DNA from: Alphaproteobacteria bacterium
GTDB lineage: Bacteria; Pseudomonadota; Alphaproteobacteria; UBA2966
Direction of reading: 5' to 3'
Length of the DNA stretch: 64,000 nt
Assembly: GCA_018650465.1 (NCBI GenBank)
Contig: JABIFY010000038.1
Location: 1 to 64,000, forward strand
Positions within the stretch are counted from its first letter, which is position 1; each line of letters starts with the position of its first letter. The position numbers were made by a program, and so were the translations under genes. Positions 1 through 64,000 of this stretch are shown here, in pieces. The notes below the pieces were generated by a model. It had not been told where the DNA came from, made no database searches, and saw only the letters and a program-made list of their open reading frames with translations.

Positions 1-235
1 CATCGGGCCTGTCTCTTCCCGATTAGCACTGGTTGATTGACCGACACCAGATGTGGTGTCAGGCCCCCCAAATACTTGCAATACACATTATGCCGTTTTT
101 GTATGTGGAGAACTGTCCCTCGATAAACATGTGCTTTTTGATCACCGCCCTTGCCTGTCGTTCTCTTCTTAAAGAAACACAGTTGATTTCTGCCTGTCTA
201 TTGCCCGCCCGCAAAATGCCAGGCCATAATCCGGC
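1..235. other. Leading segment, no gene recognised
   Basis: All three forward frames are closed by stops within the first 40 bases, so at most the last dozen codons of an upstream gene could be present. In many alphaproteobacteria hflX precedes mazG, but nothing here is long enough to identify it. The rest looks like an ordinary leader for mazG. The small open frames on both strands show no recognisable domain. Confidence 0.5.
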
Positions 236-1060
236 ATGACAAATCAATCTGACGAAACGACGCCACCGATTAACCGCTTGCTGGAAATCATGGCGCAACT
301 GAGAGATCCGGTAACGGGCTGTCCGTGGGACCGTGAACAATCCCTTGAGACAATCGCGCCCTACACCATCGAAGAAGCCTATGAAGTGGCTGAAACGATT
401 GCGGATGGTGATATGGCCGAATTACGCAATGAACTGGGTGATTTGTTGTTCCAGGTCGTTTTCTATGCCCAGATCGCCAGTGAGAAAAATCTGTTTGATT
501 TCAACGACATTGCCAATTCGATCTCGGACAAGATGCTGGACCGGCACCCACATGTCTTTGGTGACATGAGCATTGAAGATGCGGAGGCGCAGAATGTCGC
601 CTGGGAAACAACAAAGGCCGCCGAACGGGAAGCCAAGGCAAAGGCCAAAAACCGGGAATCCAGTGTCCTCGATGACATCACGGCAGGCTTCCCTGCCCTG
701 ATGCGCGCCCAGAAGCTGCAAAAACGGGCCACGCGCATCGGTTTTGACTGGCCTGACGTCACAGGAGCACTGGACAAACTGGAAGAAGAAGTCGGCGAGT
801 TAAACGACGAGGTCGAGCAAAATGCCGATAAATCCAGAATCGATGCTGAATTTGGCGATGTAATGTTTTCTCTGGTGAATATCGGGCGTCACTATGGACT
901 TGATGTAGAAACTTCACTGAGAACTGCAAATACACGCTTTGAAACACGTTTTCGACTTATGGAGTCCATGGCCAAGGCCCATCACGGCAAGCCAGAAACG
1001 GCGTCACTGGAACAGCTGGAAGCTTTGTGGCAAATTGCAAAAGAAAAACTGACAGCCTGA
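236..1060 (+). CDS. mazG: Nucleoside triphosphate pyrophosphohydrolase MazG
   Basis: The 274-residue product hydrolyses NTPs or dNTPs to the monophosphate and pyrophosphate, a house-cleaning role in the cytosol. It has the two-copy MazG layout. The N-terminal copy carries the signature GCPWDREQSLETI, then EEAYEVAETI and ELGDLLFQVVFYAQIA with the acidic metal-binding residues. The second copy, around residues 165-225, has EEVGELNDEV and EFGDVMFSLVNIGRHY. The linker with DRHPHVFGD is typical. The length fits the full-size enterobacterial and alphaproteobacterial form. The ATG at 236 is the first start able to hold the conserved N-terminus. It is followed after 51 bases by a same-strand dehydrogenase. 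Confidence 0.95.
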   Translation: MTNQSDETTPPINRLLEIMAQLRDPVTGCPWDREQSLETIAPYTIEEAYEVAETIADGDMAELRNELGDLLFQVVFYAQIASEKNLFDFNDIANSISDKMLDRHPHVFGDMSIEDAEAQNVAWETTKAAEREAKAKAKNRESSVLDDITAGFPALMRAQKLQKRATRIGFDWPDVTGALDKLEEEVGELNDEVEQNADKSRIDAEFGDVMFSLVNIGRHYGLDVETSLRTANTRFETRFRLMESMAKAHHGKPETASLEQLEALWQIAKEKLTA

Positions 1061-1111
1061 TATCATTCATTTTAACCTTATCAACCAAACATCGACGGGG
1101 AGTATCGACGC

Positions 1112-1873
1112 ATGAGTAATGCAGCCGGTCAAACAGTATTAATTACCGGGGCAACAGCCGGTTTTGGCGCCGCTATGGCACGCAAATATGCCAGTGATGG
1201 CGCAAAGGTTATTTTAACCGGTCGCCGCGCTGACCGCCTTGCGGCTTTGAAAGAAGAAATTGGCGATAACGCCCATACCCTGAATTTTGACATTCAGGAC
1301 CAGGATGCCGTTTTTGCTGCGGTCGAAAGCCTGCCTGCCGAATTCAGCGATATTACTATTCTGGTCAACAATGCCGGCCTGGCTATGGGCATGGGTGGTG
1401 CCGATACGGCTGAAATGAGCGACTGGAACACCATGATCTCCACCAACATCAATGGTTTGGTCTGCGTAACACGGGCAGTATTACCGGGTATGGTTGCCAG
1501 GGATCGCGGTCATATCGTCAATCTGGGATCAGTTGCCGGTACTTACCCCTACCCCGGCGGCAACGTTTATGGCGCGACAAAGGCTTTTGTGCACCAGTTT
1601 TCCCTGAATTTACGGGCAGACCTGGTTGGCAAAAATGTCAGGGTGACCTGCGTTGAACCTGGCATGGCAGAAACAGAATTCTCTGTCGTGCGATTTGACG
1701 GTGACGAAGGCAAGGCTTCAGATGTCTACAAGGGCATGAAGCCAATGGCACCGGAAGACGTCGCTGAGACAGTATATTGGGCCACCATGATGCCGGCACA
1801 TGTGAACGTGAATACCATCGAATTGATGGCAACAATGCAGGCCTTTGGCCCCTTTGCCGTGCATCGGGACTAG
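1112..1873 (+). CDS. ydfG: NADP-dependent 3-hydroxy acid dehydrogenase, YdfG-like SDR
   Basis: This 253-residue classical short-chain dehydrogenase closely resembles E. coli YdfG, which oxidises 3-hydroxy acids and serine and reduces malonic semialdehyde. The NADP site is GATAGFGAAMARKYA near the N-terminus, with GRRADRL after beta-2 favouring NADP. NNAGLAMGM follows. The catalytic set is the Ser of NLGSVAGTYPYPG and YGATK. The C-terminal LPAHVNINT-type helix of YdfG is present as MPAHVNVNT. GGGGAG lies 9 bases before the ATG. It could share a transcript with mazG. The family call is secure; the physiological substrate is inferred. Confidence 0.9.
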   Translation: MSNAAGQTVLITGATAGFGAAMARKYASDGAKVILTGRRADRLAALKEEIGDNAHTLNFDIQDQDAVFAAVESLPAEFSDITILVNNAGLAMGMGGADTAEMSDWNTMISTNINGLVCVTRAVLPGMVARDRGHIVNLGSVAGTYPYPGGNVYGATKAFVHQFSLNLRADLVGKNVRVTCVEPGMAETEFSVVRFDGDEGKASDVYKGMKPMAPEDVAETVYWATMMPAHVNVNTIELMATMQAFGPFAVHRD

Positions 1874-1874
1874 A

Positions 1875-1899
1875 GTGTTTCCAATTTTTATTGAAACAC
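1875..1899. repeat. Imperfect hairpin after ydfG
   Basis: GTGTTTC at 1875-1881 and GAAACAC at 1893-1899 form a 7-bp stem around an 11-base AT-rich loop, directly after the ydfG stop codon. No T-run follows, so a role as terminator is possible but weak. Confidence 0.35.
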
Positions 1900-1945
1900 C
1901 TGGTGCTCGGAACCCGTTGCAAAATATGGAAGATATGAAGCCAGG

Positions 1946-1970
1946 GCGATTTCGGTATTACCGGAATCGC
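1946..1970. terminator. Stem-loop between convergent ydfG and the SocA-like gene
   Basis: GCGATT at 1946-1951 pairs with AATCGC at 1965-1970. After a T:G wobble pair, CGGT pairs with ACCG around an ATT triloop. The 11-bp stem starts directly after the stop codon of the leftward SocA-like gene and lies between two convergent genes. There is no strong T-run on either side, so termination is inferred from position and structure only. Confidence 0.45.
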
Positions 1971-1971
1971 T

Positions 1972-2518
1972 TCAGCTACGCTTCATGCCTGGAACCCATT
2001 TGACGGCGCGCTTGCCGGACTGTGTGTAATACGGTTTGTCCGGCTGGTCGCCGTCAATCACTTTAGCGGGCTCTTTGCCGGCTGCGGGCAAGGTTCCGCC
2101 ATAGGCCAGCGTCATGGCTCTGATCATGATTTCTGAATTCCGACCCTGGGTCAGGGCCTTGGTGTAGGCGGCATCGCCTTCGATTGACCGCCGAATGTCG
2201 TCGACCGGCTTTTCACCATAGCGGTCCCAGATTTCGTGCAAGAAGACTTCCGCCCTGCCCGTTGGATATATCGAATCAACACCGGGGTGTCCGCCTTCAA
2301 ATATATGATAGATGGTCGGCTCCAGCGGTCCGCGGCCTGTCGCGATGAAGGTCGCCGGCATCAGTTTTCGGCCCTGGGTCTGCGATGCCCAGCGCGCCTG
2401 GGCCAGATACAGCAAACAATGCATACGCCCCGGATTTAACAGGCCCCCCGGCTGATTCGGCCCGTTCTATAAACCAGATGGCGACATCAAGGGTTGATCT
2501 GATCAAGGTTGTGGACAT
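1972..2518 (-). pseudogene. SocA/Panacea-domain (DUF4065-like) protein, frameshifted
   Basis: Two overlapping leftward frames together make one protein. The 5' part starts at 2518 (MSTTLIRSTLDVAIWFIERA) and runs in one frame to the run of six C bases at 2444-2449. The 3' part continues in the next frame, reading through MHCLLYLAQARWASQTQG, GPLEPTIYHIFEGG and FLHEIWDRYG to the stop at 1972. Removing one base from the run joins them as ESAGGLLNPGRMHCLLYLAQ, the usual start of the Panacea/SocA domain, whose members act as antitoxins or proteolytic adaptors. With the genome as given, the gene is interrupted. A sequencing error in the homopolymer, a real pseudogene, or slippage on the G-run of the mRNA are all possible. 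No toxin partner was seen nearby. Confidence 0.65.
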
Positions 2519-2684
2519 TTACACTGCTCATTTTGCTCATTGTAGATAGATAATATAAAACCCTCGACTGTTGGTTCCAGCCCCGGCGAGGCCGAATGTT
2601 CCAGGTTTTCCTGTTATATTGCCATCTTTCTATGGAACTCTCGTAAATTATTCCCTAAAAATGGCCTGGGTAAATTTGTATTCT

Positions 2685-2700
2685 ACAGAAATTCTTCTGT
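2685..2700. repeat. Short inverted repeat upstream of coxG
   Basis: ACAGAA at 2685-2690 and TTCTGT at 2695-2700 are separated by ATTC. The repeat lies 63 bases before the chosen start of the CoxG gene, so it could be a regulator site. No adjacent regulator gene supports this. Confidence 0.25.
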
Positions 2701-2762
2701 CTTTGAATTGCTACCCTGACCGCCACGCCCGTTACGGCACCTACCTTTCAGGAAGTACTATT

Positions 2763-3359
2763 ATGGAAATGTCCGGAGAACATCAGATCGCAGCGCCACG
2801 GCAACAGGTCTGGGATGCTCTCAATGATGCCAGCGTCCTGAAAGCCTGTATCTCAGGCTGTGAAAGTATCGAAAAAACTTCCGACACTGAGATGACGGCT
2901 GTCGTGATCGCCAAGGTCGGTCCGGTAAAGGCCAAATTCAAGGGCAAGGTCACCTTGTCAGAGATCGACGCACCAAATGGTTATACCATCAACGGTGAGG
3001 GTCAGGGGGGGGTTGCGGGTTTTGGTAAAGGCAGTGCAGTTGTCACACTTACTGATGATGGCGACAACACCGTTCTGAAATACACAGCCAAGGCCAGCGT
3101 TGGCGGCAAATTGGCCCAATTGGGCTCTCGCCTTGTGGATGCAACGGCCGCCAAAATGGCCGATGAATTTTTTACGGCTTTTGCCAGCCACATGGCCCCT
3201 GAAGTTCCAGAGACAGATGTGGCTGAGCAATCAGATGCTGGCGCACCAGCAAGTGCTTCAGCTGATACCGCGCCTAATTCTGGTGGCCTGCCGACCTGGG
3301 TGTGGGCAACCGGCCTGGTTGTTGTGGTTGCGGCAATATTGTTTGCCTGGTCTGAATAA
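2763..3359 (+). CDS. coxG: CoxG-family SRPBCC protein with C-terminal membrane anchor
   Basis: The 198-residue protein has the CoxG (CO dehydrogenase subunit G) fold. It begins MEMSGEHQIAAPRQQVWDALND, has the conserved KVGPVKAKFKGKV stretch and ends the domain with AAKMADEFFTAFASHM near residue 140. A Ser/Ala/Asp-rich linker then leads to one membrane segment at the extreme C-terminus (WVWATGLVVVVAAILFAW). The ATG at 2763 is preferred over the longer open frame from 2571 because AGGAAG sits just upstream and the family starts here. CoxG recruits the cox molybdoenzyme to the membrane in Oligotropha. Here the gene stands alone, about 28 kb from coxSLM, so the link is inferred. Confidence 0.85.
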   Translation: MEMSGEHQIAAPRQQVWDALNDASVLKACISGCESIEKTSDTEMTAVVIAKVGPVKAKFKGKVTLSEIDAPNGYTINGEGQGGVAGFGKGSAVVTLTDDGDNTVLKYTAKASVGGKLAQLGSRLVDATAAKMADEFFTAFASHMAPEVPETDVAEQSDAGAPASASADTAPNSGGLPTWVWATGLVVVVAAILFAWSE

Positions 3360-3405
3360 GCTGGAATAAGCCGGAATAAGGATGAAAAAGTCTGATTAAG
3401 GGCGT

Positions 3406-5049
3406 TCAAGTCCGGCCAGGCAAGTTTCCTTGCCTGACGCGCCTCTCCGGTGGTAAACAGACAGATACCGTCGTCCCGATGCCTAGTTTGCTGCTCAAGA
3501 CGAACTTGCCGTCATGAAGCTCCACAAGTTTACGGACCAGAGGTAGACCCAATCCGGTGCCTTCGTGATCCCTGGTATCAGTAGAGGCTGCCTGACTGAA
3601 TTGCTCCATCACGCGCTCCAGGTCTCTGTCGGCAATACCCATTCCGTTGTCAGTGATTGAAATAATCAGATAATCTTCGGCGTTTGTTTCTCTTGATATT
3701 TCGATGCGTCCTCCAGGGTCAGTAAATTTGACCGCATTGGATAACAAATTCAGCAGGATTTGGCGCAATGCGCGCTCGTCAGCATAGACAACATCCGGGG
3801 CATCGTCGCCGGTGGAGATATTGGAAACCACGACCAGTTGACGGCTGGCGGCTTGTTCAGAGACCATACGTCCGGCCCAGTCGACAAGGCGTTGCAGATC
3901 AATTTCTTCCTCATAAAGCTCCCACTGTCCCGCCTCGACCTTGGCCAGATCCAGCACATCGTTGATCAAGTCCAGAAGGTGGTCACCAGCTTCATTAATG
4001 GCCTTGGCATATTCCTGATAGCTCGCATTACCGAGGGGCCCCTTTACTTCCCGCAACATGACTTCCGAAAAACCGATAATGGCATTCAAAGGCGTTCTGA
4101 GTTCATGGCTCATGTTGGCAAGGAACTCGGATTTGGCACGAGAAGCGATCTCACGTTGCAAGATTTCTTGCTGTAATTCGCGGGTGCGTTCTTCCACCCT
4201 GGCTTCCAGGGTATCTTTGGCTTCCTGCAGTGCTTCTTCCGCATTAATCTGATCGGTAATATCCGACGTAACAATGATCGAACCGTTTTTTTCATCCCGG
4301 TTCTGTTTGATCGCGTATATGCGGCCATCTTTTCGACGTGACTGAAGTTCGCTAATGCCCAGGTTCTGACGCTCAGCAATTCTCTCCTGAACCCAGGCTT
4401 CAGGGTCTGTCGCAGCTAACGGGTGTTCTACGGTCCCACTATCCAGAGTCATTCTGGCGAGTTGTTCGAGGGTGCACCCGATGATTTTTTCTTTATCTGG
4501 CGAAAAAGGATAAATTTCGTGGTAGCGGTTGTTGGTGAAAGTTACTCGATCATCAGCATCTAACATAATGATGCTATCGGGAAAACTGTTGATATTGTCG
4601 TGCATCAATTCTGCTGCACGTTCAGCCACAATTTTTTCAGTTACATCAGATGCCAAAGTCAAGAACCCGAAGCCATCAACCAGTCTTCTTCGCATATGCA
4701 GCCAGTGGCCGCTTGGCGATTTAGTGATTGTCTCATACCCGTCTGGCGTGGCGGACTTATCAAAATCAGCCATAACTGTTGCCATATGACTTTTTGCTAA
4801 CTCACGCGCATTGTCACCAGGATCGCCATAGGTGCCCAGGGACACCTGGTATTCCAGAACATCCAGCAGCGGCAAGCCAACTTTCATTAATTCCTCAGGG
4901 TAATGCCAGTAATCGAGAAACAACTGGTTCCAGGCAACAAGTTTATAGTCCTCGCTCCAGGCCATAAAACCTTCGTTCATGGAATCAAGAATTGATTCCA
5001 ATAAATGCAACGTATTTTCCCTGGGAGAATTCACTTTTCCGCCTGTCAC
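3406..5049 (-). CDS. Multi-PAS sensor histidine kinase
   Basis: The 547-residue kinase has no obvious membrane segment. Two PAS-like modules come first, one from about residue 15 (LLESILDSMNEGFMAW) and one from about 145 (HDNINSFPDSIIMLDADDRV). A coiled coil rich in Glu and Arg follows (ALQEAKDTLEARVEERTREL). The dimerisation domain has the phospho-acceptor His in SHELRTPLNAIIGFSEV. The ATPase domain shows the N box NLLSNAVKF, the G1 box DNGMGIADRD and GTGLGLPLVRKLVELH. The open frame begins at a GTG (5049). An internal TTG at 5010 preceded by AGGGA is an alternative. No response regulator gene is adjacent, so its partner is unknown. Confidence 0.88.
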   Translation of the reverse strand: MTGGKVNSPRENTLHLLESILDSMNEGFMAWSEDYKLVAWNQLFLDYWHYPEELMKVGLPLLDVLEYQVSLGTYGDPGDNARELAKSHMATVMADFDKSATPDGYETITKSPSGHWLHMRRRLVDGFGFLTLASDVTEKIVAERAAELMHDNINSFPDSIIMLDADDRVTFTNNRYHEIYPFSPDKEKIIGCTLEQLARMTLDSGTVEHPLAATDPEAWVQERIAERQNLGISELQSRRKDGRIYAIKQNRDEKNGSIIVTSDITDQINAEEALQEAKDTLEARVEERTRELQQEILQREIASRAKSEFLANMSHELRTPLNAIIGFSEVMLREVKGPLGNASYQEYAKAINEAGDHLLDLINDVLDLAKVEAGQWELYEEEIDLQRLVDWAGRMVSEQAASRQLVVVSNISTGDDAPDVVYADERALRQILLNLLSNAVKFTDPGGRIEISRETNAEDYLIISITDNGMGIADRDLERVMEQFSQAASTDTRDHEGTGLGLPLVRKLVELHDGKFVLSSKLGIGTTVSVCLPPERRVRQGNLPGRT

Positions 5050-5295
5050 CCGGTTTTCTTTTCTGCCTGGCTGAGGAAATGAATGGTAAAAGCCGAGTCC
5101 AAATCAGCTCCAGTAAACTCATCACCCGAACTCTCAAAAACTGTCTGATCAGACATTTCTTACCTGTACCGTAAAATTTACCCGAATTGTAGCGACATGG
5201 ACCGGCCCTGAAAAGCAAAGGCAGCAAAGGATTTTCATTTGGTCGTGTTATTTTCTTGTCAAAGCATGAGCAGCACAAACAAAGTTCCCGACTAT

Positions 5296-6630
5296 CTACA
5301 ATACAGTGAACACCTTGGCATCTGCCCTGCCCCGGACCGGCGTTTCACCAATTGCTTCAAGCTCAAATTCATCGCCGCAGGCTTCAGCAGTTCTTTCTGC
5401 AATCAAAATTCGTGTGCCGGTTTCCTTGTTCATTTGTTCCAGCCTGGCGGCCAAATTGACTGCGTCGCCATGCACGGTATAAGCCAGTTGTTGACCACTG
5501 CCGACAGAACCGGCGATAACGTCGCCGGTTGCAATGCCAATTCGGCAGCCCAGCTGATGTCCTGCAAAAACTGAATGCTCCGCCGCTAGTCGGATACCAA
5601 GAGCAGATCGAATGGCCGCACTCGCGTGGTCCGGGTCTTCGACTGGCAAATTGAACGTTGCCAGTATCGCATCACCCTGAAACTGGTTGATCACGCCGCC
5701 CTGGTCCACAATGACCTTGCCGGCTTGTGCAAACCAGGCATTTAGCATGGCCAGGACATCCGCCGGATCCATGCGTTCCACCATGCTGGTAAATCCTTCA
5801 ATATCGACAAACAGCATTGTGGCTGTTTGACGTTGGGGCTCCAGGGCACCGCGATCCTGAATGATGGCATTGGCGACGCTGGCCGGAACATATTTACCAA
5901 GTGCCTCCCTGACAAAATAACGATCTTGTTCTGCTTTTGCCTGTCGATAGACCAATCGCCTTGAGCGCATGACAATTGTCGCGACAAGTCCGGCGCAAAT
6001 CAGAAACATAACGACTTCCTGCAATCTTACGCCCAAGTCTATGTACTTGATATTGCTCAGGTATCCAAAAGGATCAGCAATCAATTTGGCTTCAGGAACA
6101 TTCAGGATTGAAAGCGTATCTGGCAGCGACAGCATCCAGAGCAGAGCGATCCCCCAACAAATGGCCCCGGTAATCCCACCGATCACCACCGTTGCCGGTC
6201 GATAGGAAAAAGCCAGTCCAATCAACACGACATAGAGGTAAATACTGTTGTTCAGGTGATAAGTCAGTTGCGGCGGGTATTCCAGCGTGGCGATCGGGTT
6301 CGGGATGATCAGAATAACCGTCAACAGGGCGAAGTCAGAGGCTGCAAAAAGATGCTGATGCCAACCTTTGTAAGCGGGATGGCGCTGCCAGAGATACCCG
6401 GCGACGCCAAGAAGTCCAAATACGGCAATCAGACTATGAAAATAGAATACATCCGGCATGGGTGTTACGAAAAAGAGCAACACGGCAATTGGAATCAAGG
6501 TAAATATGCGGCCCTTCAGCGCAAGGCGCTGACCATTGAGCTCTTCTTGCGCAAAAGTATGACTGACGTCAGCATTGCCAGTGCTGGATGTCGAAGACAG
6601 AGAGATACTATCGGGAACAACGCCTGCCAT
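5296..6630 (-). CDS. Membrane-bound class III nucleotide cyclase
   Basis: The 444-residue protein has an N-terminal membrane region of about six segments (roughly residues 40-220) followed by a class III cyclase catalytic domain (about 270-444). Metal-binding Asp residues are visible in FVDIEGFT (Asp276) and FQGDAI (Asp320). The transition-state pair is in VNLAARLE. The base-selecting Lys of adenylyl cyclases is replaced by Gln in the NQFQGD motif, a known variant in bacterial cyclases. The ATG at 6630 is preferred to the upstream GTG/ATG frame because AGGTG lies 7 bases before it. Cyclic AMP is the likely product, and a metallophosphodiesterase lies near 43.8 kb, but base specificity is not proven. 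Confidence 0.88.
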   Translation of the reverse strand: MAGVVPDSISLSSTSSTGNADVSHTFAQEELNGQRLALKGRIFTLIPIAVLLFFVTPMPDVFYFHSLIAVFGLLGVAGYLWQRHPAYKGWHQHLFAASDFALLTVILIIPNPIATLEYPPQLTYHLNNSIYLYVVLIGLAFSYRPATVVIGGITGAICWGIALLWMLSLPDTLSILNVPEAKLIADPFGYLSNIKYIDLGVRLQEVVMFLICAGLVATIVMRSRRLVYRQAKAEQDRYFVREALGKYVPASVANAIIQDRGALEPQRQTATMLFVDIEGFTSMVERMDPADVLAMLNAWFAQAGKVIVDQGGVINQFQGDAILATFNLPVEDPDHASAAIRSALGIRLAAEHSVFAGHQLGCRIGIATGDVIAGSVGSGQQLAYTVHGDAVNLAARLEQMNKETGTRILIAERTAEACGDEFELEAIGETPVRGRADAKVFTVL

Positions 6631-6797
6631 ATCTGAGCACCTGAATTGTGGGTTCGTAGAAGTCGTTACCCAATATATAGGAACTATGCTGCCAGTTAAC
6701 ACTCCGCAAAGGTCTTTGCATTAGTTTTTGCGAACGGCTCTCAAATCACATTTCATGTCGACCGGCTATCGCCGGACCGTTGCAAGGAAAATACCTA

Positions 6798-8186
6798 ATG
6801 CGAATATTGTTGGTGGTGTATGACAATGACAGCTATGTGCACTGGTTTCCGCAAGGCCTGGCCTATGTGGCCGCTGTTTTGCGCAATCAGGGCTATGACG
6901 TTGATGTCTACAGCCAGGATTTGCACCATTGGCCCGACGAGCATCTGACAAAATATCTTGATGAAAATGTCTATGACGTCATCGGCATCAGCGTTATTGC
7001 CGGTTATTACCAGTACAAAAAACTATTGTCGCTGTCTGAGGCCGTCAATCAGTCAAAAAAACGGCCGACTTATGTTATTGGCGGATACGGCCCGACACCG
7101 GACCCAGAATATTTCATGGAAAAGACCGGCGCCGATGTCGTCGTCATGGGAGAAGGCGAAGAAACCACCGTTGAATTGTTTGAAGCCTTTGAAAACAAAA
7201 AATCCCTGGCGAGCATCCTGGGCATTGCCTGGAAAGACGGCAACAAGGTCAATATCAATCCGCGGCGCGGTGTGATTGAAGATGTCGACAGCATTGCCTG
7301 GCCTGCCTATGACCTTTTCCCTATCGAAAACTATCGCATGATGCGGGAACCTGGTTGCGATAATTCCGATTTTCTGCTGCCGATGATGTCCGGGCGCGGT
7401 TGTACCTTCAAATGCACTTTCTGTTATCGCATGGATCCAGGCTTTCGGGCCCGCAATCCTGAGGCCATCATTGAAGAAATGCGATATCTGCAAGTCGACT
7501 TTGGCATCAGCTATATTGTCTTTTCGGATGACCTGCTGATGTGCTCGACGCCGCGAACGGTCGAAGTTTGCGAAGCCATCATCAAATCCGGGCTCAAGAT
7601 AAAATGGAATTGCTCTGGTCGTTTGAATTACGCCAAGCCGGATGTTTTGAATCTGATGAAAGAAGCTGGCTGTGTCTTCATCAACTACGGCATTGAATCG
7701 GTCGATAATGAAGTCCTCAAGAATATGAAAAAGGGGCTGAATTACGACCAGATAATAGATGGGGTCAGCACAACCCGCGATCTGGGCATCCATACCGGTC
7801 TGAATATCATCTTCGGCAATTTGGGCGATACACCTGATACCTTGCAAAAGAGCGTCGATTTCCTGAAGGAATATAATGACGGTGGTCAACAGCGCACCAT
7901 CCGGCCGGTCACCCCCTACCCCGGATCACCGTTGTTTTTTGAGGCCATAAATCGCGGTCTGTTAAAAGATTCGCGGGATTTCTACGAGGAAAAGCACCTA
8001 AATTCTGATTTATTGGCCGTGAATTTCACTGATATCCCGGATGATGACTTTCATGCCTTGTTGGCCGATGCCAATACCCAATTGGCTGAAAGTTATTTCG
8101 CAGACAAGCTTTCAGACACTAAATCAGTGATTCAGAACCTCTATTACGAGAAAGACATCACATTCCGGGGCTTTCGACAAACCTGA
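6798..8186 (+). CDS. B12-binding radical SAM protein
   Basis: The 462-residue enzyme starts with a cobalamin-binding Rossmann domain (about 1-140: MRILLVVYDND, QGLAYVAAVLRNQGYDV, VIGGYGPTPDPEYF). A radical SAM barrel follows, with the cluster ligands in GCTFKCTFCY (Cys202, Cys206, Cys209) and the conserved YGIES and GLNIIFGNLGDT segments. The C-terminal part has RPVTPYPGSPLF. The ATG at 6798 has AAGGAAA just upstream and is chosen over a TTG at 6780. Members include methyltransferases and cyclisation enzymes, so the substrate cannot be read from the sequence. It stands alone, which argues against a dedicated biosynthetic cluster. Confidence 0.88.
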   Translation: MRILLVVYDNDSYVHWFPQGLAYVAAVLRNQGYDVDVYSQDLHHWPDEHLTKYLDENVYDVIGISVIAGYYQYKKLLSLSEAVNQSKKRPTYVIGGYGPTPDPEYFMEKTGADVVVMGEGEETTVELFEAFENKKSLASILGIAWKDGNKVNINPRRGVIEDVDSIAWPAYDLFPIENYRMMREPGCDNSDFLLPMMSGRGCTFKCTFCYRMDPGFRARNPEAIIEEMRYLQVDFGISYIVFSDDLLMCSTPRTVEVCEAIIKSGLKIKWNCSGRLNYAKPDVLNLMKEAGCVFINYGIESVDNEVLKNMKKGLNYDQIIDGVSTTRDLGIHTGLNIIFGNLGDTPDTLQKSVDFLKEYNDGGQQRTIRPVTPYPGSPLFFEAINRGLLKDSRDFYEEKHLNSDLLAVNFTDIPDDDFHALLADANTQLAESYFADKLSDTKSVIQNLYYEKDITFRGFRQT

Positions 8187-8210
8187 TTTCTCTTGCCTTT
8201 TGAGCCACAA

Positions 8211-8230
8211 ATACTTTAAGCTTAAAGTAT
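8211..8230. promoter_or_regulatory. Perfect 20-bp palindrome, candidate MarR operator
   Basis: ATACTTTAAGCTTAAAGTAT is identical to its reverse complement and has no spacer, which suits a dimeric DNA-binding protein better than an RNA hairpin. It lies 55 bases before the SDR start and upstream of the operon that encodes its own MarR regulator. AT-rich palindromes of 16-20 bp are typical MarR operators. Binding is inferred. Confidence 0.6.
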
Positions 8231-8285
8231 ATTTTAGCAGCCATTCCATTGCGGCTGTTGAAACGCTCAGGCGAGGGAGACCGAC

Positions 8286-9098
8286 ATTTCAAACAGCGAT
8301 GAACAATTACCGACACGGGCGAACCCGCTGCGCGGCCAACATGCTTTTGTCACTGGTGCCTCTCGCGGTATTGGTGCATCGATTGCCACTGAACTGGCGA
8401 CCCTTGGCGCAAACCTTTCCATCACTGGCCGAGACGTCGATGCCCTGAACACCGTAAAGGCCAATATTGAAAACGGCTGCGACGTTGATGTTCAAACCTT
8501 CGTCTTTGATGTCACAGACGCTGAGGCAATCAGCCGGGTGATGACAGAAGCTTCTCAATCATTCGGCCCTGTGTCGATCCTGGTGAATAATGCCGGAGCG
8601 GCAACCAGTGCACCGTTCATGAAAACAGACATCAAACGCTGGCAATCGTTGCTGGATATCAACCTCACGGGCCCCTTCCTCCTGACCCAGGCTGTTTTAC
8701 CCGCCATGCTGGAAGCAAAGTCCGGTCGAGTGATCAATGTCGCCTCAACTGCCGGGATGATCGGCTACAGTTATGTGGCTCCTTATGTCGCTTCGAAACA
8801 TGGCGTGATCGGACTGACCCGCGCCCTGGCGACGGAATATGCCAGGTCCGGTGTCACTTTCAATTCTGTCTGCCCCGGCTTTACCGAAACAGACATCGCT
8901 GCTCGAACCATCGATACAATGGTCACCAAAGCTGGTCGGACCGAAGAAGAGGCTTATGCAGAGCTTGCCTCACTGAACCCACAAGGCCGACTGGTGCAAC
9001 CGGACGAAGTTGCCCAGGCTGTGGGTTGGCTGGCGCTTCCATCGTCATCATCAATTAACGGGCAATCGATTGCCGTCGCTGGCGGAGAGGTCATGTAA
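8286..9098 (+). CDS. SDR oxidoreductase with apparent ATT start
   Basis: The classical SDR reading frame is open from the stop at 8259 and shows the cofactor motif HAFVTGASRGIGA, then NNAGAATSAP and the catalytic Ser of NVASTAGMIG with YVASK. It ends with SINGQSIAVAGGEVM. The motif-bearing N-terminus has no ATG, GTG or TTG in frame. The best start is ATT at 8286, preceded by AGGGAG with 6 bases between, giving 270 residues, the usual family length. The internal ATG at 8538 would delete the cofactor site. It is the first gene of the catabolic operon and overlaps marR by one base. It probably oxidises a 3-hydroxyacyl-CoA or cyclic alcohol intermediate. Confidence 0.82.
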   Translation: MSNSDEQLPTRANPLRGQHAFVTGASRGIGASIATELATLGANLSITGRDVDALNTVKANIENGCDVDVQTFVFDVTDAEAISRVMTEASQSFGPVSILVNNAGAATSAPFMKTDIKRWQSLLDINLTGPFLLTQAVLPAMLEAKSGRVINVASTAGMIGYSYVAPYVASKHGVIGLTRALATEYARSGVTFNSVCPGFTETDIAARTIDTMVTKAGRTEEEAYAELASLNPQGRLVQPDEVAQAVGWLALPSSSSINGQSIAVAGGEVM

Positions 9099-9595
9099 TG
9101 TCCGAACAATTGACCGGCAATAACAAACTGGATTTTGAATCTTCCCTGCAAGCCGAGGACAAGCCCGAGCTGCGCGTCTGGCTGCGTTTGCTGACCTGTT
9201 CAACCATGATCGAACAACATGTGCGATCTGGCTTGCGTCAGAACTTTGAAACAACCCTGCCCCGCTTTGATATCATGGCTCAGCTCGACCGGGCCTCCGG
9301 CGACATGACCATGGGCCAGTTGTCCAGCCAGCTCATGGTCTCCAACGGCAACATAACTGGCCTCGTTGACCGACTGGTGCAGGAGGGTTTTGTCTCCCGC
9401 AAACCGGCACCCGGAGACCGGCGAACCCAGTTGGTTCGTCTGACAGCCCTCGGCAAAGACGCCTTTCAAAAAATGGTCCCCGAACATGAATCCTGGGTCG
9501 CGAACATGATGTCCGGACTGGACCGGGAAGAAATGAATGAATTGTTGCGCTTGCTTGGGCAACTGAAATCCTCCGTCAAATCTGCGACAGAATAA
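9098..9595 (+). CDS. MarR-family transcriptional regulator
   Basis: This 165-residue winged-helix repressor overlaps the SDR stop codon (TAATG), so the two are translationally coupled. The DNA-recognition part is MGQLSSQLMVSNGNITGLVDRLVQEGFVSRK, followed by the wing PAPGDRRTQLVRLTALG. Such regulators in aromatic-acid operons usually respond to the CoA thioester made by the linked ligase. The palindrome at 8211-8230 is the natural candidate operator. The regulator lies inside the operon it would control, which implies autoregulation. Confidence 0.92.
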   Translation: MSEQLTGNNKLDFESSLQAEDKPELRVWLRLLTCSTMIEQHVRSGLRQNFETTLPRFDIMAQLDRASGDMTMGQLSSQLMVSNGNITGLVDRLVQEGFVSRKPAPGDRRTQLVRLTALGKDAFQKMVPEHESWVANMMSGLDREEMNELLRLLGQLKSSVKSATE

Positions 9596-9613
9596 ACCGG
9601 AAAGAAAAATACC

Positions 9614-10774
9614 GTGCCTGATAAATCTTACCTCGACTGGCCCTTCCTCGAAGATCACCACCGCGATCTCGCCAACCTTCTCGACGCCTGGACCGAAAAA
9701 GAAATCAAGCCGTTTGAAGATGACGAAGACGACGTCAATGCCCTGAGCAAGAGGTTCGTCCGCATGCTGGGTGAAGCCGGGTTTCTCCAGTATGCCGTTC
9801 CCGCAGAATATGGTGGTGCGCACGAAAGTCTGGATGTCCGCTCGCTGTGCATCTGTCGTGAAACACTGGCTCGAACCACTGGTTTGGCCGATTTCGCCTT
9901 TGCCATGCAGGGTCTGGGATCAGGGGCAATTACAATGTTCGGATCTGCAGAACTGAAAGCGCAATATCTGCCTGGCGTTCTGAAGGGTGAGATAATTCCT
10001 GCCTTTGCGCTGACGGAACCAGGTGCCGGTTCTGACGCCGGCGCCCTGACGTCCTCGGCTGTGGAAGATGGCGATGACTATATTCTCAACGGCACCAAGA
10101 CATTCATTTCCAACGCAGGAATTGCCGATTTTTACTGCATGTTTGTGCGCACATCTGACGATGGTGCCCGCGGCCTGACGTGTTTTGTCCTCGATGCAGA
10201 TACGCCCGGGTTCGAGCTTGTCGAAAGTCTGGACGTCATAGCGCCTCATCCTCTTGGCACCATTTCCATGACCAACTGCCGCGTCCCCAAATCAAAGATG
10301 CTGGGCAAACTCGGAGAAGGCTTCAAGGTTGCCATGTCGAACCTGGACATTTTCCGCTCGACAGTCGGCGCCGCGTCACTTGGATTTGCCCGCCGCGCCC
10401 TGGACGAAGCTGTTGCCCGGACAAAAGACCGCCAGGTCTTTGGCCAGCCCCTCAGCAATTTCCAGTTCACGCAAGGCAAGCTCGCCGATATGGCAACTGA
10501 AATCGATGCCTCAGCCTTGTTGATCTATCGCGCAGCCTGGACACGTGATTGCGTCGCCGACCGCGTCACACGCGAAGCAGCCATGGCAAAAATGTATGCC
10601 ACAGAAGCAGCCCAGGTCGTCATCGATCATGCAGTACAATTGTTCGGTGGCATGGGTGTTCTGGTGGGCACGCCCGTTGAGCGCCTCTACCGGGAAATTC
10701 GCGCCATGCGAATTTATGAAGGCACAACAGACGTGCAAAAGATTGTTATTGCCACGCAACTAATGAAAGCATGA
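9614..10774 (+). CDS. Acyl-CoA dehydrogenase
   Basis: This 386-residue FAD enzyme introduces a double bond next to the CoA thioester. Family signatures are present: AFALTEPGAGSDAGAL in the middle domain, FISNAGIADFYCMFVRT, then RQVFGQPLSNFQ and QLFGGMGVLVGTPVERLYREIRAMRIYEGTTDVQ in the C-terminal helical domain. The Glu in YEGTTDVQ sits where the catalytic base lies in most members. The start is GTG. It lies between marR and the Old Yellow Enzyme gene in the same direction, so it probably acts on the CoA ester made by the ligase. The acyl group is not identifiable. Confidence 0.93.
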   Translation: MPDKSYLDWPFLEDHHRDLANLLDAWTEKEIKPFEDDEDDVNALSKRFVRMLGEAGFLQYAVPAEYGGAHESLDVRSLCICRETLARTTGLADFAFAMQGLGSGAITMFGSAELKAQYLPGVLKGEIIPAFALTEPGAGSDAGALTSSAVEDGDDYILNGTKTFISNAGIADFYCMFVRTSDDGARGLTCFVLDADTPGFELVESLDVIAPHPLGTISMTNCRVPKSKMLGKLGEGFKVAMSNLDIFRSTVGAASLGFARRALDEAVARTKDRQVFGQPLSNFQFTQGKLADMATEIDASALLIYRAAWTRDCVADRVTREAAMAKMYATEAAQVVIDHAVQLFGGMGVLVGTPVERLYREIRAMRIYEGTTDVQKIVIATQLMKA

Positions 10775-10813
10775 GGTGATTTTCGTGACAGAAAATGGGC
10801 GAGTCCTGGCAAC

Positions 10814-12265
10814 ATGAAACTTCTTGAGCCTCTCAAAATAAATCAAATCACCTTGCCCAACCGGGTGCTGGTTCCGGCCATGGTCACGCGCCTGTCGGGC
10901 GAAGACGGGTTTGTGAACGACGCCGTCATAGATCGTTATGCCGGTTTTGCCCGTGGTGGTGTTGGTTTGATTGTTGTTGAAGCTTGCGCCGTTCATTCCA
11001 GCAAGTCCGGACCCTTGTTGCGCCTGTCCGACGACAAATTTATTCCGGGGCATCGGAAACTGACAGACCGTGTGCACGGCATCAGTGATTCAAAGATCGT
11101 GCCGCAAATTATCCACTTCATGAAAGTCGCCCGTTCAGGCTGGCGTCAGACAGTGGACATGCTGGATACGGATCAGATCGAAGACATCATCTCTGATTTT
11201 GGCCGGGCTGCGATTCGCGCCCGTGAAGCCGGATATGACGGCGTCGAAATTCATTCAGCCCACGCCTATACCCTGATGTCCTTTTTGTCGCGCCACAATC
11301 ACCGCAAGGATGAATACAGCGGCAAAACCCTGGAAGGCCGCCTGCGCCTGTTTGGTCGCGTGATGGCAGAAATCCGCAAGTCCGTGGGCAATGATTTTGC
11401 CGTTGGAGTGCGTTTCCTTGCCGAAGAAGTTGTGCGGGATGGCTACACCATTGAAGACGCCAAACCCATTGCCCTGCGCATGGCGCAACTGGGTGTGGAT
11501 TACATTTCTCTGTCGGTTGGTGGCAAGTTCGAAGATGCTGTGCCACGTGAAGGCCAGCCGCTTTATCCCTACACGGGATATTCCGGCGACCGCTGCATGC
11601 CGGGGGATTGGTACCCTGCCATGCCCAATGCCCACCTGCCTGCCGCCATCAAGGAATATATCAACGGTCACGGCTTTGATGTGCCTGTTGTCTCTGTCGG
11701 CAAGATCAGTGATCCGCAGGATGCGGAAATGCTCTTGCAAACAGGCAAGGCCGATATCATCGGCATGGCCCGACAGTTGCTGGCAGATCCTGACTGGACC
11801 AACAAGGTCGCGGCTGGTCGCAGCGATGACATCGTCAAATGCATTTATTGCAATGTCTGCAAACAGCTTGATGGTGCCTTTAAGGAAGTAAACTGTTTCC
11901 TTTGGCCCAAGGGCATGAACCAGGCGCCGGCTGATGATCCCGATGGCATAAACCCGGTCTGGGGTGATGCAGCGGCAAGTTTGACAGGCGAAGTCGATGA
12001 ACGCGGTCGGGTGATCCTCAACTGGCAAGCACCTTCAAATGACGCCACCCGGATTTATGACATCTACCGCGCCGAAGAAGACGGCAAGGTCACCTGTATC
12101 GAAGCTGTCAAAAAACCACGTTATATCGATCCGCTCGCCCTGGGTGGTTTGAAATACACCTACCATGTGCGGGCTGTTGCCCCGGATGGTCGATCGACGC
12201 CGCCGTCCAATTCCGTCAGCCTGACACCTGATATTCCGTCATACGAAAAACTGGAGAATGCCTGA
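10814..12265 (+). CDS. Old Yellow Enzyme-type flavin oxidoreductase with Fe-S motif and C-terminal FN3-like domain
   Basis: Residues 1-370 form an FMN-binding NADH:flavin oxidoreductase barrel (LPNRVLVPAM, GVEIHSAHAYTLMSFLS, GMARQLLADPDW). Cys343, Cys346, Cys349 and Cys361 are spaced close to the 4Fe-4S site of 2,4-dienoyl-CoA reductase. Unlike that enzyme there is no NADPH/FAD Rossmann half. Residues 391-475 instead read as a fibronectin type III-like beta sandwich, with VILNWQAPSND, YDIYRAEEDG, the Tyr-rich strand GGLKYTYHVRAVAPDG and SNSVSLTP. This addition is unusual for a cytosolic enzyme. Neighbours are an acyl-CoA dehydrogenase and an aryl-CoA ligase, so reduction of an unsaturated ring-derived CoA ester is inferred. 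Confidence 0.88.
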   Translation: MKLLEPLKINQITLPNRVLVPAMVTRLSGEDGFVNDAVIDRYAGFARGGVGLIVVEACAVHSSKSGPLLRLSDDKFIPGHRKLTDRVHGISDSKIVPQIIHFMKVARSGWRQTVDMLDTDQIEDIISDFGRAAIRAREAGYDGVEIHSAHAYTLMSFLSRHNHRKDEYSGKTLEGRLRLFGRVMAEIRKSVGNDFAVGVRFLAEEVVRDGYTIEDAKPIALRMAQLGVDYISLSVGGKFEDAVPREGQPLYPYTGYSGDRCMPGDWYPAMPNAHLPAAIKEYINGHGFDVPVVSVGKISDPQDAEMLLQTGKADIIGMARQLLADPDWTNKVAAGRSDDIVKCIYCNVCKQLDGAFKEVNCFLWPKGMNQAPADDPDGINPVWGDAAASLTGEVDERGRVILNWQAPSNDATRIYDIYRAEEDGKVTCIEAVKKPRYIDPLALGGLKYTYHVRAVAPDGRSTPPSNSVSLTPDIPSYEKLENA

Positions 12266-12266
12266 A

Positions 12267-13940
12267 ATGTCCAATGTTGATCAGGGCCCCAAGGGGGTTT
12301 CCGCTCACGTCGATGATTTTGGCAAGATCAGTCTGCCGCCACAGGACCAGTGGCCGGACATGGACTGGCAAAGCGTGCCCGAACTGGCGGCCTATCCGGC
12401 ACAGATGAACTGCGCCGTTGAATTACTCGACAAGCAGGCGAAAAAATATGGAGATCGCCCGGTCATCCATTTTGAAGACACAACCTGGACTTACAATGAT
12501 CTGCTGGCCAAAGCTAATCAGATTGCCCATGTGCTGGTTGACGATCTTGGTATTGTCGCAGGTAATCGCGTCTTCATGCGGGCACCCAACAATCCCATGT
12601 ATGTGGCAATCTGGCTGGCGGTCATGAAAGTGGGGGCCATTGGTGTCGCCACCATGCCTTTGCTACGCGCCAAGGAACTTACCTACATCACTGAAAAGGC
12701 CGTGGTCAAAGTCGGATTCTGTTGCGACCATTTGAAGGATGAGATGGAAAAAACCATTGCTCAATCCACGACTTTTGAAAACGCGATCTATTTCAGTAAT
12801 CTCGGCCAAAAACCCGGCAATGGTAACCTTGACCAGTTGATGGCGAACAAGCCGACAACCTTCGATAATGTGGATACGGCCGCTGATGACGTTTGTCTGA
12901 TTGCCTTTACCTCAGGTACCACCGGCCCCGCAAAAGGCTGCATGCATTTTCATCGCGACATTCTGGCCATCTGCGACACCTTTTCGCGTTATGTGCTGAA
13001 GCCCACGCCGGAAGATATCTTCTGCGGCTCTCCCCCCGTCGCCTTTACCTTTGGCCTTGGGGCATTGGTGACCTTCGCCATGCATGCCGGGTCGTCAACC
13101 GCTCTGTGTGAAGGCCCTGCACCTGAAGCCCTGATGGGAATTATCGAGAAGCACAAGGCAACGATCTGCTTCACAGCACCAACAGCTTTCCGCGTCATGA
13201 CAGACCTCGTTGATAAATACGATATCAGCTCCCTGACAAAATCCGTTTCCGCGGGTGAAACCCTGCCCTTGCCGACTTATCAGGGTTGGCAGAATGCGAC
13301 CGGGATCAAAACAATCGACGGCCTTGGTTCAACTGAAATGCTGCACATCTTTATCTCTGCTGCACATGACGACATCGTGCCAGGAGCCACTGGTCTGCCC
13401 ATCCCCGGTTTTCAGGGCAAGATTATCGACGACAACGGCAAAGATGTGCCCGACGGTGAAGTCGGTCGTTTGGCTGTAAAGGGCCCTACTGGTTGTCGTT
13501 ATCTCGACAACGCCGAACGCCAGGCCGCCTATGTGCAGGATGGCTGGAACGTTACCGGCGACAGTTATATGCGGGATGAAAATGGCATTTTCTGGTTCCA
13601 GGCCCGTAACGACGATATGATCATTTCGGCTGGCTATAATATTTCAGGCCCAGAGGTCGAGGCCTGTTTGCTGGAACATGCCAAGGTCGCGGAATGCGGT
13701 GTTGTTGCAGCCCCTCACCCCGAGCGTGGTCACATCGTTAAAGCCTATGTCATGTTACGCGAACCTTCAGAAGCTGGCCCGGCTCTGGCAAAAACCTTGC
13801 AAGATTATGTGAAGGCCCAGATCGCACCCTACAAATACCCCCGCGCTATCGAATTCATGACCGACATGCCCCGCACAGAAACCGGCAAGCTGCAACGCTT
13901 CAGGTTACGAGAGATGGCAGAGGCAGAATCGAAAGCCTGA
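12267..13940 (+). CDS. Aryl-CoA ligase, 2-aminobenzoate/benzoate-CoA ligase type
   Basis: The 557-residue ATP-dependent ligase activates an acid as its adenylate and then forms the CoA thioester. The adenylate loop is AFTSGTTGPAKGCMHFHRD. The hinge region has GWNVTGD and the C-terminal Lys lies in TETGKLQRFRLRE. The stretches NCAVELLDKQ, RVFMRAPNNPMYVAIWLAVMKVG and MPLLRAKELTYI resemble 2-aminobenzoate-CoA ligases more than fatty acid ligases. The ATG at 12267 is preferred over 12258, which nearly touches the GGAG signal. The gene overlaps or abuts the Old Yellow Enzyme stop and ends the operon. The exact aromatic acid is an inference. Confidence 0.88.
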   Translation: MSNVDQGPKGVSAHVDDFGKISLPPQDQWPDMDWQSVPELAAYPAQMNCAVELLDKQAKKYGDRPVIHFEDTTWTYNDLLAKANQIAHVLVDDLGIVAGNRVFMRAPNNPMYVAIWLAVMKVGAIGVATMPLLRAKELTYITEKAVVKVGFCCDHLKDEMEKTIAQSTTFENAIYFSNLGQKPGNGNLDQLMANKPTTFDNVDTAADDVCLIAFTSGTTGPAKGCMHFHRDILAICDTFSRYVLKPTPEDIFCGSPPVAFTFGLGALVTFAMHAGSSTALCEGPAPEALMGIIEKHKATICFTAPTAFRVMTDLVDKYDISSLTKSVSAGETLPLPTYQGWQNATGIKTIDGLGSTEMLHIFISAAHDDIVPGATGLPIPGFQGKIIDDNGKDVPDGEVGRLAVKGPTGCRYLDNAERQAAYVQDGWNVTGDSYMRDENGIFWFQARNDDMIISAGYNISGPEVEACLLEHAKVAECGVVAAPHPERGHIVKAYVMLREPSEAGPALAKTLQDYVKAQIAPYKYPRAIEFMTDMPRTETGKLQRFRLREMAEAESKA

Positions 13941-14077
13941 ACGTCGAAAAACATCGGGTAAACTCATTAAAACCCATCGTTGTAAAAGGTCCATATGACG
14001 CGGTAGAATTACTTTGTATTTATTTCCTCCTGGGGAGATTACAAAGACACACGCACGAACCGAGGTGATGAATTACA

Positions 14078-15895
14078 ATGAGACATGCGACAACAGGCTT
14101 GCTCTCCATTCTTCTTATTTTTTTTAATGTTGTTTCAACAAATGCTGCCGATGCCGAACAGAAAGAATTAGTGCCTGTTCGCGTGCAACTGAAATGGTAT
14201 CACCAATATCAATTTGCGGGACTCTACGCCGCTATTGAACAGGGTTACTTTCGAGAGGCTGGACTTGATGTGAGCCTCATTGAGGGCGGCCCAACCATTG
14301 ATCCCGTTCACGCCGTAATCAAGGGTGGGGCAGAATTCGGGATCGGGAATTCATCTCTATTAATTGACTACAGTAACGGCACCCCTGTCGTGGCGATCAG
14401 CGCAATTTACCAGCATTCGCCATTTGCCATTATTGCGCGACGGGATGGCGATATTAAAACTGTCCATGATCTTGAGGGCAAGGTTCTCATGAGTGAGACC
14501 CACGCTGCGGAATTGTCGGCATACCTTAAATTATCCGGGGTGCGACTGGACAAGGTCAAAATTGTTCCGCACACCGGCTCTATAATCAATATTGGAAAAA
14601 ATGACCCCAGTGGCATTGATGCCGCAACGGCATACTTGTCAGTTGAAAATTATGAAGCTTCAAAACTGAAAATTCCCTATATAATTTTCAACCCGCGTGA
14701 TCTGAAGATCAATTTTTATGGTGACACATTGTTCACCTCAAAGGATTACGCGACGAAGCAAAATCAGATTGTCATCTCCATGAGAGATGCTTTGCGTCGT
14801 GGGTGGGAATATGCTCGCCTGCACCACGATGAAGTGATTGATCTCATTCTTCAAAAATACAGTCCCCGCTCAGATCGTTTGGCCTTGAGCTTTGAAGCAC
14901 AATCCACAAACACCCTGCTTGGTGAAGATATCATCGATATTGGTTATATGAGTAAATCCCGTTGGCAACACATTGGCGACACTTTTGCCAAGGCGGGAAT
15001 GTTGAAACCAGATTTCACACTGGACGGATTTATGTTCGATGCCGAAGAGAACATCCCTCTTTGGCTCTACCAGTGGCTCGCCGGGTTCCTGCTTTTGCTC
15101 ACTGTTTCGGTGTTTGTTGCCCAGCGTTATTATCGGATGAGCAACAGGTTGAAGCAGGAAGTGGTTTTCGGAGAGTCGCTCCAACGAAAGCTTGAAGCAG
15201 AAGTTGAGACTAAAAACAGGATTTTTTCCATCATCGCCCATGATCTGAGAAGTCCGTTTCAGGCAATATTCTGGAGTACCGAGTTAATTTCAAAACATCC
15301 GGAAAAATTCTCCAAAGAAGAAATGGTCGAGTTTGCAGGCGATGCCAACAAAGCAGGAAAGCAAGTGTTCTCTCTCCTTGAAAATCTGCTGGAGTGGGCA
15401 CGTTTGCATGCTGACAAAGGCGGTCCCGAACCGGAAAGGTTCGCGGTCAGAAACGTATCAGAAGAATGCAGGAGCCTTCTGACATCTGTTGCAGAAGCGA
15501 AGGACATACAGATCAAAAACAACGTCGAGGAATTTGATGCATTCGCGGATAAACGTGCCGTCATGACGGTGATCCGCAATCTGTTGGCAAACAGTATCAA
15601 GTTCACGCCGCACAATGGTTCAATAGAGATGTCTACGACCAAACGTGGTCATGATATTCAGTTTACGATCCGTGACACCGGTGTGGGAATGTCGGAAGAG
15701 CAGATCAATGTGGTATTTGAATTTGGCCAAAACACCTCAACACAGGGAACCTCCGGTGAAATGGGGACGGGCTTGGGTCTTCCTCTTTGCAAGGAGCTGA
15801 TTGAGAATAATGGCGGTCAGTTCTGGATTGAAAGCACACCCGGCGAGGGCTCCCGGTTTCACTTCACCTTACCCGTTGGAGCCGGAAAAGCCTGA
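14078..15895 (+). CDS. Hybrid THI5/NMT1 periplasmic-binding domain and sensor histidine kinase
   Basis: The 605-residue protein starts with a signal peptide (about 1-23). Residues 33-300 form an NMT1/THI5-like binding domain (VQLKWYHQYQFAGLYAAIEQGYFREAGLDV), the fold that binds pyrimidines and thiamine precursors. One membrane segment follows at about 328-349. The cytoplasmic kinase has the phospho-acceptor in FSIIAHDLRSPFQ (His388), the N box NLLANSIKF, DTGVGM and GTGLGLPLCKELIENNGG. It therefore looks like a receptor that senses a pyrimidine-like or other small ligand directly. No response regulator lies next to it. GAGGTGA precedes the ATG. Confidence 0.88.
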   Translation: MRHATTGLLSILLIFFNVVSTNAADAEQKELVPVRVQLKWYHQYQFAGLYAAIEQGYFREAGLDVSLIEGGPTIDPVHAVIKGGAEFGIGNSSLLIDYSNGTPVVAISAIYQHSPFAIIARRDGDIKTVHDLEGKVLMSETHAAELSAYLKLSGVRLDKVKIVPHTGSIINIGKNDPSGIDAATAYLSVENYEASKLKIPYIIFNPRDLKINFYGDTLFTSKDYATKQNQIVISMRDALRRGWEYARLHHDEVIDLILQKYSPRSDRLALSFEAQSTNTLLGEDIIDIGYMSKSRWQHIGDTFAKAGMLKPDFTLDGFMFDAEENIPLWLYQWLAGFLLLLTVSVFVAQRYYRMSNRLKQEVVFGESLQRKLEAEVETKNRIFSIIAHDLRSPFQAIFWSTELISKHPEKFSKEEMVEFAGDANKAGKQVFSLLENLLEWARLHADKGGPEPERFAVRNVSEECRSLLTSVAEAKDIQIKNNVEEFDAFADKRAVMTVIRNLLANSIKFTPHNGSIEMSTTKRGHDIQFTIRDTGVGMSEEQINVVFEFGQNTSTQGTSGEMGTGLGLPLCKELIENNGGQFWIESTPGEGSRFHFTLPVGAGKA

Positions 15896-15948
15896 GCATC
15901 AGGCACTGATCACGCGCACCCAATGGGAATCCCGGATTAGCTCGAATA

Positions 15949-16800
15949 CTACTCTGCGGCCTGACTGCTTCGACCGGCTTCGACCTCAAGGTAGGGCCGG
16001 TCATGCTGCAGGGCCGGGACCATGCTGCGGCATTTTTCGATCTGGGACAGATCAAGGGTGGCCGAAACTACTCCGACGTCAGGGCCAGCGTCGGCCAGAA
16101 CCTTGCCCCAGGGATCAATGATCAGGGAATGGCCATAACTTTCCGAGGTACCATGCAGGCCGGTTTGGCATGGGGCGACGATAAAGCAACCGGTTTCAAT
16201 GGCACGACTGCGCAACAGAACATGCCAATGCGCTTCACCGGTCGTGCGGGCAAAGGCGGCGGGTACCGTGATAATGCCGGCTCCACCACGGGCCAGTGAA
16301 CGATATAGCTGGGGAAAGCGCACGTCATAACAAACCGTCAGGCCAATGCCGCCCCAGGGGGTATCGGCGACCACAGCCCGGTCACCAGGCTGAATGGTGG
16401 CACTTTCGCGATAGGTTTCACCATTGGCCAGATCAACATCAAAGAGATGAATCTTGTCGTAGCGCGAGACCACGTCGCCCAGATCATTGAGCAACAAAGA
16501 GCGGTTAACGATCTTGCCGCCGGGGGCATTGACTGCCATGGAGCCGATCAGTATCCAGACACCGGTTTCCTTTGCCAGGTCGGACAGATACACCAGGGCC
16601 GGATGGCTTTCTTCCACATTGGCACCAACAACAAATTCCGCCCCGTCCACACCCAGACAAGTTCCATATTCCGGCAGGCAGACGAGGTCAGCACCATCCG
16701 CGCGGGCGCTATCGATCATGACCCGCAAATCCCTAAGGTTTTGCTGAACATCCGTTCCGGCGCAATTTTGCAAGCAGGCGACATTGAGTTGAGGTGACAT
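15949..16800 (-). CDS. Nitrilase-superfamily amidohydrolase, Nit1/Nit2 type
   Basis: This 283-residue cytosolic C-N hydrolase has the Glu-Lys-Cys catalytic triad in LVCLPEYG, RYDKIHLFDV and GLTVCYDVRFPQLYR. The RFPQLYR extension and the later RAIETGCFIVAPCQ match the Nit branch, which cleaves deaminated glutathione or omega-amides such as 2-oxoglutaramate. Which of the two it prefers cannot be seen. It is convergent with the THI5 kinase gene and has a same-strand LysE gene upstream at a gap of 63 bases. Confidence 0.88.
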   Translation of the reverse strand: MSPQLNVACLQNCAGTDVQQNLRDLRVMIDSARADGADLVCLPEYGTCLGVDGAEFVVGANVEESHPALVYLSDLAKETGVWILIGSMAVNAPGGKIVNRSLLLNDLGDVVSRYDKIHLFDVDLANGETYRESATIQPGDRAVVADTPWGGIGLTVCYDVRFPQLYRSLARGGAGIITVPAAFARTTGEAHWHVLLRSRAIETGCFIVAPCQTGLHGTSESYGHSLIIDPWGKVLADAGPDVGVVSATLDLSQIEKCRSMVPALQHDRPYLEVEAGRSSQAAE

Positions 16801-16863
16801 GAAATTTCTCCCTGTGATTACCGCTATTGAGCACCAAAAGGTGAAACGGGTAAAGCAGTAGTT

Positions 16864-17490
16864 TCAGGCACCCCGACGGACTGTCGCTGTCAGCAACCCG
16901 GCACCGATCAGAAATGCTGCCCCTGTTCGATTGGCCAGTTGCAGTGTACGGGGTTGTTTGAAGCGATCACGCAGTTTCGACGCGAGCAAAGCCCAGAGCA
17001 AAATATTGACGAAAGCCAACACCAGAAAGGTGGCCTCGAGAATGACAAATTGCGGCAAGGTTTCTTGTGATACATTCACAAATTGGGGAACGAAGGCGAC
17101 AAAAAATACAATGCCCTTTGGGTTCAGGGTGGTCACCATCCAGGCGTTCCAGAACATCGATTTCCTGGATAGGCCAGCGTTGGCCTTCGGCACCTCATCC
17201 AGGTGCGCCTCACTGCGCCAAAGCTTGAGGCCAAGCCAGATCAGATAGGCAGCACCGCAGAATTTCAGAATCGTAAACAGGGTTGCAGATGTGGCGAGAA
17301 TGGCACCCGCGCCCAGCAGGGAAATTGTCATGGCGGTAAAATCGCCAAGCGTCACACCGGGAACAGTAGCCCATGCCGCTGAACGCCCCCTGCCAAGAGC
17401 GTAGCTAACGACCAGCATGACCGTTGGCCCCGGCACAGCAAGCAGGGCTGAGGTGGCCAGCACAAATGAGAACCAGACTTCAAATGACAT
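16864..17490 (-). CDS. LysE/RhtB-family amino acid exporter
   Basis: The 208-residue inner-membrane protein has the LysE family start (LLAVPGPTVMLVVSYALGRG), about six hydrophobic segments and the central LNPKGIVFFVAFVPQFVN motif. Members export amino acids such as homoserine, threonine or lysine. The substrate is not predictable here. It follows the PPOX gene after 14 bases and probably closes the leftward hdaA run. Confidence 0.9.
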   Translation of the reverse strand: MSFEVWFSFVLATSALLAVPGPTVMLVVSYALGRGRSAAWATVPGVTLGDFTAMTISLLGAGAILATSATLFTILKFCGAAYLIWLGLKLWRSEAHLDEVPKANAGLSRKSMFWNAWMVTTLNPKGIVFFVAFVPQFVNVSQETLPQFVILEATFLVLAFVNILLWALLASKLRDRFKQPRTLQLANRTGAAFLIGAGLLTATVRRGA

Positions 17491-17504
17491 GGTCTGACCT
17501 CGAC

Positions 17505-18116
17505 CTAGTCCATTGTGTTCTTGTAATGCTCAATCATTTCTTCCTGACTCTCAGCCACGATATCCAGTTCGGCCTGGTCTTTGATGATCTGGCCAATGCT
17601 GGGAAACATATCTCGGTTGATATAATTGGCCGGGTCCCAAAGGTTTGAGCGCATCAGCGCTTTGGCGCAATGGAAATAAAGTTCACTAACCTTAATCACC
17701 GTCACCGACGCAGGAGTTTTGCCGTTTTCTACAAAGCGTTCCAGCAGGTCCTGGTCATCACGAATTTCAGCCGTGCCCTGAACACGCAGTGTCTCATTCA
17801 TGCCAGGCAAAAAGAAGATCAGGCCAATAGCCGGGTTGCTGATAAGGTTGGTCAGTCCGTCCAGGCGGTTGTTACCACGACGATCCGGTATGGCGAGGGT
17901 CTTGTCGTCGAGCACGGCAACAAAACCAGCAGCATCACCTTTCGGAGAAATATCGCACAAGCCGTCTGGCCCATATGTCGACATCACCAAAAACGGTGAT
18001 GCGGCGATGAACTTTTCTGCGTGCGGGTCTATCCGTGTGATCTGTTTGGCGACCGCACGCGGTGAAGCTGCGGTATAGATTTCTCTCAGTTTTTCAATAG
18101 TGTCGATTTTTGCCAT
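17505..18116 (-). CDS. FMN-dependent PPOX-fold protein, MSMEG_1061-like
   Basis: The 203-residue protein has the pyridoxamine-phosphate-oxidase-like split barrel: FLVMSTYGPDGLCDISPKGDAAGFV, then DRRGNNRLDGLTNLISNPAIGLIFFLPG and LRVQGTAEI. This matches the MSMEG_1061-type flavin-binding group, whose members mostly lack an assigned reaction. The C-terminal HCAKALMRSNLWDP is also typical. The ATG at 18116 falls just after the DUF2147 stop and is preferred over the longer frame that overlaps it. Confidence 0.85.
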   Translation of the reverse strand: MAKIDTIEKLREIYTAASPRAVAKQITRIDPHAEKFIAASPFLVMSTYGPDGLCDISPKGDAAGFVAVLDDKTLAIPDRRGNNRLDGLTNLISNPAIGLIFFLPGMNETLRVQGTAEIRDDQDLLERFVENGKTPASVTVIKVSELYFHCAKALMRSNLWDPANYINRDMFPSIGQIIKDQAELDIVAESQEEMIEHYKNTMD

Positions 18117-18118
18117 TT

Positions 18119-18589
18119 CTAATCTACCTTCACCCATTCCTGGCTACGCCCGAAAATTGGTAAGCCAACATAACCCCGTACGGTCAGTGTGCCGTCATCA
18201 TTCAGAGTCATTTTCGAAGAATAAGTCTTGCCGTTTTCCGGATCATAAATCGTCCCGGCGGTCCAGGCGTGGGCCGTTTCCGCGTCCTCGACAAAACCGT
18301 TCAGCATCACCAGACCAATAATCGGCTTGCCGCGGACACTTTCATCTTCATTGTTAATATCGACCTTTGGCTTGCCTTCTTCTGTCAAAGGCTCTTTCAG
18401 CCAGATAAATTTGCCACAAATTTTCTCACCACATTTATAGACCTGAACCTTGGATTTATTATCCAGGGTGTACCACGTCTGGAGTACGCCACCATGCCCG
18501 GCCCGTACCGTTTGGCTAATGCCAACCACAAAACTGAAGGCCAAAGCGGTCATCAACAAGCCGGTCATCAAGAGAGGCAGTTTTTTCAT
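18119..18589 (-). CDS. DUF2147 family secreted protein
   Basis: The 156-residue product begins MKKLPLLMTGLLMTALAFSF with a cleavable signal ending near the VRA of QTVRAGHGG, so it is likely periplasmic. The mature part has the DUF2147 pattern: TWYTLDNKSKVQVYKCGEKICGKFIWLKEP, then GLVMLNGFVED, GTIYDPENGKTYSSKMTL and LTVRGYVGLPIFGRSQEW. Two Cys in KCGEKICGK may form a disulfide. The function of the family is unknown. The ATG at 18589 has AGGGG 7 bases upstream. Confidence 0.85.
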   Translation of the reverse strand: MKKLPLLMTGLLMTALAFSFVVGISQTVRAGHGGVLQTWYTLDNKSKVQVYKCGEKICGKFIWLKEPLTEEGKPKVDINNEDESVRGKPIIGLVMLNGFVEDAETAHAWTAGTIYDPENGKTYSSKMTLNDDGTLTVRGYVGLPIFGRSQEWVKVD

Positions 18590-18617
18590 TTTCATTCCCC
18601 TGGAAAATTGTTCTGAT

Positions 18618-19397
18618 CTAGAAAGTACCTGGATAGAGACCACCATCAATCAGGAAATTTTGACCGGTAACAAACCCGGCTTGAGCGCTACAAAGATAAG
18701 CGCAGGCATCGCCAAATTCCGAGGGTGTCCCGAAACGGCCAGCGGGTATGCTGGCGGCCCGTTCGGCCATTTGTTCCTCAAGTGTAATACCCCGACCTTT
18801 CGCTGCTGCTGTCTCTGTACTGCGCAGGCGATCCGTATCGAAACGACCGGGTAACAGATTGTTCATGGTGACGTTGTGCTGTGCCGTTGTGCGGGCAATA
18901 CCGGCCACAAATCCGGTGAGACCTGTCCGCGCACCATTGGACAGGCCCAGAATATCAATCGGTGCCTTTACGGCGCTGGAGGTAATATTGACGATGCGAC
19001 CAAATTTGCGCTCGATCATGGGATCAACGGTTGCCTTGATCAGCTCGATAGCAGTCAACATGTTGGCATCGATTGCCTTGATCCAGTCATCGCGCGTCCA
19101 GTCGCGAAAATTTCCGGGCGGTGGACCACCTGCGTTGTTGATCAAAATATCGATATCACCAGCGGCTTCCAGGGCAGCGGCGCGTCCCTCCTCCGTTGTG
19201 ATATCTCCTGCAACGGCGGTCACAGAAACACCTGTTGCCTGGCGAATTTCCTCGGCGGTGGCTTCCAGTGGCCCCAAAGTACGAGCGGTGATTGTTACGT
19301 CAACGCCGTCCTTTGCCAGCGACATGGCGCAGCCCCGCCCCAGGCCTTTACTCGCGGCACAAATCAGCGCCTTCTTCCCCTTGATGCCAAGATCCAT
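18618..19397 (-). CDS. SDR-fold protein lacking the usual Tyr-Lys pair
   Basis: The 259-residue protein has a recognisable SDR Rossmann fold: ALICAASKGLGRGCAMSLAKDG, NNAGGPPPGN and the C-terminal GFVTGQNFLIDGGLYPGTF. Where classical members have YxxxK, it reads SNGAR in the stretch DILGLSNGARTGLTGF, so Tyr and Lys are absent while a Ser remains at ITSS. This LSNGAR form recurs in one SDR subgroup annotated as 3-oxoacyl-ACP reductase, but normal catalysis is doubtful. It is 3 bases downstream of hdaA and surely co-transcribed with it. Confidence 0.88.
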   Translation of the reverse strand: MDLGIKGKKALICAASKGLGRGCAMSLAKDGVDVTITARTLGPLEATAEEIRQATGVSVTAVAGDITTEEGRAAALEAAGDIDILINNAGGPPPGNFRDWTRDDWIKAIDANMLTAIELIKATVDPMIERKFGRIVNITSSAVKAPIDILGLSNGARTGLTGFVAGIARTTAQHNVTMNNLLPGRFDTDRLRSTETAAAKGRGITLEEQMAERAASIPAGRFGTPSEFGDACAYLCSAQAGFVTGQNFLIDGGLYPGTF

Positions 19398-19400
19398 AAC

Positions 19401-20099
19401 CTAAATATCCTGTTCCCGAGATTCCAGTTGTTGCAGCACTTGCCGCGCCAGCGGTTTTGTGACGTTGCGTTGTCCGGCAAGGGCAGCCTGATCCAATTCA
19501 CGCACAACCAGGCGGGCCATTTCAAAAGACCGCTCCAGCCTGGCAACCAGATAGGTAATGACATCTGAAGCAACATTGATCTGGCGATCCGAAAATTGCT
19601 TGATCAATAAAGCAGCAAACAGATCATCATCTGGCGGTGCCAATTCCACTGCTGTGACGACCGCCAAACGGGATGCCAGATCAGGAAGCCGAACCGGCCA
19701 GCGCGCCGGGGCGTCAGCACCTGTCAGCAACAGCGAGCCTTCAGCCTGAACAATCATGTTGTAAAGATGAAACAAGGCAGCTTCGTTGACGGACCTGTCG
19801 GCACCTTCGAGGATCAATCCGGGCCGAACCGGCTGTGCCTTGATCCACTGAAAGGCTGTTTCTTCATTCAGATCAGCGGCATCGTAAATTTGCGCCCCTG
19901 ACATGGATTGCCAGACATGTGCCAGGTGCGTCTTGCCGCAGCCAACCGGACCGTAAATTGCCAACATGCCATTGGGCCAATCCACCTGACGGTCCAACCA
20001 GGCAACAGCATCGGCATTCCCCGGAACCACCATAAAATCATCCAGCCCCAAGGCGGGGCGCGGCGAAAAATCAAAAGGTAGTTGGCGTGCCAGATTCAC
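19401..20099 (-). CDS. hdaA: DnaA regulatory inactivator-like protein HdaA
   Basis: The 232-residue protein is a DnaA-related AAA+ ATPase that promotes ATP hydrolysis by DnaA together with the sliding clamp, preventing re-initiation. It starts MNLARQLPFDF, where the QLPFDF stretch is the clamp-binding motif. Walker A is YGPVGCGKTHLAHVW. The Walker B region is LILEGADR, and sensor-like LLLTGADAPARWPVRLPDLASRL follows. The C-terminal DnaA domain IV is missing, as expected. It overlaps the upstream permease gene by four bases. Confidence 0.93.
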   Translation of the reverse strand: MNLARQLPFDFSPRPALGLDDFMVVPGNADAVAWLDRQVDWPNGMLAIYGPVGCGKTHLAHVWQSMSGAQIYDAADLNEETAFQWIKAQPVRPGLILEGADRSVNEAALFHLYNMIVQAEGSLLLTGADAPARWPVRLPDLASRLAVVTAVELAPPDDDLFAALLIKQFSDRQINVASDVITYLVARLERSFEMARLVVRELDQAALAGQRNVTKPLARQVLQQLESREQDI

Positions 20100-21199
20100 G
20101 AAGTCGAATCCTCAAGCTTGATTTCATTATTCTTGACGAAATAACGGCTGTCGCGATAACGCGAAGCTGCATAGCGCACCAGAACGCCGATGGCAGCCCC
20201 GGTCGGTACGGCAATCAAGACACCAAGGAAACCAAACAGGGTGCCACCAGCCATCAAGGCGAAAATCACCCAGACCGGATGCAAGCCAACCCGGCCACCA
20301 ACCAGTTTGGGTGTCAGGAAACTGGCGTCCAGAGTTTGGCCAAATGCGAACGTGCCAATAATCATGGCCAGTGGGACAAAATCCGGACCAAACTGGGCGA
20401 AGGCCACCATCAAGGCGAAAACAAAACCAAGTGCGGCACCGACATAGGGAATAAACGCCAGAACACCAGTTCCAAGGCCAAGAATCAAACCGAATTCCAG
20501 TCCGGCAATGGACCAGCCCAGACCGTAAATTATGCCAAGTGTCATGGCCACAGTCGCTTGCCCCCGAACAAATCCGGCAATGGCTTGATCGATTAACAGT
20601 AATTGTTCGCGGATCACGGAGGCGCTGTCGCGTGGCAACAAACCGTCGACGCGGTCAATCATGTTGTCCCAATCGCGCAAAAGGTAAAAGGCGACAATAG
20701 GTGTAATGAACAGCAGCGAGACAACACTGAACAAGGCCAGACCGCCGCTCCAAAAGCGGCGCAGAACCCCGCCAAGCCAGGCAGCCGCTTCACCGGCAAA
20801 TCCAACAGCGGCGTCGCGGACTTCGGACGAATCCGGAACCGCTATGCCCGCTAGGTTGAGAGCGGCACCCGCTTCCTCAAACAAAGGCCAGATGATTAGT
20901 CGTAATCGTTCAACGTAGGCCGGGACGTTGTTGGCAAAGCCAATGATCTGTGATTGCAATATTGGAAACAACAGGATGACGACGACAATCAGAACGGTGA
21001 AAAACAGGGCGGTGACAATGAACGTGGCGAGTGTGCGGTTCAGGCCGCGAGCTTCAAGTTTGTCGACTGCCGGATCAAGGAAATAGGCGACGGCCAAACC
21101 AGCCACAAAAGGTAATAATATGCCCCGAAGCAAATAAAGCAAAAGGGCTATGACGCCACCGCCAATGAGCCAGAATCGAATCCGCCCTTCTTCAGTCAT
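20096..21199 (-). CDS. AI-2E/PerM-family membrane permease
   Basis: The 367-residue protein has about eight membrane segments and the family pattern: LLYLLRGILLPFVAGLAVAYFLDPAVDKLEARGLNR at the start, VSLLFITPIVAFYLLRDWDNM in the middle, and LGLGTGVLAFIPYVGAALGF plus LTPKLVGGRVGLHPVWVIFALMAGGTLFGFLGVLIAVP at the end. Members have been linked to signal export or to ion flux, so the solute is uncertain. The gene precedes hdaA with overlap, an arrangement common in alphaproteobacteria. Confidence 0.92.
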   Translation of the reverse strand: MTEEGRIRFWLIGGGVIALLLYLLRGILLPFVAGLAVAYFLDPAVDKLEARGLNRTLATFIVTALFFTVLIVVVILLFPILQSQIIGFANNVPAYVERLRLIIWPLFEEAGAALNLAGIAVPDSSEVRDAAVGFAGEAAAWLGGVLRRFWSGGLALFSVVSLLFITPIVAFYLLRDWDNMIDRVDGLLPRDSASVIREQLLLIDQAIAGFVRGQATVAMTLGIIYGLGWSIAGLEFGLILGLGTGVLAFIPYVGAALGFVFALMVAFAQFGPDFVPLAMIIGTFAFGQTLDASFLTPKLVGGRVGLHPVWVIFALMAGGTLFGFLGVLIAVPTGAAIGVLVRYAASRYRDSRYFVKNNEIKLEDSTS

Positions 21200-21346
21200 A
21201 ACGTCCCTTCCCCCAATTCCAATCTAGTGTCCGTGACATAACAAGTTGTACGGCTCTACTGGATATATACATTCAACCGCAATCATTAAATACACCTCCA
21301 GCGACTTTAGTATTCATTCGACAAGCATTTGAATTTCTTGGGGCAC

Positions 21347-22486
21347 CTACTTCGTCGCTTGAAGGACCCAAAACCCTTCTTCTTGCTTCAGGGACAAATC
21401 ACTTTGCGTCAAGGCAACCATCAAGGCACTTTCATCGCCGAGGTGATGCAGAAAGACCTGAGCAGAATTCCGGGTAAGCTCTCTCAATTCAACCTGGTCG
21501 ACCGCAGCAATGGATTCCAGTCGACGTTTGAGCGTGATCCAGTCCGCCAGGTTCGACAGCTTTAGATGAACACTCAGAGGACCACGTTCGGAAAAACCCA
21601 ATCGGGTTGCCAGCTTCCAGTTTTCCTCGATCAGACTGGCGACGCCACTTGCAGCGTTTTCCATAAGATCAGCCAGAGTTTCGCCAGCCTTGCCCTTAAA
21701 GCTTTCGATAACGGTGCTGTCTTCAGTCGAACTAAAACGCTGTATGGCCACATTCAGTTGATCAGTTCCGCTGGCCAGGTTTCGTCGCTGAATGGCATGG
21801 ACGATAATGACCGTCTCAACCTCGTAACGCGCCGCAATTGCCGCCAAGCGCCCGGCATCAGCATTCACAGCCTGATCAACGCTGATCGCACCCATGTCGT
21901 GCAGCCCGCCTTTTGGCACAATCAAAGGCACAAATCTGTTGCTGTTATCCATATTCTGCCAGGCATCGCGCCATGGATTTGGATCATCCCATAAATTTGC
22001 AGCCCCGGCCCGGTCATATATAGGCAAGATCAAGACAGGTTTACTCATGGTTTCAGAAAATGGAATAGCCAGATTTCTCAGCAAGCGGCGTACAGCACCA
22101 CGTCGGAAGTTGAACACCAGTTCGGCCAGATAGCGGGTAGAGGATCTTTTTTCACTCAGAACCTCCATACTTTGCACCAGATTGGAGACGTATGAACTGT
22201 CAGCTTCAGGTAAGTCGGCATGTCGATTGAGCGGCGTTATCCGCTTCAAGAGTTTTTCGGCTGCGATGTTCTGCCCATCAGCCAAGGCTATTTTCTGTGC
22301 CGCTGCGGCCGTGTCTGCATTGGCATCAACCTTCACCCCGCGCACCGAATACACAGATTTGACCATGTCAACGGCCTGTGCCTGAGCCGAAACGTTCTGA
22401 AGCACGAAAAACAGACCCATGACAGACAGAAACAGCAGGAAAACCCGATATTGCATGTGATTCAGGTAGGTAAAGCGGTTGCCCAT
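21347..22486 (-). CDS. DUF2066 domain protein, secreted
   Basis: The 379-residue protein starts with a hydrophobic signal region (VFLLFLSVMGLFFVLQNVSAQA), so it is exported. The DUF2066 core follows: VYSVRGVKVDANADTAAAAQKIALADGQNIAAEKLLKRIT, SYVSNLVQSMEVLSEKRSSTRYLAELVFNFRRGAVRRLL, and PVLILPIYDRAGAANLWDDPNPWRDAW. The function is unknown. An internal ATG at 22456 would give a shorter n-region. The gene lies between the permease and purM and is divergent from purM, which is its usual alphaproteobacterial place. Confidence 0.88.
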   Translation of the reverse strand: MGNRFTYLNHMQYRVFLLFLSVMGLFFVLQNVSAQAQAVDMVKSVYSVRGVKVDANADTAAAAQKIALADGQNIAAEKLLKRITPLNRHADLPEADSSYVSNLVQSMEVLSEKRSSTRYLAELVFNFRRGAVRRLLRNLAIPFSETMSKPVLILPIYDRAGAANLWDDPNPWRDAWQNMDNSNRFVPLIVPKGGLHDMGAISVDQAVNADAGRLAAIAARYEVETVIIVHAIQRRNLASGTDQLNVAIQRFSSTEDSTVIESFKGKAGETLADLMENAASGVASLIEENWKLATRLGFSERGPLSVHLKLSNLADWITLKRRLESIAAVDQVELRELTRNSAQVFLHHLGDESALMVALTQSDLSLKQEEGFWVLQATK

Positions 22487-22564
22487 GTAGCCATTTCTTG
22501 TTTTTTGCGGCGTGGAGGCCGATCAAGGCCTGCACAGGATTGATTTGCGGCGACGATTCGGTCA

Positions 22565-22613
22565 TGTTGCCGCTCAGGCGCAGCATAACTTATCGTCAAG
22601 GATAGCGGCAACA
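22565..22613 (+). promoter_or_regulatory. Long inverted repeat in the purM leader
   Basis: TGTTGCCGCT at 22565-22574 and AGCGGCAACA at 22604-22613 are perfect 10-bp arms around a 29-base loop. The right arm ends two bases before the purM ATG. The only ribosome-binding candidate, AAGGA at 22598-22602, sits in the loop next to that arm. Pairing in the mRNA could limit access of ribosomes. A protein operator on DNA is also possible. Confidence 0.5.
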
Positions 22614-22615
22614 AC

Positions 22616-23758
22616 ATGACAGTGGAAAAAGGTCCCTGGGCCTCGAAAACGTCGTCAGAAGCACCGTCGAACACGTCTCCAGACAACAACAGCAATGTTT
22701 CGGGCTCTTCCGGTCTGTCTTATCAGGACGCTGGTGTTGATATTGAAGCGGGGAATGAACTGGTCCGCCAGATCGCTCCGCTGGCCAAATCGACCAGCCG
22801 GCCTGGTGCGGATGCAGGTTTGGGCGGATTTGGTGGCTTTTTCGACCTCAAGGCGGCAGGTTACACCGATCCGGTCCTTGTTGCCGCCAATGACGGCGTT
22901 GGTACCAAGCTATTGGTGGCCAATGCGGTTGGACGCCACGATACAGTTGGTATTGATCTCGTTGCCATGTGTGTCAACGATCTGGTGGTTCAGGGTGCTG
23001 AGCCTTTGTTTTTTCTGGATTATTTTGCCACGGGCAAACTGAGTGTTGAGGCGGCAACGGATGTTGTTCGCGGCATCGCTGACGGTTGTTTACAGGCTGG
23101 ATGCGCCTTGATCGGCGGTGAAACAGCAGAAATGCCAGGTCTGTATCAGCCAGGAGAATATGATCTGGCCGGTTTTTCGGTTGGTGCGGTTGAACGCGGC
23201 CAGGCGCTGACAGGCGAAAATGTTCAGGCGGGTGATGTTATTTTGGGACTGGCCTCAAGTGGCTTGCATTCCAACGGGTTTTCGCTGGTACGCCAGGTTG
23301 TTGATATCTCCGGCATTGGATATGACGCCCCTGCCCCATGGGATGACAGCACAAGTTTGGGTGAGGCTTTACTCACACCGACGCGGATCTATGTCAAAAG
23401 CTGCCTCGATCTGGTGAAAGCTGGCAAAGTGCATGCTTTTGCTCACATTACAGGTGGTGGGCTATTGGAAAATATCCCACGTGTCCTGCCTGACGGTCTG
23501 ACAGCCCACATCGACGGCAAGTCATGGACTATTCCCAATCTGTTTGGCTGGCTTGCCCTGCGCGGTGGCATCGAGAACCAGGAGCTGGCGCGAACCTTCA
23601 ACCTTGGCATTGGCATGATCGCTGTCGTTTCAGCGGACGAAGAAGCCGCCGCCAGAGCCGTTCTGGAAGCTGCCGGAGAGACGGTTTACCGGGTCGGCGA
23701 GATACGCCCAACCCAGGCAGGTGAGCCCGCAACGATTGTTTCGGACATCGTGCTCTGA
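22616..23758 (+). CDS. purM: Phosphoribosylformylglycinamidine cyclo-ligase
   Basis: PurM closes the imidazole ring of AIR in de novo purine synthesis, using ATP on FGAM. The conserved core starts at [17 protein letters not shown] and includes [50 protein letters not shown] and [27 protein letters not shown]. Residues 1-32 are an unusual Ser/Asn-rich extension (380 residues in all, against about 350 normally). No other in-frame ATG, GTG or TTG start lies between 22616 and the core. It overlaps purN (TGATG). Confidence 0.97.
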
Positions 23759-24372
23759 TGTTGAAGGTCGCTGTTCTCGTTTCCGGGCGAGGTTCCAATT
23801 TACAGGCCTTGATCGACGTCTGCGCCCAGGCAGATTTCCCGGCGGAAATAGTGACCGTCATTTCCAATATTCCCGACGTTTTTGCGCTGGAACGCGCAGC
23901 ACAGGCCGATATTGCGACAACAGTGGTCAATCACAAGGAATTTGCCGATCGTGAGGCGTTCGAAACCGCTTTGCAGGCTGCCATTGTACAGTCCGGGGCT
24001 GAATTGATTTGCCTGGCAGGCTTCATGCGCATTCTGACCGCAGGCTTTGTCAATCGCTGGCGTGATCGCCTGGTCAATATACACCCGTCATTGCTGCCTG
24101 CCTTCAAGGGACTGCATGTGCATGAACAAGCCCTGGAGGCCGGTGTAAAGGTTTCAGGCTGTACGGTACATTTTGTTGTACCCGATATGGATTCCGGACC
24201 GATTATTGTCCAGGAATCCGTACCGGTCTTACCGAGCGACGACGCAGACGCCCTGGCCGCCCGTATTCTGGAATCTGAACATCGCTGCTATCCACAAGCC
24301 CTTCGTTTGATTGCCGAGGGTCGGGTGGAAGTTGTTGGCGAACGGACCGCCATCAAAGAACCCGCCAAATGA
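23758..24372 (+). CDS. purN: Phosphoribosylglycinamide formyltransferase
   Basis: The 204-residue enzyme transfers the formyl group of 10-formyl-THF to GAR. Visible motifs are VLVSGRGSNLQALID, ICLAGFMRILTAGFVNRWRDRLVNIHPSLLPAFKG (with the catalytic Asn and His in NIHPSLLP) and TVHFVVPDMDSGPIIVQ with the catalytic Asp. It overlaps purM by one base, so the two steps are translated together. A bidirectional-looking terminator follows the stop. Confidence 0.97.
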   Translation: MLKVAVLVSGRGSNLQALIDVCAQADFPAEIVTVISNIPDVFALERAAQADIATTVVNHKEFADREAFETALQAAIVQSGAELICLAGFMRILTAGFVNRWRDRLVNIHPSLLPAFKGLHVHEQALEAGVKVSGCTVHFVVPDMDSGPIIVQESVPVLPSDDADALAARILESEHRCYPQALRLIAEGRVEVVGERTAIKEPAK

Positions 24373-24374
24373 AA

Positions 24375-24397
24375 AAGGCCGGAATAAATCCGGCCTT
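24375..24397. terminator. Intrinsic terminator between convergent purN and ndk
   Basis: AAGGCCGGA (24375-24383) pairs with TCCGGCCTT (24389-24397) around the loop ATAAA. A run of A precedes it, and TT leads into CCCCAAAA on the other side, so the hairpin can serve both purN and the convergent ndk. Confidence 0.85.
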
Positions 24398-24419
24398 CCC
24401 CAAAATATATTGGCGTGCC

Positions 24420-24842
24420 TTATCCGACGATTTCGTCGTCGCTGAAGAAGTACTTGATTTCTTCTGCTGCGGTTTCAGGGGCGTCTGACCCGTGTACCGA
24501 GTTGGCTTCGATGTTCTCGGCGTACAATTTGCGGATTGTGCCTTCTGCAGCTTCTTCCGGGTTTGTGGCGCCCATGATTTCACGGTTGCGGGCGATGGCG
24601 TTTTCGCCTTCCAGAACCTGAACGACAACCGGACCTGAAGTCATGAAAGCAACCAGTTCGCCATAGAACGGGCGTTCCTTGTGCACGGCATAAAAACCTT
24701 CGGCCTGATCTTTAGTCATCTGGATGCGCTTGGAAGCAAAGACGCGCAGGCCGCCTTCTTCCAGTTTGGCAACCACGGCACCTGTCAGATTGCGGCGTGT
24801 GGCGTCGGGCTTAACGATAGAAAATGTGCGTTCGAGAGCCAT
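24420..24842 (-). CDS. ndk: Nucleoside diphosphate kinase
   Basis: The 140-residue cytosolic kinase moves the gamma phosphate between NTPs and NDPs. It begins [18 protein letters not shown], has the conserved [45 protein letters not shown] block, and the phospho-His is in NSVHGSD. The length is that of the normal bacterial enzyme. It is convergent with purN. Confidence 0.97.
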
Positions 24843-24959
24843 TTGATGTTACTCGCTGGTTTGGAAGTTTCATTTGAAGTGTTCGATGGGGAAAATTCGT
24901 TGAATTTGCGCGGGTTATAGCGCCCACAGAGCCTTTGCGCAAGCATCCCTGACCACAAA

Positions 24960-25562
24960 TCAATGTGGTTCCATTATTATATGCCCGGCTTGAGCACCAA
25001 CACGCTCTAGCCAGGCTCTGATACCCGGATACTTAGCCAGATCAAAGCCGCCCTCATGGGCGACATGGGTATAGCCGAAGAGGGAAATATCCGCGATTGA
25101 ATAAGCATCTCCAGCGAACCAGTCATGTTTCAGCAGGTGTTGTTCCATCACATCCAGGGCCTGATAGCCTCGCGTTTGCTTTTCTGCCAACTGAGACTGT
25201 TGGTCCGGTGTCATCTCTACATAGTGCAGCCAGAACCGGGCGACAGCGATGAATGGCTCATGGCTGTATTGTTCAAAAAACATCCAGCGCAGGGCCTCAG
25301 CCCTGGACCAGGCATCTTTTGGCATGAATTCGGTCCCTTCTGCCAGAAACCAGAGGATGGCATTGGATTCAGGCAGATATTTGCCTTCATCTGTTTCCAG
25401 AACAGGAATTTTACCGCCCGGATTCAGGGTCAGGAATTCAGGCGTATGGGTTTCTCCGGTCAGGATATTATGCTCAACCAGCTCATATTTTTGTCCCAGA
25501 TTGGACAATAGCAGCCGAACTTTATGACCATTTCCCGAACCAGTAAAATCATGTAATCGCAT
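24960..25562 (-). CDS. Glutathione S-transferase family protein
   Basis: The 200-residue protein has an N-terminal thioredoxin-like half (MRLHDFTGSGNGHKVRLLLSNLG, then LNPGGKIPVLETDEGKYLPESNAILWFLAEG with the glutathione-binding cis-Pro and ES pair) and an alpha-helical half ending LFGYTHVAHEGGFDLAKYPGIRAWLERV. The ATG at 25562 has a clear GGAGGGG signal and fits the family start. A longer frame exists but adds an atypical tail. It is divergent from the ABC-F gene, with a palindrome between. Confidence 0.9.
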   Translation of the reverse strand: MRLHDFTGSGNGHKVRLLLSNLGQKYELVEHNILTGETHTPEFLTLNPGGKIPVLETDEGKYLPESNAILWFLAEGTEFMPKDAWSRAEALRWMFFEQYSHEPFIAVARFWLHYVEMTPDQQSQLAEKQTRGYQALDVMEQHLLKHDWFAGDAYSIADISLFGYTHVAHEGGFDLAKYPGIRAWLERVGAQAGHIIMEPH

Positions 25563-25650
25563 TTTGCCCCTCCGCATGTGAATTTCCCGGCAGAACAATG
25601 CCCTGGCCGACAATCATCTGGCAAGTTGTGTTTTTAGATACCTTCAAAGT

Positions 25651-25670
25651 TTATTGTACTGATACAATAA
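25651..25670. promoter_or_regulatory. Palindrome between divergent GST and ABC-F genes
   Basis: TTATTGTA (25651-25658) and TACAATAA (25663-25670) are perfect 8-bp arms around CTGA, a pattern typical of a dimeric repressor site. A TATAAT box lies 20 bases to the right at 25691-25696, pointing towards the ABC-F gene. No regulator gene is adjacent. Confidence 0.5.
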
Positions 25671-25778
25671 CTTATGTGTCTTGGTTCGTGTATAATATAA
25701 AGCTTGACGCTTGGGATGCGGAACCTTGTTGGCCCTCCCCTTCCCCTTGACCCAATGGCGTGTTAAGACCCCGCCGTC

Positions 25779-27677
25779 ATGATACATATTAATAACCTTC
25801 ATCATCGCATCGCAGGTCGATTGCTGCTGGAAAATGCGACCGCACATATTCCGGCAGGATCCCGTGTTGGCCTCGTTGGCCGCAATGGTACCGGCAAGAC
25901 GACATTGCTGCGTCTGATCATGCAGGAAACCGAGCCTGAAAGTGGTTCGATATCTGTCCGTAGTACAGCCCGTGTGGCAGCGGTCTCTCAGGAAGCGCCA
26001 TCTGGCAGCCAGACTTTACTGGATTTTGTCCTTGCCGCAGACGTTGAACGCGCTGCCTTGCTGGAAGAAGCTGACACAGCCACCGATCCGGGCCGCATCG
26101 CCTATGTGCATGAGCGTTTGTCCGATATTGATGCCCATTCCGCGCCGGCACGCGGGGGCTCCATCCTGTCAGGCCTTGGATTTGACGCTGAAACACAAAA
26201 GCGCAGCCTGTCCGAGTTTTCTGGCGGTTGGCGCATGCGTGTGGCACTGGCCGCCGTCCTGTTCTCTGAGCCAGATTTATTGTTGCTGGACGAGCCGACA
26301 AACCACCTGGACCTGGAAGCCGCCCTGTGGCTGGAAAACTATCTCAAATCCTACGAACACACCGTTCTCATCGTCAGCCACGACAGAGATCTGCTGAATG
26401 GGTCGGTAAACCGCATATTGCACCTGCATGACAATCGTCTGACACTCTACACCGGTGGTTATGACGAGTTTGAACGTCTTCGCCGTGAAAAATTGACCAT
26501 CCAGTCCAAAATGCACGCCCGCCAACAGGCGCAAATGCGCCACATGGAGGCCTTTGTTGAGCGTTTTCGCTACAAGGCCAGCAAGGCCCGCCAAGCCCAA
26601 AGTCGCCTCAAGGCGCTGGAGAAGATGAAGCCCATTGCGGCGGTCATGGAAGACAATGTCACGGAAATAAATTTTCCAAATCCGGAAGGTGCATCACCGC
26701 CTTTGATCCAGATTGAAGAGGCCTCAGCCGGGTACGAACCTGGCCTGCCAATCTTGTCTGATTTGAACCTGCGCATGGATCCGGACGACCGGATCGCCTT
26801 GTTGGGGGCCAATGGCAACGGTAAATCGACCCTCGCCAAGGTCCTGGCCGGTCGTTTGAAGCTGGAAACCGGCAGGCGCCGAGCCCATCGTAAACTGGAA
26901 GTCGGTTTCTTCGCCCAGCATCAGCTGGAAGAACTGACCCCGGGTCAATCTGCATTAGCCCACCTCATGGATATGATGGAAGGCCAGCCAGAATCGAAAG
27001 TCCGGGCCCGATTGGGGTCCTTTGGGTTTGGATTTGACAAGGCCGATACGCCGGTTGAAAAGCTGTCAGGTGGCGAGAAAGCTCGTTTGCTGTTGGCACT
27101 GGCCAGCTTCAAGGCCCCACACATTTTAATTCTGGATGAGCCGACCAACCACCTGGATGTGGATAGTCGTGAAGCGCTGATCCAGGCGATTAATGCCTAT
27201 GATGGCGCGGTTCTTTTGATTAGCCACGACCGGCATTTGATCGAGACCTGCGTTGACCGACTGTGGCTGGTGGAAGACGGCACTGTAAAAACCTGGGATG
27301 GCGATGTCGAAGACTACCGAAAAGCCGCCTTGTCGGCTCGGGGTGCTGGCAAAACCAAACAGGAAGCAAAAGAGGAACGCTCGGTCGAGAAGCATCACCG
27401 TGGGTCGCGCAAAGATGCCCGCCGTGAAGCCGCCGCCGCCCGTCAAGCGTTGTCTGGCTTGCGCAAAGACGTGCAAAAGGCTGAGAAACGCGTGCAAGAC
27501 CTGGCAGCAGAAAGCCAAAAGCTGGAAAGCGCCTTGGCGGATCCAAAGCTTTATGATGAAGACAAGAACCGCTTAAACGATCTCATGATCAAAAAAGGCA
27601 AAACCGACAAATTGAAAGAAGAAGCCGAAGCCCGTTGGCTGGCGGCAGAAGAAAAGCTGGAGCATGCCCAGGCTTGA
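25779..27677 (+). CDS. ABC-F family ATPase (ribosome-associated type)
   Basis: The 632-residue protein has two ABC ATPase domains and no membrane part. Walker A motifs are GRNGTGKTT and GANGNGKST. Signatures are FSGGWRMR and LSGGEKARL, and Walker B motifs are LLLLDEPTNHLD and ILILDEPTNHLD. A Lys/Arg-rich interdomain linker (about 230-300) and a C-terminal coiled coil (about 525-632, rich in Ala, Glu and Lys) are present, as in Uup/YheS-type members. These act on the ribosome; any antibiotic-protection role is not implied. No strong ribosome-binding site is seen. Confidence 0.93.
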   Translation: MIHINNLHHRIAGRLLLENATAHIPAGSRVGLVGRNGTGKTTLLRLIMQETEPESGSISVRSTARVAAVSQEAPSGSQTLLDFVLAADVERAALLEEADTATDPGRIAYVHERLSDIDAHSAPARGGSILSGLGFDAETQKRSLSEFSGGWRMRVALAAVLFSEPDLLLLDEPTNHLDLEAALWLENYLKSYEHTVLIVSHDRDLLNGSVNRILHLHDNRLTLYTGGYDEFERLRREKLTIQSKMHARQQAQMRHMEAFVERFRYKASKARQAQSRLKALEKMKPIAAVMEDNVTEINFPNPEGASPPLIQIEEASAGYEPGLPILSDLNLRMDPDDRIALLGANGNGKSTLAKVLAGRLKLETGRRRAHRKLEVGFFAQHQLEELTPGQSALAHLMDMMEGQPESKVRARLGSFGFGFDKADTPVEKLSGGEKARLLLALASFKAPHILILDEPTNHLDVDSREALIQAINAYDGAVLLISHDRHLIETCVDRLWLVEDGTVKTWDGDVEDYRKAALSARGAGKTKQEAKEERSVEKHHRGSRKDARREAAAARQALSGLRKDVQKAEKRVQDLAAESQKLESALADPKLYDEDKNRLNDLMIKKGKTDKLKEEAEARWLAAEEKLEHAQA

Positions 27678-27737
27678 CGCCTTCAGATTTGTCATTCAGG
27701 CTCTGCCGACAATCATTTAAGTCGGAAGGCCATTTCA

Positions 27738-28634
27738 ATGTCACCTGAAGAAATTCTCTCCCATCCCGCCCGGGTCCTCAGCCAGGCGCAACGTGAGCAT
27801 TATTTCGAACAGGGCTATGTAAGCGTTGAAAGTCTGGTGCCTGCCGATTTACTGGCCGAACTTGTAGCCGTGACTGACAGTTTCCTGGATCAAAGCCGGG
27901 CAGAAACAGACTCTGGCCGGAAATTTGACATTGGTCCCGGTCATTCCAGTGAAAGTCCTGTTCTCAGACGTTTGAAATCTCCGGATGACCAACATAATGC
28001 CTACTGGCGGTTTGCTTCAGGTCTGATGGCTGACGTTGCGGCGGATATTGCTGGCCCTAATGTCATTTATCACCATTCAAAACTCAATTTTAAATGGTTC
28101 GATGAAACCGACACTGTCAAATGGCACCAGGATATACAGTTTTTCCCGCATACCAATTATAACGTCTTCACAATTGGCTGTTATCTTGAAGATACAAATA
28201 TGGAAAACGGACCGCTGGCCGTTTTACCCGGCAGTCACAATCAGCAGCTTTACGATCAATATGCCGACAATGGTGACTGGAATGGCTGCCTGAATGATCG
28301 CGATGCTGCCACAATTGATATGTCAAAGGCTGAATATTTATTGGGTGCTGCGGGTTCAATCACCATCCATAACTGCCGAACCCTGCATTATTCGCCATCC
28401 AGCAAATCACCAAAACCAAGGCCTTTGTTACTGAACTGTTATTCATCAAGCGATGCCAAACCCTATACACCACACCCGGATCCGTCTTCCCATGCATTCA
28501 AGGTCGTGCGGGGCGAAGCCGTTAAGTGGGCCGAACATGATCCACGACCCTGCCAGATCCCACCGGATTGGTCACAGGGTTATACGTCGATCTATGCGGC
28601 TCAGGCTGGTGAAGAAAGCAACAGCCAGACATAG
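27738..28634 (+). CDS. Phytanoyl-CoA dioxygenase (PhyH) family protein
   Basis: The 298-residue protein belongs to the Fe(II)/2-oxoglutarate dioxygenases. The iron ligands are His130 and Asp132 in WHQDIQFF and His217 in RTLHYS. Arg228 is placed to bind 2-oxoglutarate. The N-terminal EHYFEQGYVSVESLVP and the ENGPLAVLPGSHN segment are typical of PhyH. It may hydroxylate a small metabolite or acyl group; the substrate is not predictable. GGAAGG precedes the ATG by about 9 bases. It follows the ABC-F gene in the same direction after 60 bases. Confidence 0.9.
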   Translation: MSPEEILSHPARVLSQAQREHYFEQGYVSVESLVPADLLAELVAVTDSFLDQSRAETDSGRKFDIGPGHSSESPVLRRLKSPDDQHNAYWRFASGLMADVAADIAGPNVIYHHSKLNFKWFDETDTVKWHQDIQFFPHTNYNVFTIGCYLEDTNMENGPLAVLPGSHNQQLYDQYADNGDWNGCLNDRDAATIDMSKAEYLLGAAGSITIHNCRTLHYSPSSKSPKPRPLLLNCYSSSDAKPYTPHPDPSSHAFKVVRGEAVKWAEHDPRPCQIPPDWSQGYTSIYAAQAGEESNSQT

Positions 28635-28660
28635 TTTAAAACTCAAAAATAGCTTCAGAT

Positions 28661-29200
28661 TCAGACGAACCGGCCAATATCGCCTGCCAGATTGGCATAA
28701 AATTCAGGTTTTTTCTGCACGAGAAATTGGATCACATTTTCTTCAACGGCCTCAACATTAAAGCGAAATCTTTTTTGGCCGATTTTGTGTGCGTATTGGA
28801 TAATGGCTTTGGTAATCGCTTTTCCGGCGCCGGTATTTTGCTCTGGATCCAGCGTCCGGGTCAGGACAAACTGTGGTACCTTGCCCATCAGGAACTGAAG
28901 TTGAGTCTTGCTCATACCAGCGTTCCGGCCCAGACAATGGATAAGAACGATGCCCAACGTTGCTGCGGCTTCAAGATCACGTTTGGAATTTATTGTTTTG
29001 GCGGATACAGCCACCTTCATAACCTGTTCAAACAGGAAAATTGCAGTGGCCTCTACGTTGTCGTAATCTTTCGCTTTGTCACCTTTTTCAGACACTATAC
29101 CAAATGTTTTCATGGTCGCTTCGAATTCAACCATAAAGACATCTTGCGAAAGCGATGACTTCAAAGGTTCTTTTTCGCCGCTAAACAGGCCAAATACCAT
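28661..29200 (-). CDS. Unrecognised cytosolic protein, 179 residues
   Basis: I do not recognise this protein. It starts MVFGLFSGEKEPLKSSLSQDVFMVEFEATMKTFG and appears mostly helical, with no signal peptide or membrane segment. The middle has NSKRDLEAAATLGIVLIHCLGRNAG with its only Cys. The end is basic and aromatic (KIGQKRFRFNVEAVEENVIQFLVQKKPEFYANLAG). Codon use looks like that of its neighbours. It is convergent with phyH and lies downstream of the thioesterase gene, 125 bases away, so it may have its own promoter. Confidence 0.7.
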   Translation of the reverse strand: MVFGLFSGEKEPLKSSLSQDVFMVEFEATMKTFGIVSEKGDKAKDYDNVEATAIFLFEQVMKVAVSAKTINSKRDLEAAATLGIVLIHCLGRNAGMSKTQLQFLMGKVPQFVLTRTLDPEQNTGAGKAITKAIIQYAHKIGQKRFRFNVEAVEENVIQFLVQKKPEFYANLAGDIGRFV

Positions 29201-29296
29201 CGCAAATGCTCCCCCCGAGACATCAGTAGTCTTACGTCAAGTATAATAACGGAAAATGTGCATAAAGTACCACAGCTGTTATCGTAAAAGGGGTTA

Positions 29297-29318
29297 AATA
29301 TTCAGCTTGCCGAATATT
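29297..29318. repeat. Inverted repeat downstream of the thioesterase gene
   Basis: AATATTC (29297-29303) and GAATATT (29312-29318) flank an 8-base loop. It lies just after the stop of the thioesterase gene and about 100 bases before the unknown gene. It may be a weak terminator or a protein site. There is no T-run. Confidence 0.35.
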
Positions 29319-29325
29319 ATGGTGT

Positions 29326-29850
29326 TCAGGCAGCCTCACGCATTCCTTGCTCCGCGGCCTGCCATTGCTTCAGCCATTCAGGCTGTTCAGGGGCTTTCAT
29401 GTCCATGCCCATCAAGGCATTGATTTTTTCCGGTGGGACCACGCCTTGCGGACTAACGAAACCACCACGAACATAAATGATAACGGCTACTTCTCCGTGA
29501 CGGACAAACCGGTGCTCAAAATAGACCCACTTTTCATCCCAGGTCAGAATACGACTTTGCAGTTCATATCGCCTGAAGGGCAGAAGTGATTTTCGATAAC
29601 GGACGGTCGTCGATGCAACAACCGGCTTCCAACCGCGTTTGAAACATTTGACGATCAATCCCGTCCGCAATGCCATGTCCAGGCGACCAACATCTGCAAT
29701 TGTCAGGATGCGACCATTATTCGCGTGAAGATTCAAATCAAGGTCATGGGGCCAAATGCGAATGGGTATGAATGATCGCTCCATCATGTTGACAGCGGGG
29801 CGCCACAGCGCGGCAATCAGACTAAGTAACAGCCTGCCAAGCAAACTCAT
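29326..29850 (-). CDS. Hotdog-fold thioesterase-like protein
   Basis: The 174-residue protein resembles the 4HBT/THEM6-like acyl-CoA thioesterases: FIPIRIWPHDLDLNLHANNGRILTIADVGRLDMALRTGL, then KPVVASTTVRYRKSLLPFRRYELQSRILTWDEKWVYFEHRFV. The Asp-Leu-Asp-Leu-Asn stretch is the usual active-site region. A hydrophobic N-terminus (LLGRLLLSLIAAL) may tether it to the membrane. Its ATG overlaps the TGA of the tetR gene, so both are in one transcript and it is the likely target of that regulator. Confidence 0.8.
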   Translation of the reverse strand: MSLLGRLLLSLIAALWRPAVNMMERSFIPIRIWPHDLDLNLHANNGRILTIADVGRLDMALRTGLIVKCFKRGWKPVVASTTVRYRKSLLPFRRYELQSRILTWDEKWVYFEHRFVRHGEVAVIIYVRGGFVSPQGVVPPEKINALMGMDMKAPEQPEWLKQWQAAEQGMREAA

Positions 29851-30470
29851 TGTATATCTCCTGCATTGACGGGTTTATGAAGCAATTCCACGGCTGCCCG
29901 CCGTGTTGAACGTAAGATGTGATCAGAATAATCTTGATCCCCGACGGCCCTCGACAACATCAATCCACCGACCATCATCGACATAACGGCAAGAAAAAGT
30001 TCATCATCCGCTGCGTTGGCCGTATGTGCATTGATGAGCTCTACCGGTAACAGCTTGTCCAGGCCCGATACCAGTCGGCGCAGACCGCGCTCGAAACCCT
30101 GCCTGGCGCCCTCGTCCCCACGCGACAATTCCGACCCAAGGGCTGCCAGCGGGCAACCTAGTTCAGGATTGTCGCGATGAACACGACTGAGATAACGCCC
30201 GATATAATGAGCAAGCCGCTCCTGTTTCTCGATACCTTCCAGACCCTCAGTCAATTTTCGGCCCGCATCCAGCACTGCTTCTTCAAAAGCTGCGGAGACA
30301 AGGTCATTCTTCGAATTAAAATGAGCATAAAAACCGCCATGCGTAAGTCCTGCATGTTTCATGACTTTTGCGATACCGGTGCCAGCAATGCCTTCAGATC
30401 GGAGAAGATCGGCGGCAGAAGCTATGATTCTCTGTCTGGTATCAGCCTTGTGTCCGGCGCTGTATGGCAT
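29847..30470 (-). CDS. TetR/AcrR-family transcriptional regulator
   Basis: The 207-residue repressor has the TetR helix-turn-helix at about residues 10-57 (TRQRIIASAADLLRSEGIAGTGIAKVMKHAGLTHGGFYAHFNSKNDLVSAAF). The effector domain has a C-terminal-type TetR pattern (YLSRVHRDNPELGCPLAALGSELSR). The ATG at 30470 is the family start; the longer frame adds a Tyr/Ile-rich tail. Overlap with the thioesterase gene and the palindrome 33 bases upstream suggest autoregulation. Confidence 0.92.
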   Translation of the reverse strand: MPYSAGHKADTRQRIIASAADLLRSEGIAGTGIAKVMKHAGLTHGGFYAHFNSKNDLVSAAFEEAVLDAGRKLTEGLEGIEKQERLAHYIGRYLSRVHRDNPELGCPLAALGSELSRGDEGARQGFERGLRRLVSGLDKLLPVELINAHTANAADDELFLAVMSMMVGGLMLSRAVGDQDYSDHILRSTRRAAVELLHKPVNAGDIQ

Positions 30471-30502
30471 TTTAATATGATCCTTATAATATATTGAGTA
30501 AT

Positions 30503-30524
30503 ATATATGATATTGATCATATAT
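30503..30524. promoter_or_regulatory. Candidate TetR operator
   Basis: ATATATGAT (30503-30511) and ATCATATAT (30516-30524) are perfect 9-bp arms around ATTG. The 22-bp palindrome ends 33 bases before the tetR start, where the promoter should be, so a TetR dimer bound here would block transcription of its own operon. Binding is inferred. Confidence 0.6.
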
Positions 30525-30776
30525 TATCAAGCTTATTTCCAGTTACCTCTTGAAAACCCTGTTTCAGATTTGTTGGCGAATAAACTTGATTGCGCCTGGA
30601 AATAAATAGTGTAGTCGGTGTCAGGCACTGTAGTGACCGTGAATTTGCCAGAGAAAGCAATCCAGAGCGCCTGAACCGTGATTCAATAGTATTTACCCAT
30701 CACCATTTCGTTCTTCAGTGCGTTTCTGTCTTGACGGAACAAGGTTTGCCCGTGAAACTACCCGATAACGATAGGC

Positions 30777-30797
30777 GTGCAGTCAAAAGAACTGCAC
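30777..30797. promoter_or_regulatory. Inverted repeat upstream of coxS
   Basis: GTGCAGT (30777-30783) and ACTGCAC (30791-30797) are perfect 7-bp arms around CAAAAGA. It lies 54 bases before the coxS ATG. It could be an operator or a leader hairpin; no cox-linked regulator gene is present in the cluster. Confidence 0.45.
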
Positions 30798-30851
30798 CGG
30801 GTGGGGTCATTCCAATCCGGCTAAGCCTTGGCAGTTTGGGGAGGAATACCA

Positions 30852-31319
30852 ATGCCCACCGTTTCCATGACGGTGAACGGCAAAGCTGTTTCAGCAGACG
30901 TTGAATCACGCACCTTGCTTGTTCATTATATCCGCGATCATATCGGACTGACCGGTACCCATGTCGGGTGCGACACCAGCCAGTGCGGCGCCTGTGTGGT
31001 GCACGTGAATGGCAAATCAGTCAAATCCTGCTCCACTCTGGCCGTGCAGGCCGAAGGGGCAGACGTCACGACCATTGAAGGCTTGGCTTCCGGGGAGGAA
31101 TTGCACCCGATGCAGGCAGCTTTCAAGGAAAATCACGGCTTGCAGTGCGGTTTTTGCACACCGGGCATGGTGATGAGTGCCGTTGATCTGGCAAACAACA
31201 TGAAAAACCTCGACGAAGCGACGATCCGTGAGCAGCTGGATGGCAACATCTGCCGCTGCACCGGTTATCATAACATCGTCAAATCGATCAAGGATGGCGC
31301 AGAACGGATGGGAGGCTGA
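30852..31319 (+). CDS. coxS: Cox-type molybdenum hydroxylase, iron-sulfur small subunit
   Basis: The 155-residue subunit carries two [2Fe-2S] clusters that pass electrons from molybdenum to FAD. The plant-type cluster ligands are in [18 protein letters not shown] and VKSCSTL. The second set is in [15 protein letters not shown] and [12 protein letters not shown]. The ATG at 30852 follows GGAGG at 7-8 bases and is preferred over the TTG at 30828. Gene order S-L-M differs from the M-S-L order of form I CO dehydrogenase operons and matches form II clusters. Confidence 0.95.
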
Positions 31320-31321
31320 TT

Positions 31322-33673
31322 GTGACTGAAACAGGAATTGGCGCCGCCGTACGGCGCACGGAAGACCAGCGTTTCCTAACCGGAAACGGAAATTATACGG
31401 ATGACATCAACGTCTTTGGCCAAACTTATGCGGCCTTTGTTCGTTCACCTCATGCTCACGCCAAAATCAATGGCATCAACAGTACAGCGGCTGCAGCTGC
31501 GGACGGTGTGGTTGCGATCCTGACGGGTGAAGAACTGGCTGCTGACGGTGTTGGCCCACTGATTTGTGGCTGGAACATTGCGGGTAAAAACGGCGTTGAA
31601 GCCCATAACTCACCAGTACACCACGCCTTGGCCATGGGCAAAGTAAACTACGTTGGTGACCATGTGGCGCTTGTTGTTGCCGAAACCCAGGCCCAGGCAG
31701 ATTCTGCTGCCGAGATGGTTGAAGTTGATTACGAAGAATTGCCAGCCGTTATCGGCACCGGCAAAGCCTTGAACCACGCTACGACGATACATGAAGAAGC
31801 TCCCGGAAACATGTGTTATGATTGGGAAATTGGCGATGCATCTGCAACAGATGCTGCCTTTGCCAATGCCGCTCATACGACAACGATCGAGATCGTCAAC
31901 AACCGGGTTATTCCAAATGCCATGGAGCCTCGTGCTTGCCTGGCCCAATTCAATAAGGGCACCGGCGACTGGACGCTTCATGTAACTTCGCAAAACCCGC
32001 ATGTGCATCGACTGGTCATGTCCGCATTCAATGGCGTGGCACCTGAGCATAAACTTCGCGTTATTGCGCCAGATGTTGGTGGCGGTTTTGGCTCCAAGAT
32101 CTTTATCTATGCTGAAGAAGTCGTTTGCACCTGGGCCACCCGCAAGGTTGGTCGTCCAATCAAATGGACCGCAAAACGCTCGGAAAGCTTCCTGTGTGAC
32201 GCCCACGGCCGCGATCACGTCTCCAAGGCTGAGTTGGCTCTGGATGCGGATGGCAAGTTCCTCGGTCTCAGGGTCAACACCAAAGCGAACCTAGGCTCCT
32301 ATCTGTCGACATTTGCTTCGGCTGTACCGACCTATATGTATGCCACATTGCTGGCGGGAACCTACACGACCCCGGCCATCTATTGTGATGTACAAGGCGT
32401 GTTCACCAACACAGCACCAGTAGACGCCTATCGCGGCGCTGGTCGTCCGGAAGCAACATATCTTTTGGAGCGTGTGGTTGAAACGGCTGCCCGTGAGATG
32501 AACATTGATCCGGCAGATCTGCGTCGGCGCAATTACATCCAGCCAGATGCTTTTCCTTACCAAACGCCTGTTGTCCACCAGTACGACATCGGTGATTACG
32601 GGGCGAGCCTTGATAAAGCCTGTGATATGGCCGATGTGGGTGGTTTTGCCGCCCGTCGGGCAGATAGTGAAAGTCGTGGCAAACGCCGTGGCCTGGGTTA
32701 TTCGTCCTACATCGAAGCTTGCGGTATTGCACCGTCAGCAGCGGTTGGCGCCTTGGGTGGCGGCGTTGGACTGTGGGAATCAGCGGATATCCGCTTTAAC
32801 GCCACAGGCAGCGTCACAGTCATGACAGGTACCCACAACCATGGTCAGGGCCACGAAACAGCCTTTGCCCAGGTGATATCAGAAAAACTTGGTGTACCGA
32901 TCGAAAACATCGAAATTGTTGAAGGCGATACCGACAAGGGTCCATTTGGTATGGGCACTTATGGTTCACGTTCAATCGCCGTTGGTGGTTCTGCTATCGT
33001 CAAGGCAGCGGACAAGATCGTCGAGAAGGGCAAAAAAATCGCTGCCCATTGTCTCGAGGCTGCTGAAGACGACATCGAATTTGCTGGCGGCAACTTCACT
33101 GTGGCTGGCACCGACAAGGTGATGAACATCGCCGAAGTCGCTTTCACCGCTTATGTGCCGCACAACTATCCGGAGGGTGTAGAGCCCGGTTTGCACGAGC
33201 AAGCCTTCTACGATCCGCTGAACTTCTCGTTCCCGGCTGGTGTGCATATCTGTGAAGTTGAGATTGATCCGACAACGGGTGAAACCGAGATCGTCAACTA
33301 CACAGCAGTCGATGACTTCGGCACCATCATCAATCCGATGATTGTGGAAGGTCAGGTTCACGGTGGTATTGGCCAGGGCGTAGGCCAGGCCATGCTTGAA
33401 GGCGCGAACTACGACGAAAACGGTCAGTTGGTGACCGGTTCCTACATGGATTACACCATGCCACGGGCCGACAACCTGCCGAACTTCAACGTCGGTACCA
33501 CCTCGACACCGTCACCGCTGAACCCGCTTGGGGTCAAGGGTGCTGGTGAAGCCGGTGCCATTGCCTCGCCACCTGCGGTGATCAACGCGATCACAGACGC
33601 CTGCGGCGGTGCCATGATCGATATGCCTGCAACCCAAGAAAAAGTCTGGCAAGCCTGCCAGGCGGCTGAATAA
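31322..33673 (+). CDS. coxL: Form II CoxL-like molybdenum hydroxylase large subunit
   Basis: The 783-residue catalytic subunit binds the molybdopterin cytosine dinucleotide cofactor. It starts with a GTG two bases after coxS. Family segments are [44 protein letters not shown] and the Glu of [14 protein letters not shown], which acts as the base in this enzyme class. The active-site loop is AYRGAGR (residues 369-375). True form I CO dehydrogenases have AYxCSFR, with the Cys that holds copper. This is therefore form II, whose physiological substrate is mostly unknown; slow CO oxidation or hydroxylation of an aldehyde or purine-like compound are possible. Confidence 0.95.
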
Positions 33674-33686
33674 GGAGGACCTGAAT

Positions 33687-34481
33687 ATGTACGGTTTTGA
33701 TTATCACCGTCCCGGCAGTGTAGCCGACGCAGCCTCCGCACTCGGCGGGGCTGATGATGGCAAGTATCTGGCCGGTGGCCAGACCTTGCTGGCAACCATG
33801 AAACAACGCCTGGCATCACCGTCAGACCTTGTTGATCTTGGTGGCATTGCCGATCTCAAAGGCATCACGGTTAGTGGTGGTTCCGTCTCCATCGGTGCCA
33901 CGACGACCCATGCCGAAGTGGCAGCCTCTGCGGACGTTCAGGGCGCGATCCCTGCCCTTGCCGCTATGGCGGGTGACATTGGTGACCGTCAGGTTCGCAA
34001 TGCGGGCACAATTGGTGGCTCTTTGGCCAACAATGATCCTGCGGCGGACTATCCAGCGGCCATTCTGGCTCTGGGTGCGACGATTACCACGAACAAACGC
34101 CAGATTGCGGCTGATGACTTTATTGTCGGCATGTTCGAGACAGCTCTGGAAGAAGACGAGATTATCACCTCGGTATCCTTCCCGGCACCAACTTCGGCTG
34201 CCTACATGAAGTTCAAGCAGCCTGCATCGCGCTTCGCTCTCGTCGGGGTGTTTGTGGCCAAGACGGCTGGTGGTGTACGTGTTGCTGTTACCGGTGCCAC
34301 ATCTGTGGCCCATCGGGGACCGAAACTCGAAGCCGCCCTGAACGAGAATTTCTCAGCCAGTGCTGTCGACGGTGTTCAGATCCCGGTTGACCACATGAAT
34401 GTGGATATCCACGCCGGTGCTGAATATCGCGCCAATCTGGTCAAGGTTATGGCCAAACGCGCGGTCGAAGCCTGCGGTTAA
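33687..34481 (+). CDS. coxM: Cox-type molybdenum hydroxylase, FAD subunit
   Basis: The 264-residue subunit holds the FAD that hands electrons to the quinone or other acceptor. The two FAD-binding motifs are KYLAGGQTLLATMKQRLASP and RNAGTIGGSLANNDPAADYPAAILAL. The start MYGFDYHRPGSVADAASAL is that of the family. AAGGAGG precedes it well. It follows coxL after 13 bases and is followed by a strong terminator, so it closes the structural-gene unit. Confidence 0.95.
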   Translation: MYGFDYHRPGSVADAASALGGADDGKYLAGGQTLLATMKQRLASPSDLVDLGGIADLKGITVSGGSVSIGATTTHAEVAASADVQGAIPALAAMAGDIGDRQVRNAGTIGGSLANNDPAADYPAAILALGATITTNKRQIAADDFIVGMFETALEEDEIITSVSFPAPTSAAYMKFKQPASRFALVGVFVAKTAGGVRVAVTGATSVAHRGPKLEAALNENFSASAVDGVQIPVDHMNVDIHAGAEYRANLVKVMAKRAVEACG

Positions 34482-34502
34482 GGTTTCCGAACGCACAAGA
34501 TC

Positions 34503-34534
34503 GGGGGGAGGTTCGCCTCCCCCCTTTTTGTTTT
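34503..34534 (+). terminator. Strong intrinsic terminator after coxM
   Basis: GGGGGGAGG (34503-34511) pairs with CCTCCCCCC (34516-34524) around the very stable loop TTCG, followed by TTTTTGTTTT. It lies between coxM and coxD, so it separates the structural genes from the maturation genes or sets their ratio. Confidence 0.92.
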
Positions 34535-34586
34535 ACGAACTTCTTGATACAAATAATGTTACTATTTCAGAATCGCACGTATAATC

Positions 34587-35501
34587 ATGACCCTGCCCAC
34601 TTCCATTGACGACACAGAAAAACTGCTGCACCACGGCAATTATGTGGCCGACCGCAGTCTGGCAACAACGCTTTACCTCAGCCTGAGCATGGGCCGCCCC
34701 TTGTTCCTGGAGGGCGAAGCCGGCGTTGGCAAAACCGAGATCGCCAAGGTGCTGGCAGATACCCTGGGCCGCAAACTGATCAGATTGCAATGTTATGAAG
34801 GCCTTGATGTGGCCTCTGCCGTCTACGAATGGAATTACGCCGGTCAGATGATCGAAATCCGCATGGCGGAAGCCGAAGGTGCCACCAACCGGGCTGACCT
34901 CGGCAAAGATGTCTTTTCAGAAAAATTCCTGATTGAACGCCCGCTCTTACAGGCTTTGACACCTGACGAAGCCGGACCGCCTGTCTTGTTGATTGATGAA
35001 CTGGATCGTACGGACGAGCCCTTTGAAGCTTATCTGTTGGAGGTTCTGTCCGAATATCAGATAACTATCCCGGAGATCGGTACCCGCAAGGCCGCTGAAC
35101 CACCTTTGGTCATTATCACCTCAAACCGCACCCGGGAAATTCACGACGCCCTGAAGCGGCGCTGCCTCTATTATTGGGTCGATTACCCTAACGCCGAGCG
35201 CGAATTGGAGATCCTGGCGCTAAAGGTTCCCAATGCCGGCGAGAAACTGGCTAAACAAGTCGTCGCGTTTGTTCAGGAACTGCGCAAAAATGACCTCTTC
35301 AAATTGCCTGGTATTGCCGAGACCATCGACTGGTCCACAGCCCTGATCCAGCTCGACAAACTGGCCCTGGACCCTGCCACGATCAACGACACTCTCGGTG
35401 TCTTGCTGAAATACCAGGATGATATCTCCAAAATTCAGGGCTCAGAAGCCGCCCGCATTCTCGAACAAGTCAACCTCGAAATCGCCCAGGCGGGTGGTTA
35501 A
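34587..35501 (+). CDS. coxD: MoxR-type AAA+ ATPase CoxD
   Basis: The 304-residue ATPase has Walker A in LEGEAGVGKTEIAKVLA and Walker B in PVLLIDELDRTDEPFEAYLLEVLSE. Sensor 1 is in VIITSNRTREIHDALKRR. In Oligotropha, CoxD with CoxE inserts sulfur and copper into the molybdenum centre. A form II enzyme lacks the copper Cys, so only the sulfuration or chaperone part may apply here. It starts about 50 bases after the coxM terminator and likely has its own promoter in that gap. Confidence 0.93.
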   Translation: MTLPTSIDDTEKLLHHGNYVADRSLATTLYLSLSMGRPLFLEGEAGVGKTEIAKVLADTLGRKLIRLQCYEGLDVASAVYEWNYAGQMIEIRMAEAEGATNRADLGKDVFSEKFLIERPLLQALTPDEAGPPVLLIDELDRTDEPFEAYLLEVLSEYQITIPEIGTRKAAEPPLVIITSNRTREIHDALKRRCLYYWVDYPNAERELEILALKVPNAGEKLAKQVVAFVQELRKNDLFKLPGIAETIDWSTALIQLDKLALDPATINDTLGVLLKYQDDISKIQGSEAARILEQVNLEIAQAGG

Positions 35502-35516
35502 GCCGATTACAGCGCT

Positions 35517-36749
35517 ATGACTGACCTTGATAACGATCCTATCGTCGGCAAACTGGCTGACAACATCATGTATTTTGGCCGGGCCTTGCGTGTGGCCGGA
35601 TTGCCGATTGGGCCGGGTAAGGTCATCGACGCCATCAAGGCAGTCGAGATCGCCGGGATCACCAGGCGTGAAGATTTTTACTGGGCCCTGCACAGCGTCT
35701 TTGTCAATCGTCGGGATCAGCGTGAGATGTTTGATCAGGCCTTTCATATTTTCTGGCGCAACCCGGACATGTTGAACAAGATGATGTCCCTGATGCTGCC
35801 TTCCATGGGTGGCGGTGGTGGCGAGTTCGAAGCCCCTGCTCCCAGTCAGCGTTTGCGCGATGCTTTGTTTCAGGGCAATGAAGACGAGCGTGAACGCGAC
35901 ATGAACCCCGGCGAGATCGAAATTGATTCGCAAGGGTCGGCATCGGCCCGTGAGGTTCTGCAAAGTATGGATTTCGAGACGATGAGTGCCGATGAATTGG
36001 CGGAGGCTAAACGCGTAGTGGCCAACATGCGCCTGCCGATCATGAATGTGCCCACACGCCGCTTCAAACCAGACAGCCGGGGCCATCGGGTTGATATGCG
36101 TGCCACATTACGCGCCGGGCTACGTTCAGGTGGGGCCGTTATACCGTTACAATTTCGCAAGCGCGCGCGACGTCATCCGCCCCTGGTTATCCTGTGTGAC
36201 ATATCCGGTTCCATGAGCCGTTATTCGCGTATGCTGTTGCACTTTGTGCATGCCATCACCAATGATCGCGACCGGGTACATTCCTTTGTCTTTGGCACCC
36301 GTCTGACAAATATCACGCGCTTTTTGAGGCAACGGGATGTCGACATCGCGGTCGAGCAAATTACCGAACAGGTAGAAGACTGGTCTGGTGGTACGCGGAT
36401 TGGCGTCACCCTGAAAGAATTTAATGCCACCTGGTCGCGGCGTGTGCTGGGTCAGGGAGCCGTTGTTCTGTTTATCTCGGACGGCCTTGATCGGGATGCC
36501 GGTGTTGATCTGGATGCCGAGATGGAGCGCCTGCACAAATCCAGCCGCCGCTTGATCTGGTTAAATCCCCTGTTGCGTTTTGATGGCTTCGAGCCCAAAT
36601 CTATGGGGATCAAGGCAATTCTTCCGCATGTAGATGATTTCCGTACTGTTCATAATCTGACTTCATTGGCCGATCTTGCTGATGTGTTGGGCAAGGAACA
36701 GATCCGCAAAGAGGAAAGCCTCAGCAGTTTTCAAAGGAGTGTGGCATGA
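35517..36749 (+). CDS. coxE: von Willebrand A-domain protein CoxE
   Basis: The 410-residue protein is the usual partner of the MoxR ATPase. The C-terminal vWA domain has the metal-ion site in ILCDISGSMSRYSRMLLHFVHAI and continues with GGTRIGVTLKEFN and VLFISDGLDRD. A Gly/Glu-rich acidic middle (about 100-150) precedes it. It works in cytosolic maturation of the molybdoenzyme. It follows coxD after 15 bases, and its stop overlaps the next start (ATGA). Confidence 0.93.
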   Translation: MTDLDNDPIVGKLADNIMYFGRALRVAGLPIGPGKVIDAIKAVEIAGITRREDFYWALHSVFVNRRDQREMFDQAFHIFWRNPDMLNKMMSLMLPSMGGGGGEFEAPAPSQRLRDALFQGNEDERERDMNPGEIEIDSQGSASAREVLQSMDFETMSADELAEAKRVVANMRLPIMNVPTRRFKPDSRGHRVDMRATLRAGLRSGGAVIPLQFRKRARRHPPLVILCDISGSMSRYSRMLLHFVHAITNDRDRVHSFVFGTRLTNITRFLRQRDVDIAVEQITEQVEDWSGGTRIGVTLKEFNATWSRRVLGQGAVVLFISDGLDRDAGVDLDAEMERLHKSSRRLIWLNPLLRFDGFEPKSMGIKAILPHVDDFRTVHNLTSLADLADVLGKEQIRKEESLSSFQRSVA

Positions 36750-37102
36750 GCGGACAAACCAGTGACCCTGGCCATAATATTCAGTCGTGGCCCGATGATG
36801 TGCTGGAAACAGCCGCCGCCTGGAAAAAAGACGGACGCGACGTGGCCATTGCAACTGTCGTGCATACCTGGGGCTCCAGCCCGCGGCCCGTTGGCAGTCA
36901 ACTTATTGTTGACGGCACAGGTGCCATGGTGGGATCAGTTTCAGGCGGATGCATCGAGGGTGCAGTGGTCAAGGAGGCCATGGAAGTCATCGACGGTGCC
37001 CCTGCCCGGGTTTTGGATTTTGGCGTCAGCAACGACCAGGCTTGGGAAGTGGGCCTGGCCTGCGGTGGCAAGGTGCAAGTCTATGTGGAACGGCTGGATT
37101 AA
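36746..37102 (+). CDS. XdhC/CoxI family protein, N-terminal-domain type
   Basis: The 118-residue protein is only the first XdhC domain: ATVVHTWGSSPRPVGSQLIVDGTGAMVGSVSGGCIEGAVVKEAMEVI, with the conserved Cys in SGGCIEG. XdhC proteins bind the molybdenum cofactor, help to sulfurate it and deliver it to the apoenzyme. Its TAA stop is followed at once, in the same frame, by the ATG of the second-domain gene, so the pair equals one split XdhC. Confidence 0.9.
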   Translation: MSGQTSDPGHNIQSWPDDVLETAAAWKKDGRDVAIATVVHTWGSSPRPVGSQLIVDGTGAMVGSVSGGCIEGAVVKEAMEVIDGAPARVLDFGVSNDQAWEVGLACGGKVQVYVERLD

Positions 37103-37798
37103 ATGAAAAGCGAAACACTTGCCGCCGTATTGAAAGTCCGTGCGGAAAAACGTGCTGCGGTCTTGCTGACAAATTTGCAAAGCGGAAAAGAACGACTTGT
37201 CGAAGCCTCCCAACTGGCTTCATTGCAGGCGACAGAATCGGAACTGGCCGAAGAAATCGCCGCAGCCTTGCGGTCCGACAAGTCCAGAACTATTGAAACA
37301 GATGATGGGCCAGTGTTCCTGAACGTCTATAACCCGGCCCTGCGTATGATCATTGTCGGTGCAGTTCACATCGCCCAACCCCTGGCCCGCATGGCGGAAC
37401 TGGCGGGCTACGGCGTAACGGTTGTTGACCCCAGACGGTCCTTTGCCAGTGAGGAGCGTTTTCCGGGTGTTGAGTTGAGTTCAGAATGGCCGGATGATGC
37501 CTTGGCCGACTTTGGCCTGGATGCCCGTACGGCCGTCGTCACCTTGACACATGACCCCAAGCTTGATGACCCTGCCCTTGAAGTTGCCTTGAAGTCAGAC
37601 GCGTTTTATATCGGCTCTTTGGGCAGCAACAGAACCCATGCGTCTCGTCTGGAACGACTGACGGAAATGGGTTTCGATCAGAAAAGCACGGACCGCATTC
37701 ACGGTCCTGTGGGGCTAAATATTGGCGCAAAATCTCCTGCGGAAATTGCTGTTTCGATCCTAGGTCAAGTCACAGAAACCCTTCGAACTTCAGGTTAG
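37103..37798 (+). CDS. XdhC family protein, C-terminal Rossmann-domain type
   Basis: The 231-residue product corresponds to the second half of XdhC. The Rossmann part is in LRMIIVGAVHIAQPLARMAELAGYGVTVVDPRRSFASEERFPG, then AVVTLTHDPKLDDPALEVALKSDAFYIGSLGSNRTHASRLERL and IHGPVGLNIGAKSPAEIAVSILGQV. It should act with the small upstream protein to load and sulfurate the cofactor. The two-gene form is frequent next to cox clusters. Confidence 0.92.
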   Translation: MKSETLAAVLKVRAEKRAAVLLTNLQSGKERLVEASQLASLQATESELAEEIAAALRSDKSRTIETDDGPVFLNVYNPALRMIIVGAVHIAQPLARMAELAGYGVTVVDPRRSFASEERFPGVELSSEWPDDALADFGLDARTAVVTLTHDPKLDDPALEVALKSDAFYIGSLGSNRTHASRLERLTEMGFDQKSTDRIHGPVGLNIGAKSPAEIAVSILGQVTETLRTSG

Positions 37799-37803
37799 TT
37801 AGC

Positions 37804-39441
37804 ATGTTTTTTGGCGACATCCCCCTTTTCGAAGCTGAAGGCTGTATTCTCGCCCATTCAGTAAAATCAGGTGATGTGGCCTTCAAAAAAGGACGCTGCT
37901 TGTCTGCTGAAGACATCACGACTTTACAGGCAGAAGCCATAGAAAGTGTCATCGGCATAAGACTGGAAGTTGGCGACGTTGACGAAGATACGGCAAGTGA
38001 AACCGTTGCAAGTGCGGCCTGTGGCGATGGCGCACGCCTTACGGCCCCTTTTACGGGGCGTTGTAATCTTTATGCCCAAACACGCGGCGTCGCGGTTATT
38101 GACCGGGAACGTGTTGATATTCTCAATCGCATGGATGAATCCCTGACAATCGCCACGCTGTCACCATATAGTTTGGTCGAAGCCGGTCAGATGTTGGCCA
38201 CGGTCAAAATCATTCCTTTTTCAGCACCCCAGGCGGCCGTAGACGCGGGCGTTGCCATTGCGACCGGAGACGGTCCTCTGGTTCGGGTTGCGCCGTTTAA
38301 AGCGATGAACGTCGGTATTGTTCTCACCCGCCTGGCTGAAACCAAAGACAAGGTCGTGGAAAAATCGATTGCTGTTACCCGAACCCGCCTGGAAAACCTG
38401 GGAAGCAGTCTGACTGCCTCAATGCAATGCGATCACACGGCACAAGCGGTATCGTCGGCCATCCAGGAAATACTGGCGATGGACGTCGATGTCGTCCTGG
38501 TCTTTGGTGCCTCAGCCATTGTTGATCGCCGTGACGTTATTCCCGCAGGCCTGCTGGCCGCAGGTGGCGAGATCGAGCATTTTGGCATGCCTGTTGATCC
38601 CGGAAATCTTTTGCTTTTAGGCAAAAAAGGCCAGGTGCCGATCATTGGATTGCCAGGCTGTGCGCGCTCGCCAAAGCTCAACGGATTTGACTGGGTATTG
38701 CAACGCCTGTGTGCCGGGTTGTCCGTCAGCAAAGCCGATTTGATGTATATGGGTGCCGGGGGATTGCTGAAAGAAATCACGTCGCGGCCCCAGCCTCGGG
38801 ATGGCAGCACACCGGCAGATGAAAATGCGCCACCTCATATGCCGCGGATTGCAGCCCTGGTTTTAGCCGCAGGGCAATCGCGCCGCATGGGGGCACAAAA
38901 CAAGATGCTGGCAAGATCTGGTGGTGTGGCCCTGGTCCGTCACTGCGTCGATGCTGCCCTTCAATCCGCCGCCGATCTCGTTCTTGTCGTCACAGGCCAT
39001 GAACCGGATGGTGTACATGACGTGTTAAAGGGATGTGACGTCGGCTTCACCCATAATAACGATTATGCGGAGGGCATGAGTACCTCCCTGAAAGCGGGCC
39101 TGAATGCCTTGCCTTCAGATATTGATGGAGTTGTGATTTGTCTGGGCGATATGCCCGCCGTATCTGCACGTCACATTGATAAATTGATTGCGGCATTTGA
39201 CGATGAAGAAGGCCGGTCTATTTGCGTGCCGACATTTCAGGGCAAGCGTGGCAATCCGGTATTGTGGTCGGCTTCGCTTTTTGACGAGATGCGTAACATC
39301 GCCGGTGATGTTGGCGCCCGTCATTTAATCGGCGAACACGCAGCAGATACTTGCGAGGTGGCCATGGAAGACAATGCTATATTGCTTGATCTGGATACAC
39401 CTCAGGCCCTGCAAGCCTATGAAGAACAGGACAAGAATTGA
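37804..39441 (+). CDS. Molybdopterin-binding domain fused to MobA/MocA-like nucleotidyltransferase
   Basis: The 545-residue protein joins two parts. Residues 1-335 form a MoeA/MogA-like molybdopterin-binding region (LAHSVKSGDVAFKKGRCLSAEDI, VLVFGASAIVDRRDVIPAGLLAAGGEIEHFGMPVDPGNLLLLG, IIGLPGCARSPKLNGFDWVLQRL). Residues 347-545 form a MobA-like transferase (IAALVLAAGQSRRMGAQNKMLA, GVVICLGDMPAVSA, VPTFQGKRGNPVLW). The likely job is to add CMP to molybdopterin, giving the dinucleotide cofactor that CoxL needs. Its stop overlaps the sufS start. Confidence 0.9.
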   Translation: MFFGDIPLFEAEGCILAHSVKSGDVAFKKGRCLSAEDITTLQAEAIESVIGIRLEVGDVDEDTASETVASAACGDGARLTAPFTGRCNLYAQTRGVAVIDRERVDILNRMDESLTIATLSPYSLVEAGQMLATVKIIPFSAPQAAVDAGVAIATGDGPLVRVAPFKAMNVGIVLTRLAETKDKVVEKSIAVTRTRLENLGSSLTASMQCDHTAQAVSSAIQEILAMDVDVVLVFGASAIVDRRDVIPAGLLAAGGEIEHFGMPVDPGNLLLLGKKGQVPIIGLPGCARSPKLNGFDWVLQRLCAGLSVSKADLMYMGAGGLLKEITSRPQPRDGSTPADENAPPHMPRIAALVLAAGQSRRMGAQNKMLARSGGVALVRHCVDAALQSAADLVLVVTGHEPDGVHDVLKGCDVGFTHNNDYAEGMSTSLKAGLNALPSDIDGVVICLGDMPAVSARHIDKLIAAFDDEEGRSICVPTFQGKRGNPVLWSASLFDEMRNIAGDVGARHLIGEHAADTCEVAMEDNAILLDLDTPQALQAYEEQDKN

Positions 39442-40670
39442 TGAGTTTTGACGTTGACGCCCTTCGCAGCCAATTCCCGATTCTGGATCGAACTGTGCAT
39501 GGTAAGCCATTGCATTATCTGGATAATTCAGCAACAGCACAAATACCTAATGCTGTCCTGGATGCAGTGGAGCGCCATGAAATTGCCCACCGCGCCAATG
39601 TGCTGCGTGGTATTCATTACCTGGCTGAAGCGGCCACCGAGGCCTATGAAAATGCCCGTCTGGATGTCGCCCGCTTTATCAATGCGGCCGATGCCTCCGA
39701 AGTTGTTTTCACCTCAGGGACCACGAGTGCCATCAATCTGGTGGCTCATAGTTTTGGGCAAGGTCTGAAACCAGGCGACGAAATCGTCATATCTATGTTG
39801 GAGCACCACAGCAATATTGTGCCCTGGCAGTTATTGCGGCAACGCTCAGGCATTGTCCTGAAAGTAATTCCGGCGACGACGGATGGACGCCTCGATCTCG
39901 ACAAACTTGATGATGTCATCACGGACAAATGCAAATTGGTTGCCGTCACGCATGTCTCGAACGTCACCGGTGCGGACACGGAAATCTATCGGATTGTTGA
40001 GGCTGCAAAAGCCGTGGGTGCAAAGGTCCTGATAGATGGTGCCCAACGCGTACCGCACGGCCCCATTGATGTGCAGGCCCTCGGTGTCGATTTTTATGCT
40101 TTTTCCGGCCACAAGATGTATGCGCCCAATGGCATCGGCATTCTTTGGGCCCACCGGGAATTGCTGGACGCCTTGCCCCCCTTTATGGGTGGTGGCGAGA
40201 TGATCCGGACCGTGACTTTGGAAGATACTATTTTTGCCGAACCGCCCCATAAATTCGAAGCCGGCACGCCGCCCATAGCGCAGGCTGTCGGCCTGGGCGC
40301 TGCGACACGCTGGCTAACAGAAGTCGACACACCGGAAGCAACCTTGCATGTGGCGAAACTGGCTGAACAAACTCTTTCCGGTTTGGCTGATATCGCCGAC
40401 GGTCGCATTCGCATTATCGGGCCTCAAGGCACCCAGTCACGTTTGCCGGTTATTTCTTTCACCGTCGATGGCATCCATCCGCATGACGTTTGCCAAATCC
40501 TGGATTCTCACGGCGTTGCCCTGCGTGGCGGACATCATTGTGCCCAACCCCTTATGGACTTTTTCGACGTCACTGGTACAACACGGGCCAGCTTGACGTT
40601 TTATAACAACCAGGCTGATGTTGACGCATTGCTGAACGGTCTTGATGCCGCCATCAAGAAACTGACCTGA
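39441..40670 (+). CDS. sufS: SufS-type cysteine desulfurase
   Basis: The 409-residue PLP enzyme removes sulfur from cysteine as a persulfide. The PLP Lys is in FYAFSGHKMYAPNGIG (Lys225) and the persulfide Cys in LRGGHHCAQPLMDFF (Cys367), the class II (SufS/CsdA) form. The start MSFDVDALRSQFPILDR is typical. It overlaps the cofactor gene by one base and is followed by a scaffold gene. Inside a cox cluster it may supply sulfur for the molybdenum ligand, the [2Fe-2S] clusters of CoxS, or both. It could also be the general SUF pair, as no sufBCD is seen here. Confidence 0.92.
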   Translation: MSFDVDALRSQFPILDRTVHGKPLHYLDNSATAQIPNAVLDAVERHEIAHRANVLRGIHYLAEAATEAYENARLDVARFINAADASEVVFTSGTTSAINLVAHSFGQGLKPGDEIVISMLEHHSNIVPWQLLRQRSGIVLKVIPATTDGRLDLDKLDDVITDKCKLVAVTHVSNVTGADTEIYRIVEAAKAVGAKVLIDGAQRVPHGPIDVQALGVDFYAFSGHKMYAPNGIGILWAHRELLDALPPFMGGGEMIRTVTLEDTIFAEPPHKFEAGTPPIAQAVGLGAATRWLTEVDTPEATLHVAKLAEQTLSGLADIADGRIRIIGPQGTQSRLPVISFTVDGIHPHDVCQILDSHGVALRGGHHCAQPLMDFFDVTGTTRASLTFYNNQADVDALLNGLDAAIKKLT

Positions 40671-40689
40671 CCCCCTTCCAATATATTGA

Positions 40690-41148
40690 ATGCCTATGAC
40701 TTCCACGCCTACGACTTCGAATGACATGTACCAGGATGAGATTGTCACCCTGGCCAAATCCAAAACCGGTGCACAACGCCTGGAAAATCCAGACGCGACA
40801 GTGACCCTTGATAATCCGCTGTGCGGTGACCGGGTCACACTCGACGTAAATGTTGCGGACGGCAAAATCATGGCCGTTGGTCACCGGGTGCGTGGCTGCA
40901 TGTTATGTGAAGCCTCAGCTTCACTGGTTGCCCGCGATGCTATTGGGACAGATACAGATTCAATTGCGCCTGCCCGCGACAAACTGGAAGCACTTTTGAA
41001 AAAGGGCGCGGAAGTTTCAGGTGATGACCCCTGGTCAACCGTAACCACCTTCGGTCCCGTGGCTGAATTCAAAAGCCGTCATGAATGTGTTTTGTTGCCC
41101 TTTGAAGCTTTGGGTAAAGCCGTCGAGCAAGCCGAGGACAAAGACTGA
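40690..41148 (+). CDS. sufU: SufU/IscU-like iron-sulfur scaffold or sulfurtransferase
   Basis: The 152-residue protein has the three conserved Cys of the family: NPLCGDRVTL, RGCMLCEASASL and RHECVLLPFEAL, plus the Asp after the first Cys. The first part (MYQDEIVTLAKSKTGAQRLENPDATVTL) is usual. SufU proteins accept persulfide sulfur from the linked SufS through zinc. It begins 19 bases after sufS, so the two act together. Symbol assigned by family, not by proven function. Confidence 0.88.
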   Translation: MPMTSTPTTSNDMYQDEIVTLAKSKTGAQRLENPDATVTLDNPLCGDRVTLDVNVADGKIMAVGHRVRGCMLCEASASLVARDAIGTDTDSIAPARDKLEALLKKGAEVSGDDPWSTVTTFGPVAEFKSRHECVLLPFEALGKAVEQAEDKD

Positions 41149-41149
41149 T

Positions 41150-41743
41150 TTGGGTGATCTTGCCGGATACTTTCTGGCAGCCCTGGCTCTGTGTGGCAGT
41201 CCGGGGCCTGCGACTTTAAGCATGGCTGCAGCCGGGGCCGCTTTTTCTGTCAAAGCTGCTTTGCGTTTCTATTTTGGATTATGGACCGGTGTCGCCATCG
41301 TCGCCTCATTAGTGGCGTCCGGCATTCTGGCAGCGGTCACAGCAATCCCGCATGCTGGCCAGGTTTTGACGGCAATCGCCATCATTTATATGGTCTGGCT
41401 GGCCTGGAAGATCGCCAATGCACCGCCGGTCCAACAACCCGGAAGCACCGACAAAGCACCTGGATATTTCTCGGGCATTGTGCTCAACCTGACCAACCCA
41501 AAGGCCTATGCATCTTTTACGGCCGTGTTTGCCGGATTTGACCTTTTGCCCGGTGACGCCATCGCCTCAAGCATACTTGAAGTCCTGGTTTTGACAGGTC
41601 TTGCAGGTGCCTTCAACCTGGCTTGGTTGCTGGCAGGTAACGCCTTGCAACGCTTTTTCCAGGATGAAAAAACCAGCCGCAGGATAAATATCAGTTTTGC
41701 AATTCTCTTGCTGGCATCAGTGGCAGTGGCATTTCTGATTTAG
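41150..41743 (+). CDS. LysE-family exporter, TTG start
   Basis: The roughly 197-residue membrane protein has the family motif ALCGSPGPATLSMAAAGAAFS near its start and LNLTNPKAYASFTAVFAG in the middle, with about six hydrophobic segments. The frame is open further upstream inside sufU, but TTG at 41150, just after the sufU stop, gives the normal family start. It is probably the last gene of the cox maturation operon. Its substrate and its link to cox are unclear. Confidence 0.82.
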   Translation: MGDLAGYFLAALALCGSPGPATLSMAAAGAAFSVKAALRFYFGLWTGVAIVASLVASGILAAVTAIPHAGQVLTAIAIIYMVWLAWKIANAPPVQQPGSTDKAPGYFSGIVLNLTNPKAYASFTAVFAGFDLLPGDAIASSILEVLVLTGLAGAFNLAWLLAGNALQRFFQDEKTSRRINISFAILLLASVAVAFLI

Positions 41744-42345
41744 CCTTTCATCTCACTCATCGGCTTTACATGTTCCATTTCGGCAGCCTTGGGACGGTTA
41801 GGCTCTTCTTCAGACAAGGCTTCAACCGCCTTCATCGTAGCCAGGCAACGCTGCGCCAGTTTCTGATATTCAGCTGTTGCTGAAGACTTCCATTTAATCT
41901 CCACCTCCCCCATCTCCTTGATGATTTTGGCGGGTACACCGGCCACCAAAGTCCGGTCCGGGACTTCAAACCCGGCTTTGACAAAGGAATTGGCGGCAAC
42001 AAAGGCTGAGTCCCCAACGATGGCGTTATCCATCACTGTGGCATTCATGCCGACAAGCGCATTGCGTTTGATGGTGCAGGCATGCAGGACCGCCGCATGG
42101 CCGATATGGCCGTCTTCTTCGACCACCACAGACCGCCCTGGAAATGAGTGTATGACGCAATTATCCTGAACATTGGCCCCGTCATGAATTTCGATGCGGC
42201 CAAAATCACCGCGTAACACGGCGCATGGGCCGATAAAACAACGCGTTCCGATGACCACGTCTCCAATCAACACAGCATCGGGGTGGACGAAGGCACCGGG
42301 CTTGATCACCGGGACAAGGCCTTCAAAGGCATATACTTTTGACAT
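41740..42345 (-). CDS. paaY: PaaY-like hexapeptide-repeat thioesterase / gamma-carbonic anhydrase fold
   Basis: The 201-residue left-handed beta-helix protein closely follows PaaY: VPVIKPGAFVHPDAVLIGDVVIG, CAVLRGDFGRIEIHDGANVQDNCVIHSFPG, EDGHIGHAAVLHACTIKRNALVGMNATVMDNAIVGD and the C-terminal EIKWKSSATAEYQKLAQRC. The metal-binding His residues (IHSFPG, HIGHAAVLHAC) are kept. PaaY hydrolyses dead-end CoA esters in phenylacetate degradation. It overlaps the LysE stop by four bases on the opposite strand and is divergent from the thiolase. No other paa genes are in the window. Confidence 0.88.
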   Translation of the reverse strand: MSKVYAFEGLVPVIKPGAFVHPDAVLIGDVVIGTRCFIGPCAVLRGDFGRIEIHDGANVQDNCVIHSFPGRSVVVEEDGHIGHAAVLHACTIKRNALVGMNATVMDNAIVGDSAFVAANSFVKAGFEVPDRTLVAGVPAKIIKEMGEVEIKWKSSATAEYQKLAQRCLATMKAVEALSEEEPNRPKAAEMEHVKPMSEMKG

Positions 42346-42509
42346 GGAACTATCCTTGGGGGCTGATGTTTCACTGTAACTTGTGCACTGGCGTCATTGC
42401 CGCAACGGCAACAGAGCGGTATTGTTGACCTGTCCCCCAATTATGTCCAGTGACACGCATTTTATACCTTGGCAATATTCTGAAATCCCCCCGTTTTGAG
42501 GAAATACCG

Positions 42510-43712
42510 ATGACTGAAGCTTTTATCTGTGATGCCGTTCGAACCCCCATTGGCCGTTATGGTGGCGCATTATCAAGTGTTCGTGCCGACGACCTGGCCT
42601 CGCTACCCTTGAAAGAACTGATGCGTCGCAATGAAAATGTGCAGTGGGCTGAGATTGACGATGTTTTTTATGGTGCTGCCAACCAGGCTGGCGAAGATAA
42701 TCGCAACATTGCCCGTATGGCATCCCTGCTGGCCGGATTGCCGGTCGAAGTCTCCGGCGTCACCGTCAATCGCTTGTGCGGCTCCGGTCTTGAGGCTGTG
42801 GGCCAGGCAGCACGCGCTATCAAAGCAGGTGAAGCCGACATCTGCATTGCTGGTGGGTCAGAAAGCATGAGCCGCGCGCCCATGATCCTGCCCAAGGCCG
42901 ACAGCGCCTTTTCCCGTCGGGCTGAAATATTCGATACCACTATTGGCTGGCGTTTCATTAACCCGCTCATGAAAAAGCAATATGGCGTAGATTCCATGCC
43001 GGAAACGGCTGAAAACGTAGCCGAGGAATTCCAGATCACACGAGAATCCCAGGATGCCTTCGCCTTTCGCAGCCAACACAAAGCCGCCGAGGCACAAAAA
43101 AATGGCCGCCTTGAACAGGAAATTGTGCCGGTAATCATCCCCAAACGGAAGGGCGACGACGTGGTCGTCTCTTCGGATGAACACCCCCGCGAGACGTCTC
43201 TGGAGGCCTTGGCCAAGTTGGGTACACCGTTCAAGGAAGGTGGCACAGTCACAGCTGGCAACGCCTCAGGTGTAAACGACGGGGCCTGCGCCTTGATCAT
43301 TGCCTCGGAAGAAGCCGCCAAAAAACATGGTTTGACACCTCGTGCGCGCATTCTGGCCATGGGTCATGCCGGTGTGGCTCCCCGCATCATGGGATTTGGA
43401 CCAGCGCCTGCCTCCCACAAGTTGCTGGCGCGTCTCGGCCTGAAGTTCGATGATCTGGACATAATCGAGTTGAACGAGGCCTTTGCAGCTCAAGGCCTGG
43501 CTGTTACCCGCGACTGGGGTCTGGAAGATGATGACGCCCGCGTAAATCCATTGGGCGGGGCAATTGCCCTTGGTCACCCCTTGGGCATGTCGGGTGCCCG
43601 CCTGGCCACAACGGCCATGTATCAGTTGGAGCACACCGGCGGCAAACGCGCCCTCGCCACCATGTGTATTGGCGTCGGGCAAGGGATTGCCGCCGTTATT
43701 GAACGCGTCTGA
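42510..43712 (+). CDS. pcaF: 3-oxoadipyl-CoA thiolase (PcaF/PaaJ type)
   Basis: The 400-residue thiolase splits 3-oxoadipyl-CoA into succinyl-CoA and acetyl-CoA at the end of the beta-ketoadipate and phenylacetate routes. It starts EAFICDAVRTPIGRYGGALSSVRADDLASLPLK, has the nucleophile in NRLCGSGLEAVGQAA, and ends HPLGMSGARL and ATMCIGVGQGIAAVIERV. The AEIFDTTIGWRFINPLMKKQYGVDSMPETAENVA stretch marks this branch. The ATG at 42510 follows GAGGAAA and gives exactly the family length. It could take products of the aromatic-acid operon at 8-14 kb, which is inferred. Confidence 0.93.
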   Translation: MTEAFICDAVRTPIGRYGGALSSVRADDLASLPLKELMRRNENVQWAEIDDVFYGAANQAGEDNRNIARMASLLAGLPVEVSGVTVNRLCGSGLEAVGQAARAIKAGEADICIAGGSESMSRAPMILPKADSAFSRRAEIFDTTIGWRFINPLMKKQYGVDSMPETAENVAEEFQITRESQDAFAFRSQHKAAEAQKNGRLEQEIVPVIIPKRKGDDVVVSSDEHPRETSLEALAKLGTPFKEGGTVTAGNASGVNDGACALIIASEEAAKKHGLTPRARILAMGHAGVAPRIMGFGPAPASHKLLARLGLKFDDLDIIELNEAFAAQGLAVTRDWGLEDDDARVNPLGGAIALGHPLGMSGARLATTAMYQLEHTGGKRALATMCIGVGQGIAAVIERV

Positions 43713-43733
43713 TATCGTTCCTATATTTAATTG

Positions 43734-43764
43734 AGGGGTCTTTGCATCTTATGCGGAGACCCCT
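43734..43764 (+). terminator. Long stem-loop after the thiolase gene
   Basis: AGGGGTCT pairs with AGACCCCT, then two T:G wobble pairs, then GCAT with ATGC around a CTT triloop, a 14-bp stem. It lies between the thiolase and the phosphodiesterase genes. No T-run follows, so it may be a factor-dependent stop, an RNA-stabilising hairpin or part of the next leader. Confidence 0.5.
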
Positions 43765-43793
43765 GACGTAACGGTACAAGGACCTGTTTGCCC

Positions 43794-44615
43794 ATGGCAT
43801 TTGTTATCGCCCAGATCAGTGATTTGCATGTTTCCGACCCAGGCGTCGGGACTGACTTGCATTATCAGACTGCCGAGCATTTAGAACGATGCGTCGCCCG
43901 TCTGAATACGGTTAGCCCAAGGCCCGACATTGTCGTCGCAACCGGCGATCTGGTCGACAAAGCCCAAACATCTGAATATGTGAGATTGCGGGAAATTCTC
44001 GAAAAACTCGAGATGCCTTATTATCTGTTGTGCGGAAACCATGATTCCCGGGAAAACCTGGTGCCGGTTTTTCACGATCATGACTACCTGCCGCAGGATG
44101 GTTTTTTGCAATATGTCCTGGAAGACTATCCCATCCGTATCGTTTGTGGGGACACCCGTATCGCCAAAAAGATCATCGGCACCATGTGTACCGAGCGTCT
44201 GGACTGGCTGGACAAAACCCTGACGGCAGAGCCAGACCGGTCGACCCTGGTTTTCCTGCATCACCCGCCTTTTACCAGTGGCCTTGCCCCCATGGACAAA
44301 TATGGATACGAGGACAAGGCTGGCATTGAAGCCGTTATTCGCAAGCATCCCCAAGTCGTTCGCGTGGCTGGTGGTCATCTGCACAGACCTGTCATCGTCA
44401 ACTGGGGCGGCACAACGCTCAGCGTCTGCCCAAGTTCTGCCCATCAGATCGCGCTGAACCCCGTGCCGGACACGCCCGTGAATATCGTCATGGAACCACC
44501 TGCTTTTCACCTGCATATGTGGCAGGAAGATACTGGCCTGATTACGCACACCATGTATGTGAACGACTATGAAGTCCGCACCAAAGTGAAAATTGGTGTC
44601 GGGGCCGTGGGCTGA
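43794..44615 (+). CDS. Metallophosphodiesterase, CpdA/GpdQ-like
   Basis: The 273-residue calcineurin-like enzyme has all the metal motifs: ISDLHVSDP, VVATGDLVD, LCGNHDSREN, VFLHHPPF and VAGGHLHRPV. It resembles bacterial cyclic-nucleotide and glycerophosphodiester phosphodiesterases. A role against cAMP made by the membrane cyclase is possible but not shown. The ATG at 43794 is chosen; a TTG at 43788 lies nearer to the AAGGA signal and cannot be excluded. Confidence 0.88.
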   Translation: MAFVIAQISDLHVSDPGVGTDLHYQTAEHLERCVARLNTVSPRPDIVVATGDLVDKAQTSEYVRLREILEKLEMPYYLLCGNHDSRENLVPVFHDHDYLPQDGFLQYVLEDYPIRIVCGDTRIAKKIIGTMCTERLDWLDKTLTAEPDRSTLVFLHHPPFTSGLAPMDKYGYEDKAGIEAVIRKHPQVVRVAGGHLHRPVIVNWGGTTLSVCPSSAHQIALNPVPDTPVNIVMEPPAFHLHMWQEDTGLITHTMYVNDYEVRTKVKIGVGAVG

Positions 44616-44621
44616 CGACCG

Positions 44622-45860
44622 ATTTCCGAACACCAAATAACGAATGCGCAGGCCCGGCGTATCTTCATGGCACGCCAGGGTTTGTGTGCCGTGCCGCACC
44701 TTCCCTTTGACAAGGCCGATCTACGTGACCTGATCCAGCAATTGGGGTTCGTGCAGATCGACAGCATTCGCTCGGTCGAGCGGGCCCACCATATGATCCT
44801 GTTTGCCCGCAACCAGAATTACCAGCCGGAACACTTGCGCCAGTTACTGGAAGAGGACCGGCATCTGTTTGAACACTGGACCCATGATGCGTCCCTCATT
44901 CCGACAGAATTTTACCCGCATTGGCAGCAGCGTTTTATCCGCGCGGAAGAACGCTTACGCGAACGTTGGCGCCAACAGCGGCCCAAAACCAAATCCGGCG
45001 GCAAGACTATCAGCTTTGAAGACATGATGGACCAGGTGAAATCCCATGTTGATCAGACCGGGCCGACCATGTCCCGAGACCTGAAGCCAAAGGATAGCCA
45101 GCGTAAAAAAGAAAAAAACGGTTGGTGGGAATGGCATCCATCCAAGACGGCGCTCGAATTTCTTTGGCGCACGGGAGATTTATCCATCACCCGGCGGGAC
45201 GGTTTCCAGAAAGTATATGACCTGTCCACCAGGGTTATCCCGGACCACGTCTTGTCTGACGAACAAAGCGAACATGACGCATTCGTCGACTGGGCTTGTC
45301 GTACAGCGCTTGACCGTCTGGGCTTTGCCACATCCGGTGAACTGGCGGCTTATTGGGGATCAATTAATGCCGCAGAAGCCAAGGCATGGTGTAACGCGAA
45401 TGCGGGTCAGGACCTGATTGAACTCACTGTGGAGAGTGCAGACGGCAGTGCAGCAAAACCCGTGTTCGCCCGCCCTGCCCTTGTTGATGAATTCGAAGGC
45501 TTGTCTGAACCATCGGACCGCATTCGCGTTCTAAGTCCGTTCGATCCACTGATCCGGGATCGAAAGCGGCTGCAACGGTTGTTCAATTTTGACTATCGCA
45601 TCGAAATATTTGTCCCTGAAGCCAAGCGCAAATATGGCTACTACGTATTTCCATTGCTGGAAAAAGACAAGCTGATCGGTCGTATCGACATGAAAGGCCA
45701 GCGTAGCGACAACCGCCTGCACGTCACCGGCCTGTGGCTGGAGCCCGGCATCAAATACACCAAAGGTCGCGAGAAAAAACTGATGTCAGAATTAAACCGC
45801 CATGCGCGGTTTATCGGCCTGGAAGATGTGACCTTCGATGACGGTTTCCTGAAGGCCTGA
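44622..45860 (+). CDS. YcaQ-family DNA glycosylase, start uncertain
   Basis: The protein matches YcaQ (AlkX), which unhooks interstrand crosslinks. Visible are the QxD catalytic motif in FVQIDSIRSVERAHHMILFARNQNY, then LFEHWTHDASLIP, NGWWEWHPSKTALEFLWRTGDLSI, RDGFQKVYDLSTRVIPDHV and VLSPFDPLIRDRKRLQRLFNFDYRIE. The first ATG is at 44667. However, the in-frame codons before it read ITNAQARRIF and continue into MARQGLC, which matches the conserved first helix of the family. No ATG, GTG or TTG lies there after the stop at 44613, so translation may start at ATT 44622 or another rare codon. Confidence 0.8.
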   Translation: MSEHQITNAQARRIFMARQGLCAVPHLPFDKADLRDLIQQLGFVQIDSIRSVERAHHMILFARNQNYQPEHLRQLLEEDRHLFEHWTHDASLIPTEFYPHWQQRFIRAEERLRERWRQQRPKTKSGGKTISFEDMMDQVKSHVDQTGPTMSRDLKPKDSQRKKEKNGWWEWHPSKTALEFLWRTGDLSITRRDGFQKVYDLSTRVIPDHVLSDEQSEHDAFVDWACRTALDRLGFATSGELAAYWGSINAAEAKAWCNANAGQDLIELTVESADGSAAKPVFARPALVDEFEGLSEPSDRIRVLSPFDPLIRDRKRLQRLFNFDYRIEIFVPEAKRKYGYYVFPLLEKDKLIGRIDMKGQRSDNRLHVTGLWLEPGIKYTKGREKKLMSELNRHARFIGLEDVTFDDGFLKA

Positions 45861-45865
45861 CCCGT

Positions 45866-48800
45866 CTACCCCTGCCCGTTGATCTCGGCCAGGCGTGTGA
45901 GCAAATGTTTCACACCTGAAACACGCGTCTCAGGTATTTCCCAGTCGCGTCGGTAAACCAGTTTTTGATCCGGGCGCAATTTTGCCGTCCCGGCCTGTTT
46001 GGAAATGAAATCCACCAGGCCAGCCGGGTTCAGGACAGCGCCATCCCGGAACGTCACGGTGCAACCCTTGGCACCGGCATCCAGTTTGGATACGGCGGCC
46101 GGTTTGCAAAGTTGTTTGATGGTAACAATCGCCAACAGGCTTTCGACTTCCTCGGGCAGTTTTCCAAAACGGTCGATGAGTTCCGCTGCAAATCCATCAA
46201 TTTCAGCACGGCCATCCAGTTTCGACAAACGACGATATAGGCCCATGCGGACATCAAGGTCTGCTACATAGTTTTCCGGGATCAACACGGACGCACCCAG
46301 GTTAAGTTGTGGTGTCCAGTCTGATGCATCCATTTGATCACCGGTGCCGTCGGCGGTGCTGCGCGCTGTAGCCACGGCTTCTTCCAGCATCTGTTGATAA
46401 AGTTCAACACCAACCTCGCGGATATGGCCGGACTGTTCTTCCCCCAACAAGTTTCCAGCCCCGCGAATATCCAGATCATGGCTGGCCAGACTGAAGCCGG
46501 CCCCCAAGCCATCCAGGGACTGCATGACTTTCAAACGTTTGTCAGCGGCTTCGGTTGGAATGCGTTTGGCCGGGATGGTCAAATAGGCATAGCCACGTAT
46601 TTTGGATCGCCCGACCCGTCCCCGTAATTGATAAAGCTGGGACAGGCCAAACATATCGGCACGGTGAATGATCAAGGTGTTGGCGGTCGGTATATCCAGC
46701 CCGGATTCAACAATGTTGGTGGAGATCAGGACATCGATGGCCCCGTCGTAAAAAGCGTTCATCACCCGGTCAAGATCACCAGGTGTCATGCGGCCATGGG
46801 CAACGGCTGTTTTGACTTCCGGGATATTCTCCTTGATGTAGTTCGTCACCTCGTCGATGTCGTTCAGACGCGGGCAGACATAAAAAGTTTGCCCGCCACG
46901 ATAATGTTCCCGCAAGATCGCTTCGCGCACCACAACCGGATCAAACGGCAATATAAACGTTCGCACAGCCAGCCGGTCGACAGGTGGTGTCGCAATCAGG
47001 CTAAGTTCCCGCACACCTGTAAAAGCCATCTGCAAGGTTCTGGGGATCGGCGTGGCTGTCAGGGTCAACACATGCACATCACTGCGCAGGCTTTTCAGAC
47101 GTTCCTTATGGGCCACACCAAAGTGCTGTTCCTCGTCGACAAGAACAAGACCCAGATTGCTGAACTTCACATCTTTGGCCAACAGGGCGTGGGTACCGAT
47201 AATGATATCCACATCACCAGCTTCCAACCTGCGTTTGTTTTCTTTCATATCCTTTGCCGAGACAAAGCGCGATAGCTGGGCGATGTTCACAGGCCATCCT
47301 GCAAAGCGTTCGCTGAAGGTCTTGAAGTGTTGACGCGTCAGCAGTGTCGTTGGCGCGATCATGGCGACTTGCCGGCCAGACATCACTGCGACAAAGGCTG
47401 TGCGCAAGGCAACCTCGGTTTTACCAAAACCAACATCGCCGCACACAAGGCGATCCATGGGCCGCCCCGATGCCATGTCTTCCAGGACGTCGGAGATGGT
47501 ATTCTGCTGATCTTCTGTTTCGTGATAAGGAAAGCGAGCACAGAACTCATCATAGAGTCCTGTCGGCGGCGCCATCTTTTCACCTTCCTTTAATTCACGT
47601 TCGGCAGCGATCTTGATCAGTTGATCCGCCATATCCTTGATGCGTTTGGTGGCACGGGACTTTCGGGCCTGCCAGCCGGAGCCACCCAGTTTATCAAGGA
47701 CAGCCTCGCTGTCTTCCGAGCCATAACGGGAAATGACTTCAATATTTTCGACGGGTAAATATAGTTTGTCATTGCCGGCATAGATCAGCAGAACGCAGTC
47801 ATGTAGAGCCCCACCAACATCCACAGTTTCCAGGCTTTCAAACCGACCGATGCCGTGCTCCAGATGGACGACAAAATCGCCCGGCGACAAGGTCGATGCC
47901 TCAGCGATGAAGTTTTCGGATTTGCGGGCGCGTTTGGGAGCCCGAACAAGACGATCGCCGAGGATATCTTGCTCCCCGATGATCGCGAGGTCTGTCGTCT
48001 CGAAACCATGTTCAAGTCCGACCACAGCCAGTGCCACATGTACGTCTTCAATCGCCAGGGCCTGGCCCCAGTTTTCAACATGCACGAGATTGGTTATATC
48101 ATGATCTTTAAGAACACCACCGAGGCGCTCCGCTGAACCTTCCGAATATCCAGCAATGATGACGCGCTTGTTTTGTTTCTTCAGATCACTGACATGGGAT
48201 GCGACGGCATCAAAGACATTTTGATTGGGTTGGGATCGTTCCGGGGCGAAGTCCCTGCCCTGTCGGCCCGCAGCATCAATCACCTGAACCCGATTTTGTG
48301 CTTCCCCCTCCGGCACCGCAAAAGGTGAAAAGGTCGCCACAGGCCGCAAGCCCAGTACTTCATCCCATTCCGCTGCCGACATTTGCAGCTCGTCTGGCTC
48401 AAGCGCCCGGTAGACAGCACCGCCACCCAGGACTTCACCCTCACCCGCCGCTTCACCGATCTTGCGGGCTTCATAATAATCCTGAATTGCTTCCAGCCTG
48501 GCGTCACGGGCGTCATCATCATGATGGTCCATGGTGATCGCAGCATCAGGAACATAATCGAACAAAGTCTCAAGTCGTTCATGAAACAGCGGTAGCCAAT
48601 GTTCCATGCCCATATGCTTGCGACCGGACGACACTGCTTCATACATGGGGTCATCAACCCCGGCTGTGGCCCCAAAGCGCTGGCCGTAGCCTGCCCTGAA
48701 GCGGGCAATGCTCTGTGCATCGAGAAATATCTCGCTGACCGGTTCCAGGGAAAAACTATTTTCTTTCGATAAGGTCAGCTGGGTCAGCGGATCAAACCGC

Positions 48801-49384
48801 CGCACACTTTCCAGCTGATCGCCAAACAAATCCAGCCTCAGGGGACTTTCATCACCGGGTGGGTAAATATCAATGATCCCACCCCGGACGGCATATTCGC
48901 CTGGCTCGCGCACGGTGCTGGTGCGGGCGAAGCCATCCCGTGCCAGATAGGCCAGCAGACCATCAACATTGATTTCATCGCCGACAGATGACTTGAAGCT
49001 TGCGGACGCCACAACGTCCCGCGCAGGCACACGTTGCAGGGCACCATTTACCGTCGTCAGAATGATTCGCCCGGCTTTAGGCATCTTGTCCAATGTTGCC
49101 AGATGCCACAAGGCATCCATTCGTTTGCCGGCCAGGGTTGGATTGGGCGAAACCCGATCATAAGGCAGACAATCCCAGGCTGGAAATTCAATGATTTGGG
49201 TTTTTGGACTAAAAAAGGCCAACGTCGTTGCCAACTGAGACATGCGAGCGTCATCGCGGGCGATATGCAACACACCACCGGTTCTGGTCGCCGCTTCGGA
49301 TAGTAAAAGCGCGTCATAACCTTCCGGTGCGGAGCCAACCTTGACCCGTTTCGGGCCCGACAGCAGTTTGGCGAGGTTTTTCAA
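45866..49384 (-). CDS. mfd: Transcription-repair coupling factor Mfd
   Basis: The 1172-residue translocase removes RNA polymerase stalled at DNA damage and recruits UvrA. A UvrB-like N-terminal part comes first. The RNA-polymerase-binding domain is at about 490-560 (LSPGDFVVHLEHGIGRFESLETVDVGG). The RecG-like motor has Walker A in RLVCGDVGFGKTEVALRTAF, the DEEQ box in LVLVDEEQHFGV, and LTLTATPIPRTL. The TRCF domain has LDIRGAGNLLGEEQSGHIREVGVELYQQMLEEAV. The start is TTG at 49384, overlapping the sdhE stop, so translation is coupled. Confidence 0.97.
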   Translation of the reverse strand: MKNLAKLLSGPKRVKVGSAPEGYDALLLSEAATRTGGVLHIARDDARMSQLATTLAFFSPKTQIIEFPAWDCLPYDRVSPNPTLAGKRMDALWHLATLDKMPKAGRIILTTVNGALQRVPARDVVASASFKSSVGDEINVDGLLAYLARDGFARTSTVREPGEYAVRGGIIDIYPPGDESPLRLDLFGDQLESVRRFDPLTQLTLSKENSFSLEPVSEIFLDAQSIARFRAGYGQRFGATAGVDDPMYEAVSSGRKHMGMEHWLPLFHERLETLFDYVPDAAITMDHHDDDARDARLEAIQDYYEARKIGEAAGEGEVLGGGAVYRALEPDELQMSAAEWDEVLGLRPVATFSPFAVPEGEAQNRVQVIDAAGRQGRDFAPERSQPNQNVFDAVASHVSDLKKQNKRVIIAGYSEGSAERLGGVLKDHDITNLVHVENWGQALAIEDVHVALAVVGLEHGFETTDLAIIGEQDILGDRLVRAPKRARKSENFIAEASTLSPGDFVVHLEHGIGRFESLETVDVGGALHDCVLLIYAGNDKLYLPVENIEVISRYGSEDSEAVLDKLGGSGWQARKSRATKRIKDMADQLIKIAAERELKEGEKMAPPTGLYDEFCARFPYHETEDQQNTISDVLEDMASGRPMDRLVCGDVGFGKTEVALRTAFVAVMSGRQVAMIAPTTLLTRQHFKTFSERFAGWPVNIAQLSRFVSAKDMKENKRRLEAGDVDIIIGTHALLAKDVKFSNLGLVLVDEEQHFGVAHKERLKSLRSDVHVLTLTATPIPRTLQMAFTGVRELSLIATPPVDRLAVRTFILPFDPVVVREAILREHYRGGQTFYVCPRLNDIDEVTNYIKENIPEVKTAVAHGRMTPGDLDRVMNAFYDGAIDVLISTNIVESGLDIPTANTLIIHRADMFGLSQLYQLRGRVGRSKIRGYAYLTIPAKRIPTEAADKRLKVMQSLDGLGAGFSLASHDLDIRGAGNLLGEEQSGHIREVGVELYQQMLEEAVATARSTADGTGDQMDASDWTPQLNLGASVLIPENYVADLDVRMGLYRRLSKLDGRAEIDGFAAELIDRFGKLPEEVESLLAIVTIKQLCKPAAVSKLDAGAKGCTVTFRDGAVLNPAGLVDFISKQAGTAKLRPDQKLVYRRDWEIPETRVSGVKHLLTRLAEINGQG

Positions 49385-49662
49385 TTATTGTGCTCGTAGA
49401 ACTTGAAGTCGCGGATCATCTGCAGGACCGGGGTGTCAAATTCATCGGGCGCAGGCTTGCCGGTGATCCAGCCCCAAACATCCAGGTCATCTGCATCAAG
49501 CAGGGCCTCATAGAAATCCAGCTGCTCATGACCAAATTCGTCGATATGGGCGTCGGCAAAACTGCCCATCAACAAATCCATTTCCTTCATACCCCGGTAT
49601 TGGCTGCGAAAACGCAGGCGTTTACGGCGAGCTTCAACATCTTCTGAATGAGCTGTATTCAT
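49381..49662 (-). CDS. sdhE: FAD assembly factor SdhE
   Basis: The 93-residue protein helps to attach FAD covalently to the succinate dehydrogenase flavoprotein. The key RGxxE motif is in RSQYRGMKEMDLLMGSFAD, then FYEALLDADDLDVWGWITGKPAP. The ATG at 49662 has GGAGAGAAG upstream and fits the family length. It overlaps mfd by four bases, and recG is divergent on the other side, a common alphaproteobacterial arrangement. Confidence 0.95.
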   Translation of the reverse strand: MNTAHSEDVEARRKRLRFRSQYRGMKEMDLLMGSFADAHIDEFGHEQLDFYEALLDADDLDVWGWITGKPAPDEFDTPVLQMIRDFKFYEHNN

Positions 49663-49829
49663 GCTTCTCTCCAACGGCAACAGCCCGCCACGGAGTCCGG
49701 GGCGGGGGTGCAATTGATATAGCTTGCCGTGACCTGATTGTCAGCCTGTGGTGAATAAATATTCGATCAGTCCTCAAATTCTGCTCAGGCATGGCACCAC
49801 ATGGGGGCATAAGTTATTCTGATCCCATC

Positions 49830-51917
49830 ATGCGCCCGGAAATACTTTTCTCACTATTTACCCCTGTCACCAGTCTTGCCGGTGTCGGGCCCCGCATTGC
49901 CAAATTGATTGAAAAAGTCGCCGGCGAGCGCATCCTGGACCTGTTCTGGCACTTGCCGGCGGGTTTGATCGACCGCCGCTTCAGCCCTTTGATTGCCGAA
50001 GCCATGGAAGGCCAGATTGTCACCCTGACTGTCACCGTCGGTAGCCATAGCAAACCGCAGAATCGCCGACAGCCCTATCGTGTGACCTGCTTTGACGAAA
50101 GCGGGGATATTTCGCTGGTTTTCTTTCATGCCCATACGGATTATTTAGAGAAAACCCTGCCAGAGGGTGAAGTTCGCGTCATCAGTGGCAAAATCGAGTT
50201 TTTTAACGATACGGCCCAGATGAACCACCCGGATCATATTGTAACAGTTGAAGATGCCGACAGTATCAAGACAGTCGAACCCGTCTTCCCCCTGACCGCT
50301 GGTTTAACTACCAAAACCATGGGGAAGGCCGTAAGGGGCGCACTTGAGTACGTACCGGACTTGCCCGAATGGATTAACGAGCCTTATCGTGCAGCGCGGG
50401 GCTGGAACGACTGGAAAACATCCCTGCTGGCCGCCCACCATCCCCAAAGCCTGCAAGACCTTGAACCAGCTACACTTGCCCGCAGCCGCCTGGCTTATGA
50501 TGAACTGTTGGCCAATCAACTGGCCCTGGCACTGGTGCGTAAATCCCTGCGTCGACGACCTGGCCGCGTCACGCGTGGTGATCAACGCCTGCAACGACAA
50601 GTCCGCGAAAGCCTGCCCTGGCCCTTGACCGGCGCGCAGGAGCGCAGTGTGGCAGAAATTGTCTCCGATATGGCCGAGCCTCACCGGATGTTGCGACTGC
50701 TACAAGGTGACGTTGGCAGCGGCAAAACCATTGTTGCCTTGCTGGCCATGCTGAATGCCGTCGAGGAAGGCCGACAGGCTGTGCTTATGGCACCAACAGA
50801 AATCCTGGCCCGCCAACATTATCAGTCCCTCAAACCCCTGGCTGATGCCGCCGGGGTGCGCATGGAGGTTCTAACAGGCCGCGACAAAGGCAAACCCCGT
50901 GAGGCAAAGCTTGCCGAACTGGAGAGCGGCGCAATCGATATTCTGGTAGGCACCCATGCCGTCTTCCAGGAAACAGTTGCCTTCAAGGATTTGGCTTTCG
51001 CGGTCATCGACGAGCAGCACCGCTTCGGGGTCCATCAACGCCTGGCCCTGTCGGCCAAAGCAACTGAAGCCGCACCTGATCTATTGGTCATGACGGCAAC
51101 GCCGATTCCACGCACACTGACTTTGACAGCCTATGGAGACATGGAAGTCTCTCGCCTGGATGAAAAACCACCAGGGCGGGCTCCGGTTGATACCCGCGCC
51201 CTGCCGCTGGAACGCCTGGATCAGGTTGCCGAAGGGGTGCGTCGGGCGGTTGATGATGGTGCCCGTGTTTATTGGGTCTGCCCTTTGGTTGAAGAATCTG
51301 ATCTGGTTGATCTTGCAGCTGCGGAAGAACGCTTCGCCCACCTGTCAGGACTGATGGGTGATCGCGTCGGGTTGATCCACGGACGCCTTAAAGGGCCGCA
51401 AAAAGATGCCGTTATGGCAGATTTTTCCAGTGGCAAGCTGGATGTGCTGGTGGCGACGACTGTCATTGAAGTTGGGGTTGATGTGCCCGAGGCCACCGTC
51501 ATGGTGATCGAACATGCCGAGCGGTTTGGCCTCGCCCAATTGCATCAGTTGCGCGGTCGCATCGGGCGCGGCAATCGCCCTGGCACATGTTTGTTGCTCT
51601 ACACTAATCCACTGGGCGAAACCGCAAAGGCCCGGATCGAGATCATGCGGGAAACCGAAGATGGTTTTTTGATCGCCGAGAAGGACCTGGAACTGCGTGG
51701 GGCGGGTGAAGTTTTGGGCACCAAACAAAGTGGCCTGCCGGCGTTCCATCTGGCCGACCTTTCTGTTCATGCTGACTTGCTGGCCGCCGCCCGTGATGAC
51801 GCCAAACTGATTCTGGAAATGGAACCGGAACTTGACGGCAAACGTGGCCCGGCCTTGCGCGTATTGTTATACCTGTTTGAACGCGATGCGGCGGTATCGT
51901 ACCTGCGCTCAGGATAG
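49830..51917 (+). CDS. recG: ATP-dependent DNA helicase RecG
   Basis: The 695-residue helicase reverses stalled forks and moves Holliday junctions. The wedge OB-fold is at about 60-150 (TVGSHSKPQNRRQPYRVTCFDESGDISLVFFHAH). Walker A is in LLQGDVGSGKTIVALLAM, the DEQH box in AVIDEQHRFGVHQRLAL, then MTATPIPRTLTLTAYGDMEVS and the motif VI region HQLRGRIGRGNRPG. The C-terminal ELRGAGEVLGTKQSGLPAF is present. The ATG at 49830 gives the usual start; the frame is open 39 bases further upstream. Confidence 0.97.
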   Translation: MRPEILFSLFTPVTSLAGVGPRIAKLIEKVAGERILDLFWHLPAGLIDRRFSPLIAEAMEGQIVTLTVTVGSHSKPQNRRQPYRVTCFDESGDISLVFFHAHTDYLEKTLPEGEVRVISGKIEFFNDTAQMNHPDHIVTVEDADSIKTVEPVFPLTAGLTTKTMGKAVRGALEYVPDLPEWINEPYRAARGWNDWKTSLLAAHHPQSLQDLEPATLARSRLAYDELLANQLALALVRKSLRRRPGRVTRGDQRLQRQVRESLPWPLTGAQERSVAEIVSDMAEPHRMLRLLQGDVGSGKTIVALLAMLNAVEEGRQAVLMAPTEILARQHYQSLKPLADAAGVRMEVLTGRDKGKPREAKLAELESGAIDILVGTHAVFQETVAFKDLAFAVIDEQHRFGVHQRLALSAKATEAAPDLLVMTATPIPRTLTLTAYGDMEVSRLDEKPPGRAPVDTRALPLERLDQVAEGVRRAVDDGARVYWVCPLVEESDLVDLAAAEERFAHLSGLMGDRVGLIHGRLKGPQKDAVMADFSSGKLDVLVATTVIEVGVDVPEATVMVIEHAERFGLAQLHQLRGRIGRGNRPGTCLLLYTNPLGETAKARIEIMRETEDGFLIAEKDLELRGAGEVLGTKQSGLPAFHLADLSVHADLLAAARDDAKLILEMEPELDGKRGPALRVLLYLFERDAAVSYLRSG

Positions 51918-51920
51918 ACT

Positions 51921-52382
51921 ATGCAAAAAATTACCATCGCCATCGAATCCCCTGATCAGCCGGAAGTGATTGCCCTGCTGGAAGCCAGTGACGCATACGC
52001 GGCTGCCCTCTATCCAGCGGAGAGCAATCACATGGCTAGTATAGATAGTCTGATGACACCGGACGTTACGTTTCTGGTCGCCAGACTGGATGGCAAGATA
52101 TGTGGTTGCGTTGGCTTGTTTTGCAAAGGACAGGACTGGGGCGAAATCAAACGCATGTATGTTGATGATGCAGCCCGCGGCCTGAGCCTCGGCAAACAGT
52201 TGTTATCCGCTCTTGAAGACCAGGCCCGGGACGCCAAACTCGATTGGGTCCGTCTGGAAACAGGGATACATCAGCCGCAGGCTATCGGGCTTTATCATCG
52301 AGCGGGCTATGTCGATATTCCGCCTTTTGGCGATTATTTACCCGACCCGGTCAGTGTTTTTATGGAAAAACGATTGAGCTGA
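51921..52382 (+). CDS. GNAT-family N-acetyltransferase
   Basis: The 153-residue protein has the GNAT fold, with beta strands GKICGCVGLFCK and EIKRMYVDDAARGLSLGKQLLSALEDQA forming the acetyl-CoA loop, and the end LYHRAGYVDIPPFGDY. The substrate cannot be read. It follows recG after 3 bases in the same direction and is likely co-transcribed. Confidence 0.9.
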   Translation: MQKITIAIESPDQPEVIALLEASDAYAAALYPAESNHMASIDSLMTPDVTFLVARLDGKICGCVGLFCKGQDWGEIKRMYVDDAARGLSLGKQLLSALEDQARDAKLDWVRLETGIHQPQAIGLYHRAGYVDIPPFGDYLPDPVSVFMEKRLS

Positions 52383-52390
52383 TAACGGGG

Positions 52391-53554
52391 TTATTTCGCC
52401 TGGTATTTATCTTGCCATAATTTCAGCAATGTTTTGGCTTCGTTCAGTTGCTGAGGCGACATGTTTTTTTCAAGTTTCAGTTTATTGACCAAGGCTTGAT
52501 GATGCCCTTTCGATCCTGCCAGGTTAAGCCACATATACGCTTTGGCAAAATTTCGACGCGTGCCTGTGCCACGCCCCAGCATCATACCCAGGGCGTATTG
52601 TGCGTCCCTGTGACCGCCTTGAGCCGCCCGATAAAACCAGCTGGCAGCTGTGGCCAGATTTTGTTTAACGCCCATCCGTCCTTTCAGGAAATTAACGGCA
52701 ATCTGGTATTGCTGTTCCGGGGTGCCCTCCCGAAACAATTCTTCCTTGCGGGCAGATGCTGCAGATATTGTCACGCCGCTTCTGCGTAAATGGGCCATAT
52801 AGTCTTCCAGTACGACCAAAAGCTTTGGTACATCCGGGTTCAGGCGCTCCCACAATTGTAATAATGATGGCACATGTTTTAAGACATACCTTTTAAAATC
52901 TGTGCAATGTCCGTTTTGCCCATCAGATCCTTCCAGCTGTTTGCGGAAATCGATCATGGCCCTGGAATGTTTATCAAGCTTCAGGTCCTGATAAGCCTGC
53001 TCTTCATACATCCAAGCCTCGCATTCCCGTTCAACAGGGCGCATGTTTTCAAATCGATCAAAAAGATGTTGTGTCCCGTGCCCGGCCAGTTCATGCACCA
53101 GCACGCCAGCCAATTCATCCAACGGCCAATTGATGCCATTGCGGCTGACGACAACGACAAAGCTCTTTTTATCCACCTCCCTGCCGCTCATATCAGCATA
53201 TTGGGGTAAAAAAACCGCCGCCAAAATCGAGGCTGTCACCTTGGCCGGATCAGGAAAATTCGGATCATAAATGATCAGAACTTTGCCACTGCGTTTCAAC
53301 GCTTCGATCTTGCTGACATTGAAAGGCGACCGGGTATAAATCCGGTCCAGCGCTCTCGTCAGCTTTTGGATTGCGTCAGCTTGCTCAAGAATATTGGTAT
53401 CAAATTTGGTGTTTTCATGAACGGCCAGGGCGGTCAATTTCATGCCCAGGTGACTTTTGACCACAGCCTCTGAATTTGGTGCAGCAAATCCAGGTGCAAC
53501 AAACAGGCACAGGGATAGCGATGCAAGGAATCCGGAGCGTAACAATTGGTGCAT
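52391..53554 (-). CDS. Secreted HExxxH putative metalloprotease with Sel1 repeats
   Basis: The 387-residue product starts with a signal peptide (MHQLLRSGFLASLSLCLFVAPGFAAP). Residues 154-159 read HELAGH, inside GVLVHELAGHGTQHLFDRFENM, which looks like a zinc site but with three residues between Glu and His in place of two. The Glu-rich ERECEAWMYEEQAY downstream may give a third ligand. Two Sel1-like repeats close the protein (KQNLATAASWFYRAAQGGHRDAQYALGMML and RRNFAKAYMWLNLAGSKGHHQAL). I do not recognise a named family. It is convergent with the GNAT gene. AGAGGTG precedes the ATG. Confidence 0.72.
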   Translation of the reverse strand: MHQLLRSGFLASLSLCLFVAPGFAAPNSEAVVKSHLGMKLTALAVHENTKFDTNILEQADAIQKLTRALDRIYTRSPFNVSKIEALKRSGKVLIIYDPNFPDPAKVTASILAAVFLPQYADMSGREVDKKSFVVVVSRNGINWPLDELAGVLVHELAGHGTQHLFDRFENMRPVERECEAWMYEEQAYQDLKLDKHSRAMIDFRKQLEGSDGQNGHCTDFKRYVLKHVPSLLQLWERLNPDVPKLLVVLEDYMAHLRRSGVTISAASARKEELFREGTPEQQYQIAVNFLKGRMGVKQNLATAASWFYRAAQGGHRDAQYALGMMLGRGTGTRRNFAKAYMWLNLAGSKGHHQALVNKLKLEKNMSPQQLNEAKTLLKLWQDKYQAK

Positions 53555-53666
53555 TTCACAACACCTCTGTTTCTGGTGGGCTGCAGGAAAACTCAAATGA
53601 CGCTAAATTACAAATGCACAATCAGATTGTTTCATCAGGGTACATTTTTCAGGACGAGGACAGAAA

Positions 53667-53694
53667 CCGGTTATTTCCCTGAGCGTATAACCGG
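53667..53694 (-). terminator. Possible terminator at the end of ntrC
   Basis: CCGGTTAT (53667-53674) and ATAACCGG (53687-53694) are 8-bp arms around a 12-base loop. The structure covers the last codons and stop of ntrC, and on the transcribed strand it is followed by TTTCTGT. Weak T-run, so the call is tentative. Confidence 0.4.
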
Positions 53695-55107
53695 AATATC
53701 CAACTCGCGAATTTTCTTACGTAATGTGTTTCTGTTCAAGCCTAAAAGACCGGCAGCCTTGATCTGATTGCCCCGGGTAGACTCCAGGGTGATGGAAATA
53801 AGCGGTCGCTCAATCTCGTGCAGGATGCGGTCATAGAGGCCATCTGGCGGCAGACCATCAGAATGGGCTGCAAAATATTTGTTCAGATGGCGCTCGACCG
53901 CCTCTCCCAGACTTTCGTTATCCAGACCGGCAATATCATGAGGCGTTGCGTTGGCCTCGGCAAGCTCCGAACGAATGACACCCACATCGATGGTATCTTC
54001 AGCGTAAAGTGCAGCCAGCCTGCGGATCAGGTTCTCCAACTCTCGCACGTTACCCGGCCAGGCATACTGACTGAGTTCATTGAAGGCTTCTGACGTCAAA
54101 TTTTTGAGAGGCAAACCCTCTTCAGCTGCCTGCGAGAGGAAATGCCTGGCAAGATCGGCAATGTCCTCAGCCCTGTCACGCAGAGACGGCAACCGCAGGG
54201 GGACAACGTTCAGGCGGTAAAACAAGTCTTCCCGGAACAACCCCTGTCGCACCAACTGGCGCAGATTTCGATTGGTCGCAGCCACAATACGTACATCAGT
54301 CCGAATAGGTACCCGCCCGCCAACTGTGGTGTATTCGCCCTGCTGCAAGACACGTAATAACCGGGTTTGGGCTTCAACTGGCATATCGCCGATTTCATCC
54401 AGGAACAAGGTGCCGGATTCGGCCTGCTCGAAACGCCCGACACCACGATTATTTGCCCCGGTGAAAGCACCTTTTTCGTGGCCAAACAATTCGCTTTCGA
54501 TCAGCTCGCGCGGAATAGCCGCCATGTTAACGGCCACAAAGGGGCCGCGCTTACGCTTGCCATAATCATGCAAGGCTTTGGCAACCAGTTCCTTACCTGT
54601 GCCGGATTCACCGCTGATCAAAACAGTAAGATCAGTGCTCATAAGACGTGCCAGCAACCGATAAATTTCCTGCATGGCAGCGGAACGACCGATCAGCGGC
54701 ATTTCCTCGTCTGTGTTTTCTTTGCTTTCAACGACACCTTTGGGGGTATTCAGGGCGCGTTCAACAACACCGGCCAATTCGATCAGATCAAAGGGCTTGG
54801 GTAAATATTCATAGGCGCCCCGTTCGGCGGCCTTGATTGCCGTCATCATGTTGTTTTGGGCGCTCATGACCAGGATTGGCAGTTCAGGCCGGGCCTTGCG
54901 CATTTGCGGCAGCAGGTCCAGGCCATTGCCGTCTGGCATCACCACGTCGGTGATAACCAGATCGCCTTCACCTTCGGAAACCCAACGCCACAAGGTCGAC
55001 GCATTGTCTGTTGTGCGCACATCATAACCACTGCGTCCCAGGGCTTGCTCCAGGACAGTGCGGATGGCCCGGTCATCATCGGCAACAAGGATTACCTTAT
55101 CGGTCAT
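53671..55107 (-). CDS. ntrC: Nitrogen regulation response regulator NtrC
   Basis: The 478-residue sigma-54 activator has a receiver domain ([13 protein letters not shown], phospho-Asp in [18 protein letters not shown]), an AAA+ domain with [19 protein letters not shown] and the sigma-54 contact loop GAFTGA in [13 protein letters not shown], and a Fis-type helix-turn-helix at the end ([23 protein letters not shown]). It is phosphorylated by NtrB under nitrogen limitation. It overlaps ntrB by four bases. In many relatives ntrYX follows; here a metalloprotease gene does. Confidence 0.97.
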
Positions 55108-56246
55108 GATAAATCCTCGTCGACCTGATCAAATGGTGTGCCGGGAGGGCACATAGGCAGGCGCAAACGGAAGGAGGTTTTTTTCGGCTGTGATTCAAAT
55201 TCGATGATACCACCGTGATCACGAACCGTTTTTGCCACCAGAGCCAACCCCAGTCCGGTACCACCAGGCTTGTTGGTCACAAAGGCTTCAAACAGATGGT
55301 GGCGAAGTTCGTCGGAAATACCCTTGCCGTTGTCCTGGATGGAAACTTCAAGAGGCAGGTTTACCCGATCCAAACTGCCGGGTACTGCAATGCGAACGCC
55401 TTGGCGATAGGCAGTGCCCAGGGTAATTTCACCGCCGCCCTCGGTCCCGATCGCCTCCGCAGCATTCTTCACCAGGTTAAGCAGGGCTTGCAATAGTTTG
55501 TCCCTGTTGCCGAGAACCGGTGGCAGAGACGGGTCGAACCGGGCAACAAATCGCATGCCTTTTGCAAAGCCATTTTCACCCAGACGCCGGATATGATCGA
55601 GGACTTCGTGGATGTTAACCGCGCCGCGTTCCAGGGCGCGTTCATCCGAGAATTTGTCCATATCATCAACGATGCCACAGATCCGGTCGGTTTCATCACA
55701 AATCAAACGCGTCAGCTCCTGATCCTCGGGCCGGACATTTTGCTCGATCAATTGCGCTGCACCGCGAATACCAGACAGGGGGTTTTTGATTTCGTGGGCC
55801 AGTACCGCAGCCATCCCCATCACAGACCGGGCCGCGCCCTGATGATTGAGTTGACGGTCCATGGTTTCTGCCATACTGCGTCGCTGCAAGGTAATCAACA
55901 CCCAACCAGGTCGCTCGTTCAGGGGCACGCCCTGCATGTCGACGTGCTGCGTCCCGGTACGTGGGGTGGAAAGCTCAACGCCGTGCTCTGCAACACTGAT
56001 TTCCTGTTCCCGGACCTGATTGGCAAGGGCATTCAAGGGGCTGTCGTAATGGACAAGTTCGGCCAGGGTCTGACTGCAAATGAAGGTCCGGCCTGCGCCA
56101 AAAAACTGTTCTGTTGCCGGATTGACGAAACGAATATATCCAGCCTCATCCATCACCAAAACAGGGTCTGGCAGGGCAAAAAGAATAGTTTCGGAAGGCA
56201 GGTCTTCTACATCTGACGTCGGGATCGCTGTAACTTTGGCGACCAT
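55104..56246 (-). CDS. ntrB: Nitrogen regulation histidine kinase NtrB
   Basis: The 380-residue cytosolic kinase has a PAS domain ([30 protein letters not shown]), the phospho-His in [24 protein letters not shown], the N box [10 protein letters not shown] and the ATP lid [18 protein letters not shown] with [19 protein letters not shown]. It phosphorylates NtrC and is controlled by PII proteins. Its start overlaps the dusB stop by one base, so dusB-ntrB-ntrC is one operon. Confidence 0.97.
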
Positions 56247-57280
56247 CAGGCAGCTTCCAGTTCCAACAGTCCCTGGAAATATTCATCGAACAGGCGGCGC
56301 ACCTCTTTCGGATCGTCGGCATTGTTCACACCATTGCGGAACACTGCCGAATCCGGCAAGCCTTTGGTGTACCAGCCAACATGTTTACGTGACGCACGAT
56401 TGCCGATGACAAGACCATAATGTTCCAGCATATCTTCATAGTGACCGCTGACCGTATCGTACATTTCCTGCAAACCCGGTCCTGGCAGATGTTCCCCGGT
56501 TTTAAGATAGTGCGCGACCTGATTGGGAAACCAGGGACGGCCGTAGGTCCCGCGACCGATCATCACGCCATCAGCACCTGATTGTCGCAAACACTCCGCC
56601 GCATCTTCGACCTGAACAATGTCACCGTTTGCAATCAAAGGCAGTGACGTCACTTCCTTGACCGTTCGGATAAAACGCCAGTCCGCATGGCCGCGATACA
56701 TTTGACAACGTGTACGTCCATGCACAGTCAGCATCTGTATACCGCTGTCCTCGGCGATCCGTGCAAGCTCGGGTGCGTTGCGGGTGTCATCGTCCCAGCC
56801 CGTGCGCATTTTCAGGGTAACCGGCAAATCAACGGCTTTAACCACGGCATCCAGAATGGCACCAGCCAGTTTAAGATCCTTCATCAAGGCGGACCCGGCA
56901 TAGCCATTTACAACTTTCCGAGCCGGACAGCCCATGTTGATGTCGATGATGGTGGCACCACGATCAGCGTTCAATCGAGCGGCTTCTGCCATCAATTCAG
57001 GCTGGGTTCCCGCCAGCTGGACCGCCATGGGATATTCATCTGCGCTGGTGGTTGCCATCTTCATCGTGCGCTTGTTCTGATAGATCATGGCCTGACTGGC
57101 GATCATTTCAGACATCACCAGCCCCGCGCCATAGCCAGACACCAGCTTGCGAAACGGCAAATCAGACACGCCTGACATGGGGGCAAGCAAAACAGGATCT
57201 GTGATCGTTACAGGGCCTACCTGAATGGGCTTCAATTGGCTCTGGATATCAGATACAGGACTAATTTCAGATGTGGACAT
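56246..57280 (-). CDS. dusB: tRNA-dihydrouridine synthase DusB (NifR3)
   Basis: The 344-residue FMN enzyme reduces uridines in the tRNA D-loop. It begins the barrel with TDPVLLAPMSGVSDLPFRKLVSGYG, has AVQLAGTQPELMAEAARL, the catalytic Cys in INMGCPARKVVNGYAGSALMKD, and VHGRTRCQMYRGHADWRFI and NGDIVQVEDAAECLRQSGADGVMIGRGTYGRPWF. The place before ntrBC gave it the name nifR3. It heads the operon. Confidence 0.96.
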   Translation of the reverse strand: MSTSEISPVSDIQSQLKPIQVGPVTITDPVLLAPMSGVSDLPFRKLVSGYGAGLVMSEMIASQAMIYQNKRTMKMATTSADEYPMAVQLAGTQPELMAEAARLNADRGATIIDINMGCPARKVVNGYAGSALMKDLKLAGAILDAVVKAVDLPVTLKMRTGWDDDTRNAPELARIAEDSGIQMLTVHGRTRCQMYRGHADWRFIRTVKEVTSLPLIANGDIVQVEDAAECLRQSGADGVMIGRGTYGRPWFPNQVAHYLKTGEHLPGPGLQEMYDTVSGHYEDMLEHYGLVIGNRASRKHVGWYTKGLPDSAVFRNGVNNADDPKEVRRLFDEYFQGLLELEAA

Positions 57281-57400
57281 GACTATTCTATTTGCAATAA
57301 TGGAAAATGCTGAAAATTTGGGCAGATACTATGTGATTGCGATCAGCCAGGCAAGCAAAGGTCCCGCGGCTTGTGCCAATAAATATCCGGCCCTGATCTC

Positions 57401-57994
57401 TTACTCTTCAAGTTTTTCCCGCAGCAGATCGACGCGGTCGCAACCCCAAAATATTTCACCCTCATGGACGAACGACGGGACACCAAAGATGCCCTGTTGA
57501 TCAGCTTCGGCCTTCAGATCGTCATGAATTATGAGGCCTTCGCCTTGCAGAAAGGGGCGATACCCGTCTGAATTGGCACCGACTTCGGCCAGCACGGCTT
57601 CGATGGCGTCGACATCATCAATTTCAAGAATATGGTTCCAGAAGCGATAGAAGACGGCATCATTGTAAGCCCTGAAGACTTCCGGGCCGTGATTTTGGGC
57701 ATATAGCATGCCGATATTGGCCGGGCGGGAATCGTACACCTTGCGCGGCCCCTTGATTGTAAGATTACGTTTGTTGGCGAAGCGGCGCATGTCCATGTAG
57801 GCATATTTCACCTTGCGCCATTGCGTCTCTGAACGCTCCTCTACCGAGCCCAGAAATGAAGGAATATCCAACGTATAGGGCCGCCAAACGACCTCCAGAT
57901 CAAAATCCTTCTCCAGATCATAGGCAAGCTGAACTGCCAGGTAGGCGTAGGGACTTTTGTAATCTGTATAGTGGAAAACGCGTTTTTTACTCAA
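57401..57994 (-). CDS. DsbA-family / 2-hydroxychromene-2-carboxylate isomerase-like protein
   Basis: The protein, about 197 residues, has the thioredoxin-like DsbA/kappa-GST fold: HYTDYKSPYAYLAVQLAYDLEKDF, then FRAYNDAVFYRFWNHILEIDDVDAIEAVLAEVG and GIFGVPSFVHEGEIFWGCDRVDLLREKL. The CxxC of thiol oxidases is replaced by SPYA, as in glutathione-dependent HCCA isomerases of naphthalene breakdown. No such pathway is nearby. TTG at 57994, 8 bases after AAGGAG, is preferred over the GTG at 58000. Confidence 0.82.
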   Translation of the reverse strand: MSKKRVFHYTDYKSPYAYLAVQLAYDLEKDFDLEVVWRPYTLDIPSFLGSVEERSETQWRKVKYAYMDMRRFANKRNLTIKGPRKVYDSRPANIGMLYAQNHGPEVFRAYNDAVFYRFWNHILEIDDVDAIEAVLAEVGANSDGYRPFLQGEGLIIHDDLKAEADQQGIFGVPSFVHEGEIFWGCDRVDLLREKLEE

Positions 57995-58050
57995 CTGCAC
58001 TACTCCTTGTATGGTTCGGAATACACAAGTTCAGACTTCTTTATGCTTCC

Positions 58051-59277
58051 TCACCGCCCTCGCGCAATGACTTCAACACCATTTTCGATCAGGTCGCCAG
58101 GATGGACAATAACCTGGTCTCCTGCGACCAGCCCCGAGGTTACTTCTGCCCAAAGCCCGTTGACGTGTTCGATCTTCAAGGGCTTCAGCTCGACCCTCTT
58201 ATCGACAACCGAATAGACGGCCCAATTGTCCCCTTCCCGGAACAAGGCACTCATGGGCACACGAAGAACTTCAGGCGCGCGCCAGACCACTATTCTGGTT
58301 TCGACCCGAAAGCCATGTCCCAGGCGTTGCCAGGCAGCTGCTTCACCTTCAAAGTCGACCAGCACATTGACGCGTTGTTCTTCTATGCCCAAAGCGGAAG
58401 TTTTGGTGAAACCTGTTGGCTCAACCCGACGCACGACGCCGTTTAGCGCTTTTTCACCACCCCAGCCTTCGATCAGCACGGCATCACCAACAGTGACACG
58501 CACGGCGTCCGAGGATAGCAAATCCACAACGATTTCCAGATTTTTCGGGTCGCCAATCTCCAGCAACGGCGCTCCAGCCGCGACAACACTCTCGCTCTTT
58601 TGCATGATATGCAAAACCTGGCCATTGACGGGTGCCTTTACCTGAACACAACAGTTGGCTGCCCGACTTGCGGTGCTGCCCGGATCAATTAATCGGGCAC
58701 GGGCGCTTTGAAGCTCATAATCGCGTACACGCAGCGCAGCTTTGGCCGTTGAAACAGCCGCTTCAGTCGTTTTGACAGTTAGTTGGTTGCGCTCCAGGGC
58801 CCTTCTGGAAATCGTGCCCCGCTTGACCAGGGCATCTGCCCGGGCCAAATCCGCTCGCGCGAAGTCCAGCTCTGCTTCAATCCGCTTCAGTTCAGCATTG
58901 GCCAACGCCCGACCGGCCTGCGCCGCCTTGACTGTGGCTTCTGCCTGCGCGTGTGAGCGTACATCCAGAAAGGCAGGGTCACTGGGTTCAATGGCCGCCA
59001 ACAGGGTTTTCCCCGCTTCGACTTTGTCCCCGATTTCGACCGGTACCCGCAGTTTCCTGCCAGAGACAGGAGATGACACGACATAGACATGCTTGACCCG
59101 CGTTTTTCCTTCCGCATCAATAGTGACCCTCATGGGCCCCACTTCAACCGGTTCCAGGTCGACGGCAACTGGCTTGGGCTGGAAGGCAACGGCAAGACTG
59201 CCACCAACGACGATGATCAGAACCAGATAGACAAATCGCCTCAGCCAATTTGATTTTTTTTGTATGCCCATGGTCAT
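58051..59277 (-). CDS. HlyD-type periplasmic adaptor of an ABC exporter
   Basis: The 408-residue membrane fusion protein has one N-terminal membrane anchor (FVYLVLIIVVGGSLAVAF), a lipoyl-like part (VSSPVSGRKLRVPVEIGDKVEAGKTLL), an alpha-helical hairpin (about 95-195) and beta-barrel segments (VKAPVNGQVLHIMQKSESVVAAG, TSGLVAGDQVIVHPGDLIENGVEV). It should link the permease to the periplasm or outer membrane. It overlaps the permease stop by four bases and is the last gene of the operon. Confidence 0.92.
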   Translation of the reverse strand: MTMGIQKKSNWLRRFVYLVLIIVVGGSLAVAFQPKPVAVDLEPVEVGPMRVTIDAEGKTRVKHVYVVSSPVSGRKLRVPVEIGDKVEAGKTLLAAIEPSDPAFLDVRSHAQAEATVKAAQAGRALANAELKRIEAELDFARADLARADALVKRGTISRRALERNQLTVKTTEAAVSTAKAALRVRDYELQSARARLIDPGSTASRAANCCVQVKAPVNGQVLHIMQKSESVVAAGAPLLEIGDPKNLEIVVDLLSSDAVRVTVGDAVLIEGWGGEKALNGVVRRVEPTGFTKTSALGIEEQRVNVLVDFEGEAAAWQRLGHGFRVETRIVVWRAPEVLRVPMSALFREGDNWAVYSVVDKRVELKPLKIEHVNGLWAEVTSGLVAGDQVIVHPGDLIENGVEVIARGR

Positions 59278-61637
59278 TCCCTCGTCTTCAAAACGGCAAT
59301 CAGGTCAAAATTATCGATACGGCGGCGCACAATAAGGCCGGACAGCACAGATGCGATGATAACGGTCAGTACAGATGTGGCATAGGTTGATGTTTCGATG
59401 AACATGGGAATACGAAACAGGTCTGTTTGCATGCTGGCCGTCATAAGATGAGCAAGCCCCAAACCAAGAACACAGCCCGGCAGCAGTGCCGCCAGTGTCA
59501 AGATACCCAATTCTCCCAGAAGGATGTAGGACACTTCGCCTCGCGTGAAGCCTAACACACGCAGGGAAGCCAGTTCCCTGCCCCGTTCAGACAGCGATAT
59601 CCGGGCACTGTTATAGACCACGCCAAAAGCGATTATTCCGCCAAACAGAACGTAAAATGACATCATAATATCAAGGGTTTCTGCCATTGTATTTCGAAAT
59701 GTAATTAAGGCTGCGGTTTGCAGGGTTACGCCGGCAACGCCGGGCGTGTCTTTCAATTGACGGTACAGCTGATCTGCGCGTGCCGCATCAATCTGCAAAT
59801 AGGCGCCAGAACGTAAATCGCCCTCCCCCATCAAACGATTAAGGGCCTTCAACTGCATATAGGCAGGTGCGCCAATATATTCCTCAACCAGTGCCGTTAC
59901 CGGTACTTCCCGCGTATATCGACGCCCCTGAAGTGCCTCAACCGTAACGCGGTCGCCCCGCACCACGTCCAGCTTCTTCGCCAAAGTGGTTGAAAGAACA
60001 AGGCCATGGTCAGGCATTGAAATCGGTGTCAGGTCCAGGTCCAGGACCCGGTGCAGGATAGTGTGTGTTTCAAGACCAGTGATCCCGGCGCGTTCTGTTT
60101 TGCTGCCCTTGTGCAGTTTTACTGCAATGGCCCGCCAGGGTTCGGCATACAGGACGCCAGGCATGGCGCGGATTTCAGTAATGCTTCGGGGGGTGGTGGC
60201 TTCATTGAAGACAACGGTTACGTCCTGCCGTTGGCCGTTATGGAAAATAGATTCGATCATATGCTCGATCGCATCGTAAAAGAACAAAGAGGCCACGAGG
60301 ATTGCCACCGACATGGAAATTCCCAGCATTGTTAACCCGGTCCGCAGTGGCCAGCGCCCGATATGGCGGAAAATCATCAGGGTAGGCTGGCTCAACAAAC
60401 GAGTCAGGCCAAGGGCTGCAAGGACGCCGCGCCCGTAAACCGTTGGTGGTGCAGGTTGCATGGCAACAGCCGGGGCCAGGACGACGGCTTTGCGGATGGC
60501 CGTCAGGGCACCACCTGCAGCGGCACCGAGGGAAACCAGGGCGGCGACCGCGAAAACCTGGTAGTCCAGATGGAAATACAACACCGGAAAGCGAAAGAAT
60601 TCGCCGTAAAGCGTCGTGATGGCCCGGCCAAACCAGGCACCCGTGCCAAAGCCAAGCAACACGCCGATTACGGCGATCATCAGCACCAACTTCAGGTAAT
60701 GCCCTCCGATAGCGGCATTACTGTAGCCAAAGGCCTTAAAGAGGCCAATTTGTTCCCTTTCTGTCGCAATAATGCGCGAAATCACGACATTTAGCAGGAA
60801 CGCGGCAACTGCCAGGAAAATGGGCGGCACGATGCGACCCATGGCATCAAGTTGCTTCATTTCGTTGGCAATGTAGGCGTTGGAAACCTGGTCCTTGCGC
60901 GCGATTGCCCCGGCACCTCCATAGGGCTCAAGAATACGATCAAGTTCGGCAATAACCTTTTCCGTAGCAGCCGAAGGAAACAATGTCAGAACAACGTCGT
61001 TGAAGGCATCGTCGAGATCAAATGCCGCCGCCATAGCTTTTCTGTTCAACCACAGCACACCGAACCGCTTGTCATCGGGCATCAGGGCGCCCGGTCCCAT
61101 GGCATAAATATATTCCGGCGACATGCCGACACCGACAATTTCCAGTTTTTGGCGATAACCATTGATTACGGCACTGATGGTGTGGCCCGGACCCAATTTG
61201 TGGGCGTCGGCAAAGGCATCTGACAGAATGATTTCCGACTTGCGGTCGGGTTCCGGCCAGCGGCCTTCCCGCAGCAAGACATTATTCAAAGCACCGCTCA
61301 GGGCTGGCGGCAGTGAAATCAGTAGTCCCGAAACCGGCTCGTTCATACCGACCACATCCAGGGTCGCACCGGCAACCACGCGACTCTCCGCCTTTTTGAT
61401 ACCCGGAATTTCCCGGATATGATCCAAAACCGATTTCGGTGCCCGCTTCAGGCTGGCAAAGACATTGGCGAAGTTTTGGCGCTCATAGTAGGCATTTTTG
61501 GTTACCTGCAACGATGTCAGCGTCCCAAACGACATCACAACCGTTGAAACACCGCAGGCGATGACAACAGCGATGGCGATAGCCTGGCCCCGAATATGCC
61601 AGAGATCACGGAACAGTTTTTTATCCAGTGCCCGCAT
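59274..61637 (-). CDS. FtsX-type ABC transporter permease
   Basis: The 787-residue permease has an N-terminal membrane segment (GQAIAIAVVIACGVSTVVMSFGTL), a large periplasmic part, an FtsX core at about 265-390 (FLAVAAFLLNVVISRIIATEREQIGLFKAFGYSNAAIGGHYLKLVLMIAV), a second anchor near 435-450 and a second FtsX core at about 665-780 (ISLSERGRELASLRVLGFTRGEVSYILLGELGIL). Such MacB/Lol-like machines move lipids, lipoproteins or peptides mechanically. The cargo is unknown. It starts 9 bases after the ATPase gene. Confidence 0.92.
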   Translation of the reverse strand: MRALDKKLFRDLWHIRGQAIAIAVVIACGVSTVVMSFGTLTSLQVTKNAYYERQNFANVFASLKRAPKSVLDHIREIPGIKKAESRVVAGATLDVVGMNEPVSGLLISLPPALSGALNNVLLREGRWPEPDRKSEIILSDAFADAHKLGPGHTISAVINGYRQKLEIVGVGMSPEYIYAMGPGALMPDDKRFGVLWLNRKAMAAAFDLDDAFNDVVLTLFPSAATEKVIAELDRILEPYGGAGAIARKDQVSNAYIANEMKQLDAMGRIVPPIFLAVAAFLLNVVISRIIATEREQIGLFKAFGYSNAAIGGHYLKLVLMIAVIGVLLGFGTGAWFGRAITTLYGEFFRFPVLYFHLDYQVFAVAALVSLGAAAGGALTAIRKAVVLAPAVAMQPAPPTVYGRGVLAALGLTRLLSQPTLMIFRHIGRWPLRTGLTMLGISMSVAILVASLFFYDAIEHMIESIFHNGQRQDVTVVFNEATTPRSITEIRAMPGVLYAEPWRAIAVKLHKGSKTERAGITGLETHTILHRVLDLDLTPISMPDHGLVLSTTLAKKLDVVRGDRVTVEALQGRRYTREVPVTALVEEYIGAPAYMQLKALNRLMGEGDLRSGAYLQIDAARADQLYRQLKDTPGVAGVTLQTAALITFRNTMAETLDIMMSFYVLFGGIIAFGVVYNSARISLSERGRELASLRVLGFTRGEVSYILLGELGILTLAALLPGCVLGLGLAHLMTASMQTDLFRIPMFIETSTYATSVLTVIIASVLSGLIVRRRIDNFDLIAVLKTRE

Positions 61638-61646
61638 GATTGCCCG

Positions 61647-62396
61647 TCACCAATGAATATCGTTGACAGGTGTACGCTGCGCATTGCTGCGCTGTTCAGT
61701 CACGCGACCGTCGCCAAAGACCACGACCCGGTCCGCGAAATCTGCAATTGCAGCGTTATGTGTGATGACAGCTGTGGTCGTGCCCAGTTCCCGGTTTACC
61801 CGCTCTATGGCTTCCAGCACACCGATGCCGGTCTTGCTGTCGAGGGCGCCAGTGGGTTCATCACACAACAGGACTTGCGGTCGTTTGGCTATGGCCCGGG
61901 CCACGGCCACCCGTTGTTGTTCACCGCCTGACAGCTGGGCCGGAAAATGATTCAGACGTTGCCCCAACCCGACCATTTCCAATGCTTCGGCCGGGGTCAT
62001 GGGATCATCGGCAATCTCAGTAACCAGGGCGACATTTTCACGCGCCGTCAGACTGGGAATGAGGTTATAAAATTGAAAAACAAAACCGATATGATCACGC
62101 CGATAGCTGGTCAAATCCCGGTCGTTGAGGGCGATCAGATCCGTGTCATGAAACCGTACCTGCCCATCAGTTGGCGTATCCAGGCCACCAATGATGTTCA
62201 GAAAAGTGGATTTGCCGCTGCCGGATGGTCCCAGCAGAACAATCAATTCTCCCTTGTGAAAATCCAGATCAATGCCCTGCAAGGCGTGAATTTCCGTTTC
62301 ACCACTGGGATAAACTTTGGTCAGTCCACGGATATAAAAAGTCGTTGCATCAGCCTTTGACGCCTCGTCGGATGACAAGGACGCCAGCTCCGTCAT
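61647..62396 (-). CDS. ABC transporter ATPase, MacB/LolD type
   Basis: The 249-residue ATPase has Walker A in [20 protein letters not shown], the Q loop [20 protein letters not shown], the signature [19 protein letters not shown] and Walker [53 protein letters not shown] matches exporters paired with FtsX permeases. Its ATG overlaps the stop of the upstream unknown gene, so that gene belongs to the system. Confidence 0.95.
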
Positions 62397-62896
62397 TTGC
62401 TTTCAGACTCTGACTTGAGTTTGGCCAGCGCGTCATTCAATTCATCGAGGTTGGAGACAGTTTCGTCTTCCTCTTCTTCGAAAGGAAATTCTTCTTCAGC
62501 CTCTTCATAAGGCCAGTTCATGCGCCAGATATTGCTCCCATCCGGCGTGACCTCACCGGCCTCCACACGTTCCCAGCAACGGTCACTGATAACCTTTACA
62601 TACAACAGCACCATGGGTCGCAGAAAACCGGGATCGACGATGTAACGGGGGCTATGGATACGGTGCTCAATGGCAACCCGATTGTTTTCCACAAAAATGA
62701 ACAGATCATCGATCAGGGTTTTGGCTTCCAGAATCGTTGGCAGAAGCGGAATGGCGTCCCGCAGTACCAAATAGATCAGGTTGGCATAGCGTTCGGTTCT
62801 GGGGTCAAATTCCAGACGCCGGACAAGATCATAGAAATAGACCGCATCCTTTTCGTTCAGCTGTTGCAGCGCCGGTTCAATCAATCGTCTATGCAC
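62393..62896 (-). CDS. Unrecognised protein at the head of the ABC exporter operon
   Basis: I do not recognise the family. The roughly 167-residue soluble protein starts at GTG 62896, 7 bases after AGGGAG (a GTG at 62929 is also open). The body is helical with [53 protein letters not shown] and a hydrophobic [21 protein letters not shown]. The tail is very acidic ([27 protein letters not shown]). Overlap with the ATPase gene suggests a cytosolic accessory or regulatory role, which is an inference. Confidence 0.7.
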
Positions 62897-63020
62897 ACAT
62901 TCACTCCCTGGCCCTGGCTGAGCCTTCACCCAGGGAATTTTTCGCTATGGAGCGTATATTGGCGTAACAAACGATGTTTTCAAAGCGACCAGAGGTCGCA
63001 GGTAGGATTTATCGCCAGTT

Positions 63021-63713
63021 CTATTTCACCCGGTAATTCAAGGGCAGAAAAAACATATGATCCTGGCTTTGACCAACCCTGGCATGGCAGGCCCCACAAT
63101 ATTCGACATTTTCATCACCCTCGCCATTGGTTTCGCCAATGAAACTGCCGTCCGGCAGATACATGACATATTTCCAGTCGCCAAATTCGGGTTTGAATCC
63201 CTTTTGCATTTTTTCCATCAAGAACAAGGGGCCCGGATAAATTTCACCGCTTTTCAGCACCGTAAAGCTATCCTTTGCCAACACTGATCCTACTGGCATA
63301 ATTCCAGATTTCTCATATTTAACATAAGCTTGTGATTTTTTATTCGTGTAATTATTCAGGTATCTGTCCCCGTGTTCGGTCGATTCGTAAGGGGCTATGT
63401 TATAGCGTTTCCAACTCAGATATTTGCTGGCCGAAGTATCATCCGTTTGCGAAAATGCAGCTGCCATTTCTCCTTTCACGCTGTCATAGGCCTTTTGGGC
63501 AGCTTTGGGGTTCAATCCATGCGCTGCGTCAGGTGCCTTGATATGGCCGGGGGCACAGGGGTTAAGGGGATTACTGGCCTCAGGTTTCTTCGCCGCACAA
63601 GGGTTTTTTGCCTGTCCAATTGCTGGAGTCGTTGCGGATAGAGCGACACTGATGGCCAAAACTGAAACGGCTGCTACAGAACATACAAATTTGTTCGTCC
63701 CCGACTCAAACAT
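63021..63713 (-). CDS. Cytochrome P460 family protein
   Basis: The 230-residue periplasmic protein has a signal peptide (FVCSVAAVSVLAISVALSATTPAIGQA). The P460 fold is in YLSWKRYNIAPYESTEHGDRYLNNYTNKKSQAYVKYEKSGIMPVGSVLAKDSF, then GPLFLMEKMQKGF and WKYVMYLPDGSF. The haem site is YCGACHARVGQSQDHMFFLP near the end. Two repeats with NPC (AKNPCAAKKPEASNPLNPCAPGH) lie after the signal. P460 proteins of ammonia oxidisers convert hydroxylamine; many others have no known substrate. The cross-linking Lys was not located with certainty. GGGAGG precedes the ATG at 6 bases. It may be transcribed separately from the ABC operon, about 125 bases downstream. Confidence 0.9.
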   Translation of the reverse strand: MFESGTNKFVCSVAAVSVLAISVALSATTPAIGQAKNPCAAKKPEASNPLNPCAPGHIKAPDAAHGLNPKAAQKAYDSVKGEMAAAFSQTDDTSASKYLSWKRYNIAPYESTEHGDRYLNNYTNKKSQAYVKYEKSGIMPVGSVLAKDSFTVLKSGEIYPGPLFLMEKMQKGFKPEFGDWKYVMYLPDGSFIGETNGEGDENVEYCGACHARVGQSQDHMFFLPLNYRVK

Positions 63714-63789
63714 CTAAAACCTCCCGACAATAAGATAAATCACTAAAATTAATGTGGGAAAGTTCTCCAGCAGAACCATTCAAGTGTCG

Positions 63790-63803
63790 TCACGCTTGCG
63801 TGA
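63790..63803. repeat. Short inverted repeat upstream of ispD
   Basis: TCACGC (63790-63795) and GCGTGA (63798-63803) flank TT, 27 bases before the ispD start in the gap divergent from the P460 gene. It may be a regulator site; there is no further support. Confidence 0.25.
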
Positions 63804-63830
63804 GTCATTACTGCGCCGTAGGTTGCTGAA

Positions 63831-64000
63831 ATGACAGCCTTTGCCCTTATCGTTGCCGCCGGACGCGGTGCCCGTATGCGGACGGAAACACCCAAGCAGT
63901 ATTTGAAGCTGGGGGGTGTGTCCATCTTGCGGCGCACGGTTCTTGCTTTTCTGGACCACCCTGGCATTTCCGGCGTGCAAGTCGTTTATCACCCGGACGA
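63831..64000 (+). CDS. ispD: 2-C-methyl-D-erythritol 4-phosphate cytidylyltransferase, 5' part (likely IspDF)
   Basis: Only the first 56 codons are in the window. They show the nucleotidyltransferase start ALIVAAGRGARMRTETPKQYLKLGGVSILRRTVLAFLDH, with the CTP-binding loop AAGRGARM and PKQY. This enzyme makes CDP-ME in the non-mevalonate isoprenoid route. In most alphaproteobacteria it is fused to IspF as IspDF and lies next to dusB; the fusion cannot be checked here because the gene runs off the end. Confidence 0.9.
   Translation, partial: MTAFALIVAAGRGARMRTETPKQYLKLGGVSILRRTVLAFLDHPGISGVQVVYHPD

Follow-up and report, generated by a model that had tools for sequence, protein, structure and literature searches.

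The gene under study lies in a 64,000-nt stretch of an alphaproteobacterial contig (the window) and raises two questions: what stands in place of the cofactor domain behind the flavin barrel of an iron-sulfur Old Yellow Enzyme (OYE), and which pathway the resulting protein, here called OYE-FN3, would serve. The coordinates of the features discussed are collected in Table 1.

Table 1. Features of the OYE-FN3 gene and of its operon, in window positions.
Feature	Positions	Strand	Basis or remark
SDR	8262..9098	+	adh_short; start codon unclear
MarR-type regulator	9098..9595	+	family match
Acyl-CoA dehydrogenase (ACAD)	9614..10774	+	39 nt upstream of OYE
OYE-FN3 gene	10814..12265	+	483 aa; ATG start; no internal stop
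FMN barrel, Oxidored_FMN, residues 1-338	10814..11827	+	Pfam PF00724 E 1.6e-51; predicted barrel; fold match 6qkr
OYE active-site set His147, His150, Tyr152 (HxAHAY)	11252..11269	+	HxAHAYT in 80/80 homologues
Fe-S site Cys343, 346, 349, 361	11840..11896	+	C-x2-C-x2-C-x11-C in 80/80; 1ps9 alignment through region
FN3 domain, residues 390-472	11981..12229	+	predicted structure, tail profile vs PDB, Pfam fn3, Foldseek
Aryl-CoA ligase	12258..13940	+	AMP-binding; overlaps OYE stop by 8 nt

The sequence-only reading of this stretch had described an OYE flavin barrel and an Fe-S Cys set, followed by a fibronectin III (FN3)-like tail in place of the NADPH/FAD half, beside an aryl-CoA ligase, and each of these parts is confirmed by our analysis. 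The Oxidored_FMN match covers residues 2-338 (176 bits against a Pfam cut-off of 27), and the active-site residues within it presumably have the roles of their counterparts in YqjM and OYE1. Behind the barrel, the four cysteines lie exactly where they had been placed, and the four-Cys linker that marks the three-domain Fe-S OYEs is present as a sequence motif in all 80 homologues; on this basis OYE-FN3 carries a four-Cys Fe-S site behind its barrel, and we infer that it binds FMN and a cluster. The chain ends 122 residues past the fourth Cys, all of them FN3 domain and linker, i.e., the FAD/NADPH half is absent, as are the C-terminal FAD or ADP domain and the second alpha/beta domain of the DCR, NCR and TMADH type. 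The two FadH-like paralogues with the Cys set in the same genome have 319-320 residues after the fourth Cys.

We took the best 80 of 172 relatives in GTDB genomes (57-94% identity), which come mainly from Alphaproteobacteria and in some cases from Betaproteobacteria. All 78 homologues that are not cut by a contig end (L071 and L079 are so cut) carry the tail, with 111-163 residues after the fourth Cys, and a frameshift or chimera is ruled out, since the tail is in frame and shared by all of them. This was also the outcome of a check set beforehand, which looked for a missing tail together with signs of a frameshift and found the tail in every complete close homologue examined. The four Cys, the HxAHAYT motif and the GWRQ motif are each intact in 80 of 80, and every one of them has PQxxH and HxAHAYT 45 residues apart. 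Mean column identity over the 80 homologues is 0.79 in the barrel, 0.79 in the Fe-S linker and 0.60 in the FN3 domain. Four tail residues (L402, W404, Y450 and G459) are invariant in an alignment of 71 sequences, made up of the window protein and 70 of the 80 loci after omission of two near-duplicates, four loci truncated at a contig end and four that contain N. A tailed OYE is present in 15 of 289 genomes drawn from the class, and a search of plasmids gave no close homologue (best match 36% identity over 78% of the query).

Several lines of evidence bear on the fold of the tail. An AlphaFold2 model of OYE-FN3 made from the 71 sequences has a mean pLDDT of 85.8 and a pTM of 0.87, and was used instead of a run from six sequences that gave a pLDDT of 53. 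The tail is modelled with seven strands (residues 391-394, 400-403, 414-420, 426-432, 436-439, 448-455 and 468-470), with block pLDDT values of about 79-94 across residues 391-470 of the predicted structure. Pfam fn3 matches the window protein below threshold at residues 396-469, and the window tail alone at E 0.0059 to 0.0073, where its 16.9-17.2 bits do not reach the gathering cut-off of 25; in full-length homologues the family is matched by 26 of 71 at E <= 1 (best 2e-7), and in isolated tails by 23 of 38 at E <= 0.01. A profile of 38 tails (37 of the 74 usable tails and that of the window) matched 42 PDB sequences at E <= 1, nearly all of them FN3-bearing by name, with a few, e.g., 8pn5 and 3b4n, left unchecked; the matches include titin (1.7e-10), the Fn3-like protein 3mpc (9.8e-8) and chitinase A1, 1k85 (2.7e-6). 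When the model was compared with viral proteins using Foldseek, FN3 proteins came out on top (E 4e-6), and no FN3 chain is among the VIA matches listed for the model.

The structure prediction set beforehand as a check thus returned a seven-strand Ig-like sandwich with profile likeness to solved FN3 domains, and the reading of the tail of about 85 residues as an FN3-like sandwich is borne out by the model, the PDB profile matches and Foldseek; we conclude that the tail is, as modelled, an FN3 domain. A remnant of the FAD domain is ruled out as its origin, because the tail is all-beta with FN3 matches. No second copy of the tail was found in the genome of the window by a search with the tail profile.

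Comparison with known systems shows what OYE-FN3 shares and what it lacks. With FadH (1ps9), 2-naphthoyl-CoA reductase (NCR, 6qkr) and trimethylamine dehydrogenase (TMADH, 2tmd) it has in common an FMN barrel with a four-Cys Fe-S linker behind it, and these enzymes are among its closest VIA fold matches: 6qkr is the best (Z 45.7, rmsd 2.0, 355 residues aligned), followed by TMADH (Z 43.1), 2,4-dienoyl-CoA reductase (DCR, 1ps9; Z 42.8), 6-HPON amine oxidase (Z 42.2) and histamine dehydrogenase (Z 41.9). The best sequence match is to 1ps9, the E. coli FadH, over residues 3-370 and thus through the barrel and Cys region, with the lid of OYE-FN3 12 residues shorter at a gap after the PQIIH strand. 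Unlike the three-domain Fe-S OYEs, OYE-FN3 has an FN3 domain of about 85 residues and no FAD/ADP or NAD(P)H domain, whereas in all of the Fe-S OYEs of known structure compared the cluster is followed by a domain for a cofactor or nucleotide. The single-domain ene-reductases of the YqjM/OYE1 type resemble it in barrel and His-His-Tyr set, but have neither the Fe-S site nor an FN3 domain. In Fe-S relatives the cluster serves as the wire between FMN and FAD, or hands electrons straight to ETF, as it does in TMADH and histamine dehydrogenase (PMC6502838). A full-text search of open-licence papers gave no description of an OYE with an FN3 domain, which is weak evidence of absence, and nothing on this protein in those on iron-sulfur OYEs, OYE domain architecture or salicylyl-CoA clusters; the parts are known, and the pairing may be newly described here, as far as that literature goes.

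The operon around OYE-FN3 points to its pathway. Its gene order in the window is SDR (a short-chain dehydrogenase), MarR, ACAD, OYE and a benzoate-CoA-ligase-like protein, which is the aryl-CoA ligase already named as a neighbour. The best NCBIfam match of this ligase is TIGR02262, the benzoate-CoA ligase family, at 346 bits and thus below the cut-off of 375, so the family match does not fix its aryl substrate. Among the 47 loci in which each flank is longer than 4 kb, matches to reference genes within 5.5 kb of the OYE identify the ligase in 31, SDR in 30, MarR in 22, ACAD in 20, ECH (enoyl-CoA hydratase) in 19, an LIV-type binding protein in 12 and 2-aminobenzoyl-CoA monooxygenase/reductase (ACMR) in four. 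The ECH near OYE loci matches PRK08258 (498.7 bits against a cut-off of 330); for the ACMR-like protein the match is to PRK08255, the bifunctional salicylyl-CoA 5-hydroxylase/oxidoreductase (1144.8 bits, cut-off 1078). In the genome of the window, both are encoded off the window contig, ECH (PRK08258, 457.7 bits) on contig C68 and ACMR (PRK08255, 1089.4 bits) on contig C53, so that the abm-type gene set, i.e., ligase, ACAD, SDR and MarR in a cluster with ECH and ACMR in the genome, is present there.

The flanks gave some further observations. The SDR frame has a full Rossmann start (RGQHAFVTGASRGIG), and no in-frame ATG, GTG or TTG occurs between the stop at 8259-8261 and position 8538; in the SDR of a genome of the same genus (L017) the first listed start is likewise internal, and translation may begin at a rare codon such as ATT. 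Upstream of the operon, 6780-8186 (+) encodes a B12-binding radical SAM protein that scores above no NCBIfam equivalog cut-off and has close matches (92%) only in two records of that same-genus genome. Right after the ligase, 14078-15895 (+) encodes, from its translation read by eye, a histidine kinase joined to a periplasmic-binding (NMT1-like) sensor, with no match in the other OYE loci.

The same operon occurs without the OYE. We compared 40 ACMR regions, of which 20 are from genomes with neither OYE clade, 13 from genomes with a tailed OYE and seven from genomes with the sister clade described below. At least four of SDR, MarR, ECH, ACAD and ligase lie beside ACMR in 14 of the 20 OYE-negative regions, with an ECH of 60-77% identity to the reference. 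Among the 13 tailed-OYE regions, operon, OYE and ACMR are together in three (L152, L180 and L181), in the order SDR-MarR-ECH-ACAD-OYE-ligase-ACMR in L180 and L181, and ACMR is separate in the other 10. The operon around OYE-FN3 is therefore of the type that elsewhere accompanies ACMR (PRK08255), with the same partners, and OYE-FN3 appears to have been inserted into an aryl-CoA operon of a known type. ACMR also has an OYE half; this half is fused to an FAD hydroxylase, lacks FN3 and, in the ACMR of the same genome, the Cys set, and it is not a close relative of OYE-FN3 in the tree.

Whole genomes gave the same association. The 289 genomes were sorted into tailed and sister clades by range and score of the profile match, with G058 counted as tailed (a contig end truncates its OYE after residue 372, and another contig has a 51% match to the tail). 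Of the 15 genomes with the tailed OYE, 14 have ACMR, as do 38 of 274 others (Fisher p 1e-10, uncorrected for phylogeny); it is also present in 12 of 12 sister-clade genomes, and in 44 of the 50 genomes that carry 50 of the 80 loci, a sample that overlaps the draw of 289. In the family of the window, the four genomes with OYE-FN3 (G000, G001, G003 and G005) all have a full ACMR, and the three without it (G002, G004 and G006) have none. BoxB, the marker of another aerobic aryl-CoA pathway that we used as a control, occurs in 11 of 15 tailed genomes, 8 of 12 sister genomes and 53 of 289 overall, and because it co-occurs in part, lifestyle explains part of the association between OYE and ACMR. Within BoxB-positive genomes, ACMR is found in 18 of 19 with either OYE clade against 10 of 34 without, and within BoxB-negative genomes in 8 of 8 against 16 of 228, both uncorrected for phylogeny. 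These associations make a place for OYE-FN3 in an ACMR-type aryl-CoA pathway well supported at the level of gene content.

The sister clade (L008 and L097-L103) joins the tailed OYEs in the tree with a joint node support of 100/98, where the tree program warns of long branches. Eight of its proteins were examined, from 8 of the 12 genomes, with those of the other four judged tailless by profile-match range only. In all eight, the protein ends soon after the last Cys with no FN3, and the linker reads CEYTNYC, i.e., the second Fe-S Cys is Thr; the barrel segment is about 65 residues longer (403-405 vs 338), with a long lid insertion after a PQIIH-like strand. The long lid insertion, the three of four Cys and the missing tail mark it as a family of its own, found in ACMR genomes. 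Since the sister proteins lack both the tail and the full Cys set, these two go together in the proteins examined; as one evolutionary contrast, not repeated, this pairing is only suggestive. It also offers a natural contrast between tail with four Cys and no tail with three Cys.

We tentatively propose, as a possibility that falls short of probable, that OYE-FN3 is an extra FMN/[4Fe-4S] redox enzyme that takes a dearomatised CoA thioester as its substrate within a pathway of the ACMR type, coupled to a carrier through its cluster, with FN3 at the docking face. The protein would be cytosolic, in a hybrid aerobic pathway of the 2-aminobenzoyl-CoA/salicylyl-CoA type, in which the ligase would make the aryl-CoA, ACMR would hydroxylate and dearomatise it, OYE-FN3 would reduce (or dehydrogenate) a C=C of the ring that is in conjugation with a carbonyl or thioester, and ACAD, ECH and SDR would open and process the ring. 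If its residues play the same parts as in YqjM and OYE1, the His-His-Tyr set speaks for hydride transfer, in either direction, with an enone-like or enoyl-thioester substrate; FMN and the substrate would exchange the hydride, His147/His150 would hold the substrate and Tyr152 would donate the proton. Because the FAD domain is absent and the cluster conserved, the cluster would most simply serve an external one-electron carrier, and single electrons would travel in either direction between the [4Fe-4S] cluster and this soluble carrier; ETF is favoured because ACAD is encoded next door, and ferredoxin is possible, with KorAB genes near the OYE in four loci named below. The FN3 domain would shield the cluster, form part of the docking face and cover the face held by the FAD domain in relatives; the VIA alignments with the three-domain enzymes extend to model residue 463, and their ranges do not tell whether FN3 overlies that domain. 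Substrate, direction, electron carrier and FN3 role are all what we infer.

The sequence-only reading had suggested that the tail docks either an electron-transfer partner or a substrate-bearing protein. The first is plausible, and the joint lack of the tail and one Fe-S Cys in the sister clade counts in its favour; the second found no support, the substrate carrier in the operon being CoA. A wider claim is that a class of OYE has been rewired for one-electron partners: an FN3 domain would have taken the place of the FAD/NAD(P)H half and would dock ETF or ferredoxin above the [4Fe-4S] cluster, giving a carrier-coupled redox step on the dearomatised ring in an aerobic aryl-CoA pathway, with docking domain and full Cys set missing together from the sister clade. 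This claim seems to us doubtful. Against the role proposed for OYE-FN3, ACMR keeps its own OYE half (HxxHGY in all 46 ACMRs listed, with no lost active site seen), which leaves no obvious need for a second reductase, and the sister OYE fills the same slot without FN3 in L097 and L098, where ACAD and ligase of that operon flank it and ACMR follows, so FN3 would be dispensable if the step is the same. In addition, many ACMR operons are without any such OYE, ACMR is missing in 1 of the 15 tailed genomes of the class sample and 6 of the 50 genomes of the locus sample, and no ETF or ferredoxin gene is among the operon genes as annotated, i.e., without a family-level search. If the tail is an electron-carrier dock, it would be a new way to wire an OYE, with relevance to ene-reductase engineering. 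Part of a review (PMC4539516) assigns the steps after 2-aminobenzoyl-CoA monooxygenase/reductase to beta-oxidation enzymes in general terms, and OYE-FN3 is a candidate gene for these steps.

The main rival is a plain NAD(P)H ene-reductase, in which FMN would be reduced directly in the barrel, the cluster would be a structural remnant and FN3 would stabilise or oligomerise the protein. Retention of the classical His-His-Tyr set in all 80 homologues fits it, as do the maintenance of a sister clade that is one Cys short and the lower conservation of FN3 relative to barrel and Fe-S linker; four Cys invariant in 80 of 80 are more than a remnant would need, and we regard this reading as rather unlikely. 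The tight gene order with ACAD and ligase could instead mean that FN3 docks a pathway enzyme (ligase, ACAD or ACMR) and channels CoA intermediates with no electron role, and there are conserved tail residues that might serve such a contact, e.g., K433 in an EAVK stretch; however, the conserved residues are few, several are in the FN3 core, and the sister clade fills this slot with no FN3, which makes this improbable.

Oxidative deamination of an amino-CoA intermediate by an amine dehydrogenase of the TMADH/histamine dehydrogenase kind, with electrons passing through the cluster to ETF, we consider hardly probable. The C-x2-C-x2-C spacing, which we take to be like that of TMADH, the adjacent ACAD gene and the presence of TMADH, 6-HPON amine oxidase and histamine dehydrogenase among the closest folds speak for it, but the active site reads HxAHAY as in ene-reductases, TMADH has a Tyr in place of the first His of this set, and RidA-type proteins near many of these operons provide another deamination route. 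A low-potential, ferredoxin-driven, NCR-like dearomatising aryl-CoA reductase fed by a 2-oxoacid:ferredoxin oxidoreductase is very improbable, even though NCR is the top fold ahead of TMADH and DCR and KorA/KorB genes adjoin the OYE in L046, L066, L076 and L081, since Z gaps of 2-3 within one fold are small, KorAB is near in few of the 80 loci and mostly in one lineage, the NCR mechanism, as given in part of PMC6502838, needs the FAD that OYE-FN3 lacks, and most of these genomes have the oxygen-dependent ACMR.

Two features of the neighbourhood vary among the loci. The KorA/KorB 2-oxoacid:acceptor oxidoreductase genes of the four loci just named recur about 8-10 kb from OYE-FN3 in L054 and L065, and a RidA-like gene lies between KorAB and OYE-FN3 in L046, L066 and L081. 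In addition, a (2,3-dihydroxybenzoyl)adenylate-synthase-like ligase is encoded near OYE-FN3 in L076, L077, L078, L082, L087, L088, L091, L093, L095 and L096, and its presence in a more distant subgroup (57-61% identity) hints at another aryl acid.
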